DNA of 64,000 nt from Lachnospiraceae bacterium. Lineage in GTDB: Bacteria; Bacillota; Clostridia; Lachnospirales; Lachnospiraceae. Location of the stretch: NCBI GenBank assembly GCA_017396555.1, contig JAFQLS010000007.1:28196-92195 (forward strand), written 5' to 3'. How positions within the stretch are numbered: the first letter of the stretch is position 1; every line of letters starts with the position of its first letter. A program made the position numbers and the translations under genes. The notes beneath the pieces are model-generated. The model saw nothing but the letters and a program-made list of their open reading frames with translations, made no database searches and was not told where the DNA came from. Of this stretch, positions 1-64,000 are shown one piece after another.

Positions 1-399
1 TGCTATGCAGAGACTATTCTTTCGTCAGATACATCAAATGATGATAAATATGATGAGCTAGAAGAAATATATGATGATTTATATGAGGATGCGTGTGAAG
101 CAATATATGATGAAGTGTACGATGGTATTTTGGATGAAATATATGATTTGTTTTATGATGGAGTATTAGAAGAAAAAAGTGAAGATATAGATTATAAAGA
201 TTGGTTTGATGCACGATCTGATGAGTATGATTGGTGGAGTGATGCACGATCTGATGTTTATGATGAATGGTCAGATTGTAGAAAGGACGTATATAGATTT
301 TGGACAGATATGAGAAGCGATGTTTTTAAAGATGATATAGAAAAAGCATATGAGGAAATAGAAGAATTTAAAGCAGACATAGAAAAGCTAAAAAAATAA
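1..399 (+). CDS. Acidic Asp/Tyr-rich protein, C-terminal part (5' truncated by window edge)
   Basis: The frame is open from base 1 and ends with TAA at 397-399, so the gene begins outside the window; an internal GTG at 115 is an unlikely start because the same composition continues upstream. The visible 132 residues are very acidic and aromatic. The first half is rich in E/D-x-Y-D units; then comes a degenerate repeat around DARSDxYDxWSD (DARSDEYDWWSD, DARSDVYDEWSD, DMRSDVF). The last 25 residues look like an amphipathic Glu/Lys helix. I recognise no domain. It could be the tail of a surface or charge-rich structural protein. The reading frame is certain; the function is unknown. Confidence 0.7.
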   Translation, partial: CYAETILSSDTSNDDKYDELEEIYDDLYEDACEAIYDEVYDGILDEIYDLFYDGVLEEKSEDIDYKDWFDARSDEYDWWSDARSDVYDEWSDCRKDVYRFWTDMRSDVFKDDIEKAYEEIEEFKADIEKLKK

Positions 400-630
400 T
401 AGTTTTGAATATATGAAATTCAGATAAGTCCAAAAAGAAGATGCAACAACTAAAAAAATTTTGAAAAATTTAACATAATTTTTGAGTTGATAATAAAAAA
501 CTTAAACAACTTAAATTATTTTGGACAAAATTTGAGTTTCTATTTGAGTTCGTGAATATTTTTTAAGATTATTGTATATATAAAATATGCAAATCAACAG
601 GTCGATTTATGATTTGTAATAGTTTTCAAA

Positions 631-682
631 CAACAAAATACAGCTTTAAGAAGTGATGCCTTCCTAAAGCTGTATTTTGTTG
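631..682. terminator. Long hairpin terminator between convergent units
   Basis: An 18-bp perfect stem (631-648 with 665-682) is capped by a short inner GAAG/CTTC stem at 650-663. The A- and T-rich arm ends can supply a U-tract in either direction. It sits 28 bp beyond the stop of the reverse-strand kinase and about 230 bp beyond the stop of the left-edge gene. The rest of 400-709 is A+T-rich with nothing I can assign. Confidence 0.75.
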
Positions 683-709
683 TTTATTAAAGAAAGACTA
701 TGTATGATC

Positions 710-3709
710 CTAATTTATTTTAGTTTTTATCTGTGCTATTAGCTCAGCAGCATTATCAGACTCCAGATTAAGCACACAAATTGCTAATTTATCAAACAAA
801 TCTACTAACTCAGGTTCGTATTCAAATTGTTTAAGATATGCCATTAACTCATCTGATTTATCAATATCCATTTCCTCAAGAGCAACTGTTAATTCCTCAA
901 GTTTACTTATTATTTCTGAAATGTCTTCAATAGGTATCAGCTGTACTTCCTCTTTGTACATAGAAAGCTTATCTTTATAGCTTCTCCATTCTTCCAGGAA
1001 GGTTGGAGTCATATATTTTATTACTTCAAGTTTGCCGTCCTTTGCCGCATATTCTAATGTCTTAGCCATTCCGCTTAACATAATAGCACCAATATAAGCG
1101 GCAGAACTCTTCATGGCATGAACTTTAATTCTGTAGGAATCTAACATTTCGGTGTTATCTTCTGCATATTCCCAATAATATTCCAGATAATCTGCTTCGG
1201 AATCAATTGTGTTATAAAAGTTTTTGACAGTGATTTCAAGAGTTTCTTTGTCTGGCATATTAGCCAGGGCAAATGACCAGTTAATACCATCAATTTCTGG
1301 AAAACTGTTTATATCTTCTGGGTATGTTTTTTCAGAAGTTGTTGCATCTGTTATTTCTTCATACATTACTAATTCTTCAGGTAAATATTTGACAATCATT
1401 TCTTCAAGCTTTTCAATCTGAATTGGTTTAGTCAAAAATTCATTAAAGCCTTCGTTTAGATACATTTCTTTGGCACCTGAAATTGCATTGGCAGTAAGTG
1501 CCACAATAGGTACATTTTCACAAGCATGTCCAGACATGTTTTTAATTCTGTGCAGTGTTTCAATACCATCCATTTCAGGCATCATATGGTCAAGGAAAAT
1601 GATATCATAGTGAATATCTTTGATTTTTTCAAGACATTCCATACCACTTTCAGCTTCGTCTATTTTAACCTTTGTTTCTTTTAAAAGACTCATGAATACT
1701 TTACGATTAATCATATTGTCATCAACTACAAGTAGTTTAGCTTCAGGTGCCACAAAGGATGCAGCATATGAATATTGAGAAGATGAATTACTAATTCTTT
1801 CTTCTAAATTACCAATAGGTTCCTTATCAATCACTTGCTGCTTAAGTACAAAGGAGAACTTAGAACCTTTTCCGTATACACTTTCAACCTTGAGTTCGCT
1901 ATCCATAAGCTTAAGAAGTTGTAAGGTGATACTCATTCCAAGTCCGGTTCCTTCAATGTTTCTATTTCTTTCTTCTTCAATTCTTTCAAATCTTTCAAAT
2001 AATTTTGATAAGTCTTCCTCTTTAATACCTATACCTGTATCTTCAACTTCAAAAAAGATATTTACATAATCACCGTCTATAGTTCCGTCTACTGTAAGTG
2101 TTATGCCACCTTCTTTAGTGTATTTTACAGCATTTGTTAAAAGATTTACCAGAATCTGTCTGATTCTAATTTCATCACCATACACTTTGTGTGGAAGGTT
2201 TGGATTAACATTAACCTTCATACCTAAATCTTTGTCTTTAGCCTTTACCATAATCATAGTAACAACGTCATGTATTATGCTGCTGAATTCATATTCAACA
2301 GGAATGATTTCCATTTTACCGGATTCTATCTTAGAAAAATCCAAAATGTCATTTATGAGATAGAGTAGTGTCTGGCTTGCGTTTTGGATATTCATTGCAT
2401 ATTCTTTGATGGATGAGTCTTTGCTTTCGCGAAGAATCATAGCATCCATTCCGAGGATTGCATTTATAGGAGTCCTTATTTCGTGAGACATATTTGCAAG
2501 AAACTTACCCTTTGCCTGATTAGAAAGTATTGCTGTTTGTTTTTCCTTTTCTATACTAAATATATCCTTCATTGTATTTATAAATGAAATGATAAGAACT
2601 AATACCATTGCTACTGCAATTATGGAACCGCTAAATTGTGTGGTCCATTTAAAATATAATACGATTTGAATTACGGCAGATAAGCATACGCCAAGTATAC
2701 CCAGCGCAACAAGTAAATAATCCTTTATTCTACCTATAATAACATCTCTTATCATTGTAAATGCCATTAATGCCATTGATGCACCAGCTATACTAACCAT
2801 AACAGTTATGGTATCAGAGAAATCTACAATATTTCTGACATGAAGTACTGTGCATACAACAAAGTCAATAATGCCGGCAGTTATTGCAACTAGATATGCC
2901 TTAGAATATCTTTCGGATTGAACCTGATTTAAATATAACATAAATGGTATTGCAAGAAGCATTACCATAAAAAAGGCCATATCACTTATTACGGATATAT
3001 TTGGAAAAATCATTTGTCTAAATACTGAATTGGCAATTATCCATATTGCTGCTAAAAAGATAGCCCATCCCAGATATTCCATTTCTACACTTTTACGGTA
3101 ACAAATTTTCAATGCAATACTTATCACAATACTCGCAAGTCCGAGAACTAATACAAATAAAGCGATAATTAGCTCAACCCCTCCTTTTTCAAATAAATAC
3201 TTAAAAATATCTATCATTTCCCCGTAAAAAATTTCATGTAAAACACCTGTATATGAAGTATCCGTACTTATTTCAACTCTGATGGTTTTTCCGGCATCTT
3301 CTGAATCAAGATGGACATATACATAAGCAACAGCACTAACACGACCAAATGGTCTTGTATCTTTTGTTGAATATTCCTGTCTTAATTCGTCATCTATGTA
3401 TATTTTCATTTCTTGTTTAGAGCTTCTAAAGCACATATATAAATTATCTTCAAGAACAGATGGTAAGACGTTTTCTATCACCATCGTCTGGTTACGCTCT
3501 ACCGGATTTTTACCCGGAAGTTCAGCAGGAACTGTTGTATCATCTTCCTTTATCCATATCCAACCCTCAGAAAAATCTGTACATCCAAAGGATGTATTTT
3601 GATTTTCAGCCGGTAAAAGCATTTCTCCCAGAATAAGGTAAAGACATACACCAACTGCTAACAAAACAAATATTATTTTAGAAATAAGTATACCTTTGTT
3701 TTTTTTCAT
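710..3709 (-). CDS. Hybrid sensor histidine kinase (7TM sensor, HisKA, HATPase, REC, Hpt)
   Basis: A 999-residue membrane phosphorelay protein. Residues about 8-28 form an N-terminal membrane segment, followed by an extracellular region to about 175 and a bundle of about seven hydrophobic helices to about 390, the plan of 7TMR-DISM-type sensors. The dimerisation box MSHEIRTPINAIL places the phospho-accepting His at 409. The kinase domain shows NLLTNAVKYT, DTGIGI and GTGLGMSI. A receiver domain starts near LLVVDDN with the phospho-Asp in FLDHMMPEMDG at 707. The C-terminal Hpt domain carries HAMKSSAAYIGA with His864. A complete His-Asp-His relay is therefore present in one chain. No DNA-binding regulator is adjacent, so its output and ligand cannot be read here. 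It is transcribed alone, away from thrS. Confidence 0.93.
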   Translation of the reverse strand: MKKNKGILISKIIFVLLAVGVCLYLILGEMLLPAENQNTSFGCTDFSEGWIWIKEDDTTVPAELPGKNPVERNQTMVIENVLPSVLEDNLYMCFRSSKQEMKIYIDDELRQEYSTKDTRPFGRVSAVAYVYVHLDSEDAGKTIRVEISTDTSYTGVLHEIFYGEMIDIFKYLFEKGGVELIIALFVLVLGLASIVISIALKICYRKSVEMEYLGWAIFLAAIWIIANSVFRQMIFPNISVISDMAFFMVMLLAIPFMLYLNQVQSERYSKAYLVAITAGIIDFVVCTVLHVRNIVDFSDTITVMVSIAGASMALMAFTMIRDVIIGRIKDYLLVALGILGVCLSAVIQIVLYFKWTTQFSGSIIAVAMVLVLIISFINTMKDIFSIEKEKQTAILSNQAKGKFLANMSHEIRTPINAILGMDAMILRESKDSSIKEYAMNIQNASQTLLYLINDILDFSKIESGKMEIIPVEYEFSSIIHDVVTMIMVKAKDKDLGMKVNVNPNLPHKVYGDEIRIRQILVNLLTNAVKYTKEGGITLTVDGTIDGDYVNIFFEVEDTGIGIKEEDLSKLFERFERIEEERNRNIEGTGLGMSITLQLLKLMDSELKVESVYGKGSKFSFVLKQQVIDKEPIGNLEERISNSSSQYSYAASFVAPEAKLLVVDDNMINRKVFMSLLKETKVKIDEAESGMECLEKIKDIHYDIIFLDHMMPEMDGIETLHRIKNMSGHACENVPIVALTANAISGAKEMYLNEGFNEFLTKPIQIEKLEEMIVKYLPEELVMYEEITDATTSEKTYPEDINSFPEIDGINWSFALANMPDKETLEITVKNFYNTIDSEADYLEYYWEYAEDNTEMLDSYRIKVHAMKSSAAYIGAIMLSGMAKTLEYAAKDGKLEVIKYMTPTFLEEWRSYKDKLSMYKEEVQLIPIEDISEIISKLEELTVALEEMDIDKSDELMAYLKQFEYEPELVDLFDKLAICVLNLESDNAAELIAQIKTKIN

Positions 3710-3804
3710 GATTCATCACCCCGTAAATATTGTATTTTGAAATAAGTATAAAATTATTATAACTATTTTGTGGGGGAAGGTCAAATTATATAGGGTGTTT
3801 TTTG

Positions 3805-3833
3805 TTGACAATAAGAAAATGTTATGCTAAAAT
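3805..3833 (+). promoter_or_regulatory. SigA-type promoter of the thrS T-box transcript
   Basis: TTGACA at 3805-3810 and TAAAAT at 3828-3833 are separated by 17 bp. The predicted start near 3840 falls just before the T-box Stem I sequence. Confidence 0.8.
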
Positions 3834-3839
3834 CCACTA

Positions 3840-4096
3840 CAATAACATAAGAAAAGCGATGACGGAAAAAAGTAGTTTAGAAGGAAGCATCCAGAGAGAA
3901 TAGCAAATGGTGGAAGCTATTTATGTGTAAACTAGACGAAAACCATTCCAGAGCTGTAATGCCGAAGTTAGTAAGTGTTGCCGTATGCCTGCGTTAAAGG
4001 ATAGGATTTAATAGAATCTGAAGTGAAAAGTTAAGGTGGAACCGTGCTAAATGCACCCTTAAGACTATTTTATTATGGTCTTGTGGGTGCTTTTTT
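3840..4096 (+). ncRNA. T-box riboswitch (threonine specifier) upstream of thrS
   Basis: A tRNA-sensing leader. The T-box core AGGTGGAACCGTG lies at 4034-4046. Stem I can be followed: TAGTTTA near 3870 pairs with TAAACTA at 3928-3934, AATAGC pairs with GCTATT, and the AGAG and GGTGGAAGC distal-loop elements lie between. Immediately 3' is GAAAACCATTCCAGAG, the usual form of a specifier region, giving codon ACC (Thr) at 3942-3944. The antiterminator pairs TTAAGGTG (4031-4038) with CACCCTTAA (4054-4062). The competing terminator pairs 4053-4065 with 4078-4090, followed by T6. Uncharged tRNA-Thr should favour antitermination and raise ThrRS synthesis. Confidence 0.93.
4053..4096 (+). terminator. 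T-box intrinsic terminator
   Basis: GCACCCTTAAGAC pairs with GTCTTGTGGGTGC and is followed by TTTTTT at 4091-4096. The 5' arm is shared with the antiterminator, the usual switch arrangement. Confidence 0.85.
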
Positions 4097-4140
4097 ACTT
4101 TATAGAAAGACCTTGTTAAAAGGCTTTCTATAAAGTAAAA
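4093..4140 (+). repeat. 17-bp perfect inverted repeat between T-box terminator and thrS RBS
   Basis: TTTTACTTTATAGAAAG (4093-4109) is exactly complementary to CTTTCTATAAAGTAAAA (4124-4140), with a small inner CCT/AGG pair. The 5' arm overlaps the T-tract of the T-box terminator, so this hairpin could form only on read-through RNA and would end about 60 nt before the RBS. It has no T-run of its own, so I do not call it a terminator. Confidence 0.7.
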
Positions 4141-4211
4141 AGTGCTCCGCAAGGATGCGCTATCTTATGTTGTTACCTAAAAAAATGAAGAATAGAAAGG
4201 AGCAACAAATT

Positions 4212-5969
4212 ATGAAGGTGCTAAGAAGAAATGGAGAAATTATTGAAGTGAATTTTGAAGATCAGGAGGGTAAAAAAGCATTTTGGCATACAAGTGCACA
4301 TGTGCTTGCACAGGCTGTAAAGCGTTTGTATCCTGAAACAAAATGTGCAATAGGTCCGGCAATTGAAAACGGATTTTATTATGATTTTGAGTTTGCATTT
4401 TCATTTTCAGAAGATCATTTGAAGGAAGTTGAAGATGAAATGAGAAGGATTGTTAAAGAGTCTTTATCATTACAGGTATTCGATAAATCAAAAGAAGAGG
4501 CATTAAGTTTTATGGCAGAGGCGAGTGAAAAGTATAAGATAGAATTAATTGAAGAACTGCCTGACTCAGAGATAATTAGTTTTTATAAGCAAGGAGAATA
4601 TGAGGAATTTTGTGCTGGACCACACATTTCTAATGTATGCCTGATTAAGGCAATCAAGCTTTTATCAGTGGCGGGTGCATATTGGAGAGGAAATGAAAAC
4701 AATTCAATGCTTACGAGAATATATGGTATATCTTTCCCGAAAGCATCGCAGTTAGAAGAATATTTGCATATGGTTGAAGAGGCAAAGGAAAGAGACCATA
4801 GGAAGCTAGGAAAGGAACTGGGAATATTTACGATTTTTGATGAGGGGCCAGGATTACCGGTATTTTTACCAAAGGGTATGGTTCTTAAAAATATTTTGGT
4901 TGACTACTGGAGAAAAATTCATCGAAGAGATGGATATGTAGAAATTTCTACGCCGATTATGTTGGAAAGAAGTCTTTGGGAAACGTCAGGACATTGGGAT
5001 TTCTATAGAGATTCCATGTACTCTCTTAAGGTAGAGGATGAGGACTATGCAATAAAGCCAATGAGTTGTCCGGGCGGAATGCTGGTCTACAAATTAGAAC
5101 CTAGGTCATATAAAGAACTTCCTATGAGAATAGGAGAGCTTGGACTTGTACATCGTAATGAAAAATCAGGAGCGCTACATGGTCTTATGAGAGTTCGTTC
5201 TTTTACGCAGGATGATGCACATATTCTTATGCGAGAAGATCAGGTGATGGATGAAATACAAGGAGTTATGCGTTTGATTGATGAGGTATATCAGAAGTTT
5301 GGGTTCTCTTATGAGATTGAATTGTCAACGAGACCAGAGCATTCAATTGGTAGTGATGAGGATTGGGAGCTTGCTACAGTTGCACTTGAAAGGGCTGTTC
5401 AGGGAATGGGAAAATCTTATGTTGTAAATGAAGGGGATGGAGCATTTTATGGACCAAAGCTAGATTTTCATTTAAAGGATTCAATAGGTAGAACGTGGCA
5501 ATGTGGGACGATTCAGCTTGATTTCCAGCTTCCACAGAGATTTAATATTGATTATATTGGTGCAGACGGAGAAAAGCATCGTCCAATAATGCTTCATAGA
5601 GTTGTGTTTGGTTCGATTGAACGTTTTATAGGTATTTTAATTGAACATTATGCAGGTAAATTTCCATCATGGATTGCACCTATTCAGGTTAAGATTCTAT
5701 CTGTCTCTGATAAATATAATGATTATGCAAAACAAGTGGCTGAATATCTTAATGAGAAGGATATACGAGTAGAAGTTGATAATAGAAGTGAGAAATTAGG
5801 TTATAAGATTCGTGAGGCTCGAATGGATAAGGTTCCATATATGATTATTGTAGGCGAAAATGAGATGAACAATGGTTCTGTTTCAGTAAGACAAAGAGAT
5901 GGGGATAAGGATAATCAGGAGCTTGGTGAAATGAAAATTGAGGAGTTTGTAGGGAGGATTTCCAGATAA
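4212..5969 (+). CDS. thrS: Threonyl-tRNA synthetase lacking the TGS domain
   Basis: Charges tRNA-Thr. I choose ATG 4212 because AAGGAGC lies just upstream; an in-frame ATG at 4155 has no RBS and would add 19 unrelated residues. The 585-residue product begins almost directly with the editing domain (HTSAH near residue 30; YEEFCAGPHISN near 135), so the N-terminal TGS domain of longer ThrRS enzymes (E. coli about 640 residues) is absent. The class II core follows with CPGGMLVYK, the motif-2 region RIGELGLVHRNEKSGALHGLMRVRSFTQDDAH (given here in two overlapping stretches: RIGELGLVHRNEKSG and ALHGLMRVRSFTQDD), HRPIMLHRVVFGSIERF, and a C-terminal anticodon-binding domain. It is controlled by the upstream T-box. 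The 53-bp direct repeat starts inside its last codons. Confidence 0.95.
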   Translation: MKVLRRNGEIIEVNFEDQEGKKAFWHTSAHVLAQAVKRLYPETKCAIGPAIENGFYYDFEFAFSFSEDHLKEVEDEMRRIVKESLSLQVFDKSKEEALSFMAEASEKYKIELIEELPDSEIISFYKQGEYEEFCAGPHISNVCLIKAIKLLSVAGAYWRGNENNSMLTRIYGISFPKASQLEEYLHMVEEAKERDHRKLGKELGIFTIFDEGPGLPVFLPKGMVLKNILVDYWRKIHRRDGYVEISTPIMLERSLWETSGHWDFYRDSMYSLKVEDEDYAIKPMSCPGGMLVYKLEPRSYKELPMRIGELGLVHRNEKSGALHGLMRVRSFTQDDAHILMREDQVMDEIQGVMRLIDEVYQKFGFSYEIELSTRPEHSIGSDEDWELATVALERAVQGMGKSYVVNEGDGAFYGPKLDFHLKDSIGRTWQCGTIQLDFQLPQRFNIDYIGADGEKHRPIMLHRVVFGSIERFIGILIEHYAGKFPSWIAPIQVKILSVSDKYNDYAKQVAEYLNEKDIRVEVDNRSEKLGYKIREARMDKVPYMIIVGENEMNNGSVSVRQRDGDKDNQELGEMKIEEFVGRISR

Positions 5970-6011
5970 TATTTAAGTGATACGAATAGTATCGTATATG
6001 TGCCGCATCGT
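5959..6011 (+). repeat. 53-bp direct repeat, copy 1 (att-like, covers thrS stop)
   Basis: Runs from TTTCCAGATAATATTTAAG to ATGTGCCGCATCGT and matches copy 2 at 8788-8840 at 49 of 53 positions by hand alignment. It includes the last codons and stop of thrS. Such a duplication at the 3' end of a housekeeping gene is what site-specific integration leaves behind, but no integrase is present, so the att interpretation is inference. Confidence 0.7.
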
Positions 6012-6057
6012 GATATAATTAAATAGATGTTAGAAATTTAGTGGAGAGGTGAAGTAT

Positions 6058-6528
6058 ATGAGATTTCGTACGCTTGAAATTAGTAGTGCGGCAGAAATAC
6101 ACATAAAAGAGAGACAATTAGAGATTACAACAGACGATGGAGTTGTAGTTGTGCCTATAGAGGACTTGAATCAGATTATGGTACATGGCGCAAATATAAG
6201 ACTTTCTACAATGGATTTGTCTATTTTATGTCAAAATAAGGTCGCATTGATGACACTGGATGACAGATATTTACCGACAGCTATTGTGTTGTCTTTTGAA
6301 GGTCATACGAGGCAGTCAAAATTGATGCATGCACAAGTTAATGCTGCGCATAAAAAATATATGGAGTTATGGATTGATATTATTAAGCAAAAGATAACCA
6401 ATCAATCAAGAGGTTTGTCTATTATGGGCTTGGACGGTGCAGAAAGAATCGCAGAATATGTAGCAATGGTTGATGAGGAAAGTGTAGATTATTGTGAATC
6501 ATTAGCTGCTAAAGAGTATTTTTCATAG
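6058..6528 (+). pseudogene. cas1: Truncated Cas1 (type II-like), N-terminal half only
   Basis: Cas1 integrates spacers into CRISPR arrays as a complex with Cas2. Residues 1-80 give the N-terminal beta domain (RTLEISSAAEIHIKERQLEI, PIEDLNQIMVHGANIRLS, ALMTLDDRYLPT); the linker and first helices follow (VNAAHKKYMELWIDIIKQKI), then DYCESLAAKEYF, which supplies the first catalytic Glu. A TAG ends it after about 156 residues, whereas Cas1 is normally near 290; the His and Asp/Glu metal ligands of the C-terminal half are missing. No cas9, cas2 or repeat array is in the window. ATG 6058 has GGAGAGG in front; a GTG at 6049 is the alternative. Remnant status is strongly supported. Confidence 0.85.
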
Positions 6529-6551
6529 TGTGGAAAATCACGGTTGAATGA

Positions 6552-6800
6552 TGCAACAAAATGGAGCATTGTTCAACAGAAAATCATGGATTTAGATATA
6601 CACAGATGTACGGTAAAGCTCGAATGGAAATGAAAGTCGGGTTGACCTTTGCGTGTATGAATTTAAAGAAACTAGCGAAAATAGTACATAAAAGAAGTAA
6701 TTTAGATGGTGCTTGTTCGTCTATCTTTAAGCTTGTCGATAATTTAATGGATATACAAAGTGTAAATAAAAGAAAAGTGGCGCTTGTACTTGTGTCCTAA
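6552..6800 (+). pseudogene. IS1182-type transposase, C-terminal remnant
   Basis: The frame reads HGFRYTQMYGKARMEMKVGL followed by TFACMNLKKLAKI, which matches the typical end of IS1182-family DDE transposases (HGxRYTxYRGLxKV...FACMNLKKLA). Everything upstream, including the catalytic core, is missing. The DNA after the stop, with a GTCTACAGTCTGA sequence at 6810-6822, probably includes the old IS end. The fragment lies directly behind the broken cas1, so an IS insertion followed by deletion is a plausible cause of the cas1 loss. Confidence 0.75.
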
Positions 6801-6822
6801 CACCACTTTGTCTACAGTCTGA

Positions 6823-6839
6823 ATCCGGCTATGCCGGAT
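6823..6839. repeat. ATCCGGC-TAT-GCCGGAT palindrome, copy 1
   Basis: A 7-bp perfect inverted repeat with a 3-nt loop. The core CCGGCTATGCCGG recurs at 7464-7476 in the same orientation, so the two copies bracket the YefM-YoeB genes. Confidence 0.7.
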
Positions 6840-6860
6840 AATAATAATTAAAAGAAATAA

Positions 6861-6909
6861 TTGACGTACAGAAAAATGTACGTTATAATAAAAGTACAGA
6901 AATATGTAC
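6861..6909 (+). promoter_or_regulatory. yefM-yoeB promoter with two operator palindromes
   Basis: TTGACG (6861-6866) and TATAAT (6884-6889) are spaced by 17 bp. Two matching palindromes of the form GTACA-N6-TGTAC lie at 6866-6881, inside the promoter spacer, and at 6894-6909, just past the -10. YefM-type antitoxins are known to recognise TGTACA-centred sites, so both are likely autorepression operators for the YefM-YoeB complex. Confidence 0.82.
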
Positions 6910-6928
6910 TTAAAAAGGAGATGAGGAT

Positions 6929-7195
6929 ATGTTAGCAGTAAACTATACAAATCTACGTGATAATATGAAAAGTTATATGGATAGGATTACAGAAGATTAT
7001 GAAACTGTAATAGTAACAAGAAAAGATAACAAAAATGTTGTTATGCTATCTCAGGAATCCTATAATAATCTGATGGAAAATATTCATGTTATGGGTAACA
7101 AATCAAATTTTGATTGGTTAATGGAATCAAAAGCACAGTTGGAAAATGGAAATATATCAGTCCGTGATCTTGTTGAGGTAGATTCTGATGAATAA
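6929..7195 (+). CDS. yefM: Antitoxin of the Phd/YefM family
   Basis: An 88-residue antitoxin. The N-terminal DNA-binding fold is clear (AVNYTNLRDNMKSYMDRITE, then ETVIVTRKDNKNVVMLSQESYNNL), and the acidic C-terminal tail would wrap the toxin. ATG 6929 follows AAAAGGAGATGAG. The stop overlaps the toxin start by 8 bp, giving translational coupling with more antitoxin than toxin. It should repress its own promoter through the two GTACA-N6-TGTAC palindromes. It is intact although its neighbourhood is full of gene fragments, as expected for a selfish module. Confidence 0.93.
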   Translation: MLAVNYTNLRDNMKSYMDRITEDYETVIVTRKDNKNVVMLSQESYNNLMENIHVMGNKSNFDWLMESKAQLENGNISVRDLVEVDSDE

Positions 7196-7451
7196 GATTT
7201 TTACAAGTAATGGATGGAAGGATTATACCTATTGGCAAACAGAAGATAGAAAGACTCTAAAAAAAATAAATCAGCTAATAGAAGACATCTGCAGAAATGG
7301 AAACGAAGGAATAGGTAAGCCAGAACCTCTTACGGGAAACTTGTTAGGCTATTGGAGTAGGCGTATTAATGACAAGGATAGACTTATATATAAGATAGAT
7401 GAAAGTAATGTATATATCTTAGCCTGTAGATATCATTATGGGGATAAATAA
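7188..7451 (+). CDS. yoeB: YoeB-family ribosome-dependent mRNA interferase toxin
   Basis: An 87-residue toxin that in E. coli binds the ribosomal A site and cuts mRNA. The sequence aligns with E. coli YoeB almost without gaps: KINxLIxDIxRN, GKPEPLxxNLxGYWSRRI, RLIYxI and the C-terminal ACRYHY. The functional residues fall at the E. coli numbers: Glu46, Arg65, His83 and Tyr84. All are present, so the toxin looks active. It is the second gene of the yefM-yoeB operon. A CCGGC-TAT-GCCGG hairpin lies just after the stop. Confidence 0.95.
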   Translation: MNKIFTSNGWKDYTYWQTEDRKTLKKINQLIEDICRNGNEGIGKPEPLTGNLLGYWSRRINDKDRLIYKIDESNVYILACRYHYGDK

Positions 7452-7463
7452 CACACATAAAAT

Positions 7464-7476
7464 CCGGCTATGCCGG
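7464..7476. repeat. CCGGC-TAT-GCCGG palindrome, copy 2
   Basis: Second copy of the hairpin found at 6823-6839, with the same ATCCGGCTATGCCGG core, placed 13 bp after the yoeB stop. Confidence 0.65.
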
Positions 7477-7565
7477 TCTATCATAAACTTGGTTTTACAG
7501 ATACAGATGTGGCGCAAGTAATAAATGGCTTAAGATTTACGCGATGGTCTATAAAATGTAAATGA
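7470..7565 (+). pseudogene. Possible 31-codon gene remnant
   Basis: In this frame the DNA reads YHKLGFTDTDVAQVINGLRF and ends TRWSIKCK-stop. It looks protein-like (helix-forming, mixed charge) but has no RBS, and its only ATG lies inside the palindrome, so it is probably the tail of a gene whose front was lost when the TA module arrived. I cannot name the family. Confidence 0.3.
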
Positions 7566-7579
7566 TAAATTCAGTAAAT

Positions 7580-7609
7580 ATCAATATAAATCAATACGTA
7601 TCAATATAT
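7580..7609. repeat. Three 10-bp iteron-like tandem repeats
   Basis: ATCAATATAA, ATCAATACGT and ATCAATATAT follow each other without gaps, sharing ATCAATA at exactly one helical turn. Phased iterons of this type are bound by replication initiators or regulators. No rep gene is present, so their role is open. Confidence 0.5.
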
Positions 7610-7685
7610 CCGCTTATAAAGTAATGGAAATGTTTAAGGAATTTTCAGTTTTTTTAATGTTTTTTTTTAACAGTTAATACAAAAA

Positions 7686-7786
7686 TTAGGGAACTTATGA
7701 TGGTGAAAAACATCAAAAAGTTCCCTAAAATTATATTGATATTTAGGGAACTTTTGGGTATGATATACAGTATAAAAGTTCCCTAA
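7686..7786 (+). promoter_or_regulatory. fic promoter embedded in four operator-like half-sites
   Basis: The half-site TTAGGGAACTT occurs at 7686-7696 and 7743-7753, and its complement AAGTTCCCTAA at 7718-7728 and 7776-7786, forming two inverted-repeat pairs; the second has 13-bp arms (7743-7755 with 7774-7786). A promoter TTGATA (7736-7741), 17 bp, TATGAT (7759-7764) lies so that the third half-site fills the spacer and the -10 sits between half-sites three and four. A repressor bound here would block RNA polymerase. The regulator is not identified; the Fic protein itself is one candidate. Confidence 0.7.
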
Positions 7787-7804
7787 CGAAAAGAGGTGTT
7801 AGAA

Positions 7805-8743
7805 ATGGGTGCAAATTATTCAGAGATTCAAGAACTATTGCAGCAAAGAGCAGATATACAAGCGAGACTAAATTTAATACCATATGACGGTAATCCGGAA
7901 ATTAAAGAAGTAAGTGGTACAAAGTATTTATATATCAGGAAAAGAGTAGCAGGTAAATTAACATCTACGTATGTTGATGTTTATTCGGATGAGTTATATC
8001 AGATACTTTTACGTAATGCAAAAGAGAGAAAAGATTTAAATAAAAACATTCGTAAAATAAATAAAGATTTGGTATCTCTTGGTTATGAGGACAAGGAACT
8101 TTCAGCAAGAGTGATGCAAAATTTAGATTTTGTAAGAGCAAATATGAAAGCAAATATTTATGACCAAGCAGTTTTAGAAGGTGTCGCAACATCATTTCCA
8201 CAGACAAAAGATATTATTGAAAACGGACAGGTTCATGGAGTGTCTGCAACAGATGTGCAAAAGATTCTTAATCTGAAACATGCATGGGAATTTATTCTTG
8301 ATAGAGATGTAATACAAAGTGAAAGTAACTATCATATGTTATGCCATATTGCTAAATTGGTAAACGAGGGTTTCTTTTATGATGGTGGACGTATCAGAGG
8401 CATCCCGGTACAGATAGGCGGAACAAGTTATGTTCCACCGCTTCCAATTGAGACGGTGGTTATCGAGCGAATTGATGAAATAAGAAATCAAGAAAAAGAG
8501 CCGATAGATATAGCAATCGAACTTTGTATGTATTGTATGAAGACACAGGTTTTTAAGGACGGTAATAAGAGAGCATCCGTGATATTTGCAAATCATTATC
8601 TGATAGCAAAGGGAAATGGTTTCTTAGTAATACCGGAGAAAGAAGTGCTGGAGTTTAAGAAACTGTTGATAGAGTATTATGAGGGTGCACCATTAGAGGT
8701 TATAGGTACATTCTTACGTAATAAATGTTGGAAAAATTTTTAA
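7805..8743 (+). CDS. Fic/DOC-family protein with Gln in place of the Fic-motif His
   Basis: Fic proteins usually transfer AMP or other phosphate groups onto target proteins using HxFx(D/E)GNxR. This 312-residue protein has a helical N-terminal region (YSEIQELLQQRADIQARLNL), a linker with FDGGRIRG-like FYDGGRIRG near 195, and the Fic core with QVFKDGNKRASVIFANHYL. The first position of the motif is Gln248 instead of His, while Phe250, Asp252, Gly253, Asn254 and Arg256 are kept. Gln-type variants are frequent among Fic proteins of gut Firmicutes, but their chemistry is uncertain. ATG 7805 follows AAGAGGTG; a GTG at 7796 overlaps that RBS. It is the last gene inside the repeat-bounded island. 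Confidence 0.85.
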   Translation: MGANYSEIQELLQQRADIQARLNLIPYDGNPEIKEVSGTKYLYIRKRVAGKLTSTYVDVYSDELYQILLRNAKERKDLNKNIRKINKDLVSLGYEDKELSARVMQNLDFVRANMKANIYDQAVLEGVATSFPQTKDIIENGQVHGVSATDVQKILNLKHAWEFILDRDVIQSESNYHMLCHIAKLVNEGFFYDGGRIRGIPVQIGGTSYVPPLPIETVVIERIDEIRNQEKEPIDIAIELCMYCMKTQVFKDGNKRASVIFANHYLIAKGNGFLVIPEKEVLEFKKLLIEYYEGAPLEVIGTFLRNKCWKNF

Positions 8744-8787
8744 CTTTAATTGAAAAAGTTATTTATATCTATGCAAAAAAGAGATAA

Positions 8788-8840
8788 TTTCTAGATAATA
8801 TTTAAGTGTTATGAATCGTATCGTATATGTGCCGCATCGT
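8788..8840 (+). repeat. 53-bp direct repeat, copy 2
   Basis: Runs from TTTCTAGATAATATTTAAG to ATGTGCCGCATCGT and matches copy 1 at 49 of 53 positions. It lies about 45 bp after the fic stop and carries a decayed copy of the thrS 3' end, so it would be the distal end of the island. Confidence 0.7.
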
Positions 8841-8907
8841 TTCTTTAATGATTTTATGTCATCTGATATTTTTGAATTATTGAAAAGTAAAATTAGGAGG
8901 ACATAAA

Positions 8908-9567
8908 ATGAAAAAAAGAAGAAAAAGTTTGTTATTTATTGGTGGAGTGATAATTGTTGCATTTGCCATTTGGACAATATTGGTTCAAGTGGTAGATGTG
9001 CAACCCATAGGACAAAATGGTACGAATATAGGATTTGCTACATTTAATAGTTGGTTTCACAAGCTCATAGGAGTACATTTGAAATTGTACATTATAACAG
9101 ATTGGCTTGGGCTTGTTCCGATATTTGTATGTGTGATATTTGCAGGTATAGGACTAACTCAGTTAATTACGAGAAAAAGTCTGTTTAAAGTGGATTATGA
9201 TATTTTGATTTTAGGTGTGTATTATTTAATAGTTATAACTTGCTATGTCGTTTTTGAAATGTATCCCATCAATTACAGACCACTGCTTATAGAGGGAGTA
9301 CTTGAAGCTTCATATCCGTCTTCAACGACATTACTTGTATTAAGCGTTATGCCAACTTTAAATTTTGAAGTAAAGAGAAGAATAGATAGTATTTTATTAG
9401 AGAAGATAATCTGCGCTATTACAAATGCTTTTTCTGCATTTATGGTAGTGGGCAGATTATTTTCAGGTGTACATTGGTTTACAGATATTGTGGGTTCTGT
9501 TATTCTTAGTGTAGGCCTGTTTTGTGTTTATAAAGCTATTATTTATTTATATTATAAAGAAAATTAA
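8908..9567 (+). CDS. PAP2-superfamily membrane phosphatase
   Basis: A 219-residue integral membrane protein with about six hydrophobic helices. The acid-phosphatase signature appears as YRP near 128, YPSSTT (motif 2, PSxxT-like) near 138, and GRLFSGVHWFTDIVGS near 185, the SRxxxxxHxxxD-like third motif with its catalytic His. Such enzymes remove phosphate from lipid phosphates such as undecaprenyl pyrophosphate or phosphatidic acid on the outer membrane face; the substrate cannot be told here. ATG 8908 follows AGGAGGACATAAA. It is the first gene of a seven-gene same-strand run ending at 13740, and the first gene beyond the island's right-hand repeat. Confidence 0.85.
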   Translation: MKKRRKSLLFIGGVIIVAFAIWTILVQVVDVQPIGQNGTNIGFATFNSWFHKLIGVHLKLYIITDWLGLVPIFVCVIFAGIGLTQLITRKSLFKVDYDILILGVYYLIVITCYVVFEMYPINYRPLLIEGVLEASYPSSTTLLVLSVMPTLNFEVKRRIDSILLEKIICAITNAFSAFMVVGRLFSGVHWFTDIVGSVILSVGLFCVYKAIIYLYYKEN

Positions 9568-9581
9568 GTTGGAGATATTAT

Positions 9582-10202
9582 ATGGAATTTAATGAAAAGC
9601 TTCAGGAATTAAGAAAGTTAAAAGGTCTTACACAGGAAGAATTGGCAAAGGAGTTGTATGTGTCTAGAACTGCTATATCAAAATGGGAATCAGGAAGAGG
9701 ATATCCTAACATAGATTCATTAAAGGCTATAGCGAACTATTTTGAGGTGACAATTGATGATTTGCTATCAGGAGAAAAAATAATTTCTATTGCTGAAAAA
9801 GAGAACAAATCGAATATTAGAAATATATGCAATTTGTTATTTGGAATTATGGATGTTATGTCTTTTTTATTAATCATTTTGCCACTTTATCCAAATGAGG
9901 TTGGTGAATATATTTATTCTGTTAATTTATTTAGTTACACACAGATAAATTCAGTTAATTATGTGATATATTGGATTGTATTTGTTTCTTTGATTTTAAA
10001 TGGTATAATAAAGATTATATTTACAGAATTTGGTTACGAAAAAGGCAATAAAATTGCAACAAGCATTTCTATGATAATTAGTATTTTGCTGGTGCTATTT
10101 TTAGCTATGACAAGAGAAGCGTATGCGATAATAATTGCATTTTTATTGTTTGTAATAAAAGGTGTATTGTATTCTAAATGTAAAACTTTGGGAGGAAGGT
10201 AA
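9582..10202 (+). CDS. Xre-type HTH regulator with C-terminal membrane helices
   Basis: Residues 1-65 form a Cro/CI-type HTH (LRKLKGLTQEELAKELYVSR, then TAISKWESGRGYP), followed by DDLLSGEKI, the common end of this domain. Residues about 85-205 contain four hydrophobic segments. Small HTH-plus-membrane proteins of this kind are common in Firmicutes and usually act as membrane-tethered regulators. It starts 14 bp after the PAP2 gene and stops 2 bp before the Nudix gene, so it is probably co-transcribed and may regulate this operon. Its ligand and targets are not visible. Confidence 0.85.
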   Translation: MEFNEKLQELRKLKGLTQEELAKELYVSRTAISKWESGRGYPNIDSLKAIANYFEVTIDDLLSGEKIISIAEKENKSNIRNICNLLFGIMDVMSFLLIILPLYPNEVGEYIYSVNLFSYTQINSVNYVIYWIVFVSLILNGIIKIIFTEFGYEKGNKIATSISMIISILLVLFLAMTREAYAIIIAFLLFVIKGVLYSKCKTLGGR

Positions 10203-10204
10203 TT

Positions 10205-10693
10205 ATGAATAACGATTGTGGATTTGCAAAAGAAAATAACTGGTTTAGATATCGTACAGGTGGATTTTTGATTCGTGATAATAAGATGTTATTTGTTAAA
10301 AGTTCTATCGGTGATTATTATTATATGATTGGCGGTGGTGTTCATATGGGTGAAGCATCTGATAAATGTATTGAGCGAGAAGTTTTGGAAGAAACAGGCC
10401 TTAATACCCGGGTTAAACATCTGGCAGTTGTATGTGAAAATTTCTTTAAAGGTAAAGGTGGAGTGATTGCTGGTCTGGATTGTCATACCATAGAATTTTA
10501 CTATTATATGACAATTCTTGATGAGGATTTAAGTATGTGTAAACAAGTGACAGATGATGGTGAAGAACTTGTATGGGTACCAATTGAGGATATTCCTAAT
10601 AGCAAAATTAAGCCGGAACTTATTAAGGAAAATATTGATAAGATTATCGATGGAAGTCAGACTTTGCATATTATTGAAGAAAGAGACAGATAA
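10205..10693 (+). CDS. Nudix hydrolase
   Basis: A 162-residue hydrolase of nucleoside-diphosphate-linked compounds. The full Nudix box G-x5-E-x7-REUxEExGU is present as GGVHMGEASDKCIEREVLEE followed by TGL, near residues 44-66, with all metal-binding Glu residues. ATG 10205 follows GGGAGGAAGGTAATT. Only 2 bp separate it from each neighbour, so translation is probably coupled. The substrate is unknown; its place among kinase-like and nucleotidyltransferase genes suggests a nucleotide or nucleotide-linked metabolite. Confidence 0.9.
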   Translation: MNNDCGFAKENNWFRYRTGGFLIRDNKMLFVKSSIGDYYYMIGGGVHMGEASDKCIEREVLEETGLNTRVKHLAVVCENFFKGKGGVIAGLDCHTIEFYYYMTILDEDLSMCKQVTDDGEELVWVPIEDIPNSKIKPELIKENIDKIIDGSQTLHIIEERDR

Positions 10694-10695
10694 AA

Positions 10696-11331
10696 ATGAA
10701 ACGATTTGAGAATGTATATTTTATAAACGGAACAGCATATGCAGGTAAATCAACTATGGTAAAGCTGTTGGCAAAAAAGTATAACGGAATTGTCTGTGAA
10801 GAAAATTATCATGATGCTAAATTGCAAGAGCTTGATAGTAATGAATTTCCTGGACTTACCTACACAAGAGATTTAGTAGATTGGAGAGATTTCATTAGAA
10901 GAACACCTGATGAGTATGAGGAATGGATTAAGGTAGTTACAAAGGAATGTGCTATTCTGGAGTTACAGATATTAGAAGAATTGAAAGAACAGAGAAGACC
11001 AATATTTGTTGATACCAATATTCCTGTTGAGGTTTTGAAGGAAATATCAGATAAAGAGCATGTGTTAATTATGCTTGCTGAACCAGAAATATCGGTAAAT
11101 AGATTTTTTGAGCGTCCTGATAAGGAAAAGCAATTTCTATATAGGCTATTGCTAGAGGAAGAAAATCCGGAAACTGCACTGGAAAACTTTAGAAAATGCC
11201 TGATGCGAGTTAATTCTAAGGAAATAAATGACAGGTTTTCGAATGCTGGATTTAATGTGATTAAAAGAGACGAAGCAAGAACTATTGAAGAAACTTTAGA
11301 ATTGGTGGAAAAAGCATTTGGATTAAAGTAA
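10696..11331 (+). CDS. P-loop kinase-like ATP-binding protein
   Basis: A 211-residue single-domain P-loop protein. The Walker A loop is GTAYAGKST at residues 11-19. A likely Walker B strand is PIFVDTNIP near 97. The size and a C-terminal helical lid with several Arg residues (RFFERPDKEKQFLYRLLLEE) resemble small-molecule or nucleoside kinases, but I see no residue that fixes the substrate. It starts 2 bp after the Nudix gene, with only a weak purine-rich RBS, so it probably depends on coupling. A second, different P-loop protein follows 29 bp downstream. Confidence 0.8.
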   Translation: MKRFENVYFINGTAYAGKSTMVKLLAKKYNGIVCEENYHDAKLQELDSNEFPGLTYTRDLVDWRDFIRRTPDEYEEWIKVVTKECAILELQILEELKEQRRPIFVDTNIPVEVLKEISDKEHVLIMLAEPEISVNRFFERPDKEKQFLYRLLLEEENPETALENFRKCLMRVNSKEINDRFSNAGFNVIKRDEARTIEETLELVEKAFGLK

Positions 11332-11360
11332 TTATAAGAAAAATAGAACGGGAGAAAGTT

Positions 11361-11963
11361 ATGGCAAATTTGATTGTAGTGTGTGGTCCTCAGGCTGTTG
11401 GAAAAATGACAGTAGCAGAAAGTCTGAGAGATAAACTAAAATATAATATGATGATGAATCATGACAGTATAGAAATGTCTGATAAAATATTTGGGTTTGG
11501 GACTCCGGCTCAGAGGGAATTCAATTCTATATTTAGAGAAAAAGCATTTGATTTGGCTGTTAAGCATAATGTGGATTTGATATTTACATATGTATGTGCA
11601 TTTGAAGTTCAAGAGGAAAGAGAATATTTGCTTAATTTAGAAAAAATGTTTAAGTCAAATGGAGGAGAATTCTATTTTGTAGAGTTGAGTGCTGATTTGG
11701 AAACAAGACTTGAAAGAAATGAAACTCCACATAGAATGGAGCGTAAACCATCAAAAAGGGATGTTGTATGGAGTAAATCTAATCTCTTGAAAGACGCCCA
11801 AAATCATAGACTAAATTCAGAGGATGGGGAGATATTGTTCAAAAATCATATGAAGATAGATAATACAAATTTATCTCCTGATGAGGTGGCAGATATGGTT
11901 ATTGAAGGATTTGAATTGGTTGCTAATGAGAAAGAAGAAAAGGAATATCGATTTGGTGTGTGA
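11361..11963 (+). CDS. P-loop kinase-like protein, second type
   Basis: A 200-residue P-loop protein with Walker A GPQAVGKMT at residues 8-16, where Met replaces the usual Ser before Thr. A strand DLIFTYVCAFE near 73 may hold Walker B, and LSADLETRLERNETPHR near 110-126 looks like the lid with phosphate-binding Arg residues. It resembles shikimate/gluconate-kinase-like AAA_33 proteins, not the upstream P-loop protein. ATG 11361 follows ACGGGAGAAAGTT. The following nucleotidyltransferase starts 40 bp later. Confidence 0.8.
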   Translation: MANLIVVCGPQAVGKMTVAESLRDKLKYNMMMNHDSIEMSDKIFGFGTPAQREFNSIFREKAFDLAVKHNVDLIFTYVCAFEVQEEREYLLNLEKMFKSNGGEFYFVELSADLETRLERNETPHRMERKPSKRDVVWSKSNLLKDAQNHRLNSEDGEILFKNHMKIDNTNLSPDEVADMVIEGFELVANEKEEKEYRFGV

Positions 11964-12003
11964 GGCTAAGATTATAGAGGAAAATAGAGGTGAAATATAC
12001 TAT

Positions 12004-12621
12004 ATGGAAAGCAACCAACAACAGTTTATTGAATATGTAAAAGGATTTGCAAAAGAAAACAAAAGTCATATATGGTTAAGTGGTTCCTTTTTGAATGGAA
12101 CCGCTACCATATTTTCTGATGTAGATATAAGTGTCTTTTGTAATATCGAAAATTTGAATAAATTGATTTATGGTTACGGAAATCCTGTGTATATATCATT
12201 TACACATAAGCCATTAGGTATACTTATTGTTATTTATGAAAATGGAGTAGCTGTAGATTTGGAGATAGTGGAAAAAGTAGATGTTACAGCTGGTGATTTT
12301 TTCCATTGTGATGATATTAAACTATATGATTACACCAGAAACGAAAATATATGTAAACAAATTTCTTTAAGAGATGATATGCACTATCAAATATCACGTT
12401 TGCTACATCGTAGTTTGATTAAGTTTTTGTCAGGAAAGCATGATATAGGAGTAAGTATTGCAAATGAGGTGTCTGAACTTATTAAAAGTAACCTTGTTAT
12501 TGATAAAACAAGTTATAAAAAAGGAATTAATGAGCTCGTGAAAGTTTTTAATGAACAGTACCAATTACCATTAGAGTATTTTGAAATTTTGTGTGAATTG
12601 ATAGATAAGTTGGATAGTTGA
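12004..12621 (+). CDS. Small nucleotidyltransferase (GS-x10-DxD type)
   Basis: A 205-residue enzyme with the nucleotidyltransferase signature GSFLNGTATIFSDVDISVF near residues 27-45 and the third carboxylate in VAVDLEIV near 90; the remaining half is helical. This is the pol-beta-like fold used by aminoglycoside nucleotidyltransferases and by MNT-type antitoxins. I place the start at ATG 12004 behind TAGAGGTG; the open frame extends back to 11881 inside the previous gene, but that part reads as unrelated. Neither a HEPN partner nor a known resistance subfamily is visible, so the target is open. It lies 12 bp before the PPase-APH fusion. Confidence 0.8.
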   Translation: MESNQQQFIEYVKGFAKENKSHIWLSGSFLNGTATIFSDVDISVFCNIENLNKLIYGYGNPVYISFTHKPLGILIVIYENGVAVDLEIVEKVDVTAGDFFHCDDIKLYDYTRNENICKQISLRDDMHYQISRLLHRSLIKFLSGKHDIGVSIANEVSELIKSNLVIDKTSYKKGINELVKVFNEQYQLPLEYFEILCELIDKLDS

Positions 12622-12633
12622 AAGGAGTACCAA

Positions 12634-13740
12634 ATGATTGGAAGCAAGGTAACAGTAAAAATTGATAGACCGCTGGGAAGTTATCATCCTAAACATAAAG
12701 ATATATATTATCCTATAAATTACGGATACATAGAAGGCATTATGGCTCCGGATGGAGAAGAACAGGATGCGTACATTTTAGGTGTTGATGAGCCGGTTGA
12801 GGAATTTATTGGAGTCGTTATTGCGATTATACATAGATATGATGATGTTGAAGAAAAGTGGGTTGTTGCACCTGAAAATGTTATTTTTTCTAAAGAAGAA
12901 ATAGAGCAACAGGTACATTTTCAAGAACAATATTTTAAATCGGAAATAAGAATGTTACAGGTGCCATCGAAAATAAAATCATGGATTACTAACAAGCCAT
13001 ATACCGTGGATGATGTGGGAATGTCAGGCAATCAGGTGTTGATTTTTGATGACATGGTTTTGAAAATAGAGGATGATTCAGTATCTGTAAGAAAACAGCT
13101 AGAAATAATGCGATGGCTTGAAGGAAAAATTTCGGTTCCACGAGTGTTTGAATATGAAGAGGAAAATGGTAAATGCTATTTGCTTATGTCAAGAATAGGC
13201 GGAAAAATGTCCTGTGATGAGTATTATTTGGAAAATTCAGATATACTTTTAAAAGCGTTAGCCGATGGACTTAAAATGTTATGGAAAGTAGATGTTAGCC
13301 AGTGTCCGGTGATGCGAGATTTGGATGTGGTGTTAAAAGAAGCACTTTTTAACGTGGATAATAATTTGGTTGATATAGATAATGTAGAGCCTGAGACTTT
13401 TGGGGAAAATGGTTTTGAAAGTCCAAGACATTTATTAGAATGGCTTGAGAGCAATCGTCCGATATTTGAACCAGTGTTTTCGCATGGAGATTATTGCTTG
13501 CCAAATATTTTTTTGGAAGATGGACGGATAAATGGATTCATAGATTTAGGAAGAGCTGGGGTTGGAGATAAATGGAATGATATAGCGCTTTGTTATAGAA
13601 GCATTAGGGATAATTTTTCCGGAAGGTATGGAGGAAAAAAATACGAGAATTTTAATCCGGATAAGTTGTTTGAGGCGTTAGGGATTGAACCTGATTGGGA
13701 GAAGATAAGGTATTATTTGTTGGTGGATGAATTGTTTTAG
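12634..13740 (+). CDS. Pyrophosphatase-like domain fused to an APH-type kinase
   Basis: A 368-residue two-domain protein. Residues 1-110 resemble short inorganic-pyrophosphatase-like proteins of Clostridia (VTVKIDRPLGSYHPKHKDIY, INYGYIEGI, PDGEEQDAYILGV), although the classical DGDPLD metal cluster reads DGEEQD. Residues about 115-368 are an aminoglycoside-phosphotransferase/choline-kinase-type domain with SHGDYCLPNIFL (catalytic Asp286) and DLGRAGVGDKWNDIA (metal Asp304). ATG 12634 follows AAAGGAG. The frame is uninterrupted, so the fusion is in the DNA and is not a misread stop. A role in phosphorylating a small molecule or antibiotic is possible; the substrate is unknown. It ends the operon, with a terminator 32 bp on. 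Confidence 0.88.
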   Translation: MIGSKVTVKIDRPLGSYHPKHKDIYYPINYGYIEGIMAPDGEEQDAYILGVDEPVEEFIGVVIAIIHRYDDVEEKWVVAPENVIFSKEEIEQQVHFQEQYFKSEIRMLQVPSKIKSWITNKPYTVDDVGMSGNQVLIFDDMVLKIEDDSVSVRKQLEIMRWLEGKISVPRVFEYEEENGKCYLLMSRIGGKMSCDEYYLENSDILLKALADGLKMLWKVDVSQCPVMRDLDVVLKEALFNVDNNLVDIDNVEPETFGENGFESPRHLLEWLESNRPIFEPVFSHGDYCLPNIFLEDGRINGFIDLGRAGVGDKWNDIALCYRSIRDNFSGRYGGKKYENFNPDKLFEALGIEPDWEKIRYYLLVDELF

Positions 13741-13771
13741 AAATCGAAAATAGAGTGTAATACATACATTT

Positions 13772-13798
13772 AGGAGACTCGTAGGGGTCTCCTGTTTT
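13772..13798 (+). terminator. Terminator after the phosphotransfer operon
   Basis: AGGAGAC (13772-13778) pairs with GTCTCCT (13787-13793), followed by GTTTT. It is nearly identical to the terminator at 17285-17310 behind pstB. Confidence 0.75.
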
Positions 13799-13808
13799 AA
13801 TATGATTT

Positions 13809-13848
13809 TTTACATGAATTTTACAACAGTTTGATTATTGATTTTACA
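13809..13848 (+). promoter_or_regulatory. PhoP-box-like repeats upstream of pstS
   Basis: TTTACA (13809), TTTACA (13820), TTGATT (13831) and TTTTACA (13842) recur every 11 bp. PhoP of B. subtilis binds TT(A/T/C)ACA repeats at this spacing, so the pst operon is probably induced by phosphate starvation through a PhoP homologue. The assignment rests on motif and spacing only. Confidence 0.6.
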
Positions 13849-13942
13849 AAAAAAAGATAGAATGCAATTGTAGTTAGAAATTATCAATAGGGAAAATTTG
13901 TCGAAGGAGTCAGTAGTGTGAAGCCTCGGAATGGAGATTAGT

Positions 13943-14752
13943 ATGAAAAAGAAAATTTTAAGCATTGTTACAGTAACACTTATGTTTTCAGGTGTACTTA
14001 CAGGGTGTACTGTGAAAGAGGGTAATACCATAGCAACAGATGGTTCGAGTTCTATGGAAAAAGTAATAGGAGCGTTAGGAGAAGCCTTTATCGAAAAAAA
14101 TGATATGGGAAGATTTACTTACAATCCTACTGGTTCGAGTACGGGTATAACAGCTGTAGCAGAGGGAAGATGTGATATTGGACTTTCTACCAGAGTTCTT
14201 AAAGATGAAGAAATGAGTAGTGATTTGACAGAAACGATTATTGCATATGATGGAATTGCTGTTATTGTGAATCCGGAAAATAATATTTCGGATTTAGATA
14301 TTGAGACTATAGCTAAAATTTATACAGGGAAAATTACCAATTGGAAAGAATTAGGAGGGAGAGACGGAGAAATAGTATTGATAGGACGGGAGGCAAATAG
14401 TGGTACAAGAGATGGTTTTGAATCTGTTATAGGAACAGAAAATGCTTGTAAATACCGTCAGGAGCTTACAACTACCGGTGATGTGATTACTACAGTAGCT
14501 AATAATCCTAATGCGATTGGTTATGCTTCAATTGCATCTGTAAAAGAAATAGTAAAAGTGATATCTGTAAATGGAGTTTTACCTACAGATGAGAATATTA
14601 AGAAAGGAACGTATGTGATTAAGCGACCATTTGTTCTCATAACAAAAACAGATAATCAACTTTCACCAACAGAACAGGCTTTTTATGAGTTCTGTTTTTC
14701 AGAAGAAGCTAAAAGCATTATTGAGTTAGCAGGTGTGGTGCCTGTTTATTGA
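13943..14752 (+). CDS. pstS: Phosphate ABC transporter substrate-binding lipoprotein PstS
   Basis: Extracytoplasmic phosphate-binding protein of the high-affinity Pst system. A lipoprotein signal peptide ends in LTGC near residue 21. The mature protein opens with the phosphate-loop region IATDGSSSMEKV, continues with YNPTGSSTGITAVAEGRCDIG and has the second loop GREANSGTRDGFE. The 269-residue length is usual for the family. I prefer ATG 13943, which has TGGAG at the right distance, to ATG 13931, which overlaps that RBS. It is first in pstSCAB, behind PhoP-box-like repeats. Confidence 0.95.
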   Translation: MKKKILSIVTVTLMFSGVLTGCTVKEGNTIATDGSSSMEKVIGALGEAFIEKNDMGRFTYNPTGSSTGITAVAEGRCDIGLSTRVLKDEEMSSDLTETIIAYDGIAVIVNPENNISDLDIETIAKIYTGKITNWKELGGRDGEIVLIGREANSGTRDGFESVIGTENACKYRQELTTTGDVITTVANNPNAIGYASIASVKEIVKVISVNGVLPTDENIKKGTYVIKRPFVLITKTDNQLSPTEQAFYEFCFSEEAKSIIELAGVVPVY

Positions 14753-14778
14753 AAATATTATGGTTGGGGGAGACACTC

Positions 14779-15654
14779 ATGAAAAATAAAATTAATAAAA
14801 AAGAAACAATAATTCACGGAATTTTCTTGATTTTAGGACTTATAACTATTGCATCAGTATTGCTGATTAGTGTTTATCTGGTGCTTACAGGAATTCCGGC
14901 AATAAAAGAAATAGGCTTTTTTGATTTTTTGTTTGGGAAAGAATGGGAACCTACAGTATCAGAACCAAAGTTTGGTATTTTGCCATTTATTTTAACAAGT
15001 GTATACGGAACAATAGGAGCTGTTTTATTAGGGACTCCAATAGGATTTTTTACAGCAGTGTACCTTGCGAAGCTGGCTTCACCCCAAATAAAAAAAATTG
15101 TGAGTATGGCTATAAGTCTTTTGGCGGGGATTCCGTCGGTGGTATACGGATTGGTAGGTATGCTGGTATTGGTGCCGGCTATTCGTGAGATTTTCAAAAT
15201 TTCAGATGGAACAAGCTTGTTGTCGGCTATTATTGTTTTAAGTGTTATGGTACTTCCGTCAATCATTAAAATATCATTTACGGCATTGGAGGCAGTACCA
15301 AAGGAGTATGAAGAAGGTTCTTTGGCATTAGGTGCAACACCGTTAGAAACATATTTGAGAGTGTCTGTGCCGGCTGCGAAAAGTGGAATAGCAGCAGCAA
15401 TAATACTTGGTGTAGGAAGAGCCATTGGAGAAGCAATGGCAGTTATTATGGTATCAGGAAATGTTGCAAATATGCCCTCTCTCTTTAGAAGTGTAAGATT
15501 TCTCACAACTGCTGTTTCAAGTGAAATGTCCTATGCCACGTCAGGGAGTTTACATAAGCAGGCATTATTTTCTATAGCATTAGTATTGTTTGTGTTTATT
15601 ATGCTGATAAATGTGATATTACATTCTTTTTTTAAACGACAGAAGGAGGGGTAA
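14779..15654 (+). CDS. pstC: Phosphate ABC transporter permease PstC
   Basis: One of the two membrane subunits of the Pst importer. It has 291 residues with about six hydrophobic helices and the permease coupling region EEGSLALGATPLETYLRVSV. ATG 14779 is preceded by GGGGGAG; a TTG at 14749 overlapping the pstS stop is less likely. The sequence KFGILPFILTSVYGTIGAVL is typical for the first PstC transmembrane unit. It lies between pstS and pstA. Confidence 0.93.
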   Translation: MKNKINKKETIIHGIFLILGLITIASVLLISVYLVLTGIPAIKEIGFFDFLFGKEWEPTVSEPKFGILPFILTSVYGTIGAVLLGTPIGFFTAVYLAKLASPQIKKIVSMAISLLAGIPSVVYGLVGMLVLVPAIREIFKISDGTSLLSAIIVLSVMVLPSIIKISFTALEAVPKEYEEGSLALGATPLETYLRVSVPAAKSGIAAAIILGVGRAIGEAMAVIMVSGNVANMPSLFRSVRFLTTAVSSEMSYATSGSLHKQALFSIALVLFVFIMLINVILHSFFKRQKEG

Positions 15655-15657
15655 TAG

Positions 15658-16515
15658 GTGACAGGTAATATTTCAAAAAAAAGAAAAAGGTATATTTTTT
15701 TTATTAAAGCATTGATGTATTTTTCAGTATTTATATCCTGCTCACTTGTATTATTTCTAATAGGATATGTGTTAGTAAAAGGAATCCCCAATATTTCATG
15801 GGAGCTGGTTTCAACGAAACCCAGTTATTTATCAGGGGAAATAGGTATTTTGCCAGATATTTTAAATACGTTATACATTATTTTTGCGACCCTTCTGGTG
15901 GTAATACCTTTTGGTGTAGGAGCGGCAATATATCTTAATGAGTATGCAGGTAATAAAAAAATTGTAATGGCAATTGAGTATGCAGCAGAAACACTTTCGG
16001 GGATTCCGTCAATAATATTTGGATTGGTAGGTATGCTGTTTTTTTGTCAGTTTTTGAAAATGGGCACCTCACTTTTGGCAGGTGCGATGACTCTTGCAAT
16101 TATGAATTTACCAACAATTATGAGAACAACACTCGAGAGTTTGAAGACAGTTCCTCAAGGATACAGAGAGGGCGCATTTGGGCTTGGTGCAGGAAAATGG
16201 AGAGTGATACATACAGTTGTTCTTCCGGAGTGTGTTGATGGCGTTGTTACAGGTTGCATTTTGTGTGTTGGAAGAATAATGGGAGAGTCTGCAGCATTGT
16301 TGTTTACAGCAGGTTTTGCGCACGCATTAAACGGTATTTTGGAAGGTATGACATCATCAGGTGCAACACTAACAGTAGCATTGTATGTGTATGCAAAAGA
16401 GCAGGGGGAATTTGAAATTGCTTTTGCAATTGCAGCCATATTAATGGTTATGACATTACTAATTAATTTGTTTGCGGATTGTATAGGAGAAATTTTTAGG
16501 AGGAAAAAAGGTTAA
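15658..16515 (+). CDS. pstA: Phosphate ABC transporter permease PstA
   Basis: The second Pst membrane subunit, 285 residues, starting at GTG 15658 behind GGAGGGG. It contains [36 protein letters not shown] and the coupling loop [20 protein letters not shown]. The last base of its stop codon is the first base of the pstB start codon, so the two are translationally coupled. Confidence 0.93.
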
Positions 16516-17267
16516 TGAATATAATAAATGTAAAAGATTTGAATCTTTGGTATGGTACAAGTCAGGCACTAAAAAATGTGAATATAAATATTGAAGAAAA
16601 TACAATTACTGCACTTATTGGTCCGTCGGGATGTGGAAAGTCAACATTTTTAAAGACAATAAACAGGATGAATGATTTGATTAAGGGTATTCGTGTTACA
16701 GGAAAAATCTTATACGAGAATATGGATATTTTTAACAAAAGTGTGGATGTAAACGAGTTGCGCAGAGATATAGGAATGGTATTTCAAAAGCCTAATCCGT
16801 TTCCGATGACTATCTATGATAATATTGCTTATGGTCCAAGGACTCATGGAATTAGAAATAAGTCTGAATTGGATATTATAGTTGAACAATCATTGAGAGA
16901 TGCAGTTCTTTGGGATGAAGTTAAGGATAGGTTAAAGAAGAGTGCATTAGGGCTTTCTGGTGGACAGCAACAGAGATTGTGTATTGCGAGGGCGCTTGCT
17001 GTAAGACCTAAGATTTTACTTATGGATGAGCCAACTAGCGCGTTAGATCCGATTTCTACATTAAGAATCGAAGAGTTGGCAATGGAATTAAAGGATAATT
17101 ATACAATTATAATGGTAACACATAATATGCAGCAAGCAGTTAGGATTGCGGATAAAACGGCATTTTTCTTGTTGGGAGAATTGGTTGAATACGGTAATAC
17201 CAAGGAGTTGTTCTACAGTCCAAAGGAAAAGAAAACAGAAGATTATATTACAGGAAGATTTGGATAA
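16515..17267 (+). CDS. pstB: Phosphate ABC transporter ATPase PstB
   Basis: ATPase of the Pst importer, 250 residues. Walker A is GPSGCGKST near 36, the signature is LSGGQQQRL near 150, Walker B is [13 protein letters not shown], and the switch His follows in [29 protein letters not shown] is characteristic of PstB. The usual phoU gene does not follow; instead a terminator lies 18 bp downstream and the next genes are on the other strand. Confidence 0.95.
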
Positions 17268-17284
17268 TGTGTGTTGTATGTATT

Positions 17285-17310
17285 GGAGACTCATAAGGGT
17301 CTCCTTTTTT
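17285..17310 (+). terminator. Terminator after pstB
   Basis: GGAGAC (17285-17290) pairs with GTCTCC (17299-17304) and is followed by TTTTTT. The stem and much of the loop match the terminator at 13772-13798, so the two copies bracket the pst operon. It also lies just past the stop of the convergent permease gene. Confidence 0.85.
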
Positions 17311-17317
17311 GTAAAAG

Positions 17318-18100
17318 CTATCTGGTGAATTTTTTTTCAAGAAGGTTAATAACGCCGTATAAAATCATTGATAGAATACAAAGAATAATTATGGACATTA
17401 TTACCATATCTAGCATAAATACCTGACTTCCATAGATAATAAGGTAACCGAGTCCTTTATTTGCGGCTAGAAATTCACCTATTATAACACCTACAAGTGA
17501 AAGTCCGATATTTACTTTCATAGTACTTATTATTATTGGTATGGAAGCTGGCAGTAATACCTTAGTCATTATATCCTTTCTGGTTCCACCAAGAGTCCTT
17601 ATGAGTTTAGACATATCTGAATCAATTTCGTTAAAATGATTATGAAGAGTTATTATTGTTCCAAATACAGCTACTGATACAGCTGCAACAATTATTGTCT
17701 TCATATTATTTCCAAGCCATACTATAAGAACTGGTGCAAGAGCGCTTTTGGGAAGGCTGCCAAGCATTACAAGGTAAGGTTCAAGTATTTTGGATAATGA
17801 GGTAAATATCCATAGGATAATAGCTGCCAGGATGCCGATTAACATTACCAGTAAAAAGCTTATAAGTGTTTCAACTATTGTAATACCAAGATGAACAAAT
17901 AATGTCTTGTCTTTGCACATTTCAATAAATAGATTAACTATTCTTGATGGACTACTAAATATAAAGGCGTTAATATTACCTGTATAAGCAGCAACCTCCC
18001 ATATACCAACAAAAATAAATCCTACGAGAAACCGTAACAAATTTATTATTATTTTTTGCCTCCTTATTGTGTGTAAATATTTTAATTGCATTTCACTCAT
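17318..18100 (-). CDS. SsuC/TauC-type ABC transporter permease
   Basis: A 260-residue inner-membrane permease with about six helices and the coupling loop region DMSKLIRTLGGTRKDIMTKV followed by LLPASIPII. This family imports sulfonates, taurine, nitrate or vitamin precursors. It begins immediately after the ATPase gene stop, so the two are co-transcribed. No substrate-binding protein is encoded next to them, so the substrate cannot be inferred. Confidence 0.88.
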   Translation of the reverse strand: MSEMQLKYLHTIRRQKIIINLLRFLVGFIFVGIWEVAAYTGNINAFIFSSPSRIVNLFIEMCKDKTLFVHLGITIVETLISFLLVMLIGILAAIILWIFTSLSKILEPYLVMLGSLPKSALAPVLIVWLGNNMKTIIVAAVSVAVFGTIITLHNHFNEIDSDMSKLIRTLGGTRKDIMTKVLLPASIPIIISTMKVNIGLSLVGVIIGEFLAANKGLGYLIIYGSQVFMLDMVIMSIIILCILSMILYGVINLLEKKFTR

Positions 18101-18838
18101 TTATTTTACCTCCTTCCATACAAGGTTAAAGTAGTTCTTGAACTCGGGAGCATTTCTTGCGAGAAATGGAGTTGAATATTCTTCAGGGTATTTAAGGTCT
18201 ATGATCTTCTTTATTTTTCCGGGACGTTTGGTAAGAACTATTACCCTTCCGCCGATTGAAATGGCTTCTGATAAATCATGTGTTACCAAAATGGCAGTTT
18301 TCCCCTCTTTTTTTATTATGCTATAAATATCATCACATACCTGCAATCTTGTTTGGTAATCAAGTGCTGAAAATGGTTCGTCAAGAAGCAATAAGTCAGG
18401 TTCAAGTGCAAGAGTTCTTATAAGAGCTGCACGTTGTCTCATACCACCCGATAATTCCGAGGGACGTGAATTTTTAAATCGCTCAAGCCCATAAGTTGAT
18501 AGCATATTATTAACATTTTCTATATGGGACTTATCAAGTTTGTTTTGAATTTCAAGTCCCAAGGTTATATTTTTATAAATGCTTCTCCATTCAAATAGAT
18601 GGTCTTTTTGAAGCATATATCCAATATTGTTGCCTTTAAATTTGATTGTTCCATTACTTGGTTTTATCAAACCGGCAATTATAGATAATAGGGTGGATTT
18701 ACCACAACCAGATGGACCTACAATGGAAATAAACTCACCATCTTCTATACATAAAGATATATTCGACAGGGCATTAGTTTCACCTTGAGGTGTATGGTAT
18801 GTGTAATCTACATTTTTTAACTCTAATATATTATTCAA
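18101..18838 (-). CDS. SsuB/TauB-type ABC transporter ATPase
   Basis: A 245-residue ATPase with Walker [10 protein letters not shown] near 40, a Q-loop in MLQKDHLFEWR, signature LSGGMRQRAAL, Walker B LLLLDEPFSALD and switch His in VTHDLSEA. The RTLALEPDLLLLDEPFSALD and QTRLQVCDDI stretch is typical of nitrate/sulfonate/taurine-type ATPases. It is the first gene of a two-gene reverse-strand operon and drives the permease at 17318-18100. The binding protein must be encoded elsewhere. Confidence 0.9.
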   Translation of the reverse strand: MNNILELKNVDYTYHTPQGETNALSNISLCIEDGEFISIVGPSGCGKSTLLSIIAGLIKPSNGTIKFKGNNIGYMLQKDHLFEWRSIYKNITLGLEIQNKLDKSHIENVNNMLSTYGLERFKNSRPSELSGGMRQRAALIRTLALEPDLLLLDEPFSALDYQTRLQVCDDIYSIIKKEGKTAILVTHDLSEAISIGGRVIVLTKRPGKIKKIIDLKYPEEYSTPFLARNAPEFKNYFNLVWKEVK

Positions 18839-18978
18839 GATACCTTAATCCTTTCTAAAATACATATATATTATTTTATGATAAAATATGAAAAACGTGT
18901 TTGGTTTTAGAGGTAAATATAGTATAATATTTTATATAAATAAATGGAACGAAACTAACATGCTCAGGAGGAAAATAC

Positions 18979-21273
18979 ATGAAGACATTAAAAAGAATAC
19001 TATTATCACTAGGACTTATATTTGCCTTATGTCAAGGTTACAGCATTAATACTATGGCAGAAGAAGGTATGGAAGGAGTCTTTACATATGATTATTACTA
19101 TGATGAATATGGTGGATACACACATATTACGGGATATCACGGAGATACTTATGAAGTCGTAATACCGGATATGATTGGTGGTCATAAAGTTGAATCTGTT
19201 TATGAATCAGCATTTTCAGATGAATGTTCGTTTAAAACAGTAACAGTTTCGGCTAATGTGGATTTTGTGTCGATTAAATATAGTTCGTTAGCGGATGGAG
19301 CTAAAATTATCCTTTTAGGAGATAATACGAGATTATCTTTATATAACTACGAGGAAGGCAAAAAAATATATGTCGAATGTAACTGTGCATCTGTATCAAG
19401 ATATTGGTCAGACGTTGAATATATATTTAGAGATGCTAATGATATTTCAAAGGCAAAAATTACAGTTGAACCAAGTGTGATTACAAAGTCTCAGGCGGAA
19501 TCAGGGGTAACTCCATCATTTACAGTTGAATTTGAAGGAAAAAAACTTGTTGAGGGAATAGATTATTATTTAGAAGATTTATATCCACTTGCAACAGATA
19601 TAGGAGAAGTGAAGAAATACATAGCTGGTACGTTAAATGAAAAAACAAAGATAAATGGTATTATATATGTGTCCTATACAATCATTCCTGATATTTCAGA
19701 AAAAGTACAAGGTGATATTACGACAACTCATAATAAAGCTGGTATAAAATGGGAAAAATCTAAAGGTGTTACAGGATATGAGATTTATAGAAAAGAAGCG
19801 GATAAATACAAACTTGTTAATAGAGTAAAAGGGGCCTCAAATACTTCATATATTGATACGGGACTAAAAGAGTCAACAGCTTATACATACAAAATTCGTG
19901 CATATAAATCAAAGGAAGGCAAGAAATTCTATTCAGAATATTCGGATGAAATTACGATTTATACATTGCCTAAAAAAGCAAAAACAAGTGGATATAAATT
20001 AACTAATAAGAGAATTAATGTAAAGGCAATTCTAAGTAGTGTAACTGCATATGATGGGTATAACTCGAACTGGACAAGTCCAAGTGAAGTTAATGACTTT
20101 ATTGATTACAAGGGAAGATATACTATGGCATATGCTTCTAATAGCTATGTATATATTCAGAGATATAATTCTAATCTTAAGCATCTTAAAACACTTAAAA
20201 TCAAGAAGAAATATCCTCAGCTTGGAGATGTAATATGTGATAAATCAGGTAATTATTACATAGCTTGGGGAAAGAATGATGTAAAGGGAAAAGGAAATGT
20301 TGTGACATTTGCTATTTCAAAATACAATTATAAAGGTAAACATATTAAGACGGCAACATTGAAGTCATATGATGATTATGACGGAAAAGAGATATTTGAG
20401 GCCGGTAATTGCGCAATGGCTATCAGCGGAAATCATTTGGTGTGCAGTTATGCAAAACAAATGTATAACGGGCATCAGAAAAATGAGACCTTTGCGGTAA
20501 ATATCAAGAATATGAAGAAGGTTACAGGCTATAATTACTGGGTAAGCCATTCGTTTAACCAGAGAGTTATTGCATTAAGAGATGGCGGAGTGTTATTTGG
20601 AGATCATGGGGATGCAAATGTTACGAGAGGTTTTGCTCTTAATTATAATAATATAAAAACGAATGAATATAATACTTTTTTACCATTCCATTTCTGGGGA
20701 CTGAATACTGACGATATGTTCCACATTAATAAGACATATGCACAGCTTGGTAATATTGGTGAAGTTGATACAGGATATGTTTTGGTTGCGACATCGGCTA
20801 AATCAATGACCTCGAGTGCACCTGTTCAGAAGCAACAGTTAATGGTACAGATTATTTCACATAATACCGGAGAGTCTGTACTTAAAGGTTCATCAAGAAG
20901 TGGTAGTTGTTTGGGAATAAAGCAAAAGGATACAGGTATCAAGTGGCTGACTAATTACAAAGATGGTTCATATGCAACTAACTCTAATATGATAGTTATA
21001 GACAGAGATAGAATTGTTGTTATGTGGGAAAGACATAAGGATTATGAATTTGTAGATTCTTATTATATGATATTAGCATCAAATGGAAAAATACTTAAGA
21101 AAGCCACATCATTAAAGAAACAACGTTTATGTGGTAACGAGGAATTAAATTATCATAAGGGATATATTTATTGGACCTCAGCTGAGGTAATATCAAATTA
21201 CACATGGGAAACCGGATATACTGAGAAAAGCAAGGTCATAATACATAAGTTAAAAGTTTCTGCTATGAAATAA
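18979..21273 (+). CDS. Secreted Fn3-containing protein with LRR_5-like N terminus
   Basis: A 764-residue exported protein. The signal peptide is MKTLKRILLSLGLIFALCQG onward, with likely cleavage near residue 28. Residues about 30-150 resemble the BspA-type leucine-rich repeat unit (GDTYEVVIPDMIGGHKVESV, SAFSDECSFKTVTVS). Residues about 245-335 are a fibronectin type III domain (GIKWEKSKGVTGYEIYRKEA ... YTYKIRAYKSKEGKKFYSEY). The remaining 430 residues alternate strands and aromatic turns and may fold as a beta-propeller-like domain, which I infer only from the strand pattern. No sortase or membrane anchor is visible, so it is secreted or wall-associated. ATG 18979 follows AGGAGG. Confidence 0.8.
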   Translation: MKTLKRILLSLGLIFALCQGYSINTMAEEGMEGVFTYDYYYDEYGGYTHITGYHGDTYEVVIPDMIGGHKVESVYESAFSDECSFKTVTVSANVDFVSIKYSSLADGAKIILLGDNTRLSLYNYEEGKKIYVECNCASVSRYWSDVEYIFRDANDISKAKITVEPSVITKSQAESGVTPSFTVEFEGKKLVEGIDYYLEDLYPLATDIGEVKKYIAGTLNEKTKINGIIYVSYTIIPDISEKVQGDITTTHNKAGIKWEKSKGVTGYEIYRKEADKYKLVNRVKGASNTSYIDTGLKESTAYTYKIRAYKSKEGKKFYSEYSDEITIYTLPKKAKTSGYKLTNKRINVKAILSSVTAYDGYNSNWTSPSEVNDFIDYKGRYTMAYASNSYVYIQRYNSNLKHLKTLKIKKKYPQLGDVICDKSGNYYIAWGKNDVKGKGNVVTFAISKYNYKGKHIKTATLKSYDDYDGKEIFEAGNCAMAISGNHLVCSYAKQMYNGHQKNETFAVNIKNMKKVTGYNYWVSHSFNQRVIALRDGGVLFGDHGDANVTRGFALNYNNIKTNEYNTFLPFHFWGLNTDDMFHINKTYAQLGNIGEVDTGYVLVATSAKSMTSSAPVQKQQLMVQIISHNTGESVLKGSSRSGSCLGIKQKDTGIKWLTNYKDGSYATNSNMIVIDRDRIVVMWERHKDYEFVDSYYMILASNGKILKKATSLKKQRLCGNEELNYHKGYIYWTSAEVISNYTWETGYTEKSKVIIHKLKVSAMK

Positions 21274-21290
21274 ATGGAGGAATGGAAATT

Positions 21291-22631
21291 ATGCGTACTA
21301 TTAGCCAACAGATAAATGTATGCTACGAAATATTTGATAAATATAAATTGGATTTAGTAAATACATTACATAAAGAATTAATACAAATGGGTGCTACAGT
21401 TGCTTTTTTTGATGGAGAAATCAGTAAAGCAGAAATAAACACCATTAATGACACATTTGTTACAATGTATACATATGAAAGTATTCGAAAAATGTGTGAA
21501 GAAGAATGTCTTAATGAAAATGGAGACGTAGGTAAGGTGCCGGAGGTTGTAATAGCTGTTGCAGAAGCTGAAAAAAAAGAACAGCTGGGAATGGTAGCAA
21601 CCTTATATAATACAAGAGAAATTTACAATACATTTAAGCAGTTTGGTTCAATAATAACAAATTGTGATGGAGCAAGACTTTCAAGAGAGGTAAAATTACT
21701 TGATAGATATCTTGAAGTAATTACACAATATATAATCGATATGGAAAATAAAGAAGAAAAGGTTGAGAATAGGACAACTGTAGATAGAAATAAAGATTTT
21801 TCAGTCGAGGATATCGATAGTATGGATGACATGAAAAAAATACTTGTAGAGATTGAAGGTATGATAGGTCTGACAGAGGTTAAACAGGAAATTAGGAGTC
21901 TTGTAAATCTTCTCGTTGTACGAAAAATGAGAGAAGAAAGAGGTTATGAACAGCCATTTCAGTCAATGCATATGGTATTTACGGGTAATCCGGGAACAGG
22001 TAAGACTACAATTGCCAGAAAACTTGCAGATATATACAAATGCCTGGGTGTACTTGAGACAGGTCAGCTTGTTGAAACGGATCGTTCAGGTCTTGTGGCA
22101 GGTTATGTAGGTCAGACAGCAGAAAAGGTTAATGCCATAGCTCAGAAAGCTATGGGAGGTATTCTTTTTATTGATGAGGCATATGCTCTTACTGATTCGA
22201 AAATGGAGGGTGATTTTGGGCAGGAAGCAGTTGATACACTTCTTAAGATAATGGAGGATAATAGGGACAAGTTTATTGTGATTGTAGCAGGATATCCTGA
22301 ACCTATGGAGGAATTTCTTAATTCTAATCCGGGACTTCGCTCAAGGTTTAATAAATATATTTCGTTTAAGGATTATACAGCGCAGGAATTATATGATATT
22401 TTCAAACATATGTGTGAAAAAAATGACTATAGATATGATGATGCTGTAAAGGAAAAGGTATTTTTGGATATAAATGAAATGATTACAAATCAGGATGAGA
22501 ATTTTGCTAATGCAAGAGAAGTAAGGAATTATTTTGAAAAGATAGTTTCGAATCAGGCTAATAGAATTGTTAGTCTTGGCAGTGGAAATGTAGAGGAATT
22601 ACTCACTATACGAGTTGAGGATATAGAATAA
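21291..22631 (+). CDS. CbbX/SpoVK-like AAA+ ATPase
   Basis: A 446-residue cytosolic AAA+ ATPase. An N-terminal helical region of about 180 residues precedes the AAA module: GLTEVKQEIRSLVNLLVV, Walker A GNPGTGKTT, pore-loop region SGLVAGYVGQTAEKV, Walker B GILFIDEAYAL, sensor-1 and Arg-finger region VAGYPEPMEEFLNSNPGLRS followed by RF. These are the marks of the CbxX/CfqX family, whose members remodel protein complexes. GGAGG at 21276-21280 fits ATG 21291; ATG 21282 is only 1 nt from it. It lies 8 bp after the Fn3 protein gene and 56 bp before the giant surface protein gene, so a role in handling those products is possible but unproven. Confidence 0.88.
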   Translation: MRTISQQINVCYEIFDKYKLDLVNTLHKELIQMGATVAFFDGEISKAEINTINDTFVTMYTYESIRKMCEEECLNENGDVGKVPEVVIAVAEAEKKEQLGMVATLYNTREIYNTFKQFGSIITNCDGARLSREVKLLDRYLEVITQYIIDMENKEEKVENRTTVDRNKDFSVEDIDSMDDMKKILVEIEGMIGLTEVKQEIRSLVNLLVVRKMREERGYEQPFQSMHMVFTGNPGTGKTTIARKLADIYKCLGVLETGQLVETDRSGLVAGYVGQTAEKVNAIAQKAMGGILFIDEAYALTDSKMEGDFGQEAVDTLLKIMEDNRDKFIVIVAGYPEPMEEFLNSNPGLRSRFNKYISFKDYTAQELYDIFKHMCEKNDYRYDDAVKEKVFLDINEMITNQDENFANAREVRNYFEKIVSNQANRIVSLGSGNVEELLTIRVEDIE

Positions 22632-22687
22632 AAATTGTACGTTGGTTTATATGTAAGTAGCAGATTAAATTTATTGGAGGGTACAAT

Positions 22688-25600
22688 ATGATTGGTAGAA
22701 AAGTAAAGAAATTGCTAGTTTTAACAATTATGACAGTAGTTATGTTAGGTGTTCAAGCACCTTCATCTGTAGAAGCAGCAAGGTATGATGGTGATGTGTC
22801 TAAAAAAAGCTATACCTGTGATAATTCAAAGTACGAGTATTATTTTACAGGTTCAACTAAGGATAATAATATAACAGTTGATTGTAATACAGGTACGGTT
22901 AGGATTAATTTGACTAATGTAACTATAGATATGCTTGAAGATAATGATAAAAAGAGTGAAGCAAAACCAGCTATCAGGATAAAAAAAGGAACAGATGCTA
23001 TAATTTACCTTTACGGTAATAATACTCTTGAAGGTGGAAATAAATCAGGTGTTGGTAAAAATTACGGTTTTGCGGGTATTCAGGTAGATGATGGTGCAAG
23101 TGTAACAATTCTTGGAAATGGTACGTTGAATGCCGTTGGTGGCGGCGATGATTATGGAGCGGCTGGAATTGGAAGCAGATATGATGAAAATTGTGGAAAA
23201 ATCACAATAGGAAGTAATACATATAAGCCAACAATAACAGCCACAGGCGGCGATGGAGGAGCCGGAATTGGTTCAGGTGAAGATGGTATATGCGATGATG
23301 GTATTTATATTATAAATGGCAATATAACTGCAACAGGTAAAAACGGAGGAGCCGGAATAGGTGGCGGTGATGCAATTGCAGCAGGTTCAGGTGGAAAAGC
23401 AGATACTATTGTTATTCGTGGAGGAACAGTTAATGCTACAGGTGGAAGTGGAGCAGCCGGAATTGGTGGTGGTGAACCTGGAAGTAGTGGAGATGGAGGA
23501 AATGTATCTAATATAACTATAAGTGGTGGTGTAATTACTGCTAAGGGAGGAAGTAGTGGAGCCGGAATTGGTGGTAGTAAGGATGGTGTAGCAAAAAATA
23601 TTAACATTATTGGAGGAACAATAACAGCTACAGGTGGAAAGTATGCAGCTGGAATTGGTGCAGGTAATGCAGTCGGTGCAGGTGACGGAGGAATCATCGA
23701 TGGTCTTAAAATCACAGCAGGGACAATAACAGCCACAGGTGGAGAAAGTGCAGCCGGAATTGGTGGTGGTGACCAAAGTGAAGTAAAGAATTTTAAGATA
23801 GAACAGGATAAAGGAAGTAGGCTGACAATAACAGCAAAAGGTGGAGAGAATGGAGCCGGAATCGGAAACGGAAATTCAGGAGTAACATCAACAAATATTA
23901 GTTCGCTATATATAAAATTAAATGGTGGAACAATAACCGCAACAGGAGGAAAGTATGGAGCCGGAATCGGTGGGGGTAATTGCGAAGCAAAAAAAATTGA
24001 GATATATGGAAAAGGAACTATAAATGCAACCGGATATGAACACAGTTGTGCGATAGGTGCAGGAAAAAAAGAAGATGGTGGAGATATTATAATTGAAGGT
24101 ACCAAAGATAGGGGTCTTACTATAAATGGATATACAAAAAAGGATAGAGGAAGTAATGATGCAGCAGTTATTGGTGGTGCTGATTCAAATGGTGGAGATA
24201 TATCTATTAAGAATGCTAAGCTTTATCTTACAAGTACTATTGGAACGCGTGGTACTGCAATCGGAGGTGGAGCAAATAAGAGTCTTATAGGATATAGCAT
24301 AGGCAAAATTGAGATAGAGAATTGTTATGTTCAAGACAGAACTCGTGCTGACAGGTTTGCTGCAAGCATTGGCTCAGCACAAACCAGTGGTTTAGAAAGT
24401 ATAACAATAAAAAATAGTGAATGTAAGGTTGGTTCAATTGGAAGTACCGATAATGGAAATCAGGCTCTAAGAGATATGTACGTTGATTTTATTACTATAG
24501 AAGATTCAGATATAGAAGCAAAAGCTGAGAATGGTCAGCGAGCCGGAATTGGTTCGGGGCGTTATGCCGGAATTAAAAAAATAACTATTAAGAATTCGAA
24601 CGTAGTAGCATCAGCAGAGAATGGGGCCGGAATCGGTTCGGGAGGATATTCTTTTTCATCAGGGGCTGAGCTAATAAAGTGGCATGGTAGAGAATGTGGA
24701 GAAATAGAGATTACAAATAGTAATATTACAGCAAATGGAGCTAATGGAGGAGCCGGAATCGGTGGAGGCTGGGGAACTCCAGTAGGAGATGTTACAATTA
24801 AAAATTCAACAATAACAGCTATAGGTGGTAGCATTAATGATCAGGGAGGAGCCGGAATCGGTGGAGGACATGGAGAATCATGTGGAAATATAAAAATTGA
24901 AAATTCAACAATAACAGCTACAGGTGGGGAGAATGCAGCTGGAATTGGAAGTGCAGGAGATGATTCTATTACAGCAGTTATGTGGAATACTACATGTAAT
25001 GAAATTGTTATATCAGGTTCAAATATAACTGCAAAAGGTGGAAAAAATGGAGCCGGAATTGGAACTGGAATGGGCGCTCAGTTTAGTCATTATGCATATA
25101 TTTCGATTGAAGATAGTACAGTGGATTCTACAGGTGGAGAAAATGGTGCCGGAATTGGAGCTGGTGCAAACGGATATATGGGAGCCGGTGGAGAGGCGTG
25201 TGATATAAGACTAAAAGGAAAGTCGAGAGTAACAGCTACAGGAGGAAAGGGAGCAGCCGGAATCGGTGGTGGCTATGAAGGAGGAGCAGAAGATATAGAT
25301 ATCACGCTAAAAGATACCGTGTATAGTAACGGAGATTGGAAATACTATGTTAAGGCTACAGGAGGAAAAGGAGCAGCTGGAATCGGTAGTGGTGGTGTAG
25401 GATTAGCCATTGATGTTTCAGGTTTACAAGTTGTTCAGGCTGGAAATGACATAGATAGTGTATACATTTCAGGAGGTTATGTATATGCTAAGGGTGGCGA
25501 TGATGAATATGGTGCCGGTGCCGGAATTGGAGGCGGAGCCAGTGGAGGAAATATTAAAAGCTTCTATGTAAGTGGTGGTTATGTAGAGGCGCATGCAGGT

Positions 25601-28417
25601 TATGGAAAGGGTGACGCAGCCGCTGATGATATCGGAACCGGTGGTGAAGATTCAAGAGGATCAAAGGATAAAGATTTTAAAATAACAGGAGGGACTGTTA
25701 TTGGAAGTTTAAGCAGTGATCCTAAATCAATAATAATAGATGGAGGTTCTGTAAGTCATAATACAAGTAAAGCAAAACGTAGTGATGGTACTAAGGTATA
25801 TAAGACTACTATGTGTGTTGAAGACTGTTACTATGAATTAAAGTCTTTAAAGACAAATTTAAGTACATATATGAATAAAGATATTTTTTCAGATGGAAGT
25901 GGCAAGGTGTATTTATATCTTCCGTTGTCAGGCGACAATAAATCTACGGCAGATTTTGAAAAGAAGCATTATTATGGAACGACGAATGCAAAAGGCGACG
26001 GCTGGATGAAAATGGATAATAAGCTTGAGTTTGAAAAAATAAATAAAGAACAGCTTGTAGGTGATACATATATCCTTAAGCTTAAGGATGCAAACCTTAA
26101 GGGAAATGTAAAATTTTCTGTTATAGGTAAGAGTGTGGAGATAGTAGAAGGTTCTAATACTATAAAAACCTCTCCGGGAGCACAAGTTGAAATAAGAGCT
26201 AAAAAAATAGGTGAATATACTATTAAAGCAACTTATGATAATCTGCAAAGTGATTTGTACTGGAGTGTTGATGCTGAATATACTGATATAATTAGTAGGG
26301 AAAAAGGGAAAATAAGTATAAAACAAAATTTAACAAAAGTCTATGACGGAGAAGAAGTTGAAAATCCATCTGTAGATACAAATAGTACTGGTATAGTTAC
26401 ATATAAGTACTTTAAGGATGACAAATACCTTGGTAAAGGTGTAAAACCAAAGAATGCAGGTAACTATAAGGTTGTGGCATGTGTATCCCAAACAAGTGTA
26501 TGTACAGCAGCAGAATCGGAACCAATGGAATTTGAAATAACTAAGAGAATTATTAATCTAGGTATGACAGCTATAGAGGATGGAACAGATGCAGTAGTAA
26601 CAGTAGAAGTATTTGGAGCAATTGATGATCCGGGAGAAGTTATAATCTCTGTTGATGGTGGTAAATCAACCATTGTAGATGTGGTACGGACTGCTGATGG
26701 AAAATACAAAGCATCAAAGACATTTGAAAACATTTCAGCAGATGTATATACTGTAACTGCATCATATCCAAATACAGCTAATTCAAATTATATGACTACA
26801 AGAGATGAGCAGCGTAGCTTTGATAAGACAAAGGCAGAAAGACTTCTTTATGTTGATGATATTGAAACAACATATGGTGCTATAAATACTGTAACAGAAT
26901 TTAATCTTACAACATCTGATGGAGGAACAGGGACATGCACATATGAGGTGGTGTATGACTTTGACAATATACATTCTAATCTTAAAGAGACAATAAAAGT
27001 ATCTGATTCAGGAAAAATCACATACCTAAATGCCGGTATTGCAGTCGTAAAAATAACTATGACGGATACTATGTATAATGATGCAGTGGCCTATGCAACT
27101 ATAACAGTTAAGAGGAAACCAGTCACTGTAGCAGCATATGCTTATAAAGAAGGTTCGCTAGAAGAACTTAGTTCAGTTGAATATGGTTCTATTGATGAGA
27201 CAATTAAATATGGACTTACATATAGCGGTTTATTAGCTGGTGAAATGTTAGAAGATGCATCGATTGGAACTTTGGAGCCGGTACCATTACAAGAATATGC
27301 AGATGCAGGAACTCAGTATATTGCAATAAAAAAAGTCGGTGAAAAAATAACATTTAACGGAAAAGAATATGAAGATGTATTTATTTCCAGAAACTATAAA
27401 ATTAATTTTGTTCCTGGACAAATAGTGGTAGAACCTAGAGAAATTGCAATAAATGTAAGTGACATTACCAGTAATTACGGTGTAAAACCTGAATTAAGTG
27501 TAACTATAGAGGGAGAAAATCAGCTTGCAGCAAGTGATTCGCTTAGTGATGTTGTTGAGTCGATTGACTTTATAAGTGGAAAATCATATGAAGATTTTGC
27601 TCCCGGAAGTTATGTAGATGCTATCACAGTAACATTAAAGAATAATCCTAATTATACTGTAACTAACATTAATAAAGGTGACTTGAACATAGAAAAAGCT
27701 TCTCTTAATATTGAAACTAAGGTGGAGTCAAAGGTATATGATACAAAAGCTATTGATGTAGAGTCATATGTTATACCGATAACTAGTGATGGAATTTCAT
27801 TAGAAATAATAGAAAAACCAAGTGAAATAGTAGAAAGATACTATGAGATGGGAGCTGACTCTAAGTTTAAAGAACTTGATACGGCACCAAAGGATGCCGG
27901 AATTTATATTGTGGAAGCATCGGTTGCCGAAAATGATTATTATAAGGGTGTAACTGTGCAATCATATTTTAGAATTGATAAGGCACACTATGATATAGAC
28001 GCACCAAAGCTTTCTGATATGAAAATGAGGGAAGGACTCAGGCTTGAAGCTCAAAAGCTTCCTGAAGGTTGGGAATGGATAAATAAGGATAGAGAATTAA
28101 TAGTAGCTCCAATAAGTGCATATGCAATCTATACTCCAGAGGATACTCGAAATTATTATAAAGCAGTAAAAAGATTAACTTTTGAAGTTTATGATGATTC
28201 TATAGATGATACTACTGATGAGGAGCCTGAATCAGATGTAGATGATGAAACAGAAGAAAATACTACCGAAGAAAATACAGATAGTATTGATAATATTGCA
28301 AATACATCTGATGATAATAATGTAGAAGATTTAATGAGTATTTTGTTTGTTGCATTGTTAGCTGTAATTGGTGGTTTTTGGTTGAAAAAATACAATAAGG
28401 GAATGAAGGGTGAATAA
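22688..28417 (+). CDS. Giant surface protein with Gly-rich [AG]AGIGGG repeats and MBG-like domains
   Basis: A 1909-residue exported protein with a signal peptide (cleavage near SVEAA, residue 30). Residues about 55-1020 hold some 19 copies of a loose repeat built on ITATGG-x3-[AG]AGIGGG-x(8-20)-I-x-I-x-[GN]. The spacing suggests a long parallel beta-helix, which is inference. Residues about 1190-1780 are tandem Ig-like/MBG units (TKVYDGEEVENPSV, VSDITSNYGVKPELSVTIEG, SKVYDTKAIDVESYVI). An Asp/Glu/Thr-rich linker is followed by ANTSDDNNVED, a hydrophobic helix and KKYNKGMKGE, laid out like a cell-wall sorting signal but without a clear LPxTG. A likely adhesin or surface-layer protein. Confidence 0.85.
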   Translation: MIGRKVKKLLVLTIMTVVMLGVQAPSSVEAARYDGDVSKKSYTCDNSKYEYYFTGSTKDNNITVDCNTGTVRINLTNVTIDMLEDNDKKSEAKPAIRIKKGTDAIIYLYGNNTLEGGNKSGVGKNYGFAGIQVDDGASVTILGNGTLNAVGGGDDYGAAGIGSRYDENCGKITIGSNTYKPTITATGGDGGAGIGSGEDGICDDGIYIINGNITATGKNGGAGIGGGDAIAAGSGGKADTIVIRGGTVNATGGSGAAGIGGGEPGSSGDGGNVSNITISGGVITAKGGSSGAGIGGSKDGVAKNINIIGGTITATGGKYAAGIGAGNAVGAGDGGIIDGLKITAGTITATGGESAAGIGGGDQSEVKNFKIEQDKGSRLTITAKGGENGAGIGNGNSGVTSTNISSLYIKLNGGTITATGGKYGAGIGGGNCEAKKIEIYGKGTINATGYEHSCAIGAGKKEDGGDIIIEGTKDRGLTINGYTKKDRGSNDAAVIGGADSNGGDISIKNAKLYLTSTIGTRGTAIGGGANKSLIGYSIGKIEIENCYVQDRTRADRFAASIGSAQTSGLESITIKNSECKVGSIGSTDNGNQALRDMYVDFITIEDSDIEAKAENGQRAGIGSGRYAGIKKITIKNSNVVASAENGAGIGSGGYSFSSGAELIKWHGRECGEIEITNSNITANGANGGAGIGGGWGTPVGDVTIKNSTITAIGGSINDQGGAGIGGGHGESCGNIKIENSTITATGGENAAGIGSAGDDSITAVMWNTTCNEIVISGSNITAKGGKNGAGIGTGMGAQFSHYAYISIEDSTVDSTGGENGAGIGAGANGYMGAGGEACDIRLKGKSRVTATGGKGAAGIGGGYEGGAEDIDITLKDTVYSNGDWKYYVKATGGKGAAGIGSGGVGLAIDVSGLQVVQAGNDIDSVYISGGYVYAKGGDDEYGAGAGIGGGASGGNIKSFYVSGGYVEAHAGYGKGDAAADDIGTGGEDSRGSKDKDFKITGGTVIGSLSSDPKSIIIDGGSVSHNTSKAKRSDGTKVYKTTMCVEDCYYELKSLKTNLSTYMNKDIFSDGSGKVYLYLPLSGDNKSTADFEKKHYYGTTNAKGDGWMKMDNKLEFEKINKEQLVGDTYILKLKDANLKGNVKFSVIGKSVEIVEGSNTIKTSPGAQVEIRAKKIGEYTIKATYDNLQSDLYWSVDAEYTDIISREKGKISIKQNLTKVYDGEEVENPSVDTNSTGIVTYKYFKDDKYLGKGVKPKNAGNYKVVACVSQTSVCTAAESEPMEFEITKRIINLGMTAIEDGTDAVVTVEVFGAIDDPGEVIISVDGGKSTIVDVVRTADGKYKASKTFENISADVYTVTASYPNTANSNYMTTRDEQRSFDKTKAERLLYVDDIETTYGAINTVTEFNLTTSDGGTGTCTYEVVYDFDNIHSNLKETIKVSDSGKITYLNAGIAVVKITMTDTMYNDAVAYATITVKRKPVTVAAYAYKEGSLEELSSVEYGSIDETIKYGLTYSGLLAGEMLEDASIGTLEPVPLQEYADAGTQYIAIKKVGEKITFNGKEYEDVFISRNYKINFVPGQIVVEPREIAINVSDITSNYGVKPELSVTIEGENQLAASDSLSDVVESIDFISGKSYEDFAPGSYVDAITVTLKNNPNYTVTNINKGDLNIEKASLNIETKVESKVYDTKAIDVESYVIPITSDGISLEIIEKPSEIVERYYEMGADSKFKELDTAPKDAGIYIVEASVAENDYYKGVTVQSYFRIDKAHYDIDAPKLSDMKMREGLRLEAQKLPEGWEWINKDRELIVAPISAYAIYTPEDTRNYYKAVKRLTFEVYDDSIDDTTDEEPESDVDDETEENTTEENTDSIDNIANTSDDNNVEDLMSILFVALLAVIGGFWLKKYNKGMKGE

Positions 28418-28424
28418 TTTTCAA

Positions 28425-28453
28425 TTGCAAATCTATGAGATTTGTAGTAGAAT
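28425..28453 (+). promoter_or_regulatory. Promoter of tRNA-Thr
   Basis: TTGCAA (28425-28430) and TAGAAT (28448-28453) are spaced by 17 bp, placing the start about 14 nt before the mature tRNA. Confidence 0.65.
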
Positions 28454-28473
28454 AAAAAATGTGCTTGGCACAG

Positions 28474-28544
28474 GCTTTCATAGTTAAATGGTATAACAGG
28501 TCACTCGTAATGTCCAGTTGCCAGTTCAATTCTGGCTGGAAGCT
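28474..28544 (+). tRNA. tRNA-Thr (anticodon CGT)
   Basis: A full cloverleaf can be drawn. The acceptor stem GCTTTCA pairs with TGGAAGC (28537-28543) with one G-U pair; T8-A9 follow. The D stem GTTA/TAAC encloses a 7-nt loop with GG. The anticodon stem GGTCA/TGTCC has a T-T mismatch at its third pair, and the loop CTCGTAA gives anticodon CGT, which reads ACG (Thr). The T arm GCCAG-TTCAATT-CTGGC is perfect. The discriminator is T and CCA is not encoded. A promoter precedes it and a terminator follows, so it is a single-gene unit. It is one of the tRNA types that the thrS T-box could monitor. Confidence 0.9.
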
Positions 28545-28554
28545 TAATCCATAT

Positions 28555-28587
28555 TGGTAGTTCGGCAACGAGCTACCATATTTTTTT
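28555..28587 (+). terminator. Terminator after tRNA-Thr
   Basis: TGGTAGTTCG pairs with CGAGCTACCA across a GCAA tetraloop (28555-28578), followed by a T-tract to 28587. Confidence 0.85.
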
Positions 28588-28607
28588 CAAAAAAATAAAA
28601 AAAGTAG

Positions 28608-28674
28608 TTGCAAAATAAAAAATCTGTGATATAGTATTTGTAGTCGAAAGACATATGTTCGTCACAGACGGACA
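28608..28674 (+). promoter_or_regulatory. asd promoter and short leader hairpin
   Basis: TTGCAA (28608-28613), 16 bp, TATAGT (28630-28635). The leader of about 90 nt carries one good hairpin, TGTTCGTC-ACA-GACGGACA (28656-28674). It is far too short for a lysine riboswitch and has no T-run, so I assign no specific control. Confidence 0.45.
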
Positions 28675-28731
28675 AAACAAAAATGAGTACGAGACATAAA
28701 TTTATATAGAGTTTCGGAATGGAGGATTATT

Positions 28732-29817
28732 ATGAGTCAGAAGTTAAAAGTAGGTATTTTAGGAGCAACAGGTATGGTAGGACAGAGATTCATATCATTA
28801 CTTGAGAATCACCCTTGGTTTGAAGTAACAACAGTTGCAGCAAGCCCACGTTCAGCAGGAAGAACATACGAAGAAGCAGTTGGAGAACGTTGGAAAATGA
28901 CAACTCCAATGCCAGAAGCAGTTAAGAAGCTTGTAGTTCTTAATGTAAATGAAGTAGAAAAGGTTGCAGCAGAGGTTGACTTCGTATTCAGTGCTGTGGA
29001 TATGTCTAAGGATGAGATTAAGGCAATTGAAGATGCATATGCTAAAACAGAGACTCCTGTAGTGTCTAACAATAGTGCACATAGATGGACACCAGATGTT
29101 CCAATGGTAGTGCCAGAAATTAATCCGGAGCATTTCGATGTAATTGAATTCCAGAAGAAGAGACTTGGAACAACAAGAGGTTTTGTAGCAGTTAAGCCTA
29201 ACTGTTCAATCCAGAGTTACGCTCCGGTATTAACAGCTTGGAAGGAATTCGAGCCATATGAAGTAGTGGCTACAACATATCAGGCTATCTCAGGTGCTGG
29301 TAAGACATTTAAGGATTGGCCGGAAATGGAAGGAAACATCATTCCATTTATCGGTGGAGAAGAAGAAAAGAGTGAACAGGAACCATTAAGATTATGGGGC
29401 AAGATTGAAGATGGTGTTATTAAGAAAGCTGATAACATGGTAATCACAACTCAGTGTGTACGTGTTCCTGTATTAAATGGTCATACAGCTGCAGTATTTG
29501 TTAAGTTTAAGAAACAGCCTACAAAGGAACAGCTTATTCAGAAGTTGGCAGAGTTTAAGGGTGAACCACAGGAACTTGAACTTCCAAGTGCTCCAAAGCA
29601 GTTCATTCAGTATCTTGAAGAAGATAATCGTCCACAGGTTTCGTTAGATGTGGATTATGAAAATGGAATGGGTGTATCTGTAGGACGTATCAGAGAAGAT
29701 TCTGTATATGACTTTAAGTTTATTGGTTTATCACACAATACTGTACGTGGAGCTGCAGGTGGTGCTGTACTCTGTGCAGAGATGCTTAAAGCAAAAGGAT
29801 ATATTACAGCTAAATAG
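28732..29817 (+). CDS. asd: Aspartate-semialdehyde dehydrogenase
   Basis: Reduces aspartyl-4-phosphate to aspartate semialdehyde, the branch point to lysine/diaminopimelate, threonine and methionine. The 361-residue protein has the NADP-binding GATGMVGQRF at the N terminus and the active-site Cys in VKPNCSIQS. Its overall sequence (SAVDMSKDEIKAIEDAYAK, VPEINPEH, LSHNTVRGAAGGAVL) is that of the archaeal/fungal-like Asd type, which also occurs in Clostridia. ATG 28732 follows AATGGAGG. It is a single-gene unit between the tRNA-Thr terminator and its own terminator; the aspartokinase that feeds it is at 53585 in this window. Confidence 0.95.
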   Translation: MSQKLKVGILGATGMVGQRFISLLENHPWFEVTTVAASPRSAGRTYEEAVGERWKMTTPMPEAVKKLVVLNVNEVEKVAAEVDFVFSAVDMSKDEIKAIEDAYAKTETPVVSNNSAHRWTPDVPMVVPEINPEHFDVIEFQKKRLGTTRGFVAVKPNCSIQSYAPVLTAWKEFEPYEVVATTYQAISGAGKTFKDWPEMEGNIIPFIGGEEEKSEQEPLRLWGKIEDGVIKKADNMVITTQCVRVPVLNGHTAAVFVKFKKQPTKEQLIQKLAEFKGEPQELELPSAPKQFIQYLEEDNRPQVSLDVDYENGMGVSVGRIREDSVYDFKFIGLSHNTVRGAAGGAVLCAEMLKAKGYITAK

Positions 29818-29839
29818 ATATTATAAGATTTTAATAATT

Positions 29840-29875
29840 AAGAACCGGTTTGACATAACAAATCGGTTCTTTTTG
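29840..29875 (+). terminator. Terminator after asd
   Basis: AAGAACCG pairs with CGGTTCTT, with an inner TTTG/CAAA stem, followed by TTTTT. Confidence 0.85.
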
Positions 29876-29957
29876 TCTTGAATACATATTAGAATTATAG
29901 TAAAATATTAATAATTATGTACTTGTAATATTTAAGATAAATCGGAGATGAAATATA

Positions 29958-31736
29958 ATGAAGAAGAAAAATAATAAAAAAAATAATGTTAAAGAGATTT
30001 TGGATAATATTGAGTCAAAAAAAGGACCGGTAGAAGAATACGATGTAGAGTATGATGAAAATGTTAAGGAAAGTGTTACTTTGGAAGATGAAGAAAATGT
30101 TGAAGTGGAAGAAACGCCGGATATAGAGGAGATTGAGACAGAGGAACAGCCGGAGCGTAAGGATAAAGTAATGGATGTTTTGATAGCAGTATTTGCTACA
30201 TTTATAATTATGTTCACAACCTTTGGCGCTTTGAAGGTCAGCAGTGCACTTAAGTCAGCCACTATTTTGAATAATGCAGCAGAAACTACTTCTGAGACTA
30301 ATACAGAGGAAAGTACAGAAGACGACAAGGACGAAGAACACACAAGAGAAGAGGTTACAACTTTTAGAAACGAATTTGTAACAACACAACACACTACTGA
30401 GGAAGAATCTGAGGAAAAAACAACTAAAAAAGAAAAAGAGACCAAAGATGATAAAAAAGAAGAAGAGACTGAGGCAGAAACCAGCAAAGAGGATTCAAAA
30501 AAGAAAGCACAAGAATTATTAAATTCACTAAGTCTGTCATCATCTACAACCGGTTATGGATTATTGGATTCAAAAGCATATGGAATTGTATCAGGCATTA
30601 AAGGTTCGCAATATGAACAGTTGATGGGTATATATAGTTACATAGTAAATAGTATAACTATTGGTTCGGGAGATACTAATTCGGATATTGTATATAAAAT
30701 GCTTGGCGATTTGGAATACGAAAGTGAATTTGATGCTTTCAGAGTATTTGAAGCATATCAGGCACTTAATTCTCTGAATGCAGATGCAGAGGGTTATGCC
30801 TCAGCATTTATGGTACTTGCCCGTGCGGCAGGATTTGATGCTTACTATGTATCAGGAAGTTCATATAAATTACAGAGTAGTAAACACGCCTGGGTAATAA
30901 TAACAATAAAGAGCGTAGATTATATTTTTGATCCATATACTGATGCTAAAGTAGGTAATACACAGGATAGTTATGAATACTTCTGTAAAACTATGAAATC
31001 TTTAAATGGAACGTATGTATATGCGGATAAAGCCGGTGATAAGTCATCGTTTATGCATTTTAGGACTATTCCGGCAATGACACTTAATGTGGATTACGGT
31101 GAACTTACAACAGCATGCAAATGGATTCCGTCTGTTAATAAGACACCTTGTACCTCTAATTTTGATACATTAATTAGTGTCGAAGCGGAAAAACCTATGG
31201 AAATCACTGCAAATGTTCCGGAAAACTCTATCTCTGAGTGGAATGTGTTAGTAATAAATAATGCAACCAATGAGAGAATACAGCTTGAATGTACTATGAA
31301 AGACGGCGGTATAAGTTGTGTGTGGACACCTACAGTTGCCGGTAATTATAGAATGACTGTTGCTGCGACCGATTCGGTGGGAAGGCATTGTGAAGTCATG
31401 TCTAATATTCAGGTAGTAGGAAATAAGTCATTATCAGGTTTGGCTGTAACACAGAAAGCATATGAAGATAAGCTTGAGGCATATATGATTGAGGCTGATG
31501 CACAGGACGGAATAGGAGATGTGCAATATGACTTCAAGGTGTATAAAGTAGATGAAAATGGCACCGATGTTCTTGTTAGTAAAGAATGGGTTGAATGGAA
31601 TAGTTTATCATCAATAATAGTGAAGATTCCAGAAGGAACAAAGATCGGAACAAAAATCAAAATAAAGGTTACTGCTGTTGATGAAGCATCTAACAAGGCA
31701 GAACAAGAGATTACAATAAATACGAAGGGAAAATAA
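29958..31736 (+). CDS. Membrane-anchored transglutaminase-like protein lacking the catalytic Cys
   Basis: A 592-residue protein. Residues 1-70 are acidic and cytosolic, a single membrane helix spans about 74-92 (VLIAVFATFIIMFTTFG), and a Thr/Glu/Lys-rich linker reaches about 185. Residues about 230-350 form a transglutaminase-like core: EGYASAFMVLARAAGFDAYY, then HAWVI with His310 and IFDPYTD with Asp325. The position of the nucleophilic Cys, normally CxGYA, reads Ala277-Glu-Gly-Tyr-Ala, so the domain is probably catalytically dead. The C-terminal 230 residues form Ig-like beta domains (CVWTPTVAGNYRMTVAATDS). The extracellular part may bind peptides or the wall. It starts 3 bp before, and probably shares a transcript with, the ABC-F gene. 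Confidence 0.8.
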   Translation: MKKKNNKKNNVKEILDNIESKKGPVEEYDVEYDENVKESVTLEDEENVEVEETPDIEEIETEEQPERKDKVMDVLIAVFATFIIMFTTFGALKVSSALKSATILNNAAETTSETNTEESTEDDKDEEHTREEVTTFRNEFVTTQHTTEEESEEKTTKKEKETKDDKKEEETEAETSKEDSKKKAQELLNSLSLSSSTTGYGLLDSKAYGIVSGIKGSQYEQLMGIYSYIVNSITIGSGDTNSDIVYKMLGDLEYESEFDAFRVFEAYQALNSLNADAEGYASAFMVLARAAGFDAYYVSGSSYKLQSSKHAWVIITIKSVDYIFDPYTDAKVGNTQDSYEYFCKTMKSLNGTYVYADKAGDKSSFMHFRTIPAMTLNVDYGELTTACKWIPSVNKTPCTSNFDTLISVEAEKPMEITANVPENSISEWNVLVINNATNERIQLECTMKDGGISCVWTPTVAGNYRMTVAATDSVGRHCEVMSNIQVVGNKSLSGLAVTQKAYEDKLEAYMIEADAQDGIGDVQYDFKVYKVDENGTDVLVSKEWVEWNSLSSIIVKIPEGTKIGTKIKIKVTAVDEASNKAEQEITINTKGK

Positions 31737-31738
31737 TC

Positions 31739-33292
31739 ATGATATTAAACGTATCAAATTTAAGCCATGGATTTGGTGACAGAGCAATTTTTAATAATGT
31801 TTCTTTTAGATTATTAAAGGGAGAACATATAGGACTTATTGGAGCAAATGGTGAAGGTAAGTCAACCTTTATGAATATTGTTACAGGAAAGCTTATGCCT
31901 GATGAAGGAAAGGTTGAGTGGGCAAAAAATGTAAGAGTTGGTTATCTTGATCAGCATACAGTATTAGAGCAGGGAATGACAATCGGTGACGTCTTAAGAT
32001 CAGCATTTTCATATTTGTTTGATATGGAAACAAAAATGAATGAAATATGTGATAAGATGGGCGAGGCTACTCCGGATGAAATGGAAATTATGATGGAAGA
32101 GTTGGGTACCATTCAGGATATGCTTACTAATCATGATTTTTATATAATTGATTCAAAGGTTGAGGAAGTGGCAAGAGCATTTGACCTTCTTGATTTGGGG
32201 CTTGATAGAGATGTTACAGAATTAAGTGGTGGTCAGAGAACAAAGGTATTGCTTGCTAAATTGTTGCTTGAGAAACCGGATATTCTCCTGCTTGATGAGC
32301 CTACTAACTATTTAGATGAAAAACATATTGAGTGGTTAAAGAGATATCTTCAGGAATATGAAAATGCTTTTATTCTTATTTCTCATGATATACCATTTCT
32401 TAATAGTGTAATTAATATAATTTATCATATGGAAAATCAGGAGCTTAACAGATATGTGGGTGACTATGATAAATTTATGGAAGTATATGAGATGAAGAAA
32501 TCTCAGCTTGAAGCAGCATACAAGAGACAGCAGCAGGAAATAGATGAACTTAAGGATTTTGTTGCTCGTAATAAGGCAAGGGTAGCAACTAGAAATATGG
32601 CAATGTCAAGACAGAAGAAGTTGGATAAGATGGATGTTATTGAACTTGCAAAAGAGAGACCAAAGCCGGAGTTTAATTTTAAGGAAGCCAGAACACCGGG
32701 AAGAATGATATTTGAAACAACAGATCTTGTTATAGGCTATGATAAAGACAGACCACTCTCCTCAGAGATTAATCTTAGAATGGAAAGAGGAGAAAAGATT
32801 GCTCTTGTAGGTACTAATGGTATAGGAAAGACAACATTTCTTAAGAGTGTATTAGCTCTTATCAAGCCACTTTCAGGTAAAGCTGAACTTGGAGATTATC
32901 TTGAGATAGGATATTTTGAGCAGGAGATTAATCCGGGTGAAAACTCCTGTATTGAAGAAATCTGGGAGGAATTTCCGTCATTTACTCAATATGAAGTACG
33001 TTCGGCGCTTGCAAAATGCGGATTGACTACCAAACATATTGAGAGTAAGGTAAAGGTACTTAGCGGTGGAGAACAGGCAAAGGTTAGATTGTGTAAGCTC
33101 TTAAATAAAGAAACTAATATTTTATTATTAGATGAGCCTACTAACCATTTAGATGTGGATGCTAAAGAAGATTTAAAACGCGCCTTAAAGGAATATAAGG
33201 GCTCAATACTTATAGTTTGCCATGAGCCTGAATTTTATGAGGGGCTAGTAGACAAGGTATGGAATTTGGAGGAATTCTCAAAACTATGGTAG
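31739..33292 (+). CDS. ABC-F family ATPase
   Basis: A 517-residue soluble protein with two ABC domains and no membrane segments. Walker A motifs are GANGEGKST and GTNGIGKTT, signatures are LSGGQRTKVL and LSGGEQAKVRL, and Walker B motifs end in LLLDEPTNYLD and LLLDEPTNHLD. The inter-domain linker is Lys/Arg/Gln-rich (KRQQQEIDELKDFVARNKAR). ABC-F proteins bind the ribosomal E site and modulate translation. The length and lack of long extensions resemble YkpA/YbiT-type housekeeping members more than antibiotic-resistance forms. The end overlaps the radical SAM gene by a few bases. Confidence 0.92.
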   Translation: MILNVSNLSHGFGDRAIFNNVSFRLLKGEHIGLIGANGEGKSTFMNIVTGKLMPDEGKVEWAKNVRVGYLDQHTVLEQGMTIGDVLRSAFSYLFDMETKMNEICDKMGEATPDEMEIMMEELGTIQDMLTNHDFYIIDSKVEEVARAFDLLDLGLDRDVTELSGGQRTKVLLAKLLLEKPDILLLDEPTNYLDEKHIEWLKRYLQEYENAFILISHDIPFLNSVINIIYHMENQELNRYVGDYDKFMEVYEMKKSQLEAAYKRQQQEIDELKDFVARNKARVATRNMAMSRQKKLDKMDVIELAKERPKPEFNFKEARTPGRMIFETTDLVIGYDKDRPLSSEINLRMERGEKIALVGTNGIGKTTFLKSVLALIKPLSGKAELGDYLEIGYFEQEINPGENSCIEEIWEEFPSFTQYEVRSALAKCGLTTKHIESKVKVLSGGEQAKVRLCKLLNKETNILLLDEPTNHLDVDAKEDLKRALKEYKGSILIVCHEPEFYEGLVDKVWNLEEFSKLW

Positions 33293-34173
33293 ATAATGAA
33301 TGTACATTGTGTCCTAGAGAATGTAAAGTGAATAGAGATATTGTGGCAGGATACTGTGGTTGCGATAATAAAATAAGGGTTGCAAGGGCAGCCCTTCATT
33401 TTTGGGAAGAACCTTGTATAAGTGGTGAAAAAGGAAGTGGAACAGTTTTCTTTTCAGGATGTAATTTAAGATGCTGTTATTGTCAGAATTACACACTTAG
33501 TCATCAGAGATTTGGCAAGGAAGTATCAAGTGAAAGACTTGGTGAAATTTTTTTGGAATTACAGGATAAAGGGGCTAATAATATTAATCTTGTAACTCCT
33601 ACCCACTATGTTGACAAAATAATTAAGGTGCTTGATAATATTAGAAAAGATTTAAAAATTCCTGTTGTATATAATTGTGGTGGATATGAAAAAATAAATA
33701 CTATAAAAATGCTAAAGGATTATGTTGATATTTTCCTTCACGACATAAAGTATTATGATAATGAAAGAGCATTTAAGTATTCTTCGGCACCGGACTATTT
33801 TAAACATTCATCAGAGGCAGTTAATGAAATGATTAGAATTACCGGAAATCCGATTATAAAAGACGGAATTATGAAAAAGGGTGTAATAATCAGACATCTT
33901 GTCTTGCCAGGGGGTAAAGAGGATTCTATGAGTATTCTTAACTGGATAAATCATAATCTTAAAAAGGATTCATATATCCTAAGTCTTATGAACCAATATA
34001 CACCATATTATAAGAGCATAGAACATCCTGAAATTAACAGAAGGCTTACAACATATGAATATGAAAAGGTTTTGAATTATGCAATTGAACTTGGTCTTAC
34101 TAATGGATATATGCAAGAAAGAAGTAGTGCAAAGAAAGAATATACACCGGAGTTTGATTTAACAGGTGTTTAA
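33286..34173 (+). CDS. Radical SAM protein (PflA-like, COG1313 type)
   Basis: A 295-residue radical SAM enzyme. The cluster motif is CNLRCCYCQN, giving CxxxCxxC; an N-terminal CTLCPRECKVNR...GYCGC set adds four further Cys that may bind a second metal site. FFSGCNLRCCYCQN, NLVTPTHY and YNCGGYE are typical of the COG1313 group annotated as pyruvate formate-lyase activating enzyme-like. ATG 33286 overlaps the ABC-F stop and has GGAGGAA at the right distance; ATG 33259 does not. The substrate is unknown. Confidence 0.88.
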   Translation: MVDNECTLCPRECKVNRDIVAGYCGCDNKIRVARAALHFWEEPCISGEKGSGTVFFSGCNLRCCYCQNYTLSHQRFGKEVSSERLGEIFLELQDKGANNINLVTPTHYVDKIIKVLDNIRKDLKIPVVYNCGGYEKINTIKMLKDYVDIFLHDIKYYDNERAFKYSSAPDYFKHSSEAVNEMIRITGNPIIKDGIMKKGVIIRHLVLPGGKEDSMSILNWINHNLKKDSYILSLMNQYTPYYKSIEHPEINRRLTTYEYEKVLNYAIELGLTNGYMQERSSAKKEYTPEFDLTGV

Positions 34174-34199
34174 TAAAATGATAGGAGAATAATATTAAA

Positions 34200-35576
34200 A
34201 TGGAGAGAAAAAATATTTGGAATAACTATGATGAAAATGAATTGAAGAGTCTTGAAGCTGTAAACTTAGAGTACAGACAGTTTCTGGATAATGGTAAAAC
34301 AGAAAGAGAATGTGCGGATTACATTGTTGAACAGGCAGAAAAGGCTGGATATAAAGACCTTTTGGAAGTGATTAAAGCTGGAGAAAAGCTTAATGTCGGA
34401 GATAAGGTCTATATAACCAATATGAAAAAGGCAGTTATATTATTTAATATTGGGTCAGATAATATTGAAAATGGTATGAACATTTTAGGAGCACATATTG
34501 ATTCTCCAAGGCTGGATTTAAAGCAGATTCCATTATATGAGGACACAGAAATAGCATATCTTGATACGCATTATTACGGTGGAATTAAGAAGTATCAGTG
34601 GGTCACATTGCCTCTTGCACTTCATGGAGTGGTTGTTAAAAAGGATGGAACTGTTGTAGATATAACTGTTGGTGAGGATGAAAATGACCCTGTTGTATTT
34701 ATTTCGGATTTGCTCATTCATTTATCACAGGAGCAGTTGGAAAAGAAGGCAAATAAGGTTATAGAGGGTGAAGACCTTAATGTTATAATAGGAAGTAAGC
34801 CGCTTAAGGATGAAGAAAAAAATGCAGTTAAGGCAAATATACTTAAGCTGCTTAAAGAGAAATATGATATAGAGGAAGAGGATTTTATATCTGCTGAGAT
34901 TGAGGTTGTTCCTGCAGGAAAAGCTAGGGAAGCAGGAATTGATAGAAGTATGATAATGGCATATGGTCATGATGACAGAGTATGTGCATATACATCATTA
35001 GCAGCAATGCTTGAAATGGTTGATGTTAAGAGAACATCATGTTGTGTATTGGTAGATAAAGAGGAAATAGGAAGTGTCGGCGCAACAGGAATGCGTTCGA
35101 AATTTTTTGAAAACGCAGTTGCGGAAGTGCTTGATAGAATGGGTGTGTATAATGAACTTTTACTTAGAAGAGTTCTTGCAAATTCTAAAATGTTATCATC
35201 AGATGTTAGTGCGGCTTTTGACCCTACCTATGCATCTTCATTTGAAAAGAAAAATGCGGCATATTTTGCAAATGGTATAGTGTTTAATAAATACACAGGT
35301 TCAAGAGGTAAGTCGGGGTCTAATGATGCAAATGCAGAGTATATGGCCAAACTTAGAAATATATTTGATAAACATAATGTTGCATACCAGACAGCAGAAC
35401 TTGGTAAAGTAGACTTAGGCGGTGGAGGTACAATAGCTTACATCTTATCCTTGTATGGAATGGATGTTATAGATAGTGGGGTAGCAGTTATGAATATGCA
35501 TGCACCTTGGGAGGTTGTAAGTAAGGCAGATGTATACGAGGCTAAAAAGGGTTATACTGCATTTTTATCAGAATAA
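34200..35576 (+). CDS. M18-family aspartyl-type aminopeptidase
   Basis: A 458-residue zinc aminopeptidase. The family motifs are all present: AHIDSPRLDLK (metal His), YGHDDRVCAYTSL (bridging Asp), VDKEEIGSVGATGM (catalytic Glu pair), SGSNDANAEY, LGGGGTIAYI and MNMHAPWEV (last metal His). M18 enzymes remove N-terminal Asp or Glu in the cytosol and form large oligomers. ATG 34200 has AGGAG about 12 nt upstream. It lies in a same-strand run between the radical SAM gene and ppk1. Confidence 0.93.
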   Translation: MERKNIWNNYDENELKSLEAVNLEYRQFLDNGKTERECADYIVEQAEKAGYKDLLEVIKAGEKLNVGDKVYITNMKKAVILFNIGSDNIENGMNILGAHIDSPRLDLKQIPLYEDTEIAYLDTHYYGGIKKYQWVTLPLALHGVVVKKDGTVVDITVGEDENDPVVFISDLLIHLSQEQLEKKANKVIEGEDLNVIIGSKPLKDEEKNAVKANILKLLKEKYDIEEEDFISAEIEVVPAGKAREAGIDRSMIMAYGHDDRVCAYTSLAAMLEMVDVKRTSCCVLVDKEEIGSVGATGMRSKFFENAVAEVLDRMGVYNELLLRRVLANSKMLSSDVSAAFDPTYASSFEKKNAAYFANGIVFNKYTGSRGKSGSNDANAEYMAKLRNIFDKHNVAYQTAELGKVDLGGGGTIAYILSLYGMDVIDSGVAVMNMHAPWEVVSKADVYEAKKGYTAFLSE

Positions 35577-35603
35577 TAGTTGTTTTGAAAATGGAGGTAT
35601 TGT

Positions 35604-37703
35604 ATGGGTGAATTATTTACTAATAGAGAATTAAGCTGGTTAGATTTTAATTACAGGGTTTTACTAGAGGCTAGGGATAAGGAAAATCCATTGTTTGAAA
35701 GACTTAAATTTTTAAGTATAACAGCATCAAATATGGACGAATTTTTTATGATTCGTGTGGCTTCTTTAAAGGATATGGTTCATGCGGGATTTAAAAAGAC
35801 TGATATTGCAGGAATGACAGCTAAGGAACAGTTAAGTGCAATAAGTGAGAAGACTCACAAGCTTGTAGATAAGCAGTATACAACATTTAATCGTTCACTT
35901 ATGCCATTACTTAAGCAAAATAAGTTGAAAATGCTCCTTAACCATACTCAGCTTAATGATAAACAAAAAAAGTATGTCGATGAATATTTTATGTCAGAGG
36001 TTTATCCGGTTTTGACCCCTATGGCTGTAGATTCATCAAGACCATTTCCATTGATTAGAAATAAAACATTGAATATAGGTGCGTTGGTGCAGAAAAATAA
36101 TGAAGAAGAAACAGAATTTGCTACTGTTCAGGTTCCTTCAGTTCTTCCAAGAATCGTGGAAATACCGTCTGATGAAAAAGGTAGTACTACTATAATCCTG
36201 CTTGAACAGATTATTGAAAGAAATATTAACAAGTTATTTTTGAGTTACAAAGTTCTTTGTGCATGTCCATATAGAATTATGAGAAATGCGGATTTATCTA
36301 TTGACGAAGATGAAGCCGCTGATTTGCTTAAAGAAATACAGAAACAGTTAAAAAAGCGGCAATGGGGAGAAGTTATTCGTCTTGAGGTTGAAGATAAGAT
36401 GGATAAAGAATTGCTCGAATATCTTGAAAAAGAACTTAAGGTTGAAGACAGTGATATATATAAAGTAAATGGACCAATTGATTTTACATTTTTGATGAAG
36501 GTATATACATTGCCCGGATATGATGAGCTTAAAGATAAGCCTTATGTTCCACAGGCTGTACCGGGAATAAGTATGGATGAAAATATTTTTGAACAGATTA
36601 GTAGGGGAGATATATTGCTTCATCATCCATACAATACATTTGAGCCGGTAGTGGAATTTGTAAGGCAGGCAGCAGTGGACCCTAATGTGCTCGCGATTAA
36701 GCAGACTTTATATAGAGTAAGCGGAAATTCTCCTATAATTGCAGCACTTGCTCAGGCTGCTGAAAATGGTAAACAGGTATCTGTGCTTGTGGAGTTAAAG
36801 GCAAGATTTGATGAAGAGCATAACATTATATGGGCAAAAATGCTTGAAAAAGCGGGTTGTCATGTTATTTATGGTCTTGTTGGTTTGAAAACTCATAGTA
36901 AAATTACGCTGGTAGTAAGAAAAGAAAAGGATGGGATTAAGAGGTATGTCCATCTTGGAACGGGTAATTATAATGATGCAACAGCTAAGTTATATACAGA
37001 TATGGGAATGTTAACTTGTAATCCTTCTATCGGAGAGGATGCAACAGCTGTATTTAATATGATTTCCGGTTATTCTGAGCCACCTGTATGGAATAGACTT
37101 ACAATTGCACCTTTGTGGTTAAGAGATAAATTTGTACAGCTTATTAAAAGAGAAACAAGGAATGCAAAAGAAGGTAAAAAAGCATTTATAATTGCAAAAA
37201 TGAATTCCTTATGTGATGAGGGAATTATCAGAGCATTATATGAAGCATCAACAGCAGGTGTACAGATTGATCTTATTATACGAGGTATATGTTGTCTTAA
37301 GGTTGGTATACCGGGAGTTAGCGAAAACATAAGAGTAAGGTCGATTGTGGGAAGGTTTTTGGAACATAGCAGAATATTCTATTTTCATAATGATGGTAAA
37401 GAAGAAATCTATATGGGAAGCGCAGACTGGATGCCTAGAAATCTTGATAAGCGAGTGGAAATTCTTTTTCCGGTATTGGATGACAAACTAAAGAAAGAAG
37501 TCATTCATATTCTTGATATTCAACTTAAGGATACAATGAAGGCACATATTTTAAATAAGAATAATGAATATGAAAAGATAGACAGAAGAGGCAAAAAACA
37601 ACTTCTTGCGCAGGAGTATTTTTGTAAAGAAGCGAAGCAAAGAGCGAAGGTAAGTAAGAAGGCAGAGAAGGAAAGGGTATTTAAACCTATAAAAAATAAT
37701 TAA
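35604..37703 (+). CDS. ppk1: Polyphosphate kinase 1
   Basis: Makes polyphosphate from ATP. The 699-residue length and all domains fit: an N-terminal helical domain (FTNRELSWLDFNYRVLLEAR), head domain, and two phospholipase-D-like domains with LLHHPYNTFEPVVEF, THSKITLVVR (phospho-accepting His) and HSRIFYFHNDG. Arg residues for ATP binding are in KQTLYRVSG and KARFDEEHN. ATG 35604 follows GGAGG. It lies next to relA/spoT, but a separate promoter for the latter sits between them. Confidence 0.95.
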   Translation: MGELFTNRELSWLDFNYRVLLEARDKENPLFERLKFLSITASNMDEFFMIRVASLKDMVHAGFKKTDIAGMTAKEQLSAISEKTHKLVDKQYTTFNRSLMPLLKQNKLKMLLNHTQLNDKQKKYVDEYFMSEVYPVLTPMAVDSSRPFPLIRNKTLNIGALVQKNNEEETEFATVQVPSVLPRIVEIPSDEKGSTTIILLEQIIERNINKLFLSYKVLCACPYRIMRNADLSIDEDEAADLLKEIQKQLKKRQWGEVIRLEVEDKMDKELLEYLEKELKVEDSDIYKVNGPIDFTFLMKVYTLPGYDELKDKPYVPQAVPGISMDENIFEQISRGDILLHHPYNTFEPVVEFVRQAAVDPNVLAIKQTLYRVSGNSPIIAALAQAAENGKQVSVLVELKARFDEEHNIIWAKMLEKAGCHVIYGLVGLKTHSKITLVVRKEKDGIKRYVHLGTGNYNDATAKLYTDMGMLTCNPSIGEDATAVFNMISGYSEPPVWNRLTIAPLWLRDKFVQLIKRETRNAKEGKKAFIIAKMNSLCDEGIIRALYEASTAGVQIDLIIRGICCLKVGIPGVSENIRVRSIVGRFLEHSRIFYFHNDGKEEIYMGSADWMPRNLDKRVEILFPVLDDKLKKEVIHILDIQLKDTMKAHILNKNNEYEKIDRRGKKQLLAQEYFCKEAKQRAKVSKKAEKERVFKPIKNN

Positions 37704-37708
37704 AATAA

Positions 37709-37737
37709 TTGCAATTTTATAAAAAAAATTTTATAAT
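37709..37737 (+). promoter_or_regulatory. relA/spoT promoter
   Basis: TTGCAA (37709-37714), 17 bp, TATAAT (37732-37737). The start would be near 37744, which rules out the upstream in-frame ATG at 37709. Confidence 0.7.
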
Positions 37738-37780
37738 AAAAAATTATTATACTATGTACTATGGAAAGGCATGTGAGAGT

Positions 37781-40048
37781 ATGGCGGATAATACTTTTAT
37801 GGAAAACAGAACAGTCATAAAAAATCCGGAGGATTATGAAGATTCAGAATTACTATACAATCAGCTTGTGGCGGCAATTCTTCGTTATCATCCTTCTACA
37901 GATCTTACATTGGTAGAGAAGGCTTATACCATTGCTCGTGATGCCCATAAAGATCAAAAGAGAAAATCGGGTGAACCATATATTATTCATCCTGTATCGG
38001 TTGCAATTATTTTGGCAGAGCTTGAATTAGATAAAGAAACTATTGTTGCTGGACTTTTGCATGATGTTGTGGAAGATACCATTTTATCATATGAGGATAT
38101 TGTAAATGAATTTAGTGAGGAAATTGCACTATTAGTAGATGGTGTAACAAAACTTACACAATTATCATATGATGCCGATAAGATAGAGGTTCAGGCTGAA
38201 AATTTAAGAAAAATGTTTCTTGCTATGGCTAAGGATATCAGAGTTATACTTATTAAGCTTGCAGATAGACTTCATAATATGAGAACTCTTCAATATATGA
38301 AGCCTGAAAAGCAAAAGGAAAAAGCTAGGGAGACGATGGAAATTTATGCTCCTATCGCTCATAGACTTGGTATTTCTAAGATTAAGGTAGAATTAGATGA
38401 TTTGTCTCTTAAATATCTTAAGCCAGAGATTTACTTTGATTTAAGAGATAATATTCAACAAAAGAGGACATCAAGGGAAAAGTTTCTTGAGGATATTATG
38501 GATAATGTTAGAACTCATATAGAAGGTATGGGTATAGATGCTAAAATTGACGGAAGAGTAAAGCATTTCTTTAGTATTTATAAAAAAATGGTTAATCAGG
38601 ATAAGACGCTTGATCAGATATTTGATTTATTCGCAGTTAGAATAATCGTTGATTCTTTAAAGGATTGTTATGCGTGTCTTGGTATTATTCATGAGATGTA
38701 TAAGCCAATTCCCGGAAGATTCAAGGATTATATTGCTATGCCTAAACCAAATATGTATCAGTCGTTACATACAACTCTTATTGGACCGGGTGGACAGCCA
38801 TTCGAGATTCAGATAAGAACCTTTGAAATGCATAAGACTGCAGAATATGGTATTGCGGCTCACTGGAAATATAAGGAAGGTGCTAATGGTAATGCTGCGA
38901 ATACAGAAGAGGAGAAATTAAGCTGGCTTAGACAGATTCTTGAATGGCAGAGAGATATGTCTGATAATAAGGAATTTTTAAGCCTTCTTAAGAGTGATTT
39001 GGATTTATTTTCTGAGAGCGTATATTGTTTTACACCGACGGGTGATGTTATGAATCTTCCGAATGGTTCTACACCAATTGATTTTGCATATGCAATACAC
39101 ACTGCTGTTGGTAATAAAATGGTTGGAGCACGAGTAAATGGAAAAATCGTAAACATTGATTATAAGATTCAAAATGGCGACAGAATAGAAGTCATTACTT
39201 CTCAAAATACAACAGGTCCTAGTAGGGATTGGCTTAAATTAGTTAAAAGTACTCAAGCTAAGAACAAGATAAACCAGTGGTTTAAGTCTATTCTTAAGGA
39301 AGATAACATTGCAAGAGGGAAAGAACTTGTTAATAAATATTGTAAATCAAAGGGAGTTTCTTTACCTGAATTATTAAAACCTGAATATTTGGATAGAATA
39401 TTAAGGAAATATGGTTTTAGAGATTGGGATGCGGTTCTTGCGGCTATTGGACACGGAGGCTTAAAAGAAGGTCAGATTGTCAACAAGCTGTTAGAAGAAT
39501 ATGAAAAGAAGAATCCTAAAGTACTTAGTGATGAAGAGATTATTGAAAGTGCAAATGAAAATAAAGAAAAAATCATTAATAGAACTAAAGGCGGAATAGT
39601 AGTAAAAGGAATTCATGACGTTGCTGTTAGATTTTCAAAATGCTGTAGCCCTGTTCCGGGAGACGAGATTGTTGGGTTTGTAACAAGAGGACGAGGAGTT
39701 TCTATTCACAGAACAGATTGTATTAATGTTATGAATCTTCCGGAGATTGAAAGAGCCAGAGTTATTGAGGCTGAATGGATGGCTGGGTATAATAATGGTG
39801 GTGACAATAAATATGCAGCAGAAATTAAGATATATGCAAATAACAGAACGGGTATTCTTGCTGATTTGTCAAAGATTACAACTGAAAGAAAGATTGATGT
39901 AACTAATATGAACGTAAGAACCAGTAAACAGGGGCTTGCCACTATCACTATGGGATTTGAAATAAGTAGTGTTGAAGAACTCAATAGACTTATTGATAAA
40001 ATGAGAAATGTTGAAAGTATTATAGATATAGAGAGGACAGCAGGTTAA
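37781..40048 (+). CDS. relA: Bifunctional (p)ppGpp synthetase/hydrolase
   Basis: A 755-residue RSH protein that controls the stringent response. The hydrolase HD domain is intact (YIIHPVSVAI, GLLHDVVEDT, IRVILIKLADRLHNMRTL), the synthetase domain follows (KDYIAMPKPNMYQSLHTT), then TGS (YCFTPTGDVMNLPNGSTPID) and a C-terminal ACT domain (YANNRTGILADLSKITTER). An intact HD domain argues for a Rel-type enzyme that both makes and degrades (p)ppGpp. I choose ATG 37781 because the promoter lies downstream of ATG 37709. MBL and hemZ follow at once, so all three may share a transcript. Confidence 0.95.
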   Translation: MADNTFMENRTVIKNPEDYEDSELLYNQLVAAILRYHPSTDLTLVEKAYTIARDAHKDQKRKSGEPYIIHPVSVAIILAELELDKETIVAGLLHDVVEDTILSYEDIVNEFSEEIALLVDGVTKLTQLSYDADKIEVQAENLRKMFLAMAKDIRVILIKLADRLHNMRTLQYMKPEKQKEKARETMEIYAPIAHRLGISKIKVELDDLSLKYLKPEIYFDLRDNIQQKRTSREKFLEDIMDNVRTHIEGMGIDAKIDGRVKHFFSIYKKMVNQDKTLDQIFDLFAVRIIVDSLKDCYACLGIIHEMYKPIPGRFKDYIAMPKPNMYQSLHTTLIGPGGQPFEIQIRTFEMHKTAEYGIAAHWKYKEGANGNAANTEEEKLSWLRQILEWQRDMSDNKEFLSLLKSDLDLFSESVYCFTPTGDVMNLPNGSTPIDFAYAIHTAVGNKMVGARVNGKIVNIDYKIQNGDRIEVITSQNTTGPSRDWLKLVKSTQAKNKINQWFKSILKEDNIARGKELVNKYCKSKGVSLPELLKPEYLDRILRKYGFRDWDAVLAAIGHGGLKEGQIVNKLLEEYEKKNPKVLSDEEIIESANENKEKIINRTKGGIVVKGIHDVAVRFSKCCSPVPGDEIVGFVTRGRGVSIHRTDCINVMNLPEIERARVIEAEWMAGYNNGGDNKYAAEIKIYANNRTGILADLSKITTERKIDVTNMNVRTSKQGLATITMGFEISSVEELNRLIDKMRNVESIIDIERTAG

Positions 40049-40049
40049 T

Positions 40050-40673
40050 ATGCAGATAATTGAGTTAAAACTCGGACTTCTTAGAACGAATACTTATATA
40101 GTTGCAGGTGATAATAGTACAGAATGTATTATTATTGACCCGGCAGCGGAAGAAAATAAAATCGTTAATACACTTGTAGAACATAAATTGACTCCTTGTG
40201 GGATTTTACTTACACACGGGCATTTTGATCATATTGGTGTAGCAGAGAATATTAGAGAAAGATTTGGAATTAAGATTTATGCAATGGAAGAGGAAAAAGA
40301 AATATTAGAAACACCTGCTAACCTTGCAGAGATGATTAGACAAAATTTTGTTCTGAAGGTTGATGAGTATCTAAGGGATTCGCAGATTATTGACATTGCG
40401 GGGCTTGAATTTAAGGTTATTCATACTCCGGGGCATACAATCGGAAGTTGTTGCTATTATGTAGAGAAAGAAAATGTTTTGTTTAGTGGAGATACATTGT
40501 TTTGTGATTCACATGGAAGAACGGATTTTCCAACGGGAAGTGCTTCTGACATCATTCGTTCAATTACAGGTAAATTATTAGTTTTACCTGATGAGACAAA
40601 GGTATATCCGGGACATGAAGCTAAAACTACAATTGGTTTTGAAAGGCATAATTATGATTTTTATCAATTTTAA
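40050..40673 (+). CDS. Metallo-beta-lactamase-fold hydrolase (glyoxalase II-like)
   Basis: A 207-residue single-domain MBL hydrolase with the zinc-binding motif THGHFDHIG, further His in HTPGHTIGS, Asp in FSGDTLF and the last His in VYPGHEAKTT. The size and motifs fit the YcbL/YqgX-type group, close to glyoxalase II but without its C-terminal substrate domain. It begins 2 bp after relA, and its last 20 bp overlap hemZ, indicating tight coupling. The substrate is unknown. Confidence 0.9.
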   Translation: MQIIELKLGLLRTNTYIVAGDNSTECIIIDPAAEENKIVNTLVEHKLTPCGILLTHGHFDHIGVAENIRERFGIKIYAMEEEKEILETPANLAEMIRQNFVLKVDEYLRDSQIIDIAGLEFKVIHTPGHTIGSCCYYVEKENVLFSGDTLFCDSHGRTDFPTGSASDIIRSITGKLLVLPDETKVYPGHEAKTTIGFERHNYDFYQF

Positions 40674-42132
40674 GAATGAATTTAACTTTGAATATGATAT
40701 ACAGGCATTGATAAGAGGCTTTTATCCGGGCGAAGAGTTAAAGAGTATTATGCCGGGCGAGAAAATAGAAGCCTGCGATGAATCGATAAGATTCATTGTA
40801 AGCTTTTATTATTTCGCAGACAATATCAATATAGAAGTAGAAGATTGTTCGGGAAATATATTAATAGATAAAAGGGTAAAAACTGATTATTCAGACAGAA
40901 AAGAAACGAAAAATATTTTAAAAAGAGCTCTTTATGATGTTTTATCCGAAATCACAGGTAAAGAATTGCCATGGGGAACTTTGTCCGGAATAAGACCAAC
41001 AAAAATAACAAGTGCTTTGCTTGAATCGGGAATGAAAAAAGAGATAGCAAAGAAATATATAAAGGATACTTATTACATATCAGAGGAGAAAGCGAAGCTT
41101 AGCCTTGAAATATCAGCAAATGAGATAGAGATTCTTAAGGAAATTGATTATGAACAGGGATATAGCCTTTACATAGGAATTCCATTTTGTCCTACAACAT
41201 GTTTGTATTGTTCGTTTACATCATACCCCATTACAAGATATAAAGAGAAGGTGTGGGCTTATATAGATGCAGTTTGTAAGGAAATAGATTATATTTCTGA
41301 AGAATTTAAAGATAAAATATTGAATACAATATATATTGGTGGCGGAACTCCAACAACTTTGGAGCCGGAGATGCTGGATAAACTGCTGGGTAAAATAGTA
41401 AATAGCTTTAATCTTTGTGATCTTAAGGAATTTACTGTTGAAGCAGGAAGACCCGACAGTATAACGGTTGATAAGCTTAAAGTAATTAAAAAATATAATG
41501 TTACTCGAATTTCGATAAATCCACAGACAATGAAACAGGAAACTTTAGATATAATTGGTAGAAGACATAGTGTATCTCAGGTTATTGAATCATTTAAATG
41601 TGCGAGAGGATTAGGATTTGATAATATAAATATGGATTTTATCATGGGGCTTCCGGGTGAGAGTATTGAAGATGTAAAATACACAATGGAAGAGACGAAA
41701 AAATTAATGCCGGATAGTATTACGATTCATTCACTTGCAATAAAAAGAGCTGCACGTCTTAATATATTTAAGGACAAGTACAAAGATTATGAATACGTTA
41801 ATGGTGAAGAAAATATGCAGCTGACATACAAGACTGCAAGAGAAATGGGAATGGAGCCATATTATTTATACAGACAGAAAAACATGACTGGAAATATGGA
41901 AAATGTGGGATATTCGGTAAAAGGAAAAGCGGGTATTTATAATATTTTAATCATGGAAGAGAAGCAGCCTATAATTGCACTCGGAGCAGGTGCATCGACT
42001 AAACTTGTTTATCCGGGTGGGGAGAGAATCGAAAGAGTAGAAAATGTTAAGGATGTAAATGAATATATCAACAGGATAGAGGAAATGATTGAAAGAAAGA
42101 GAGGTGCTATCATAGAATGGAAGAAAATATGA
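40654..42132 (+). CDS. hemZ: Coproporphyrinogen dehydrogenase HemZ (oxygen-independent)
   Basis: A 492-residue radical SAM enzyme of the HemN-like group. The cluster motif is CPTTCLYCSF near 190, followed by YIGGGTPTTLEPEML and FTVEAGRPDSI, and late MGLPGESIEDV and LAIKRAARLN. The extra 180-residue N-terminal domain is the mark of HemZ, annotated for oxygen-independent oxidation of coproporphyrinogen III. The true in-frame start is ATG 40654; an upstream ATG at 40591 lies well inside the MBL gene. The end overlaps the HD-GYP gene by 16 bp. No other heme genes are in the window, so the function could also be another radical SAM reaction. Confidence 0.88.
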   Translation: MIFINFKNEFNFEYDIQALIRGFYPGEELKSIMPGEKIEACDESIRFIVSFYYFADNINIEVEDCSGNILIDKRVKTDYSDRKETKNILKRALYDVLSEITGKELPWGTLSGIRPTKITSALLESGMKKEIAKKYIKDTYYISEEKAKLSLEISANEIEILKEIDYEQGYSLYIGIPFCPTTCLYCSFTSYPITRYKEKVWAYIDAVCKEIDYISEEFKDKILNTIYIGGGTPTTLEPEMLDKLLGKIVNSFNLCDLKEFTVEAGRPDSITVDKLKVIKKYNVTRISINPQTMKQETLDIIGRRHSVSQVIESFKCARGLGFDNINMDFIMGLPGESIEDVKYTMEETKKLMPDSITIHSLAIKRAARLNIFKDKYKDYEYVNGEENMQLTYKTAREMGMEPYYLYRQKNMTGNMENVGYSVKGKAGIYNILIMEEKQPIIALGAGASTKLVYPGGERIERVENVKDVNEYINRIEEMIERKRGAIIEWKKI

Positions 42133-42671
42133 TTAAAAATGCATTATCTCACGGAATGTGTGTAAGCAATATGGCCTATGCGATAGCAAAGGAAATGGGT
42201 TTTGATGATGAATTTTGCCGTGAAATTGCAATAGCAGGAATGATACATGATATCGGAAAAATTAGATTGTCTTCATATTTGTATGGGTCCGACGAAAATA
42301 CTCTGCATATTGAACAGATGAAATACGTTAGAATGCATTCGCAGTTAAGTTATGATATTGCTAAAGAAAAAGGATTTTCGGAATTTGTTCAGGAATGTGT
42401 ATTATATCATCATGAAAATTATGATGGTTCCGGATATCCCGAAAACTTATCGGGAGATGCAATACCATTGGGTGCAAGAATTATCAGAGTATGTGATGTG
42501 TTTGGCGCACTAATATCCGATAGAGCCTATAGGAAAGCATTTTCGGTAGGAACGGCGATAGAGCTTATGATTGACGAAGTTAAAAATTTTGATATGGAGA
42601 TTTTTTTGGCTTTCCAGAGAGTTGTTAACAGTGCAAATATTGACAAGCTTATTGCCACAAAATGGACTTGA
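42117..42671 (+). CDS. Compact HD-GYP-type phosphohydrolase
   Basis: A 184-residue HD-superfamily protein. The metal motif AGMIHDIGKIRLS lies near 45 and the complete HD-GYP signature YHHENYDGSGYP near 100, with LGARIIRVCDVFGALISDRA and YRK after it. In other bacteria this signature marks cyclic-di-GMP phosphodiesterases. There is no sensor or receiver domain, so it is a stand-alone catalytic module. It overlaps the end of hemZ by 16 bp. Activity on c-di-GMP is inferred from the motif only. Confidence 0.82.
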   Translation: MEENMIKNALSHGMCVSNMAYAIAKEMGFDDEFCREIAIAGMIHDIGKIRLSSYLYGSDENTLHIEQMKYVRMHSQLSYDIAKEKGFSEFVQECVLYHHENYDGSGYPENLSGDAIPLGARIIRVCDVFGALISDRAYRKAFSVGTAIELMIDEVKNFDMEIFLAFQRVVNSANIDKLIATKWT

Positions 42672-42696
42672 TAAATTTACATACTTATTTTACAAT
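42668..42696 (+). promoter_or_regulatory. aspS promoter
   Basis: TTGATA (42668-42673), 17 bp, TACAAT (42691-42696). The -35 box overlaps the stop codon of the HD-GYP gene. Confidence 0.65.
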
Positions 42697-42733
42697 ATAA
42701 AATTAGTTAGAAAAGTAGGAATGGAGAGAAATT

Positions 42734-44545
42734 ATGGCTGAATCAATGAGAGGACTAAAAAGAAGTCACAGATGTACAGAGGTATCTAATAAGAATATCG
42801 GTGAAACAGTTACAGTAATGGGCTGGGTTCAGAAAAGAAGAAACTTAGGTAGTTTGATTTTTATCGATTTAAGAGACCGTTCAGGTATTTTACAGCTTAT
42901 ATTTGATGAAAATTGTGTTCAGGCTGAAGGCTTTGCAAAGGCAGAAACATTAAGAAGTGAGTTCGTTATTGCTGCAGTAGGAACTGTTAGAAAGAGAGAA
43001 GGCGCTTTTAATGATAATCTTAAGACAGGTGATATCGAAATTCTTGTATCTGAATTAAGAATATTATCAGAAGCATTAACACCTCCGTTTCCTATCGAGG
43101 ATGGAGCTAATACAAAGGACGATTTAAGATTAAAATATAGATATCTTGATCTTAGAAAGCCTAGACTTCAGCATAATCTTAAGATTAGAAGTGAAATTAC
43201 AACCCTTACAAGAGCATTTTTGGCTGAAGAGGGATTTTTAGAAATTGAAACACCAATGTTGACAAAGAGTACACCGGAAGGAGCAAGAGACTACCTTGTG
43301 CCAAGCCGTGTGCATCCGGGCAATTTTTATGCATTGCCTCAGTCACCACAGATTTTTAAGCAGTTATTAATGTGTTCAGGATACGACAGATATCTTCAGA
43401 TTACAAAATGCTTTAGAGATGAAGATTTGCGTGCCGACAGACAGCCGGAATTTACACAAATAGATATGGAATTATCATTTGTAGATGTGGATGATGTTAT
43501 TGATGTAAATGAAAGACTTTTACAGAAGCTTTGGAAGGATATTCTTGATGTGGATGTTCAGGTTCCGTTTGCAAGAATGACATGGCAGGAGGCTATGGAC
43601 AGATTTGGATCAGACAAGCCTGATACAAGATTTGGTATGGAACTTAAGGATGTATCTGATATTGTTAAGGGATGTGGATTTGGAGTATTTACCGGTGCTA
43701 TTGAAAATGGTGGTTCTGTAAGAGCTATCAATGCTGAAGGTCAGGGAGCAATGCCGAGAAAGAAGATAGATGCCCTTGTAGAATTTGCTAAGACATACGG
43801 AGCAAAGGGTCTTGCATATCTTGCTGTAAATGAAGATGGAACATATAAGTCGTCATTTGCTAAATTTATGACAGAGGATGAGCTTAATGCACTTGTGGCA
43901 GCAGTTGATGGAAAACCGGGAGATTTGATTCTGTTTGCAGCTGATAAGAATAAGGTTGTATATGATGTGCTTGGTGCACTTAGATGCGAACTTGCCAAAC
44001 AGTTAGAACTTCTTGATAAAAATACATTTAATTTCTTATGGATTACAGAATTCCCACTTCTTGAGTATTCAGAAGAGCAGAATAGATATGTTGCTATGCA
44101 TCATCCATTTACAATGCCTATGGAGGAAGACCTTGAATTACTTGATAGCGAACCGGGTAAGGTAAGAGCTAAGGCATATGATATTGTATTAAATGGTACA
44201 GAACTTGGTGGAGGTAGCGTAAGAATACATCAGGATGATATACAGGAAAAAATGTTTGAGACACTTGGTTTTACTAAGGAAGAAGCATATGAGAGATTTG
44301 GTTTCTTATTAAATGCATTTAAGTACGGTGTACCACCTCATGCAGGACTTGCATTTGGTCTTGACAGACTTGTAATGCATATGGTTAAGGAAGATAATAT
44401 TCGTGATACCATTGCATTCCCTAAAGTAAAAGATGCATCATGTCTTATGACAGATGCACCAAATGTAGTTGACGAAAAACAGCTTGAGGAACTAAGTATT
44501 GCTATTAAAATAGCACAAGATAAACAAGAAGAGCCAACTGAATAA
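42734..44545 (+). CDS. aspS: Aspartyl-tRNA synthetase
   Basis: Charges tRNA-Asp (and possibly tRNA-Asn in organisms without AsnRS). A 603-residue class II synthetase of the bacterial type: OB-fold anticodon domain (VTVMGWVQKRRNLGSLIFID), core with YRYLDLRKPRLQHNL, motif 2 FRDEDLRADRQPEFTQIDME, a GAD insertion domain (about 290-420), and motif 3 GLAFGLDRLVMHM. Length is normal for the bacterial form. ATG 42734 follows GGAGAG. The last 41 bp overlap the tail of the convergent DUF1294 gene. Confidence 0.95.
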   Translation: MAESMRGLKRSHRCTEVSNKNIGETVTVMGWVQKRRNLGSLIFIDLRDRSGILQLIFDENCVQAEGFAKAETLRSEFVIAAVGTVRKREGAFNDNLKTGDIEILVSELRILSEALTPPFPIEDGANTKDDLRLKYRYLDLRKPRLQHNLKIRSEITTLTRAFLAEEGFLEIETPMLTKSTPEGARDYLVPSRVHPGNFYALPQSPQIFKQLLMCSGYDRYLQITKCFRDEDLRADRQPEFTQIDMELSFVDVDDVIDVNERLLQKLWKDILDVDVQVPFARMTWQEAMDRFGSDKPDTRFGMELKDVSDIVKGCGFGVFTGAIENGGSVRAINAEGQGAMPRKKIDALVEFAKTYGAKGLAYLAVNEDGTYKSSFAKFMTEDELNALVAAVDGKPGDLILFAADKNKVVYDVLGALRCELAKQLELLDKNTFNFLWITEFPLLEYSEEQNRYVAMHHPFTMPMEEDLELLDSEPGKVRAKAYDIVLNGTELGGGSVRIHQDDIQEKMFETLGFTKEEAYERFGFLLNAFKYGVPPHAGLAFGLDRLVMHMVKEDNIRDTIAFPKVKDASCLMTDAPNVVDEKQLEELSIAIKIAQDKQEEPTE

Positions 44546-44777
44546 TTAATATAGCAGGCATACCTATTACAAAGTAGGTATGCTTTGTTTTATGTCTGAA
44601 TGTGTACATGCCTGCAATTGAACCGATGCTACCACCAAGTATTGCGAATAAAAACAAGGTTTTTTCAGGAATTCGCCACCTGTTGTGTTTGGCTTTGTAT
44701 TTGTCAATACACATGCTAAAGAAACCACATAAATTCACAATGATCAAATAAATAATAAAGATGTATTCTAATTCCAT
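44505..44777 (-). CDS. DUF1294 small membrane protein
   Basis: A 90-residue protein with four hydrophobic segments and the DUF1294 signature (GFFSMCIDKYKAKHNRWRIP, EKTLFLFAILGGSIGSIAGM, HKTKHTYFVIG). The function is unknown. The stop lies inside aspS on the other strand, and the aspS terminator hairpin (44558-44583) falls within its coding sequence. The start is supported by GGAGGTATTT on the reverse strand. Confidence 0.85.
   Translation of the reverse strand: MELEYIFIIYLIIVNLCGFFSMCIDKYKAKHNRWRIPEKTLFLFAILGGSIGSIAGMYTFRHKTKHTYFVIGMPAILIIQLALLVYLVLF
44558..44592 (+). terminator. aspS terminator inside the convergent gene
   Basis: GCATACCTA (44558-44566) pairs with TAGGTATGC (44575-44583), followed by a T-rich stretch TTTGTTTT. 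It lies 13 bp past the aspS stop and within the reverse-strand DUF1294 coding region. Confidence 0.75.
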
Positions 44778-44932
44778 AAATACCTCCGTTTTTAAATTAA
44801 GTTATATAGAAGTATACATAATTTTTTATATATTTTCAATTAGTAAAGTGATAAAATAGGACTTGAAAATGTAAATTTATAGTGTTATTATTAAGGTGTT
44901 TTTATAAATAATATCATAGGAGGATTTTCAAA

Positions 44933-46198
44933 ATGAAGAAAATGAGTAAAGCGTTACTTGGTCTTTGTGCGTTATTAGTAGCGATGGTAGCTATGTCAGT
45001 AGTTGCATTTGCAGATGATTTACAGAAACCGGGCACAGTAACAGGTTTGAAGCAGGTTGATGCAAGTACAAGTAGTATTGAAGTTGAATGGACAGCAGAT
45101 ATTACACCAGATTGTCGTTATGAAGTATGGTTAAGTACAACAGGAGCTGCGAATTCATTTGTAAAGAAGACAGGCGACTACGGAACAACTACACCGGATT
45201 ATTACATTAGTGGTTTGTCAGCAGGTGCTACATATTATGTAAAGGTTATAGCATATACATATGATTATACAGATTCATTATATGCAGATAATTATTCAGT
45301 AACTATTCCTGTTGTAACAGCTCCAAATGGAACAGATAATATTAAGCAGACAGGTGCAACAAAGAATAGTGTTACATTAAAATGGGATAAGGTTGCAGGT
45401 GCAACTGGTTATTATATTTATGATGACTATTTTTCAAGTGCTGATACACCAAAGTTACTTGCTACAACTAAGACAAATTCGGTAACAATTAAGAATCTTA
45501 ATTCTAAGAATGAATATAATTTCTATGTATATGCATATACACAGGCAGGTAATTTTATTGCTATGAGTAGTTCATACGATTATTTATACAATAGCAATAT
45601 TAGATTTATACCTGGTAAGGTTAATGCAAAGTCTATTAAAGTTACTAACTCATACAGTACTTTGAAGAAAGTATATTTTGAATGGGACGAAGTTAGTAAA
45701 GTAGATGGTTATGAAGTACAGGTAAATGTACATAATAAGAGCAAGTCAGTATTTAAGAAAACATTAACATCTTCATATAGTACATATGTAGACGCAAAGA
45801 ATATTGCATATACTAAGTGGCACAAAGCAAAAGTGAGAGCTTATGTTAACATTAATGGAGTAAAGAAATATGGTGCATGGTCATCATTTGCTTATATAGC
45901 TCATCAGCCAGATGTTATTTCTGCAAAACAAGTAGGTTCTAAGAAACAGGTAAAAGTTAAATGGGATACTATAAGTGGTTCAACAAACTATACAGTATAT
46001 ATGTCGACAAAGAAGAATAGTGGTTATAAGAAAGTTGGAACAACAAAAAAGACAACTTTAACTGTAAGTAAGATTGGAAAAACTAAGCTTAAGAAGAATA
46101 AGACATATTATGTATATGTAGTAGCTAACAAGAAGGTTGGAAAGACAACTTATAGCTCGCCTGCAAATTGGACATGGAGTTTTAAGTTAAAAAAATAA
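44933..46198 (+). CDS. Secreted protein of tandem fibronectin type III domains
   Basis: A 421-residue exported protein. Signal peptide MKKMSKALLGLCALLVAMVA onward, with cleavage after AFA near residue 27. The rest consists of about four Fn3 units (GTVTGLKQVDASTSSIEVEW; NSVTLKWDKVAGATGYYIYD; KKVYFEWDEVSKVDGYEVQV; KQVKVKWDTISGSTNYTVYM). The last two are Lys-rich and basic, which may help wall binding. No enzymatic domain or anchor is present. ATG 44933 follows AGGAGG, and a strong terminator follows the gene. Confidence 0.85.
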   Translation: MKKMSKALLGLCALLVAMVAMSVVAFADDLQKPGTVTGLKQVDASTSSIEVEWTADITPDCRYEVWLSTTGAANSFVKKTGDYGTTTPDYYISGLSAGATYYVKVIAYTYDYTDSLYADNYSVTIPVVTAPNGTDNIKQTGATKNSVTLKWDKVAGATGYYIYDDYFSSADTPKLLATTKTNSVTIKNLNSKNEYNFYVYAYTQAGNFIAMSSSYDYLYNSNIRFIPGKVNAKSIKVTNSYSTLKKVYFEWDEVSKVDGYEVQVNVHNKSKSVFKKTLTSSYSTYVDAKNIAYTKWHKAKVRAYVNINGVKKYGAWSSFAYIAHQPDVISAKQVGSKKQVKVKWDTISGSTNYTVYMSTKKNSGYKKVGTTKKTTLTVSKIGKTKLKKNKTYYVYVVANKKVGKTTYSSPANWTWSFKLKK

Positions 46199-46212
46199 TA
46201 TAATTAATTATT

Positions 46213-46254
46213 AAGCTATCGACTGTGATTGGTATGGTCGATAGCTTTTTTTAA
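46213..46254 (+). terminator. Terminator after the Fn3 protein gene
   Basis: AAGCTATCGAC (46213-46223) pairs with GTCGATAGCTT (46237-46247), followed by a T7 run. Confidence 0.9.
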
Positions 46255-46287
46255 ATTATTATATATTCTAAAAGGATAAAAAATATA

Positions 46288-46337
46288 TTTACAAATCAAT
46301 TAATGTATGATATTATTTCTATACAATGCATTGTATA
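46288..46337 (+). promoter_or_regulatory. Promoter with 18-bp palindromic operator at the start site
   Basis: TTTACA (46288-46293), 17 bp, TATTAT (46311-46316), then a perfect palindrome TATACAATGCATTGTATA at 46320-46337, covering the expected transcription start. A dimeric repressor is the obvious reading. No regulator gene is adjacent. Confidence 0.65.
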
Positions 46338-46360
46338 CTAATAATAAGGAGTTGATACAA

Positions 46361-46939
46361 ATGGATGATAATATGATTATAAAACAATTAAAGGTTTTGT
46401 TAGAACCAATTAATAATAATCTGAATGAAATGAGAACTGATATACGTGAACTAAAGGAAGATATGAAAGTTGTTAAAGGAGAAGTTAGCGAGCTGAAAGA
46501 GGACGTAAAAGTTCTAAAAGGAGAAGTTAGCGAGCTGAAAGAGGACGTAAGTAAACTAAAAGAGGATGTGAAAGTGCTTCAAGAGGAATTAGGAGTTATT
46601 AAGGAAGAAATGAAAAAACTTCAAAAAGAAATTAATGTTTTAAATAAAAAATTCGAATTTATTCAAAAGGAAGTGAATGTCCTAAAAGAGGAAGTACGAG
46701 TTGTTAGAATACAGATATATAGATTAGCAGAAAATGTGAGTAAGTTAGAAAATGAATTATTAATAACTAAAGAGAGGGTTGATGTTATTCAGGAAATGCA
46801 AACAAAGAAAATTATACCTGGTCTGGAACTAATCGAACAATGCTATCTAGATACGTTTGAACGATACAAGGCTAGTGTGGAAGATTATAATGTAATGAAA
46901 ACGGATATATCTGTTCTGAAAATGATAGTGGCAGAGTGA
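46361..46939 (+). CDS. Coiled-coil protein
   Basis: A 192-residue protein, almost all heptad coiled coil, including an 18-residue unit GEVSELKEDVKVL repeated twice with variation near residues 40-75. The C-terminal 40 residues (LELIEQCYLDTFERYKASVE) are a mixed helical region without heptads. I prefer ATG 46361, which follows AAGGAGTTG, to the ATG at 46307 that lies inside the promoter. No known family. It resembles small coiled-coil proteins found near abortive-infection or regulatory genes, but nothing here confirms that. Confidence 0.75.
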   Translation: MDDNMIIKQLKVLLEPINNNLNEMRTDIRELKEDMKVVKGEVSELKEDVKVLKGEVSELKEDVSKLKEDVKVLQEELGVIKEEMKKLQKEINVLNKKFEFIQKEVNVLKEEVRVVRIQIYRLAENVSKLENELLITKERVDVIQEMQTKKIIPGLELIEQCYLDTFERYKASVEDYNVMKTDISVLKMIVAE

Positions 46940-47042
46940 ACATAAAAATTTTATTTAAATTGAATATTTATTGCTATATCTGATAGACAAGGTTTGATAA
47001 ATATGTTAAATTAGTCCTAGATTATTTTTTAGGAGGAATATT

Positions 47043-48284
47043 ATGTTTTCATTTGAAGAAATACAGAATTATGATGCTGAAGTAGCTCAGGCTATGACTC
47101 AGGAACTTACACGTCAGAGAGATCACATTGAACTGATTGCATCTGAGAATATTGTTAGTAAAGCTGTTATGGCTGCTATGGGAAGTCATTTAACTAACAA
47201 GTATGCAGAAGGTTATTCAGGAAAGAGATATTATGGTGGATGCGAATATGTTGATATCGTAGAGACACTTGCAATAGAGAGAGCTAAGAAGTTATTTGAT
47301 TGTGAATATGTAAATGTACAGCCACATTCAGGTGCTCAGGCTAATATGGCAGTATTCTTTGCTATGCTTAAGCCAGGCGATACAGTAATGGGTATGAATC
47401 TTGCACATGGAGGACATTTAACACACGGAAGTCCAGTTAATATGTCAGGTGCATATTTCAATATTGTTCCATATGGTGTTAATGATGAAGGTTTCATTGA
47501 TTATGATGAACTTAGAAAGATTGCACTTGAAGCTAAACCAAAGCTTATTGTTGCAGGAGCAAGTGCATATCCAAGAGAAATAGATTTTAAGAAATTTAGA
47601 GAAGTTGCAGATGAGGTTGGAGCATATCTTATGGTAGATATGGCACATATCGCTGGTCTTGTTGCAGCAGGATTACATATGAGTCCGATTCCTTATGCAC
47701 ATGTTGTTACAACAACAACTCATAAGACACTTAGAGGTCCTCGTGGTGGTATGATTCTTTGCAAGAGCGAAGAATTTGCTAAGGAAATTAACTTTAATAA
47801 AGCAGTGTTCCCAGGTATTCAGGGTGGACCACTTATGCATGTTATTGCAGCTAAGGCAGTTTCATTCAAGGAAGCTCTTGATGATAGCTTTAAGACATAT
47901 ATGACAGGCGTTAAGAACAATGCACAGGCACTTGCTAAAGGTCTTATGGATAGAGGGTTTGAATTAGTATCAGGCGGTACAGACAATCACCTTATGCTTG
48001 TTGATTTAAGAAATATGAATGTTACAGGTAAGGAATGTGAAAAGCTTCTTGATGCAGCTAATATCACATGTAACAAGAATTCTATTCCAAATGATCCACA
48101 GAAGCCATTTGTTACAAGCGGTATTAGACTTGGAACTCCTGCTGTAACATCAAGAGGAATGGTTGAAGCAGATATGGATACAATAGCAGAAGCTATTTCG
48201 CTTCTTGTTAAGGATGTAGAAGCTAATAAGGCAGAAGCTATGAAGCTTGTTAAGGAACTTACAGATAAGTATCCAATTTATTAA
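47043..48284 (+). CDS. glyA: Serine hydroxymethyltransferase
   Basis: Interconverts serine and glycine with tetrahydrofolate, the main source of one-carbon units. The 413-residue PLP enzyme has [51 protein letters not shown] and the PLP-Lys motif [15 protein letters not shown]. All residues expected for full-length GlyA are present. ATG 47043 follows AGGAGGAATATT. It is a single-gene unit with its own terminator; folC and folP, which act in the same folate pathway, are at 58880-60972. Confidence 0.96.
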
Positions 48285-48300
48285 GATTTAGTAATGAATA

Positions 48301-48328
48301 TAAGCCAGCTGGTAAAACAGCTGGCTTA
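48301..48328 (+). terminator. Hairpin after glyA
   Basis: TAAGCCAGCTG pairs with CAGCTGGCTTA across a 6-nt loop. The following T-tract is weak (ATTGAT), so termination may be partial and could allow read-through into the beta-helix gene. Confidence 0.65.
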
Positions 48329-48359
48329 ATTGATATAGGGATATGGAGGTAGAGGTACG

Positions 48360-51300
48360 TTGCTAAAGAAATATATTGGGGTAATATTAAGCTTGATTAT
48401 TACAATAACTTATATACCGGTAGGGGCATTTGCTTCAATGACTAATATTCAGACAGAAGTGAAACCGGTTGATTTAGATGGAGTAGTATTAGCCGATAGT
48501 GCAAAATATAAAGATATGGATACCACATTTTTAATGAACTATACATTTGGTTCTACTTTGGCAAATAGTGCAATCATAACATTTTCGACAGTGGCAGATA
48601 TGAAGAATAGTACTCTGGCGAATTTAAAAGAAGGTAATACTATCAGGACAAAGGGATATTATGAGGTAGAAGATGGAGGAGCGGCTGTATATAAGATAAA
48701 AATAGATAGCGAGCCGGGGGCTATAGAGTTAAAAAATGGTCTATATGCTTGTATTATGAGCGATACTTACACAGATAGAGATGGTAATTTGTGGCTGGTT
48801 GCCAATGTGCTTCAATATGGAGCAATGGGAAATGGAAAAATAACTGCAGGCAGAAATATAGAAGAGGCAGTATCAGATATTGGAAGCAAGGTAAATGAAA
48901 ATGAAAGTATATACAGAGGAATAGTGTATATTCCAGAGGGGGAATATAAATGTGATAATTTAATTCACATATCACAGAATAATATTAATATTGTAGGTGA
49001 CGGAAATAAAAGTATTCTGTTTACGGATAATGATTATAGAAGAAATGAAGGATATTCTGAACATTTTATAGAGGTATGGGGATCAAAGAATTTATATTTT
49101 GCAGATTTTACTATTGAAGCAAGAGAGGTGGATTTGTATAACTATATGAGACAGTTTTCGCTCTTGTATAGTGAGGATATTTATGTTTACAACGTTGATA
49201 TGATAATTTCTCAGGATACATATAATTCGTATTATTTTGAAGATAAGCAATATTCTAACTTTTGCTGCTATACAGGCAATAAGAATATTACCGCTGACAA
49301 TTGTAAAATGGTTCAGATGAGTGGTACTTACAGAGGTGCAAACGTTGGAGTTATGGATATATGGTCAGCAGGCGAAGAAAATATAACAATAATGAACTGT
49401 GACTTATATGGAAATGCAAGGGATGAACAGATTGGAATATTTAGCACAAATAAATCTACGGCCTATGTTAGGAATGTAGATTTTATTAATAATACAATAC
49501 ATTCATATGAACCACGATATACGGACATAATTGGAAATGCAACAATGCGTTTTACATTAGGATATACAGATTCAAATGATGTGAATGATATTAGAATTGC
49601 AGGTAATCATTTTGTGGTAGAATGTGATTCTAAATTTATGACATTTGGAAACATATCTGACTGTGTTATTGAGGATAATATCATAGAATTTATATCAACC
49701 TATAAAACATGGTCAATGCTGTTTGATTCAGGAAATACAGATAGTTCAAATGTATTAATACAAAATAACGAGATATTTATAACTTCAAATGAAGATTTGG
49801 GGATACAGAATCTTATTGGAGGTAAATTAACATTTAAGAGCAATAGAATATTAGCAGATGAGGTAATAGCTTCAGGAATATTAGGTGAGGTTGTTGAAGA
49901 CAACGAATTTATTCTACTGGAGTATTGTGGAAAGCTTGCTGAAATTTCATCATCAAACCAGTCATTTAAAGGAAATAGCATATACTCATATGCTGGATGC
50001 AGTAGTGACGATGGTTGGGTTACTTTTGTTAATTCAAATGAAACACAGGATTTAAAGTTTAATGAAAATACAATATATGATTACAAAAGAAATGCTGGAG
50101 CACGACCAACCTGGAGTGCAATAAGTAAAATAAATACAAAGGCTAGTTCAATATCATTTTGTGATAACAGGATGTATTTTCCCAATACCATATTTACAAG
50201 TGCAAATGGAGGTTATACTGAATTTGATAAAGATGAGCAGGGAAATAATACAAAATTCAATAATAGAATATTTTATTACAGAGCAGCAGAAGGAAATATT
50301 GTTGATAAAATAACCTGTAAAGGCAATATTTTGCAAGGATGTGAGGGCTACATATCTTATGGGGAAAACTCTAATACAGAATTTGAATTTGATAATACAT
50401 TGATAGGATTTGAAGAAAAAGAAAGTGATACAGTATCGTGTAATGTGGACATTGTATACAACGGAAAAACTGTTGAAAACATATCTACAACCTCAGACGT
50501 AGTAGATTTAAGTGAAGTAGTATATATACCAACTGCTATTGACGAAAATGGAAATGTTACATCTAAAAAGAAGGCAACAGATAGAAATGTAAAATGGTAT
50601 ACCTCGGTGGAGGGAATTGCAACGGTATCTGATACAGGAATTGTCAAAAGACATTTGTATGGAAAGGTTCATGTATATGCAGTGCCACTTGATGGTGGTA
50701 GAAATTATGCGGAATGTGTTATAAATTTTGAGAAGAAAAAAGCTACAGATATTGTACTTGAAGAAAATGTTATAAATCTTGAACCAGGTCTTAATAAAAA
50801 CATAGAATATATAGTTCTTCCTGAAAATGAGGCATCGCAGGAGGTTATATGGTCTTCTGTAAATGAGCAGGTTGCTACCGTGCATCAAAAAGGAATTGTA
50901 AAAGCTGTAGGAATTGGTGAGACGGATATTATTTGTAAAACAATTGATGGCAGTATATCAAAGAAAATACGTGTAAAAGTATCAGATATTACTGTTAAGA
51001 AAATTAATATGTCTGAAGAATGGAAACAGCTTCCGGCTAGCAGTATAGGTAGTACATATCAGGTTAATGTAGCTACATATTATCCTGACAATGCAAAAAA
51101 TAAAGGCATAAGCAAATGGGAAAGTACGGATGAAACTATTTTAAAAGTTTCTGATACAGGATTAGTAACTATTAAGGCAAGCGGTGTAGCAAGTATTAAA
51201 GCTTATTCCATGGATGGCAGCTGTTATGGAACTACAGAGCTGTATGTTAGTCCGACAAAAGTAAATAACCTTGTTGTAAATAATGTTGCCAGAAATACAG

Positions 51301-53450
51301 CATCATTAAAGTGGAATGAGGTTGAAAATTGCTATGGATATTACGTTTATATGTGGAATAGTGCTACAGCTGAATGGAAATTATGCAATCAGCAATATAT
51401 TACAGATACAAGCTATAATATCTCAGGACTTGAGGCAGGAGATAACTATAAGTTCTGCGTTAGAGCTTTTATAAGTAATTGGAGAACAGGTGAAAGGGTT
51501 ATATATGAAAGTCCTGATTCTATTGTCGAATTTGAAACTCTTACATATCAGCCGGTAACAAATATAACATCTAGTGCTAAAGTATTTAGTCTAACAGAAG
51601 GATATGATACGTCTGTAAATAAAAGTAGTTATTTAGAAATAAAATATAGTCCAACAGATGCTAATTGGGAGGGGCTTGAGCTCGAATATCATATATCAGA
51701 TGAAAGTATAGCGAAAATAATGGAGATTGAAGCTGACGGAAATATAAGAATGTTATTTTTAAAGGGCTTAAGATGTGGAACAACAACACTTACTGTAAGG
51801 GCAAATGATGGATATGGTGCGTCAATTGAAATTCCAATAGGTGTAGTGTCAAACTCTCAGGTAAATGTAAGCTCTATATCTCCAAAAGTAGAGTATGGCA
51901 GTATTCAGTTTGATTTTAAAGGCTTGCAGGACGAAGCTGGAATTACCGGATATATGGTAAGGAAAAAAGTGGGTTATCGTTATGAAAATGTAAAATATAT
52001 AGAGAAAAATGGTAGGGATACATATCATTTCTCGCAGACAGATGGAACAACAGATGGTGCAGAAGAAATATATGTTATTTTCCCATGCTATAAAAATGGA
52101 GAAAATTATTTCTTTGGATGGAGCTCGGCAGATATAGCTGTAACATTTCCGGAAAAGGAGTTAGCAGGAAGGGTAGAACTTAATGATAAACCATATATGA
52201 TTGTACAAGGCAAAAAACTTAATGTGGATGCAACCATTTGGTCAGTTAAAGGTGGTAAGGCGTCAGTGAATGTATTAGACTGGTATACTCCTGACTCGCA
52301 AATTATTTCTATAGAAAGAAAAGGTGTTAGCGGACAAAAAGATTGTGCGGTATTAACTGGAAATAAGCTAGGAGCAACCACAATAAATGTAATTACAACA
52401 GATGATACATATATCTCTGACAGTCAGAGGGTAATTGTTATTCCTAATAGGGTGAAAAATATTACAACAAATGCAAGCACGGATAGTGTAACGATTAAAT
52501 GGAATAAGTATGAAGGAGTATCGGGCTATAGAATATATCGTTTGGAAGATGATAAAGATATATTTATTGCGGATGTCATAAATAATTATTTTGTAGATAA
52601 AAATAAAAAAGAAGGAACGACATATAAATACAAAATTGTACCATATATTTATGTCGATTCGGAAAAGTATGAAGGTGTATATAGCGATGTTTTATTTGCT
52701 ACAACCAAGCTTTCGCAGAATACAAATAAGGAAGAAGAAAAACCGGCAGTTAATTCTGATATATATAGTATAAATGGCTATAAGTATGAAGTAACTGGAC
52801 AAAATACAGTTTCAATCGCTGGTGTTGTTAATAAAAATATAAAGGGGATTGTAATCAAGGCAACAGTAAAAATAAATGGAAAGAATTATAAGGTTACGGA
52901 AATAGCTCCAGCAGCCTTTAAGGATTGTAATAAACTTAAAAGGTTAACAATAGGAAAATATGTTAACAAGATAGGCAAGGATTCAATTAAAAATATTAAT
53001 AAAAAAGCTGTTGTTATTGTACCTAAGACAAAAGAAAGTAAATATACCAAATTATTTACAAAAGCAACAGGATATAAGTCGACAATGAAGATTATGGTAA
53101 AGAAAGGTACAATATATAAGTTTAAAGGCTATAAATATAAGGTTCTTGATCATAATAAGGTTGCTGTGTGTGGTTGTGTATCTAAAAAGAAAAAACATAT
53201 TGTTATTAAAAATACAATTAAAGCCGGTGGCAGAAACTATAAGGTGACAAAAATCGAAGCAAATTCGTTTAAAAATAATAGGAAGATAGTCAAGGTAACA
53301 TTAGGAAAGAATATTGTAAGTATTGGTAAAAACGCATTTAAAAATATCGATAAAAATACAGTTTTTAAATCACCTAAATCAAGACTAAAAAGGTATAAGA
53401 AAATGCTTAAGGCACGCACAGGATTTAAAAAATCCATGAAAATTAGTTAG
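48360..53450 (+). CDS. Large secreted beta-helix protein with Ig-like, Fn3 and LRR_5-like domains
   Basis: A 1696-residue protein starting at TTG 48360, with GGAGGT 9 nt upstream and a clear signal peptide (MLKKYIGVILSLIITITYIP, cleavage near AFA). Residues about 75-145 resemble the entry domain of tailspike-type proteins (VEDGGAAVYKI), followed by a pectate-lyase-like right-handed beta-helix (LQYGAMGNGKITAGRNIEEA; GIVYIPEGEYKCDNLIHISQ; repeated N-x-I/F ladders to about 700). Then come BIG2-like Ig repeats (VIWSSVNEQVATVHQKGIVK), Fn3 domains near 1000 and 1375, and two C-terminal LRR_5-like units (VTEIAPAAFKDCNKLKRLTI; VTKIEANSFKNNRKIVKVTL). Likely a carbohydrate-binding or -cleaving wall protein; the catalytic residues are not identifiable. 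Confidence 0.85.
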   Translation: MLKKYIGVILSLIITITYIPVGAFASMTNIQTEVKPVDLDGVVLADSAKYKDMDTTFLMNYTFGSTLANSAIITFSTVADMKNSTLANLKEGNTIRTKGYYEVEDGGAAVYKIKIDSEPGAIELKNGLYACIMSDTYTDRDGNLWLVANVLQYGAMGNGKITAGRNIEEAVSDIGSKVNENESIYRGIVYIPEGEYKCDNLIHISQNNINIVGDGNKSILFTDNDYRRNEGYSEHFIEVWGSKNLYFADFTIEAREVDLYNYMRQFSLLYSEDIYVYNVDMIISQDTYNSYYFEDKQYSNFCCYTGNKNITADNCKMVQMSGTYRGANVGVMDIWSAGEENITIMNCDLYGNARDEQIGIFSTNKSTAYVRNVDFINNTIHSYEPRYTDIIGNATMRFTLGYTDSNDVNDIRIAGNHFVVECDSKFMTFGNISDCVIEDNIIEFISTYKTWSMLFDSGNTDSSNVLIQNNEIFITSNEDLGIQNLIGGKLTFKSNRILADEVIASGILGEVVEDNEFILLEYCGKLAEISSSNQSFKGNSIYSYAGCSSDDGWVTFVNSNETQDLKFNENTIYDYKRNAGARPTWSAISKINTKASSISFCDNRMYFPNTIFTSANGGYTEFDKDEQGNNTKFNNRIFYYRAAEGNIVDKITCKGNILQGCEGYISYGENSNTEFEFDNTLIGFEEKESDTVSCNVDIVYNGKTVENISTTSDVVDLSEVVYIPTAIDENGNVTSKKKATDRNVKWYTSVEGIATVSDTGIVKRHLYGKVHVYAVPLDGGRNYAECVINFEKKKATDIVLEENVINLEPGLNKNIEYIVLPENEASQEVIWSSVNEQVATVHQKGIVKAVGIGETDIICKTIDGSISKKIRVKVSDITVKKINMSEEWKQLPASSIGSTYQVNVATYYPDNAKNKGISKWESTDETILKVSDTGLVTIKASGVASIKAYSMDGSCYGTTELYVSPTKVNNLVVNNVARNTASLKWNEVENCYGYYVYMWNSATAEWKLCNQQYITDTSYNISGLEAGDNYKFCVRAFISNWRTGERVIYESPDSIVEFETLTYQPVTNITSSAKVFSLTEGYDTSVNKSSYLEIKYSPTDANWEGLELEYHISDESIAKIMEIEADGNIRMLFLKGLRCGTTTLTVRANDGYGASIEIPIGVVSNSQVNVSSISPKVEYGSIQFDFKGLQDEAGITGYMVRKKVGYRYENVKYIEKNGRDTYHFSQTDGTTDGAEEIYVIFPCYKNGENYFFGWSSADIAVTFPEKELAGRVELNDKPYMIVQGKKLNVDATIWSVKGGKASVNVLDWYTPDSQIISIERKGVSGQKDCAVLTGNKLGATTINVITTDDTYISDSQRVIVIPNRVKNITTNASTDSVTIKWNKYEGVSGYRIYRLEDDKDIFIADVINNYFVDKNKKEGTTYKYKIVPYIYVDSEKYEGVYSDVLFATTKLSQNTNKEEEKPAVNSDIYSINGYKYEVTGQNTVSIAGVVNKNIKGIVIKATVKINGKNYKVTEIAPAAFKDCNKLKRLTIGKYVNKIGKDSIKNINKKAVVIVPKTKESKYTKLFTKATGYKSTMKIMVKKGTIYKFKGYKYKVLDHNKVAVCGCVSKKKKHIVIKNTIKAGGRNYKVTKIEANSFKNNRKIVKVTLGKNIVSIGKNAFKNIDKNTVFKSPKSRLKRYKKMLKARTGFKKSMKIS

Positions 53451-53501
53451 CGTATGTAAAATTGTATTAAAAATGTTTTTTGAATTTTTTGAAAAAAACT
53501 A

Positions 53502-53531
53502 TTGAAAAATAGAGTGGTTTGTCTTTATAAT
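53502..53531 (+). promoter_or_regulatory. Aspartokinase promoter
   Basis: TTGAAA (53502-53507), 18 bp, TATAAT (53526-53531). I see no riboswitch or T-box between this promoter and the start codon. Confidence 0.6.
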
Positions 53532-53584
53532 GGCAATTAGTGATTTTTTCACTACATATGCAATAGAATATGGAGGAACAAGTA

Positions 53585-54904
53585 ATGGTTAAAGTTGTTA
53601 AGTTTGGTGGTAGCTCTCTTGCAAGTGCTGCACAGTTTAAGAAAGTTGCTGATATTATACATGCAGAGGATTCAAGAAGATATATTGTACCGTCTGCACC
53701 AGGTAAAAGAGATGCATCTGATACAAAGGTAACAGATATGTTATATGAATGTTATGGAGCTGCTGCAAAGGGAAAGGCTTACAAGCATTTATTACAGGAT
53801 ATTAAAGATAGATATTATGAAATAATAAATACATTAGGATTAGAACTTTCTTTAGAGAAGGAATTCGATGTAATTGAAGCTTGCTTTATTGGTAAGGCAG
53901 GAAGAGACTATGCAGCTTCTCGTGGAGAATATTTAAATGGCATTATTCTTGCTAATTATCTTGGATATGAATTCATAGATGCAGCAGAAGTTATATTCTT
54001 CGATGATAATGGTAGATTTGATTCAAAGAAGACTAACTATGTATTGGCTGATAGATTAAATGGTGTTGAAAAAGCAGTTATACCTGGTTTCTATGGTTCA
54101 ATGCCAAATGATACAATTAAGACATTTTCGCGTGGTGGCTCGGATGTAACTGGTTCTATTGTAGCAAGAGCTGTAAAGGCTGATTTATACGAGAACTGGA
54201 CAGATGTATCTGGTTTCCTTGTTGCAGACCCAAGAATCATTACAGATCCAAAGGTTATTACAACTATTACTTATAAGGAACTTAGAGAGCTTTCTTATAT
54301 GGGTGCAGGCGTTCTTCACGAAGATGCTATATTCCCTGTAAGAAAAGAAGGTATTCCAATAAATATCAAGAATACAAACCAGCCTGAAGATCCAGGTACA
54401 ATGATTGTTGAAAGTACATCTAAGAAGCCTGAGTATACAATTACAGGTATAGCAGGTAAGAGAGGATTTACAGCAGTTAGTATAGAAAAGGACATGATGA
54501 ATTCTGAACTTGGTTTCTGTAGAAAAGTTCTTGAAGTATTTGAAAAGAATGGTATATCAATTGAACATATGCCATCAGGAATTGATACGATGACAGTTAT
54601 GGTTCATCAGGAAGAATTTGAAGATAAGGAACAGGAGATACTTGCAGGTATTCATAGAAATGTAAGTCCTGATTCTATAGATATTGAATCTGATATTGCT
54701 CTTATAGCAGTAGTTGGTCGTGGTATGAAGTCTAATCGTGGTACAGCAGGACGTATATTCTCAGCCCTTGCACATGCACATGTTAACGTTAAGATGATTG
54801 ACCAGGGTTCAAGTGAGCTTAATATAATCGTTGGTGTATCAACAGATGATTTCGATAAAGCTATGAATGCTATATACGATATATTTGTAAAGACACAGTT
54901 ATAA
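53585..54904 (+). CDS. Aspartokinase
   Basis: Phosphorylates aspartate in the first step of the lysine, threonine and methionine pathways. A 439-residue monofunctional kinase: KFGGSSLASAAQFKKVADII at the N terminus, FSRGGSDVTGSIVARAVKAD for substrate binding, and two C-terminal ACT domains (GFTAVSIEKDMMNSELGFCR; IALIAVVGRGMKSNRGTAGR) that normally mediate feedback inhibition. The effector (Lys or Thr) cannot be read. ATG 53585 has GGAGG at the proper distance; ATG 53570 overlaps it. Confidence 0.93.
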   Translation: MVKVVKFGGSSLASAAQFKKVADIIHAEDSRRYIVPSAPGKRDASDTKVTDMLYECYGAAAKGKAYKHLLQDIKDRYYEIINTLGLELSLEKEFDVIEACFIGKAGRDYAASRGEYLNGIILANYLGYEFIDAAEVIFFDDNGRFDSKKTNYVLADRLNGVEKAVIPGFYGSMPNDTIKTFSRGGSDVTGSIVARAVKADLYENWTDVSGFLVADPRIITDPKVITTITYKELRELSYMGAGVLHEDAIFPVRKEGIPINIKNTNQPEDPGTMIVESTSKKPEYTITGIAGKRGFTAVSIEKDMMNSELGFCRKVLEVFEKNGISIEHMPSGIDTMTVMVHQEEFEDKEQEILAGIHRNVSPDSIDIESDIALIAVVGRGMKSNRGTAGRIFSALAHAHVNVKMIDQGSSELNIIVGVSTDDFDKAMNAIYDIFVKTQL

Positions 54905-54916
54905 AAATGACTTACC

Positions 54917-54968
54917 GGCCTCTGTATATTAGACAGTGAATGAGATGTCTGATATATAGGGGCTTTTT
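54917..54968 (+). terminator. Terminator after the aspartokinase gene
   Basis: A long imperfect stem (about 54918-54936 with 54945-54963, ends GCC/GGC and AGAC/GTCT) followed by TTTTT. Confidence 0.75.
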
Positions 54969-55007
54969 ACATTATAACAATTAGTAATATATCAAATAAA
55001 ATGGAAT

Positions 55008-55099
55008 GTTTGCATATTTATTTTGTTTAATCCATATTGATGCAAAAAATAAATATGCAAACAAAAAAATATATGTTATAATCAATCCTAGTATGCAAA
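55008..55099 (+). promoter_or_regulatory. potA promoter with 17-bp inverted repeat
   Basis: GTTTGCATATTTATTTT (55008-55024) is exactly complementary to AAAATAAATATGCAAAC (55046-55062). The 3' arm falls where the -35 box should be relative to TATAAT (55077-55082), and a third TATGCAAA half-site lies near 55092. No good -35 is present, so a regulator binding this repeat could control the polyamine operon. Which regulator is unknown. Confidence 0.6.
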
Positions 55100-55129
55100 T
55101 ACAAATAACAGGGGAAAGGACCAAGAGAA

Positions 55130-56206
55130 ATGAATAATGATAAACTTATTGATTTAGTAAATATTTCCAAATCATATGGAAAAAATTTGATATTGGATGA
55201 TCTTAATTTGTATGTAAGAGAGAATGAATTTATCACGTTGTTGGGTCCAAGTGGTTGTGGTAAAACTACTACACTGCGTCTGATTGGCGGATTTGAAAGC
55301 CCTGATACAGGAAAAATCATATTTGATGGTAAGGATATTACAGAATTACCACCGAATAAGAGACAGCTTAATACCGTTTTTCAGAAGTACGCTTTATTTA
55401 CACATATGACCATAGCGGAGAACATTGCATTTGGACTTAAGATTAAGAAAAAGAGTAAAAGTTATATTGATGATAAGATTAAATATGCACTTAAGCTAGT
55501 TAATCTTGACGGGTATGAAAATAGAATGGCTGATTCATTAAGTGGTGGACAGCAGCAGCGTATCGCTATTGCAAGAGCTATTGTTAATGAACCAAAGGTA
55601 TTATTACTTGATGAGCCACTCGGAGCACTTGATCTTAAGCTTAGACAGGATATGCAATATGAACTTATCAGATTAAAAGAGGAGCTTGGTATTACATTTA
55701 TATATGTAACACATGACCAGGAAGAAGCTCTTACTATGTCTGATACTATAGTGGTTATGAATCAGGGTTACATACAGCAGATTGGAACTCCGGAGGATAT
55801 TTATAATGAGCCGGAGAATGCTTTCGTTGCTGACTTTATTGGTGATAGTAATATAATTCCTGCTACAATGATAGAAGACAAGGTAGTAGAGATTCTTGGA
55901 ACAAAGTTTAAATGCGTTGACGAGGGATTTGGTAAGAATAAGCCTGTTGATGCAGTTATCAGACCAGAGGATGTTATCCTTGTTGAACCGGATAAGGGAA
56001 TTATAAAAGGTAAAGTTACAAGTCTTATTTTCAAAGGCGTTCATTACGAGATGGAAGTAATGGCTAATGGATATGAGTGGCTTGTTCAGAGTACAAAGCT
56101 TGTGCCTGTAGGAACAGAAGTAGGAATAGATGTTGATCCGTTTAATATACAGATAATGCATAAGCCGGAATCAGAGGATGAGGAGGCCGTAGCATTAGAT
56201 GAATAA
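55130..56206 (+). CDS. potA: Spermidine/putrescine ABC transporter ATPase PotA
   Basis: ATPase of the polyamine importer, 358 residues. Walker A is GPSGCGKTT, signature [14 protein letters not shown], Walker [13 protein letters not shown], switch His in [12 protein letters not shown]-terminal TOBE-type regulatory domain ([20 protein letters not shown]) is present. The 8-bp overlap with potB points to coupling. It is the first gene of potA-potB-potCD. Confidence 0.94.
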
Positions 56207-57020
56207 AAGAGTTAAGAATTCAATATACGCAAGTCCTTATGTGGTATGGATAATAGCGTTTATTATAATTCCGTTATTGTTTATAGCATATTACGGATTT
56301 ACAGATGGTGAAGGAAACTTCACTATGGAAAATGTCGCTGCTATAACACAGCCTATGTATTATAAAGCATTGTGGTTATCGGTAGAATTATCTGTTTTAA
56401 GCACACTTATATGCTTATTACTGGCGTATCCTCTTGCATTGATTCTTAGAAATATGCATATTGGCAGTAAAGGATTTATAGTATTTATTTTCATACTTCC
56501 TATGTGGATGAATTTCTTATTAAGAACATATGCATGGCAGGCAATACTTGATGTAAATGGTGTGCTCGATCAGTTGTTGGCAGCACTTAATTTGCCGGCA
56601 TTTAATATAATTAATACACCTGCAGCTATAGTATTTGGTATGGTGTATGACTTTTTGCCATTTATGGTATTACCAATATATAATGTGCTAATTAAAATAG
56701 ATGATAATACTATTAATGCTGCAAGGGATTTAGGAGCGGATTATTTTACTACACTTAGAAAAATAATTATTCCTCTTAGCTTACCTGGAATTGCAAGTGG
56801 AATAATAATGGTATTTGTACCAGCACTTACAACATTTGTAATTTCGGATATACTTGGTGGAGGAAAACTTCTTCTTATAGGTAACATCATTGAAAATAAG
56901 GTTAAGGCTGATAATCTTAATATGGCAGCAGGATTATCTTTAATTCTTATGATATTTATTGTTCTTAATATGATGTTTACTGCTAAATACGACAAAAGCG
57001 AAGGGGGTAATATGTTATAA
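56199..57020 (+). CDS. potB: Spermidine/putrescine ABC transporter permease PotB
   Basis: A 273-residue membrane subunit with about six helices and the coupling loop [38 protein letters not shown] and [13 protein letters not shown] are typical of PotB. The stop overlaps the ATG of the PotC-PotD fusion by one base. Confidence 0.93.
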
Positions 57021-58876
57021 TGAAAAACGTAGCTAAAAAGATATATTTAGTACTTATTATGTTATTTCTTTACCTTCCAATAGGAGTACTTATTTTTGCA
57101 TCCTTCAATGATTCCAAGATACTTGGGAAATGGAATGGATTTACACTTAAATGGTATACACAGTTGTTTGAAAATGAAGCTATTTTGAATTCTCTTAGAA
57201 CAACAATATTTCTTGCTACATTATCAGCAATAATTGCTACTGTACTTGGTACACTTGCATGTTTGACAATGAATAGGATGAGGAAAGTGCCAAAGTCGAT
57301 TATTATGAGCATTACGAATATACCTATGTTAAATGCTGAGATTGTTACAGGTCTTGCATTTATGTTGCTTTTCGTTGGAGTAGGTATGTCACTCAGCCTT
57401 TCGACTGTACTTATTGCGCATGTTACATTTTGTATTCCTTATGTGGTGTTAAGTGTTATGCCAAAGGTACAGCAGATAGATAATAATATGTATGAGGCAG
57501 CCCTAGACCTTGGAGCGAGTAAGGCATATGCATTTGTTAAAATAACAATGCCAGATATTATGCCTGGAATATTATCTGGTTTTCTATTGTCATTTACAAT
57601 GTCGCTCGATGATTTTATTATCACACATTTTACAAGAGGTTCGGGGTTTGATACACTTTCTACTAAGATTTATACAGAAGTTAGAAAGGGAATTAAGCCG
57701 GAAATGTACGCTCTTTCTACATTGTTATTTGTAACAGTATTTGTTTTGTTATTACTAGTAAATAAAAAACCGGCAAAGGTTACAGAGCGTTCAAAACATG
57801 CTAAAATCAAGAAATATATTGCAGCAATTGCAAGTATTGCAATTCTTGTGGTTGGTATAGGTTTTGGTGTGACTGGAGGAGCTGGAAATTATACACAGGA
57901 AGTGTATGTATATAACTGGGGTGAATATTTGGACCCTGAAGTTATTACAATGTTTGAAAAAGAGACCGGCATAAAGGTGCATTACGAAGAATTTGAAACA
58001 AATGAAGAAATGTATACAATAGTTGCAACTGGAGCAAGAAATTACGATGTCGTATGTCCGTCTGATTATATGATTCAGAAAATGATTGAAAATGACCTTC
58101 TTGAAGAGGTTGATTTTGATAATATTTCTACATCGGACAATATAGGGCAGCAGTATTATGATAGAGCAAAGGGGTTTGACCCTGAAAATAAATACTGTGT
58201 ACCATATTGTTGGGGAACAGTAGGCATTATGTATAATAAAACTATGGTTGATGAGCCGGTAACAAGCTGGGATATCCTCTGGAATGAGAAATACAAGGAT
58301 AGTATCTTAATGCAGAATAGCGTTAGAGATGCTTACTGTGTTGCATTAAGTAAGCTTGGTTATTCAATTAATACTCTCAATGAAAATGAACTTGAAGAGG
58401 CTACACAGTTATTAATTGACCAGAAACCTTTAGTTCAGGCATATGTTGTAGATCAGGTTAGAGATAAAATGATTAAAAATGCAGCAGCACTTGGTGTTAT
58501 TTATTCAGGTGAAGCAATCTATATGCAGAGAGAGAATGATGACCTTGAATATGTTGTACCTGATGAGGGTTCAAATGTATGGATTGATGGCTGGGTTATT
58601 TTGAAGGAATCAGAGAACAAGGAAGCTGCGGAGAAATGGATTGAATTCTTATGTAGACCGGAAATTGCACTTATGAATTTTGATTATATAACATATTCAA
58701 CTCCTAATGATGCTGCAAGAGCACTTATTGAAGATGAAGAAATAAGAAATAGTATTATAGCATTTCCTGATAATACAATTTTAGAAAGATGTGAAGTATA
58801 CAATTATCTTGGTTCAGAAGGTGATGATTTATATGATTCATACTGGACAAGAGTTGGTGCTGCAGATAGTGAGTAA
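57020..58876 (+). CDS. potCD: Fused polyamine permease PotC and substrate-binding protein PotD
   Basis: A 618-residue fusion in one uninterrupted frame. Residues 1-255 are PotC: six helices, the coupling loop AALDLGASKAYAFVKITMPD and SMSLDDFIITHFT. A further hydrophobic helix near 265-285 then leads into a PotD-type binding protein: VYVYNWGEYLDPEVITMFEK, DVVCPSDYMIQKMIENDLLE, YCVPYCWGTVGIMYN and VWIDGWVIL, where the Trp and acidic residues bind polyamines. The extra helix would bring the receptor to the outer face, so the binding protein needs no signal peptide or lipid anchor. The fusion is known from other Firmicutes. folC begins 3 bp later. Confidence 0.93.
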   Translation: MKNVAKKIYLVLIMLFLYLPIGVLIFASFNDSKILGKWNGFTLKWYTQLFENEAILNSLRTTIFLATLSAIIATVLGTLACLTMNRMRKVPKSIIMSITNIPMLNAEIVTGLAFMLLFVGVGMSLSLSTVLIAHVTFCIPYVVLSVMPKVQQIDNNMYEAALDLGASKAYAFVKITMPDIMPGILSGFLLSFTMSLDDFIITHFTRGSGFDTLSTKIYTEVRKGIKPEMYALSTLLFVTVFVLLLLVNKKPAKVTERSKHAKIKKYIAAIASIAILVVGIGFGVTGGAGNYTQEVYVYNWGEYLDPEVITMFEKETGIKVHYEEFETNEEMYTIVATGARNYDVVCPSDYMIQKMIENDLLEEVDFDNISTSDNIGQQYYDRAKGFDPENKYCVPYCWGTVGIMYNKTMVDEPVTSWDILWNEKYKDSILMQNSVRDAYCVALSKLGYSINTLNENELEEATQLLIDQKPLVQAYVVDQVRDKMIKNAAALGVIYSGEAIYMQRENDDLEYVVPDEGSNVWIDGWVILKESENKEAAEKWIEFLCRPEIALMNFDYITYSTPNDAARALIEDEEIRNSIIAFPDNTILERCEVYNYLGSEGDDLYDSYWTRVGAADSE

Positions 58877-58879
58877 ATT

Positions 58880-60151
58880 ATGAATTATATTGAAGCAAGA
58901 CAATATATAGATGAGGCCATGACACTGGGAAGTGTCCTTGGCCTTTCTAATATTAGAGAATTACTAAATAGAATAGACAATCCACAGGATAAGATTAGGA
59001 TAATACATGTAGCAGGAACAAATGGAAAAGGCTCAACTATAGCCTATCTTAATTCTATATTTATGGAGGCTGGATATAAGGTTGGACGATACATATCTCC
59101 GGCTGTATTTTCTTATAGAGAACGAATGCAGATAAATAGAGTTAATATATCGGAAGAAGAATTTGCTGATATATTATCAGATATGAGTATGCATATTAGT
59201 AAAATGTTAGCAGACGGACATAGTCATCCTACAGCCTTTGAAATTGAGACTGCTATAGCTTATGAATATTTCTATAGAAATAATTGTGATGTAGCAATAA
59301 TAGAAACCGGACTTGGCGGCTTGGAAGACGCAACTAATGTTATTAAGAGTCCTTTAGCTTGTGTTATAACGGATATAAGTCTTGATCATACAGGAGTTCT
59401 TGGTGATACGTTAGAAGAAATAGCAATGCAAAAGGCTGGTATTATTATGGAGAAATCCAGAGTAGTATTGTCAAATCAGCGGGAAGCGGTTGTATCGGTT
59501 GTAGAGGATATTACTCATAAAATGGATGGAGAACTTTATATCACAGGAAAAGCAACTGATATAGTGTGCGAAAAGGGTATGACTTCGTTTACATATGATG
59601 AAGAAAGATATGATACGCATATGCTTGGAACTTATCAGATTAGAAATGCCATAAATGCGATAGAAACAGCAAGGATATTAGGTGTGAACGAATTTGATAT
59701 ATCAGGCAAAGATATTTATATGGGTATAAAAAATGCTGTTTGGGCAGGACGGTTTGAAAAAATATGTGATAAACCGGAAGTTTATATAGATGGTGCACAT
59801 AATCCGGAGGCGGCAGATAGATTTGTGGAGACTCTTGATAAATATTTCTCGGGTGTAAAGAAAATATTTATTATGGGTGTTTTGGCAGATAAGGATTATG
59901 AAGAGGTAGTAAGTAAAACGGTACCTTATGCTGAACATATAATAACGATTACTCCGGATAATATAAGGGCATTAGACGGAGCAGAGCTTGCAAATGTTAC
60001 CAGCCAATATAATGCAAATGTGGAATATCAGAAAGATATGAAAAAAGCTGTTAAGCTTGCAGTCAAAAAAGCTAAAAAAGTAAAGGGAATGGTCATAGCA
60101 TTTGGTTCTTTATCATATCTTGACGAAATTAAAAATATTGTAAAGGGATGA
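58880..60151 (+). CDS. folC: Folylpolyglutamate synthase/dihydrofolate synthase
   Basis: Adds glutamate to dihydropteroate or to folates. A 423-residue Mur-ligase-family ATPase: P-loop VAGTNGKGSTIAYLNSIF, then YISPAVFSYRERMQINR, ETGLGGLEDATNVI, HTGVLGDTLEEIAMQKAGII and YIDGAHNPEAADRF. All motifs of the bifunctional form are present. It starts 3 bp after potCD and overlaps the ORF of folP by 4 bp, so it may share the polyamine operon transcript. Confidence 0.94.
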   Translation: MNYIEARQYIDEAMTLGSVLGLSNIRELLNRIDNPQDKIRIIHVAGTNGKGSTIAYLNSIFMEAGYKVGRYISPAVFSYRERMQINRVNISEEEFADILSDMSMHISKMLADGHSHPTAFEIETAIAYEYFYRNNCDVAIIETGLGGLEDATNVIKSPLACVITDISLDHTGVLGDTLEEIAMQKAGIIMEKSRVVLSNQREAVVSVVEDITHKMDGELYITGKATDIVCEKGMTSFTYDEERYDTHMLGTYQIRNAINAIETARILGVNEFDISGKDIYMGIKNAVWAGRFEKICDKPEVYIDGAHNPEAADRFVETLDKYFSGVKKIFIMGVLADKDYEEVVSKTVPYAEHIITITPDNIRALDGAELANVTSQYNANVEYQKDMKKAVKLAVKKAKKVKGMVIAFGSLSYLDEIKNIVKG

Positions 60152-60156
60152 TTTTG

Positions 60157-60972
60157 ATGATAATAGGTAACAAAGTGTTCGATGTTGAAAATAGAACATA
60201 TATTATGGGTATCTTGAATGTTACACCGGATTCATTTTCGGATGGTGGAAGCTATAATTCAATAGACAGGGCTCTTATACAGGTTGAGAAAATGATAAAT
60301 GAAGGCATGGATATTGTGGATGTAGGTGGTGAATCCACAAGACCCGGCTATACGCAGATTTCGGATGAGGAAGAGATAACAAGGGTTGTTCCTGTTATAG
60401 AAGCTATAAAGAAAAGTTTTGACATACCAATATCTGTTGATACTTATAAAAGTAAAGTGGCAATGGCTTCAATAGATGTGGGAGCAGATTTGATTAATGA
60501 TATATGGGGACTTAAATATGATGAAAATATGGCTGGCATAATTGCAGATAAGAATGTGGTCTGTTGTCTTATGCATAACAGAAACCTCGAACTAAGCCCA
60601 TACACTGATTTTATGGAGGATGTCTTAACGGATATAAGGAAAAGTATAGAAATCGCTATAAGAGCAGGAATTGCCCGTGATAAGATAATAATCGATCCGG
60701 GTGTGGGGTTTGCCAAGTCTTATGAAGAAAATATTAAGGTTCTTAATCAGCTTAAGAGATTTAGTGAACTTAATCAACCGGTTCTACTTGGAACATCAAG
60801 AAAGTCAGTTATAGGCAAGGCTCTTAATCTTGAGGTAGAGGATAGATTAGAGGGAACACTGGCAACTACTGCTCTCGGTGTAATGAACGGATGTGCATTT
60901 GTCAGAGTGCATGATGTAAAGGAGAATAAGAGGGTGGTTAGGATGTTAGAGGCTGTGAAAAAATCATATTGA
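60157..60972 (+). CDS. folP: Dihydropteroate synthase
   Basis: Condenses p-aminobenzoate with the pterin pyrophosphate; it is the sulfonamide target. A 271-residue enzyme with IMGILNVTPDSFSDGGSY, VDVGGESTRPGY, PISVDTYKSKVA, LINDIWG, DKIIIDPGVGFAKSYEENI and LGTSRKSVIG. I prefer ATG 60157, which is 9 nt from AAGGG; ATG 60148 overlaps folC by 4 bp but leaves no RBS spacing. No other folate gene follows; a strong terminator ends the operon. Confidence 0.94.
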   Translation: MIIGNKVFDVENRTYIMGILNVTPDSFSDGGSYNSIDRALIQVEKMINEGMDIVDVGGESTRPGYTQISDEEEITRVVPVIEAIKKSFDIPISVDTYKSKVAMASIDVGADLINDIWGLKYDENMAGIIADKNVVCCLMHNRNLELSPYTDFMEDVLTDIRKSIEIAIRAGIARDKIIIDPGVGFAKSYEENIKVLNQLKRFSELNQPVLLGTSRKSVIGKALNLEVEDRLEGTLATTALGVMNGCAFVRVHDVKENKRVVRMLEAVKKSY

Positions 60973-60979
60973 CAGTACC

Positions 60980-61018
60980 AAGAGTCAAGTATATACTATG
61001 TATATACTTGACTCTTTT
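60980..61018 (+). terminator. Strong terminator between folP and mazE
   Basis: AAGAGTCAAGTATATAC (60980-60996) pairs perfectly with GTATATACTTGACTCTT (61000-61016) across a 3-nt TAT loop, followed by TT. The 17-bp stem also isolates mazEF from folate transcription. Confidence 0.85.
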
Positions 61019-61055
61019 GATATTACAATTTTGATTGGAATGGAGGATGATAAAT

Positions 61056-61298
61056 ATGGTAGCACAAGTAAAAAAGTGGGGGAATAGTCATGGAATAAGA
61101 CTATCTAAGGAATTGTTGTCTCTTGCAGATATTAAAAATGACGATATTCTTGAAGTTGAAATAATAGACGGAAACATTATCCTGAGAAAAGAACAAAGAC
61201 ATAAAACATTAGAAGAACGAGCTATGGCATATGGAGGTAAGTTAGGTCCTTACAGTGAAATATTTGATATCGAACCGGTAGGATGTGAAAGGTGGTAA
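61056..61298 (+). CDS. mazE: MazE-like antitoxin (AbrB fold)
   Basis: An 80-residue antitoxin. The N-terminal swapped-hairpin DNA-binding domain reads QVKKWGNSHGIRLSKELLSL, and the acidic tail would block the toxin. GGAGGATGATAAAT precedes ATG 61056; upstream TTG/ATG starts at 61035-61047 overlap the RBS. The stop codon overlaps the mazF frame, so expression is coupled. Confidence 0.9.
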   Translation: MVAQVKKWGNSHGIRLSKELLSLADIKNDDILEVEIIDGNIILRKEQRHKTLEERAMAYGGKLGPYSEIFDIEPVGCERW

Positions 61299-61603
61299 AA
61301 TTATTGGCAATAGAGCAAGGAGATATTATTAAAATAGAGAATATAAAGGGAAATGTACTTGTTGTAAGTAAGGATTTCTTTAATAAAACGGGTACAATAA
61401 TAGGATGCCCTATAGTAGCGGATATTTTTGAAGATGCACTACATATAAGAATAACTACTAAAGATATTCATGGAGTAGTTCTTTGCGAACATATGCGCCT
61501 TTTTGATATTAATATCAGAGGTTATACTAAAGTAGGTAGAGTGAAATATGAAGAAATAATAGATATAACGGATACGATACAGGGTATATTTGATTATATT
61601 TAA
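61292..61603 (+). CDS. mazF: MazF-like mRNA interferase toxin
   Basis: A 103-residue protein of the MazF/PemK/CcdB fold: EQGDIIKI, VLVVSKDFFNKTGTIIGCPI and HGVVLCEHMRLFDI. MazF cuts single-stranded mRNA. The classic Arg in RPVVVVS is replaced (GNVLVVS), so activity should not be assumed. The start is GTG 61292, or TTG 61304, which is better spaced from AAAGGTGG at 61288-61295. It pairs with mazE as a type II module; no other mobile-element remnants are nearby. Confidence 0.82.
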   Translation: MVKLLAIEQGDIIKIENIKGNVLVVSKDFFNKTGTIIGCPIVADIFEDALHIRITTKDIHGVVLCEHMRLFDINIRGYTKVGRVKYEEIIDITDTIQGIFDYI

Positions 61604-61609
61604 AAAATG

Positions 61610-61638
61610 TTGACAAGATTCAATTTCGAATATACACT
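61610..61638 (+). promoter_or_regulatory. Promoter of the long-hairpin RNA
   Basis: TTGACA (61610-61615), 17 bp, TACACT (61633-61638). The start would be near 61644. Confidence 0.6.
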
Positions 61639-61643
61639 ATATG

Positions 61644-61805
61644 TAAAAGAAAAATCGAAAGGAAAATTTGTTGTATGTTAATTGTTGTAAGAATGGAGAA
61701 TGTGACTAACTAAATAGTCTTGGACGAAGAGTTTTAGTTTTTTACGCTAAGAGTCTGTCCATTTATCTGCCTTACGAATACTTTTAACATTTTGTTTTCT
61801 TTTTA
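61644..61805 (+). ncRNA. Long-hairpin RNA, candidate 6S RNA (or structured leader)
   Basis: The 5' part (61645-61691) is broadly complementary to 61771-61803: AAAAG-AAAA pairs with TTTTCTTTT, then AAAAT, GTT and TGTAAG pair with ATTTT, AAC and CTTACG in order, giving one long interrupted stem. Inside lies an asymmetric open region with a small hairpin GACTA-ACTAAA-TAGTC (61704-61719), then a distal stem TGGAC/GTCCA (61721-61761). A closing stem, a large central bubble with a side hairpin and a distal stem form the 6S RNA plan. The size of about 162 nt is short for 6S. Alternatively this is a regulated leader of the downstream mutS2-like gene. Confidence 0.45.
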
Positions 61806-61824
61806 TATATTTAATTTATCTAAG

Positions 61825-61870
61825 AAATCATGTATTAGTGTGCCATAAGGCAGGTTAGCATGATTTTTTT
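61825..61870 (+). terminator. Terminator after the long-hairpin RNA
   Basis: AAATCATG (61825-61832) pairs with CATGATTT (61859-61866), enclosing TGCC-ATAA-GGCA, followed by T7. An alternative pairing of CTGCCTTA (61767-61774) with TAAGGCAG (61846-61853) would break this hairpin, so conditional termination is possible. Confidence 0.65.
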
Positions 61871-61905
61871 GTTTGTAAAAATAAATTAAGAGAGGACAAT
61901 TAACA

Positions 61906-63813
61906 ATGAATATAGAAATAGTATTAGAATTTAATAAAATAAAGGAACAATGGAGTTCGTTTGCACAAACCGATTCGGCAAAGGAGCAAATAAGAAATAC
62001 AATACCGTATTTGTATGAATCAGAACTTATTACTAAGTTGAGAGAAACTACGGAAGCCAGAAAAATGTTAGATAAGCTTGGTAACCCTCCTATACCAACT
62101 CTTGATAAGATGACGGAATTGATTGGAATTTCAAAAAAAGGCGATTGTATGTCAGCAACTCAGCTTGAACGTGTGGGAAGTACACTTGTTTCTGTAGGAA
62201 GATTTAAGGATTATCTTGATAGAGGAAAGCAGTTTGATATACCACTGGCATATTATGAGGAAAATTTAGATGAGCTCTCTTTTCTTAAGGAAGAGATTCA
62301 GGTGCAGATAAGAGATGAAAAGGTTGACGATTACGCATCAAAGCTACTTAAGAATCTAAGAAGTGAGATTAGCAGAATTGAAACTAAAATGCGTGAAAAA
62401 GCAGATGCTGTAATTAGAGCAAATAAAGAGTGTATGTCGGATTCGTTTAGTACAATAAGAAATGGACGTATATGTATTCCTGTAAAGAAGGAATATAAAT
62501 TTAGAATAAGTGGTACAGTGCTTGATAAGTCATCAACAGGTAATACTCTTTTCATAGAGCCTACGCAGGTTGGTAAATTTTATGATGAGCTGTGTGAGCT
62601 TAGACTTGATGAAGAAAATGAGGTTAGAAGAATTCTTTATACTCTTACAGCTATGGTTGCAGATTGTGCTGAGGCTTTGGAAGAGAATCAGAGAGTAATA
62701 GAAAAGCTGGATTTTATTTTTTCAAAAGGAAAGCTAAGTGAGTGGTATGACGGAGTGTTGCCAAAGATTAATACAGAACGAAGAATTTATATAAAGAATG
62801 GCAGGCATCCGCTAATGGACAGAAATATTAATGTGCCACTTAATTTGTCATTTGGAGGATGTATCAGAGGTGTCGTTATTACGGGACCTAATACAGGAGG
62901 TAAAACCGTAGCTATTAAGACCGCCGCACTTACCAGTTATATGGCCCAGTGTGGTTTGCACGTTCCTTGTGAAGAGGCAGATGTGTGTATGAATAGCAAT
63001 TATTTGTGTGATATAGGTGATGGACAGAATATATCTGAGAATTTATCAACATTTTCAGCGCACATTGTAAATGTATTAGATATTCTTAATAATGTGAATA
63101 ATGAAAGTCTTGTTATAATGGATGAGCTTGGTTCAGGAACGGACCCTGCAGAAGGTATGGGGATAGCAATCTCTATATTAAATGAGCTTAAGAAGAGTGG
63201 TGCATTATTCCTTGTAACCACCCATTATCCGGAGGTAAAGCAGTATGCAGATAAAGAGGATGGAATGATTAATGCAAGAATGGCATTTGACAAGGAAAGT
63301 CTCAGTCCTTTATATAAGCTTGAAGTAGGTATGGCGGGAGAAAGCTGTGCGTTTTATATAGCAGGAAGGCTCGGTATGCCGACTGAAATGCTTAAGACTG
63401 CCATGAAGGCCGCATATCCGGACAGAGAACAAATGGATATTAATTTTGATAATCAGGATGAAGCACATCAGGAAATAAGAAAAACAGGTAAGCAACATGT
63501 AAAGAAGAAACAAAAGGCTAAAGTAAGACAGGAAGATGCCTATAAATATAATCTGGGTGACAGTGTTATGGTATATCCGGATAAAAAAATAGGAATTGTG
63601 TGTGAAACTGCTAATGAAAAAGGTGTGCTTAGAATTCAGATGCAGAATAAAAAGATTTGGATTGGCCATAAACGCTTGAAATTGCACGTTGCAGCAGACA
63701 AACTATATCCTGAAAATTATGATTTTTCAATTATTTTTGAAAGTGTTAAGAATAGGAAGATAAGACACGATATGAATAGGAAGTATGTAGAAGAGATTAT
63801 AACTGAAGAATAA
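61906..63813 (+). CDS. MutS2-like ATPase without Smr domain
   Basis: A 635-residue MutS-family protein. It has the MutS2-type clamp and lever regions (RNGRICIPVKKEYKFRISGT, SSTGNTLFIEPTQVGKFYDE) and the ABC-type ATPase: Walker A GPNTGGKT, LSTFSAHIVNVLDIL, Walker B LVIMDELGSGTDPAEG and the switch His in TTHYPEVKQYA. The C-terminal 120 residues are Lys-rich and include a short beta domain (GDSVMVYPDKKIGIVCETAN), but the Smr nuclease domain of full-length MutS2 (about 785 residues in B. subtilis) is absent. It also lacks the mismatch-recognition domain of MutS. MutS2 acts on recombination intermediates or stalled ribosomes; this short form may lack the cleavage step. Confidence 0.9.
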   Translation: MNIEIVLEFNKIKEQWSSFAQTDSAKEQIRNTIPYLYESELITKLRETTEARKMLDKLGNPPIPTLDKMTELIGISKKGDCMSATQLERVGSTLVSVGRFKDYLDRGKQFDIPLAYYEENLDELSFLKEEIQVQIRDEKVDDYASKLLKNLRSEISRIETKMREKADAVIRANKECMSDSFSTIRNGRICIPVKKEYKFRISGTVLDKSSTGNTLFIEPTQVGKFYDELCELRLDEENEVRRILYTLTAMVADCAEALEENQRVIEKLDFIFSKGKLSEWYDGVLPKINTERRIYIKNGRHPLMDRNINVPLNLSFGGCIRGVVITGPNTGGKTVAIKTAALTSYMAQCGLHVPCEEADVCMNSNYLCDIGDGQNISENLSTFSAHIVNVLDILNNVNNESLVIMDELGSGTDPAEGMGIAISILNELKKSGALFLVTTHYPEVKQYADKEDGMINARMAFDKESLSPLYKLEVGMAGESCAFYIAGRLGMPTEMLKTAMKAAYPDREQMDINFDNQDEAHQEIRKTGKQHVKKKQKAKVRQEDAYKYNLGDSVMVYPDKKIGIVCETANEKGVLRIQMQNKKIWIGHKRLKLHVAADKLYPENYDFSIIFESVKNRKIRHDMNRKYVEEIITEE

Positions 63814-63849
63814 AGAAAGGGGTTAATTCAAATTTAACTGCAAAAAAAG

Positions 63850-63925
63850 GAGCCTCGGCTCAATGTCATTAAGTTAAGATGACGAATTAAGATCTCAGTA
63901 TTTGAAATAATACTGGGGTCTTTTT
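63850..63925 (+). terminator. Structured region and terminator after the mutS2-like gene
   Basis: Three hairpins lie in series: GAGCC-TC-GGCTC (63850-63861), GTCAT...ATGAC (63865-63883), and the terminator GATCTCAGTATT/AATACTGGGGTC (63891-63920) followed by T5. The first two may belong to a short RNA or to an old mobile-element end; I cannot decide. Confidence 0.6.
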
Positions 63926-64000
63926 ATTTTGTAATAAATACTTGACATAAAAACAAAAATGTGCGGCCGCTTTCGCTATTGAATGTTAATGAGGTAGCGA
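63926..64000 (+). other. Right-edge non-coding sequence
   Basis: No gene is visible. TTGACA lies at 63943-63948, and TCGCTA (63973-63978) pairs with TAGCGA (63995-64000) at the very edge, so a new transcript with a structured leader may begin here and continue outside the window. Confidence 0.3.

Follow-up and report, generated by a model that had tools for sequence, protein, structure and literature searches.

The genes guaA, tatD and ebfC, together with ribosomal-protein and tRNA genes, are described as targets of tyrosine integrases, and thrS is absent among the streptococcal IME target genes named in the portion of that study used here (PMC5357655). For Photorhabdus/Xenorhabdus, plastic regions are listed with thrS as a border, and the 3′ end of the gene is not called an attachment site in the relevant part of that paper (PMC3091717). 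Neither a thrS 3′-end attachment site nor a PAP2 leader of the kind described below is named in the portions of the literature searched, including PMC5357655, PMC2494555 and PMC3091717. The locus analyzed here lies in a window of 64,000 nucleotides from a Lachnospiraceae bacterium (contig JAFQLS010000007.1, positions 28,196 to 92,195), whose genome (2.34 Mb, 57 contigs) is 85% complete; all features located below are on the + strand. Like integrative/mobilizable elements that sit at protein-gene ends, such as that of guaA, it displays direct repeats, one of them with a stop codon, enclosing accessory cargo. Unlike them, the island was found to carry no integrase, relaxase or replication gene, and the conservation of its repeat lies with PAP2 leaders and does not extend to thrS homologues.

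The left border of the island is the end of a threonyl-tRNA synthetase gene, thrS (4212..5969; TIGR00418, 716 bits), preceded by a T-box leader (3850..4063; Rfam RF00230, 107.5 bits, E 8.4e-24). A second thrS, 46% identical to that of the window, is present in the genome (contig C51), and no T-box at the Rfam gathering score was detected within the 1.5 kb preceding it. The window thrS is probably the accessory one of the two. T-boxes precede thrS in nearly all Firmicutes examined, with multiple T-boxes before thrZ, according to the part of the survey used here (PMC2494555). The window gene resembles thrZ of bacilli in being one of two thrS and in having a T-box leader, but differs in that this T-box is single, with none at the other thrS. 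Its nearest relatives share 86-90% protein identity and conserve the T-box-thrS unit, while the alignment of DNA before the T-box ends beyond roughly 100 nt. Downstream of thrS, four of these loci (L011, L012, L016, and L021) have a common 2′-5′ RNA ligase-like gene, and the remaining ones diverge at or just past the end of thrS, except that L018 stops within the gene. The C terminus of the window enzyme is four residues shorter than those of L011 and several other near relatives, a difference compatible both with a native end and with replacement of the tail.

A repeat search of the window revealed a 61-nt direct repeat (5951-6011 and 8780-8840) with 89% identity and a spacing of 2829. The preliminary description had reported two 53-bp repeats matching at 49 positions, and the best 53-nt window of the pair indeed has 49/53 identical positions (5959-6011 vs 8788-8840), against a best value of 35/53 in 20 dinucleotide-shuffled versions of the same 4.5 kb. 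The 23-nt identical core of the repeats occurs twice in the window, and no match was obtained in 100 shuffles with up to three mismatches allowed. The stop codon of thrS (5967-5969) sits within the left repeat, as had also been stated.

The genes between the repeats, previously described as accessory or broken, proved to be so in profile searches. The first is the N-terminal half of a type II cas1 (6061..6528), spanning positions 1-155 of the 278 of the type II/NMENI model and scoring above the Pfam cut-off and below the NCBIfam whole-protein cut-off, as expected of a fragment. Over 484 nt it is 87% identical at the DNA level to cas1 of the genome G302, where its counterpart is a 301-aa frame. 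It is followed by a lone CRISPR-repeat-like 35-mer (6543-6577; hairpin z −5.1) with 81-83% similarity to a 36-mer located downstream of cas1 in G302. Four copies of this 36-nt repeat are present in G302, whose cas1 locus also has such a repeat, and one copy of the 35-mer was counted in the genome under study, using a 35-nt pattern by which the 36-nt form is missed. The half gene is the sole Cas1 match in this 85%-complete genome; one partial gene and one repeat-like sequence fall short of a type II CRISPR-Cas locus. The initial third of the island resembles a ruined locus of this type. The 3′ end of an IS1182-family transposase gene (6574..6683) matches the last 35 positions of the transposase model, below the curated cut-offs. 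It is followed by a YefM-type antitoxin (6929..7195; PF02604, over cut-off) and a YoeB-type toxin (7188..7451; PF06769 and TIGR02116, both over cut-off). The last gene codes for a Fic-family protein with an intact frame (7805..8743; PF02661), carrying Gln in the position of the catalytic His in an alignment to 5jj6. Its promoter region (7686..7786) was found by repeat search to contain TTAGGGAAC direct and inverted repeats, and arrays resembling them occur also at several Fic homologues.

Profile matches in the island are limited to these five components (Pfam, PADLOC, and NCBIfam). No integrase or recombinase was found inside the island upon listing of frames of at least 50 aa and comparison of the five main genes with the same three collections, and no relaxase or replication gene was found. 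No PAP2 or XRE remnant was detectable there; the candidate PAP2 matches (best E 0.24 or worse) were taken as chance and rejected.

Each component of the island has relatives of its own. The Fic gene and its promoter are 83% identical to G094, YefM-YoeB and its promoter are 81% identical to G122, and relatives of the IS scrap occur in many family genomes. Some island match was recorded in 89 of the 397 genomes, the own genome included, in a survey that scored two candidates per genome. None of the 29 loci containing a module had a second gene module in the flanking DNA retrieved (up to 1.5 kb). Three plasmid records and one phage record matched the island, in no case over more than 15% of the query. 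The island has the appearance of a composite assembled locally and not of a travelling unit that was copied here.

Downstream of the right repeat are genes for a PAP2-superfamily membrane phosphatase (8908..9567; PF01569) and its partner, an XRE-type regulator (9582..10202; HTH_3), which adjoins PAP2 in relatives. With the DNA from 8790 on as a query against 397 genomes, homology of the PAP2 region started at base 17 or 18 of the query, within the right repeat (window 8806/8807), in six genomes of other genera (G101, G122, G261, G285, G005, and G393), of which G285, G005 and G393 have identical leader sequences and are therefore not independent. Alignment of the leaders yielded an element with the consensus GAYACGAATCGTATCAC-N2-ATGTGAC, then TTCT. 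At 20 of the 22 PAP2-matching loci it stands some 102-116 nt ahead of PAP2, and it is farther away in L163 and L169. With up to three mismatches, the motif was detected at 24 places in 22 of the 397 family genomes, being single-copy in 20 of the 22, and a reversed-pattern control gave no matches in all 397. All 24 places precede a PAP2-XRE unit, intact or decayed. PAP2 was detected downstream by tblastn at 22 of them; L171 retains the XRE tail only, and at L166 about 34 initial PAP2 codons were read by eye after the motif. The units at L166, L171 and L172 are decayed, that at L169 is split and that at L167 fused. An XRE gene precedes the motif at L158, L159, L161 and L164, with no match to one beyond PAP2, indicating that the motif goes with PAP2. 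In the window, the right copy is located 100 nt before PAP2 and has 5 mismatches to the 24 motif positions, the left one 4; exceeding the limit of three, both stand outside the count of 24 places. This deviation at 4-5 of 24 positions, together with the minority of genomes (22/397) that carry the motif, counts against reading the pair as a duplicated PAP2 control region.

The leader motif in the window has no match in Rfam. A single-sequence fold pairs the PAP2 start region with a z of −1.6, and among 20 aligned leaders four pairs could be followed, none of which changed on both sides. An RNA leader was rejected on the lack of covariation in these 20 sequences. A DNA operator is favored because there is neither an Rfam family nor a covarying RNA structure, and the element, recurring in 22 of the 397 genomes, may be regarded as a candidate operator for the XRE partner. 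We firmly assign the conserved part of the repeat to putative control DNA of PAP2 and not to a feature of thrS homologues.

These data bear on the reading that the repeats belong to a dispersed intergenic family, raised in the preliminary description as one that would contradict integration, or are alike by chance; this reading now seems hardly credible. Slight support came from an 80-nt query that matched 3 of 298 other family genomes, with E of 0.002-0.006 per genome, as by chance. Against this reading, two copies were seen in an 85%-complete genome: no third copy was found there, the five further matches being just 15-27 nt long with E of at least 0.087. The shuffles (35/53 vs 49/53), the single occurrence of the motif in 20 of 22 relatives and its position before a PAP2-XRE unit at 24 of 24 places speak against it as well. 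Viral contigs contained no exact match to the 23-nt core.

The two copies are closely akin. Over the conserved 33 nt they agree at 30 positions, whereas either agrees with the 24 other leaders at 24 positions at most, and both have C (6003/8832) where all 24 others have A. The copies, being closer to each other than to any of these leaders, point to a duplication in this lineage or in a close relative. With the majority state taken as ancestral, the left copy is derived at one of the three differing positions and the right copy at two; the duplication is thus not fresh, and both copies have changed since. Since the conserved 33 nt is the PAP2 leader in relatives, the right repeat (8788..8840, conserved part 8808-8840) would be the native leader/operator region of PAP2, and the left one (5959..6011, conserved part 5979-6011) an extra copy of it, its first 11 nt overlapping the end of thrS. 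Any independent function of the left copy is improbable. The right copy also contains thrS-like tail letters, ATTTCTAGATAA, which fit integration as well as duplication and to that extent count against the latter.

Flanking direct repeats, a criterion for integrative elements, are present here at 49/53 identity and a spacing of 2829, and the preliminary description offered either integration into the thrS 3′ end with later loss of the integrase or a tandem duplication. In the first reading, the thrS-PAP2 junction would be an attachment site and the copies attL and attR. The accessory genes are bounded by direct repeats, the left including the thrS stop codon, as such a relic would have them. 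Further favorable to it are the bordering of plastic regions by thrS in Photorhabdus/Xenorhabdus, as listed in the relevant part of PMC3091717, and a 10.4-kb block of G005 and G393. This block, 96% identical between the two genera and adjoining or holding guaA, carries a tyrosine integrase, a Mob_Pre relaxase-type gene, PAP2-XRE and an antitoxin-toxin pair, and looks like a mobilizable element; PAP2-XRE is thus found beside mobile genes. The thrS loci themselves argue otherwise. Among 80 loci of thrS homologues, 74 of which had at least 1 kb of downstream DNA, none contained the repeat motif (up to four mismatches) or the 23-nt core (up to five). None of the 80 matched, up to about 6 kb downstream, any of five integrase/recombinase queries, a limited set taken from loci met in the present analysis. 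A direct repeat of the thrS end was seen at 1 of the 74 loci (23 nt, L062). The absence of a detected integrase from the island, the assembly of its contents from modules with separate relatives and the absence of thrS among the streptococcal targets in the portion of PMC5357655 used here likewise weigh against this reading, and we consider it unlikely. The idea that integration generally targets the 3′ end of thrS found no support; of the two origins offered previously, duplication at the junction fits better, and the evidence goes against a site specific to thrS, the conserved part of the repeat belonging to PAP2.

Homologous recombination of the Campbell type could also have produced the pair: a circular DNA with a PAP2 leader, for example one carrying PAP2-XRE as cargo, would recombine with the chromosomal leader to leave two copies. 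The mobilizable-looking block of G005 and G393 provides a precedent for such cargo, and the expected product, one extra copy and one insert, is what is seen. However, the shared C at 6003/8832 and the stretch upstream of the operator common to both copies would require a donor of the same or a close species, and the shared stretch is short. We regard this route, too, as improbable.

The explanation towards which we lean, by a modest margin over doubt, is that the repeats are a duplicated PAP2-XRE control region, produced by duplication or recombination at the thrS-PAP2 junction and followed by replacement with accessory DNA. In this lineage thrS would first have come to adjoin the PAP2 leader directly. 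The junction, comprising the thrS tail and the leader, would then have been duplicated, most likely when the PAP2 unit was copied locally or by recombination. The body of the first unit may have been lost and replaced piecemeal by type II CRISPR remains, the IS scrap, the toxin-antitoxin pair and the Fic gene, leaving the left copy as an orphan leader, parted from the native unit by accumulating accessory DNA. We infer both this order of events and the mechanism of duplication. Two further observations count against a duplication: the replaced first PAP2-XRE unit is unseen in the island, and site-specific or homologous integration leaves an equal footprint. An apparent attachment-site footprint can be the duplicated control region of the right-hand neighbor, which is revealed by comparing both flanks.

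Orphan leaders with a lost or broken PAP2 body occur elsewhere. Two leaders lie 1.9 kb apart in G079, the first of them followed by a PAP2 stub and then by RsgA-type and acetyltransferase-type genes, upstream of a complete unit; further decayed leader-PAP2 units are present in G287 and G112. The window differs from these three in showing no PAP2 after the left leader and in the cas1/IS/TA/Fic material of its insert. Taken with the G005/G393 block and the window, these cases raise the rather remote prospect that the PAP2-XRE leader might be a recombination-prone site as well as an operator, with units repeatedly duplicated, carried on mobilizable elements and invaded by accessory defense-type genes. 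In that case it could serve as a hot spot to follow in tracing how small defense islands are assembled.

The T-box-thrS unit is kept across window positions 3800–5950 and at the related loci L011–L018 and L021. DNA identity of the relatives to the window is 80–84%, while that between relatives reaches up to 97%. The upstream flanks of these loci differ, and the downstream flanks are common to only some of them. With the unit conserved while its flanks vary, it looks, from the sequence comparison, as if the T-box-thrS unit itself would be transferred between genomes. Downstream of the other thrS of the window's own genome lies a c-di-GMP-I riboswitch (locus L092, 3398–3522).

The Fic-family protein of the island (7805–8743) carries Gln at the expected position of the catalytic His (TQVFKDGNKR), and this residue is conserved in all 13 aligned homologues. 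Comparison with PADLOC gave a weak match to PDC-S04 (E = 1.3e-4). The region 5' of the gene (7686–7786) contains copies of TTAGGGAAC(TT) in direct and inverted orientation, making up an operator-like array; similar arrays are present at several Fic homologues. The neighboring YefM-YoeB pair is flanked on each side by an exact copy of AATCCGGCTATGCCGG (6822–6837 and 7461–7476), which, judged by eye, forms a small hairpin.

A 10.4-kb block adjoining guaA is shared, at 96% identity, by G005 and G393, family genomes of two genera (loci L155, L156, and L187). It encodes a tyrosine integrase, a Mob_Pre gene product, PAP2-XRE and a pair of the Phd/YefM-ParE type. The block looks like a candidate mobilizable element with PAP2-XRE as cargo, 10.4 kb being the length of the shared block.

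In G302 (locus L150, contig C9, 8000–22000), which encodes a relative of the truncated cas1 of the window, the cas1 gene is followed by four identical 36-nt CRISPR-repeat-like copies, located on the minus strand at 6409–6444, 5761–5796, 3612–3647, and 2535–2570 of the locus. A 67-aa frame, lying with cas1 ahead of the repeats, may be a cas2 candidate, as judged by eye. The repeats are separated by distances of 0.6–2.1 kb made up of gene pieces (bactofilin, AA-kinase/PyrH-like, MCP), not by short spacers, and this arrangement could be a chimeric contig. The best counterpart of the first piece elsewhere in G302 is just 67% identical.
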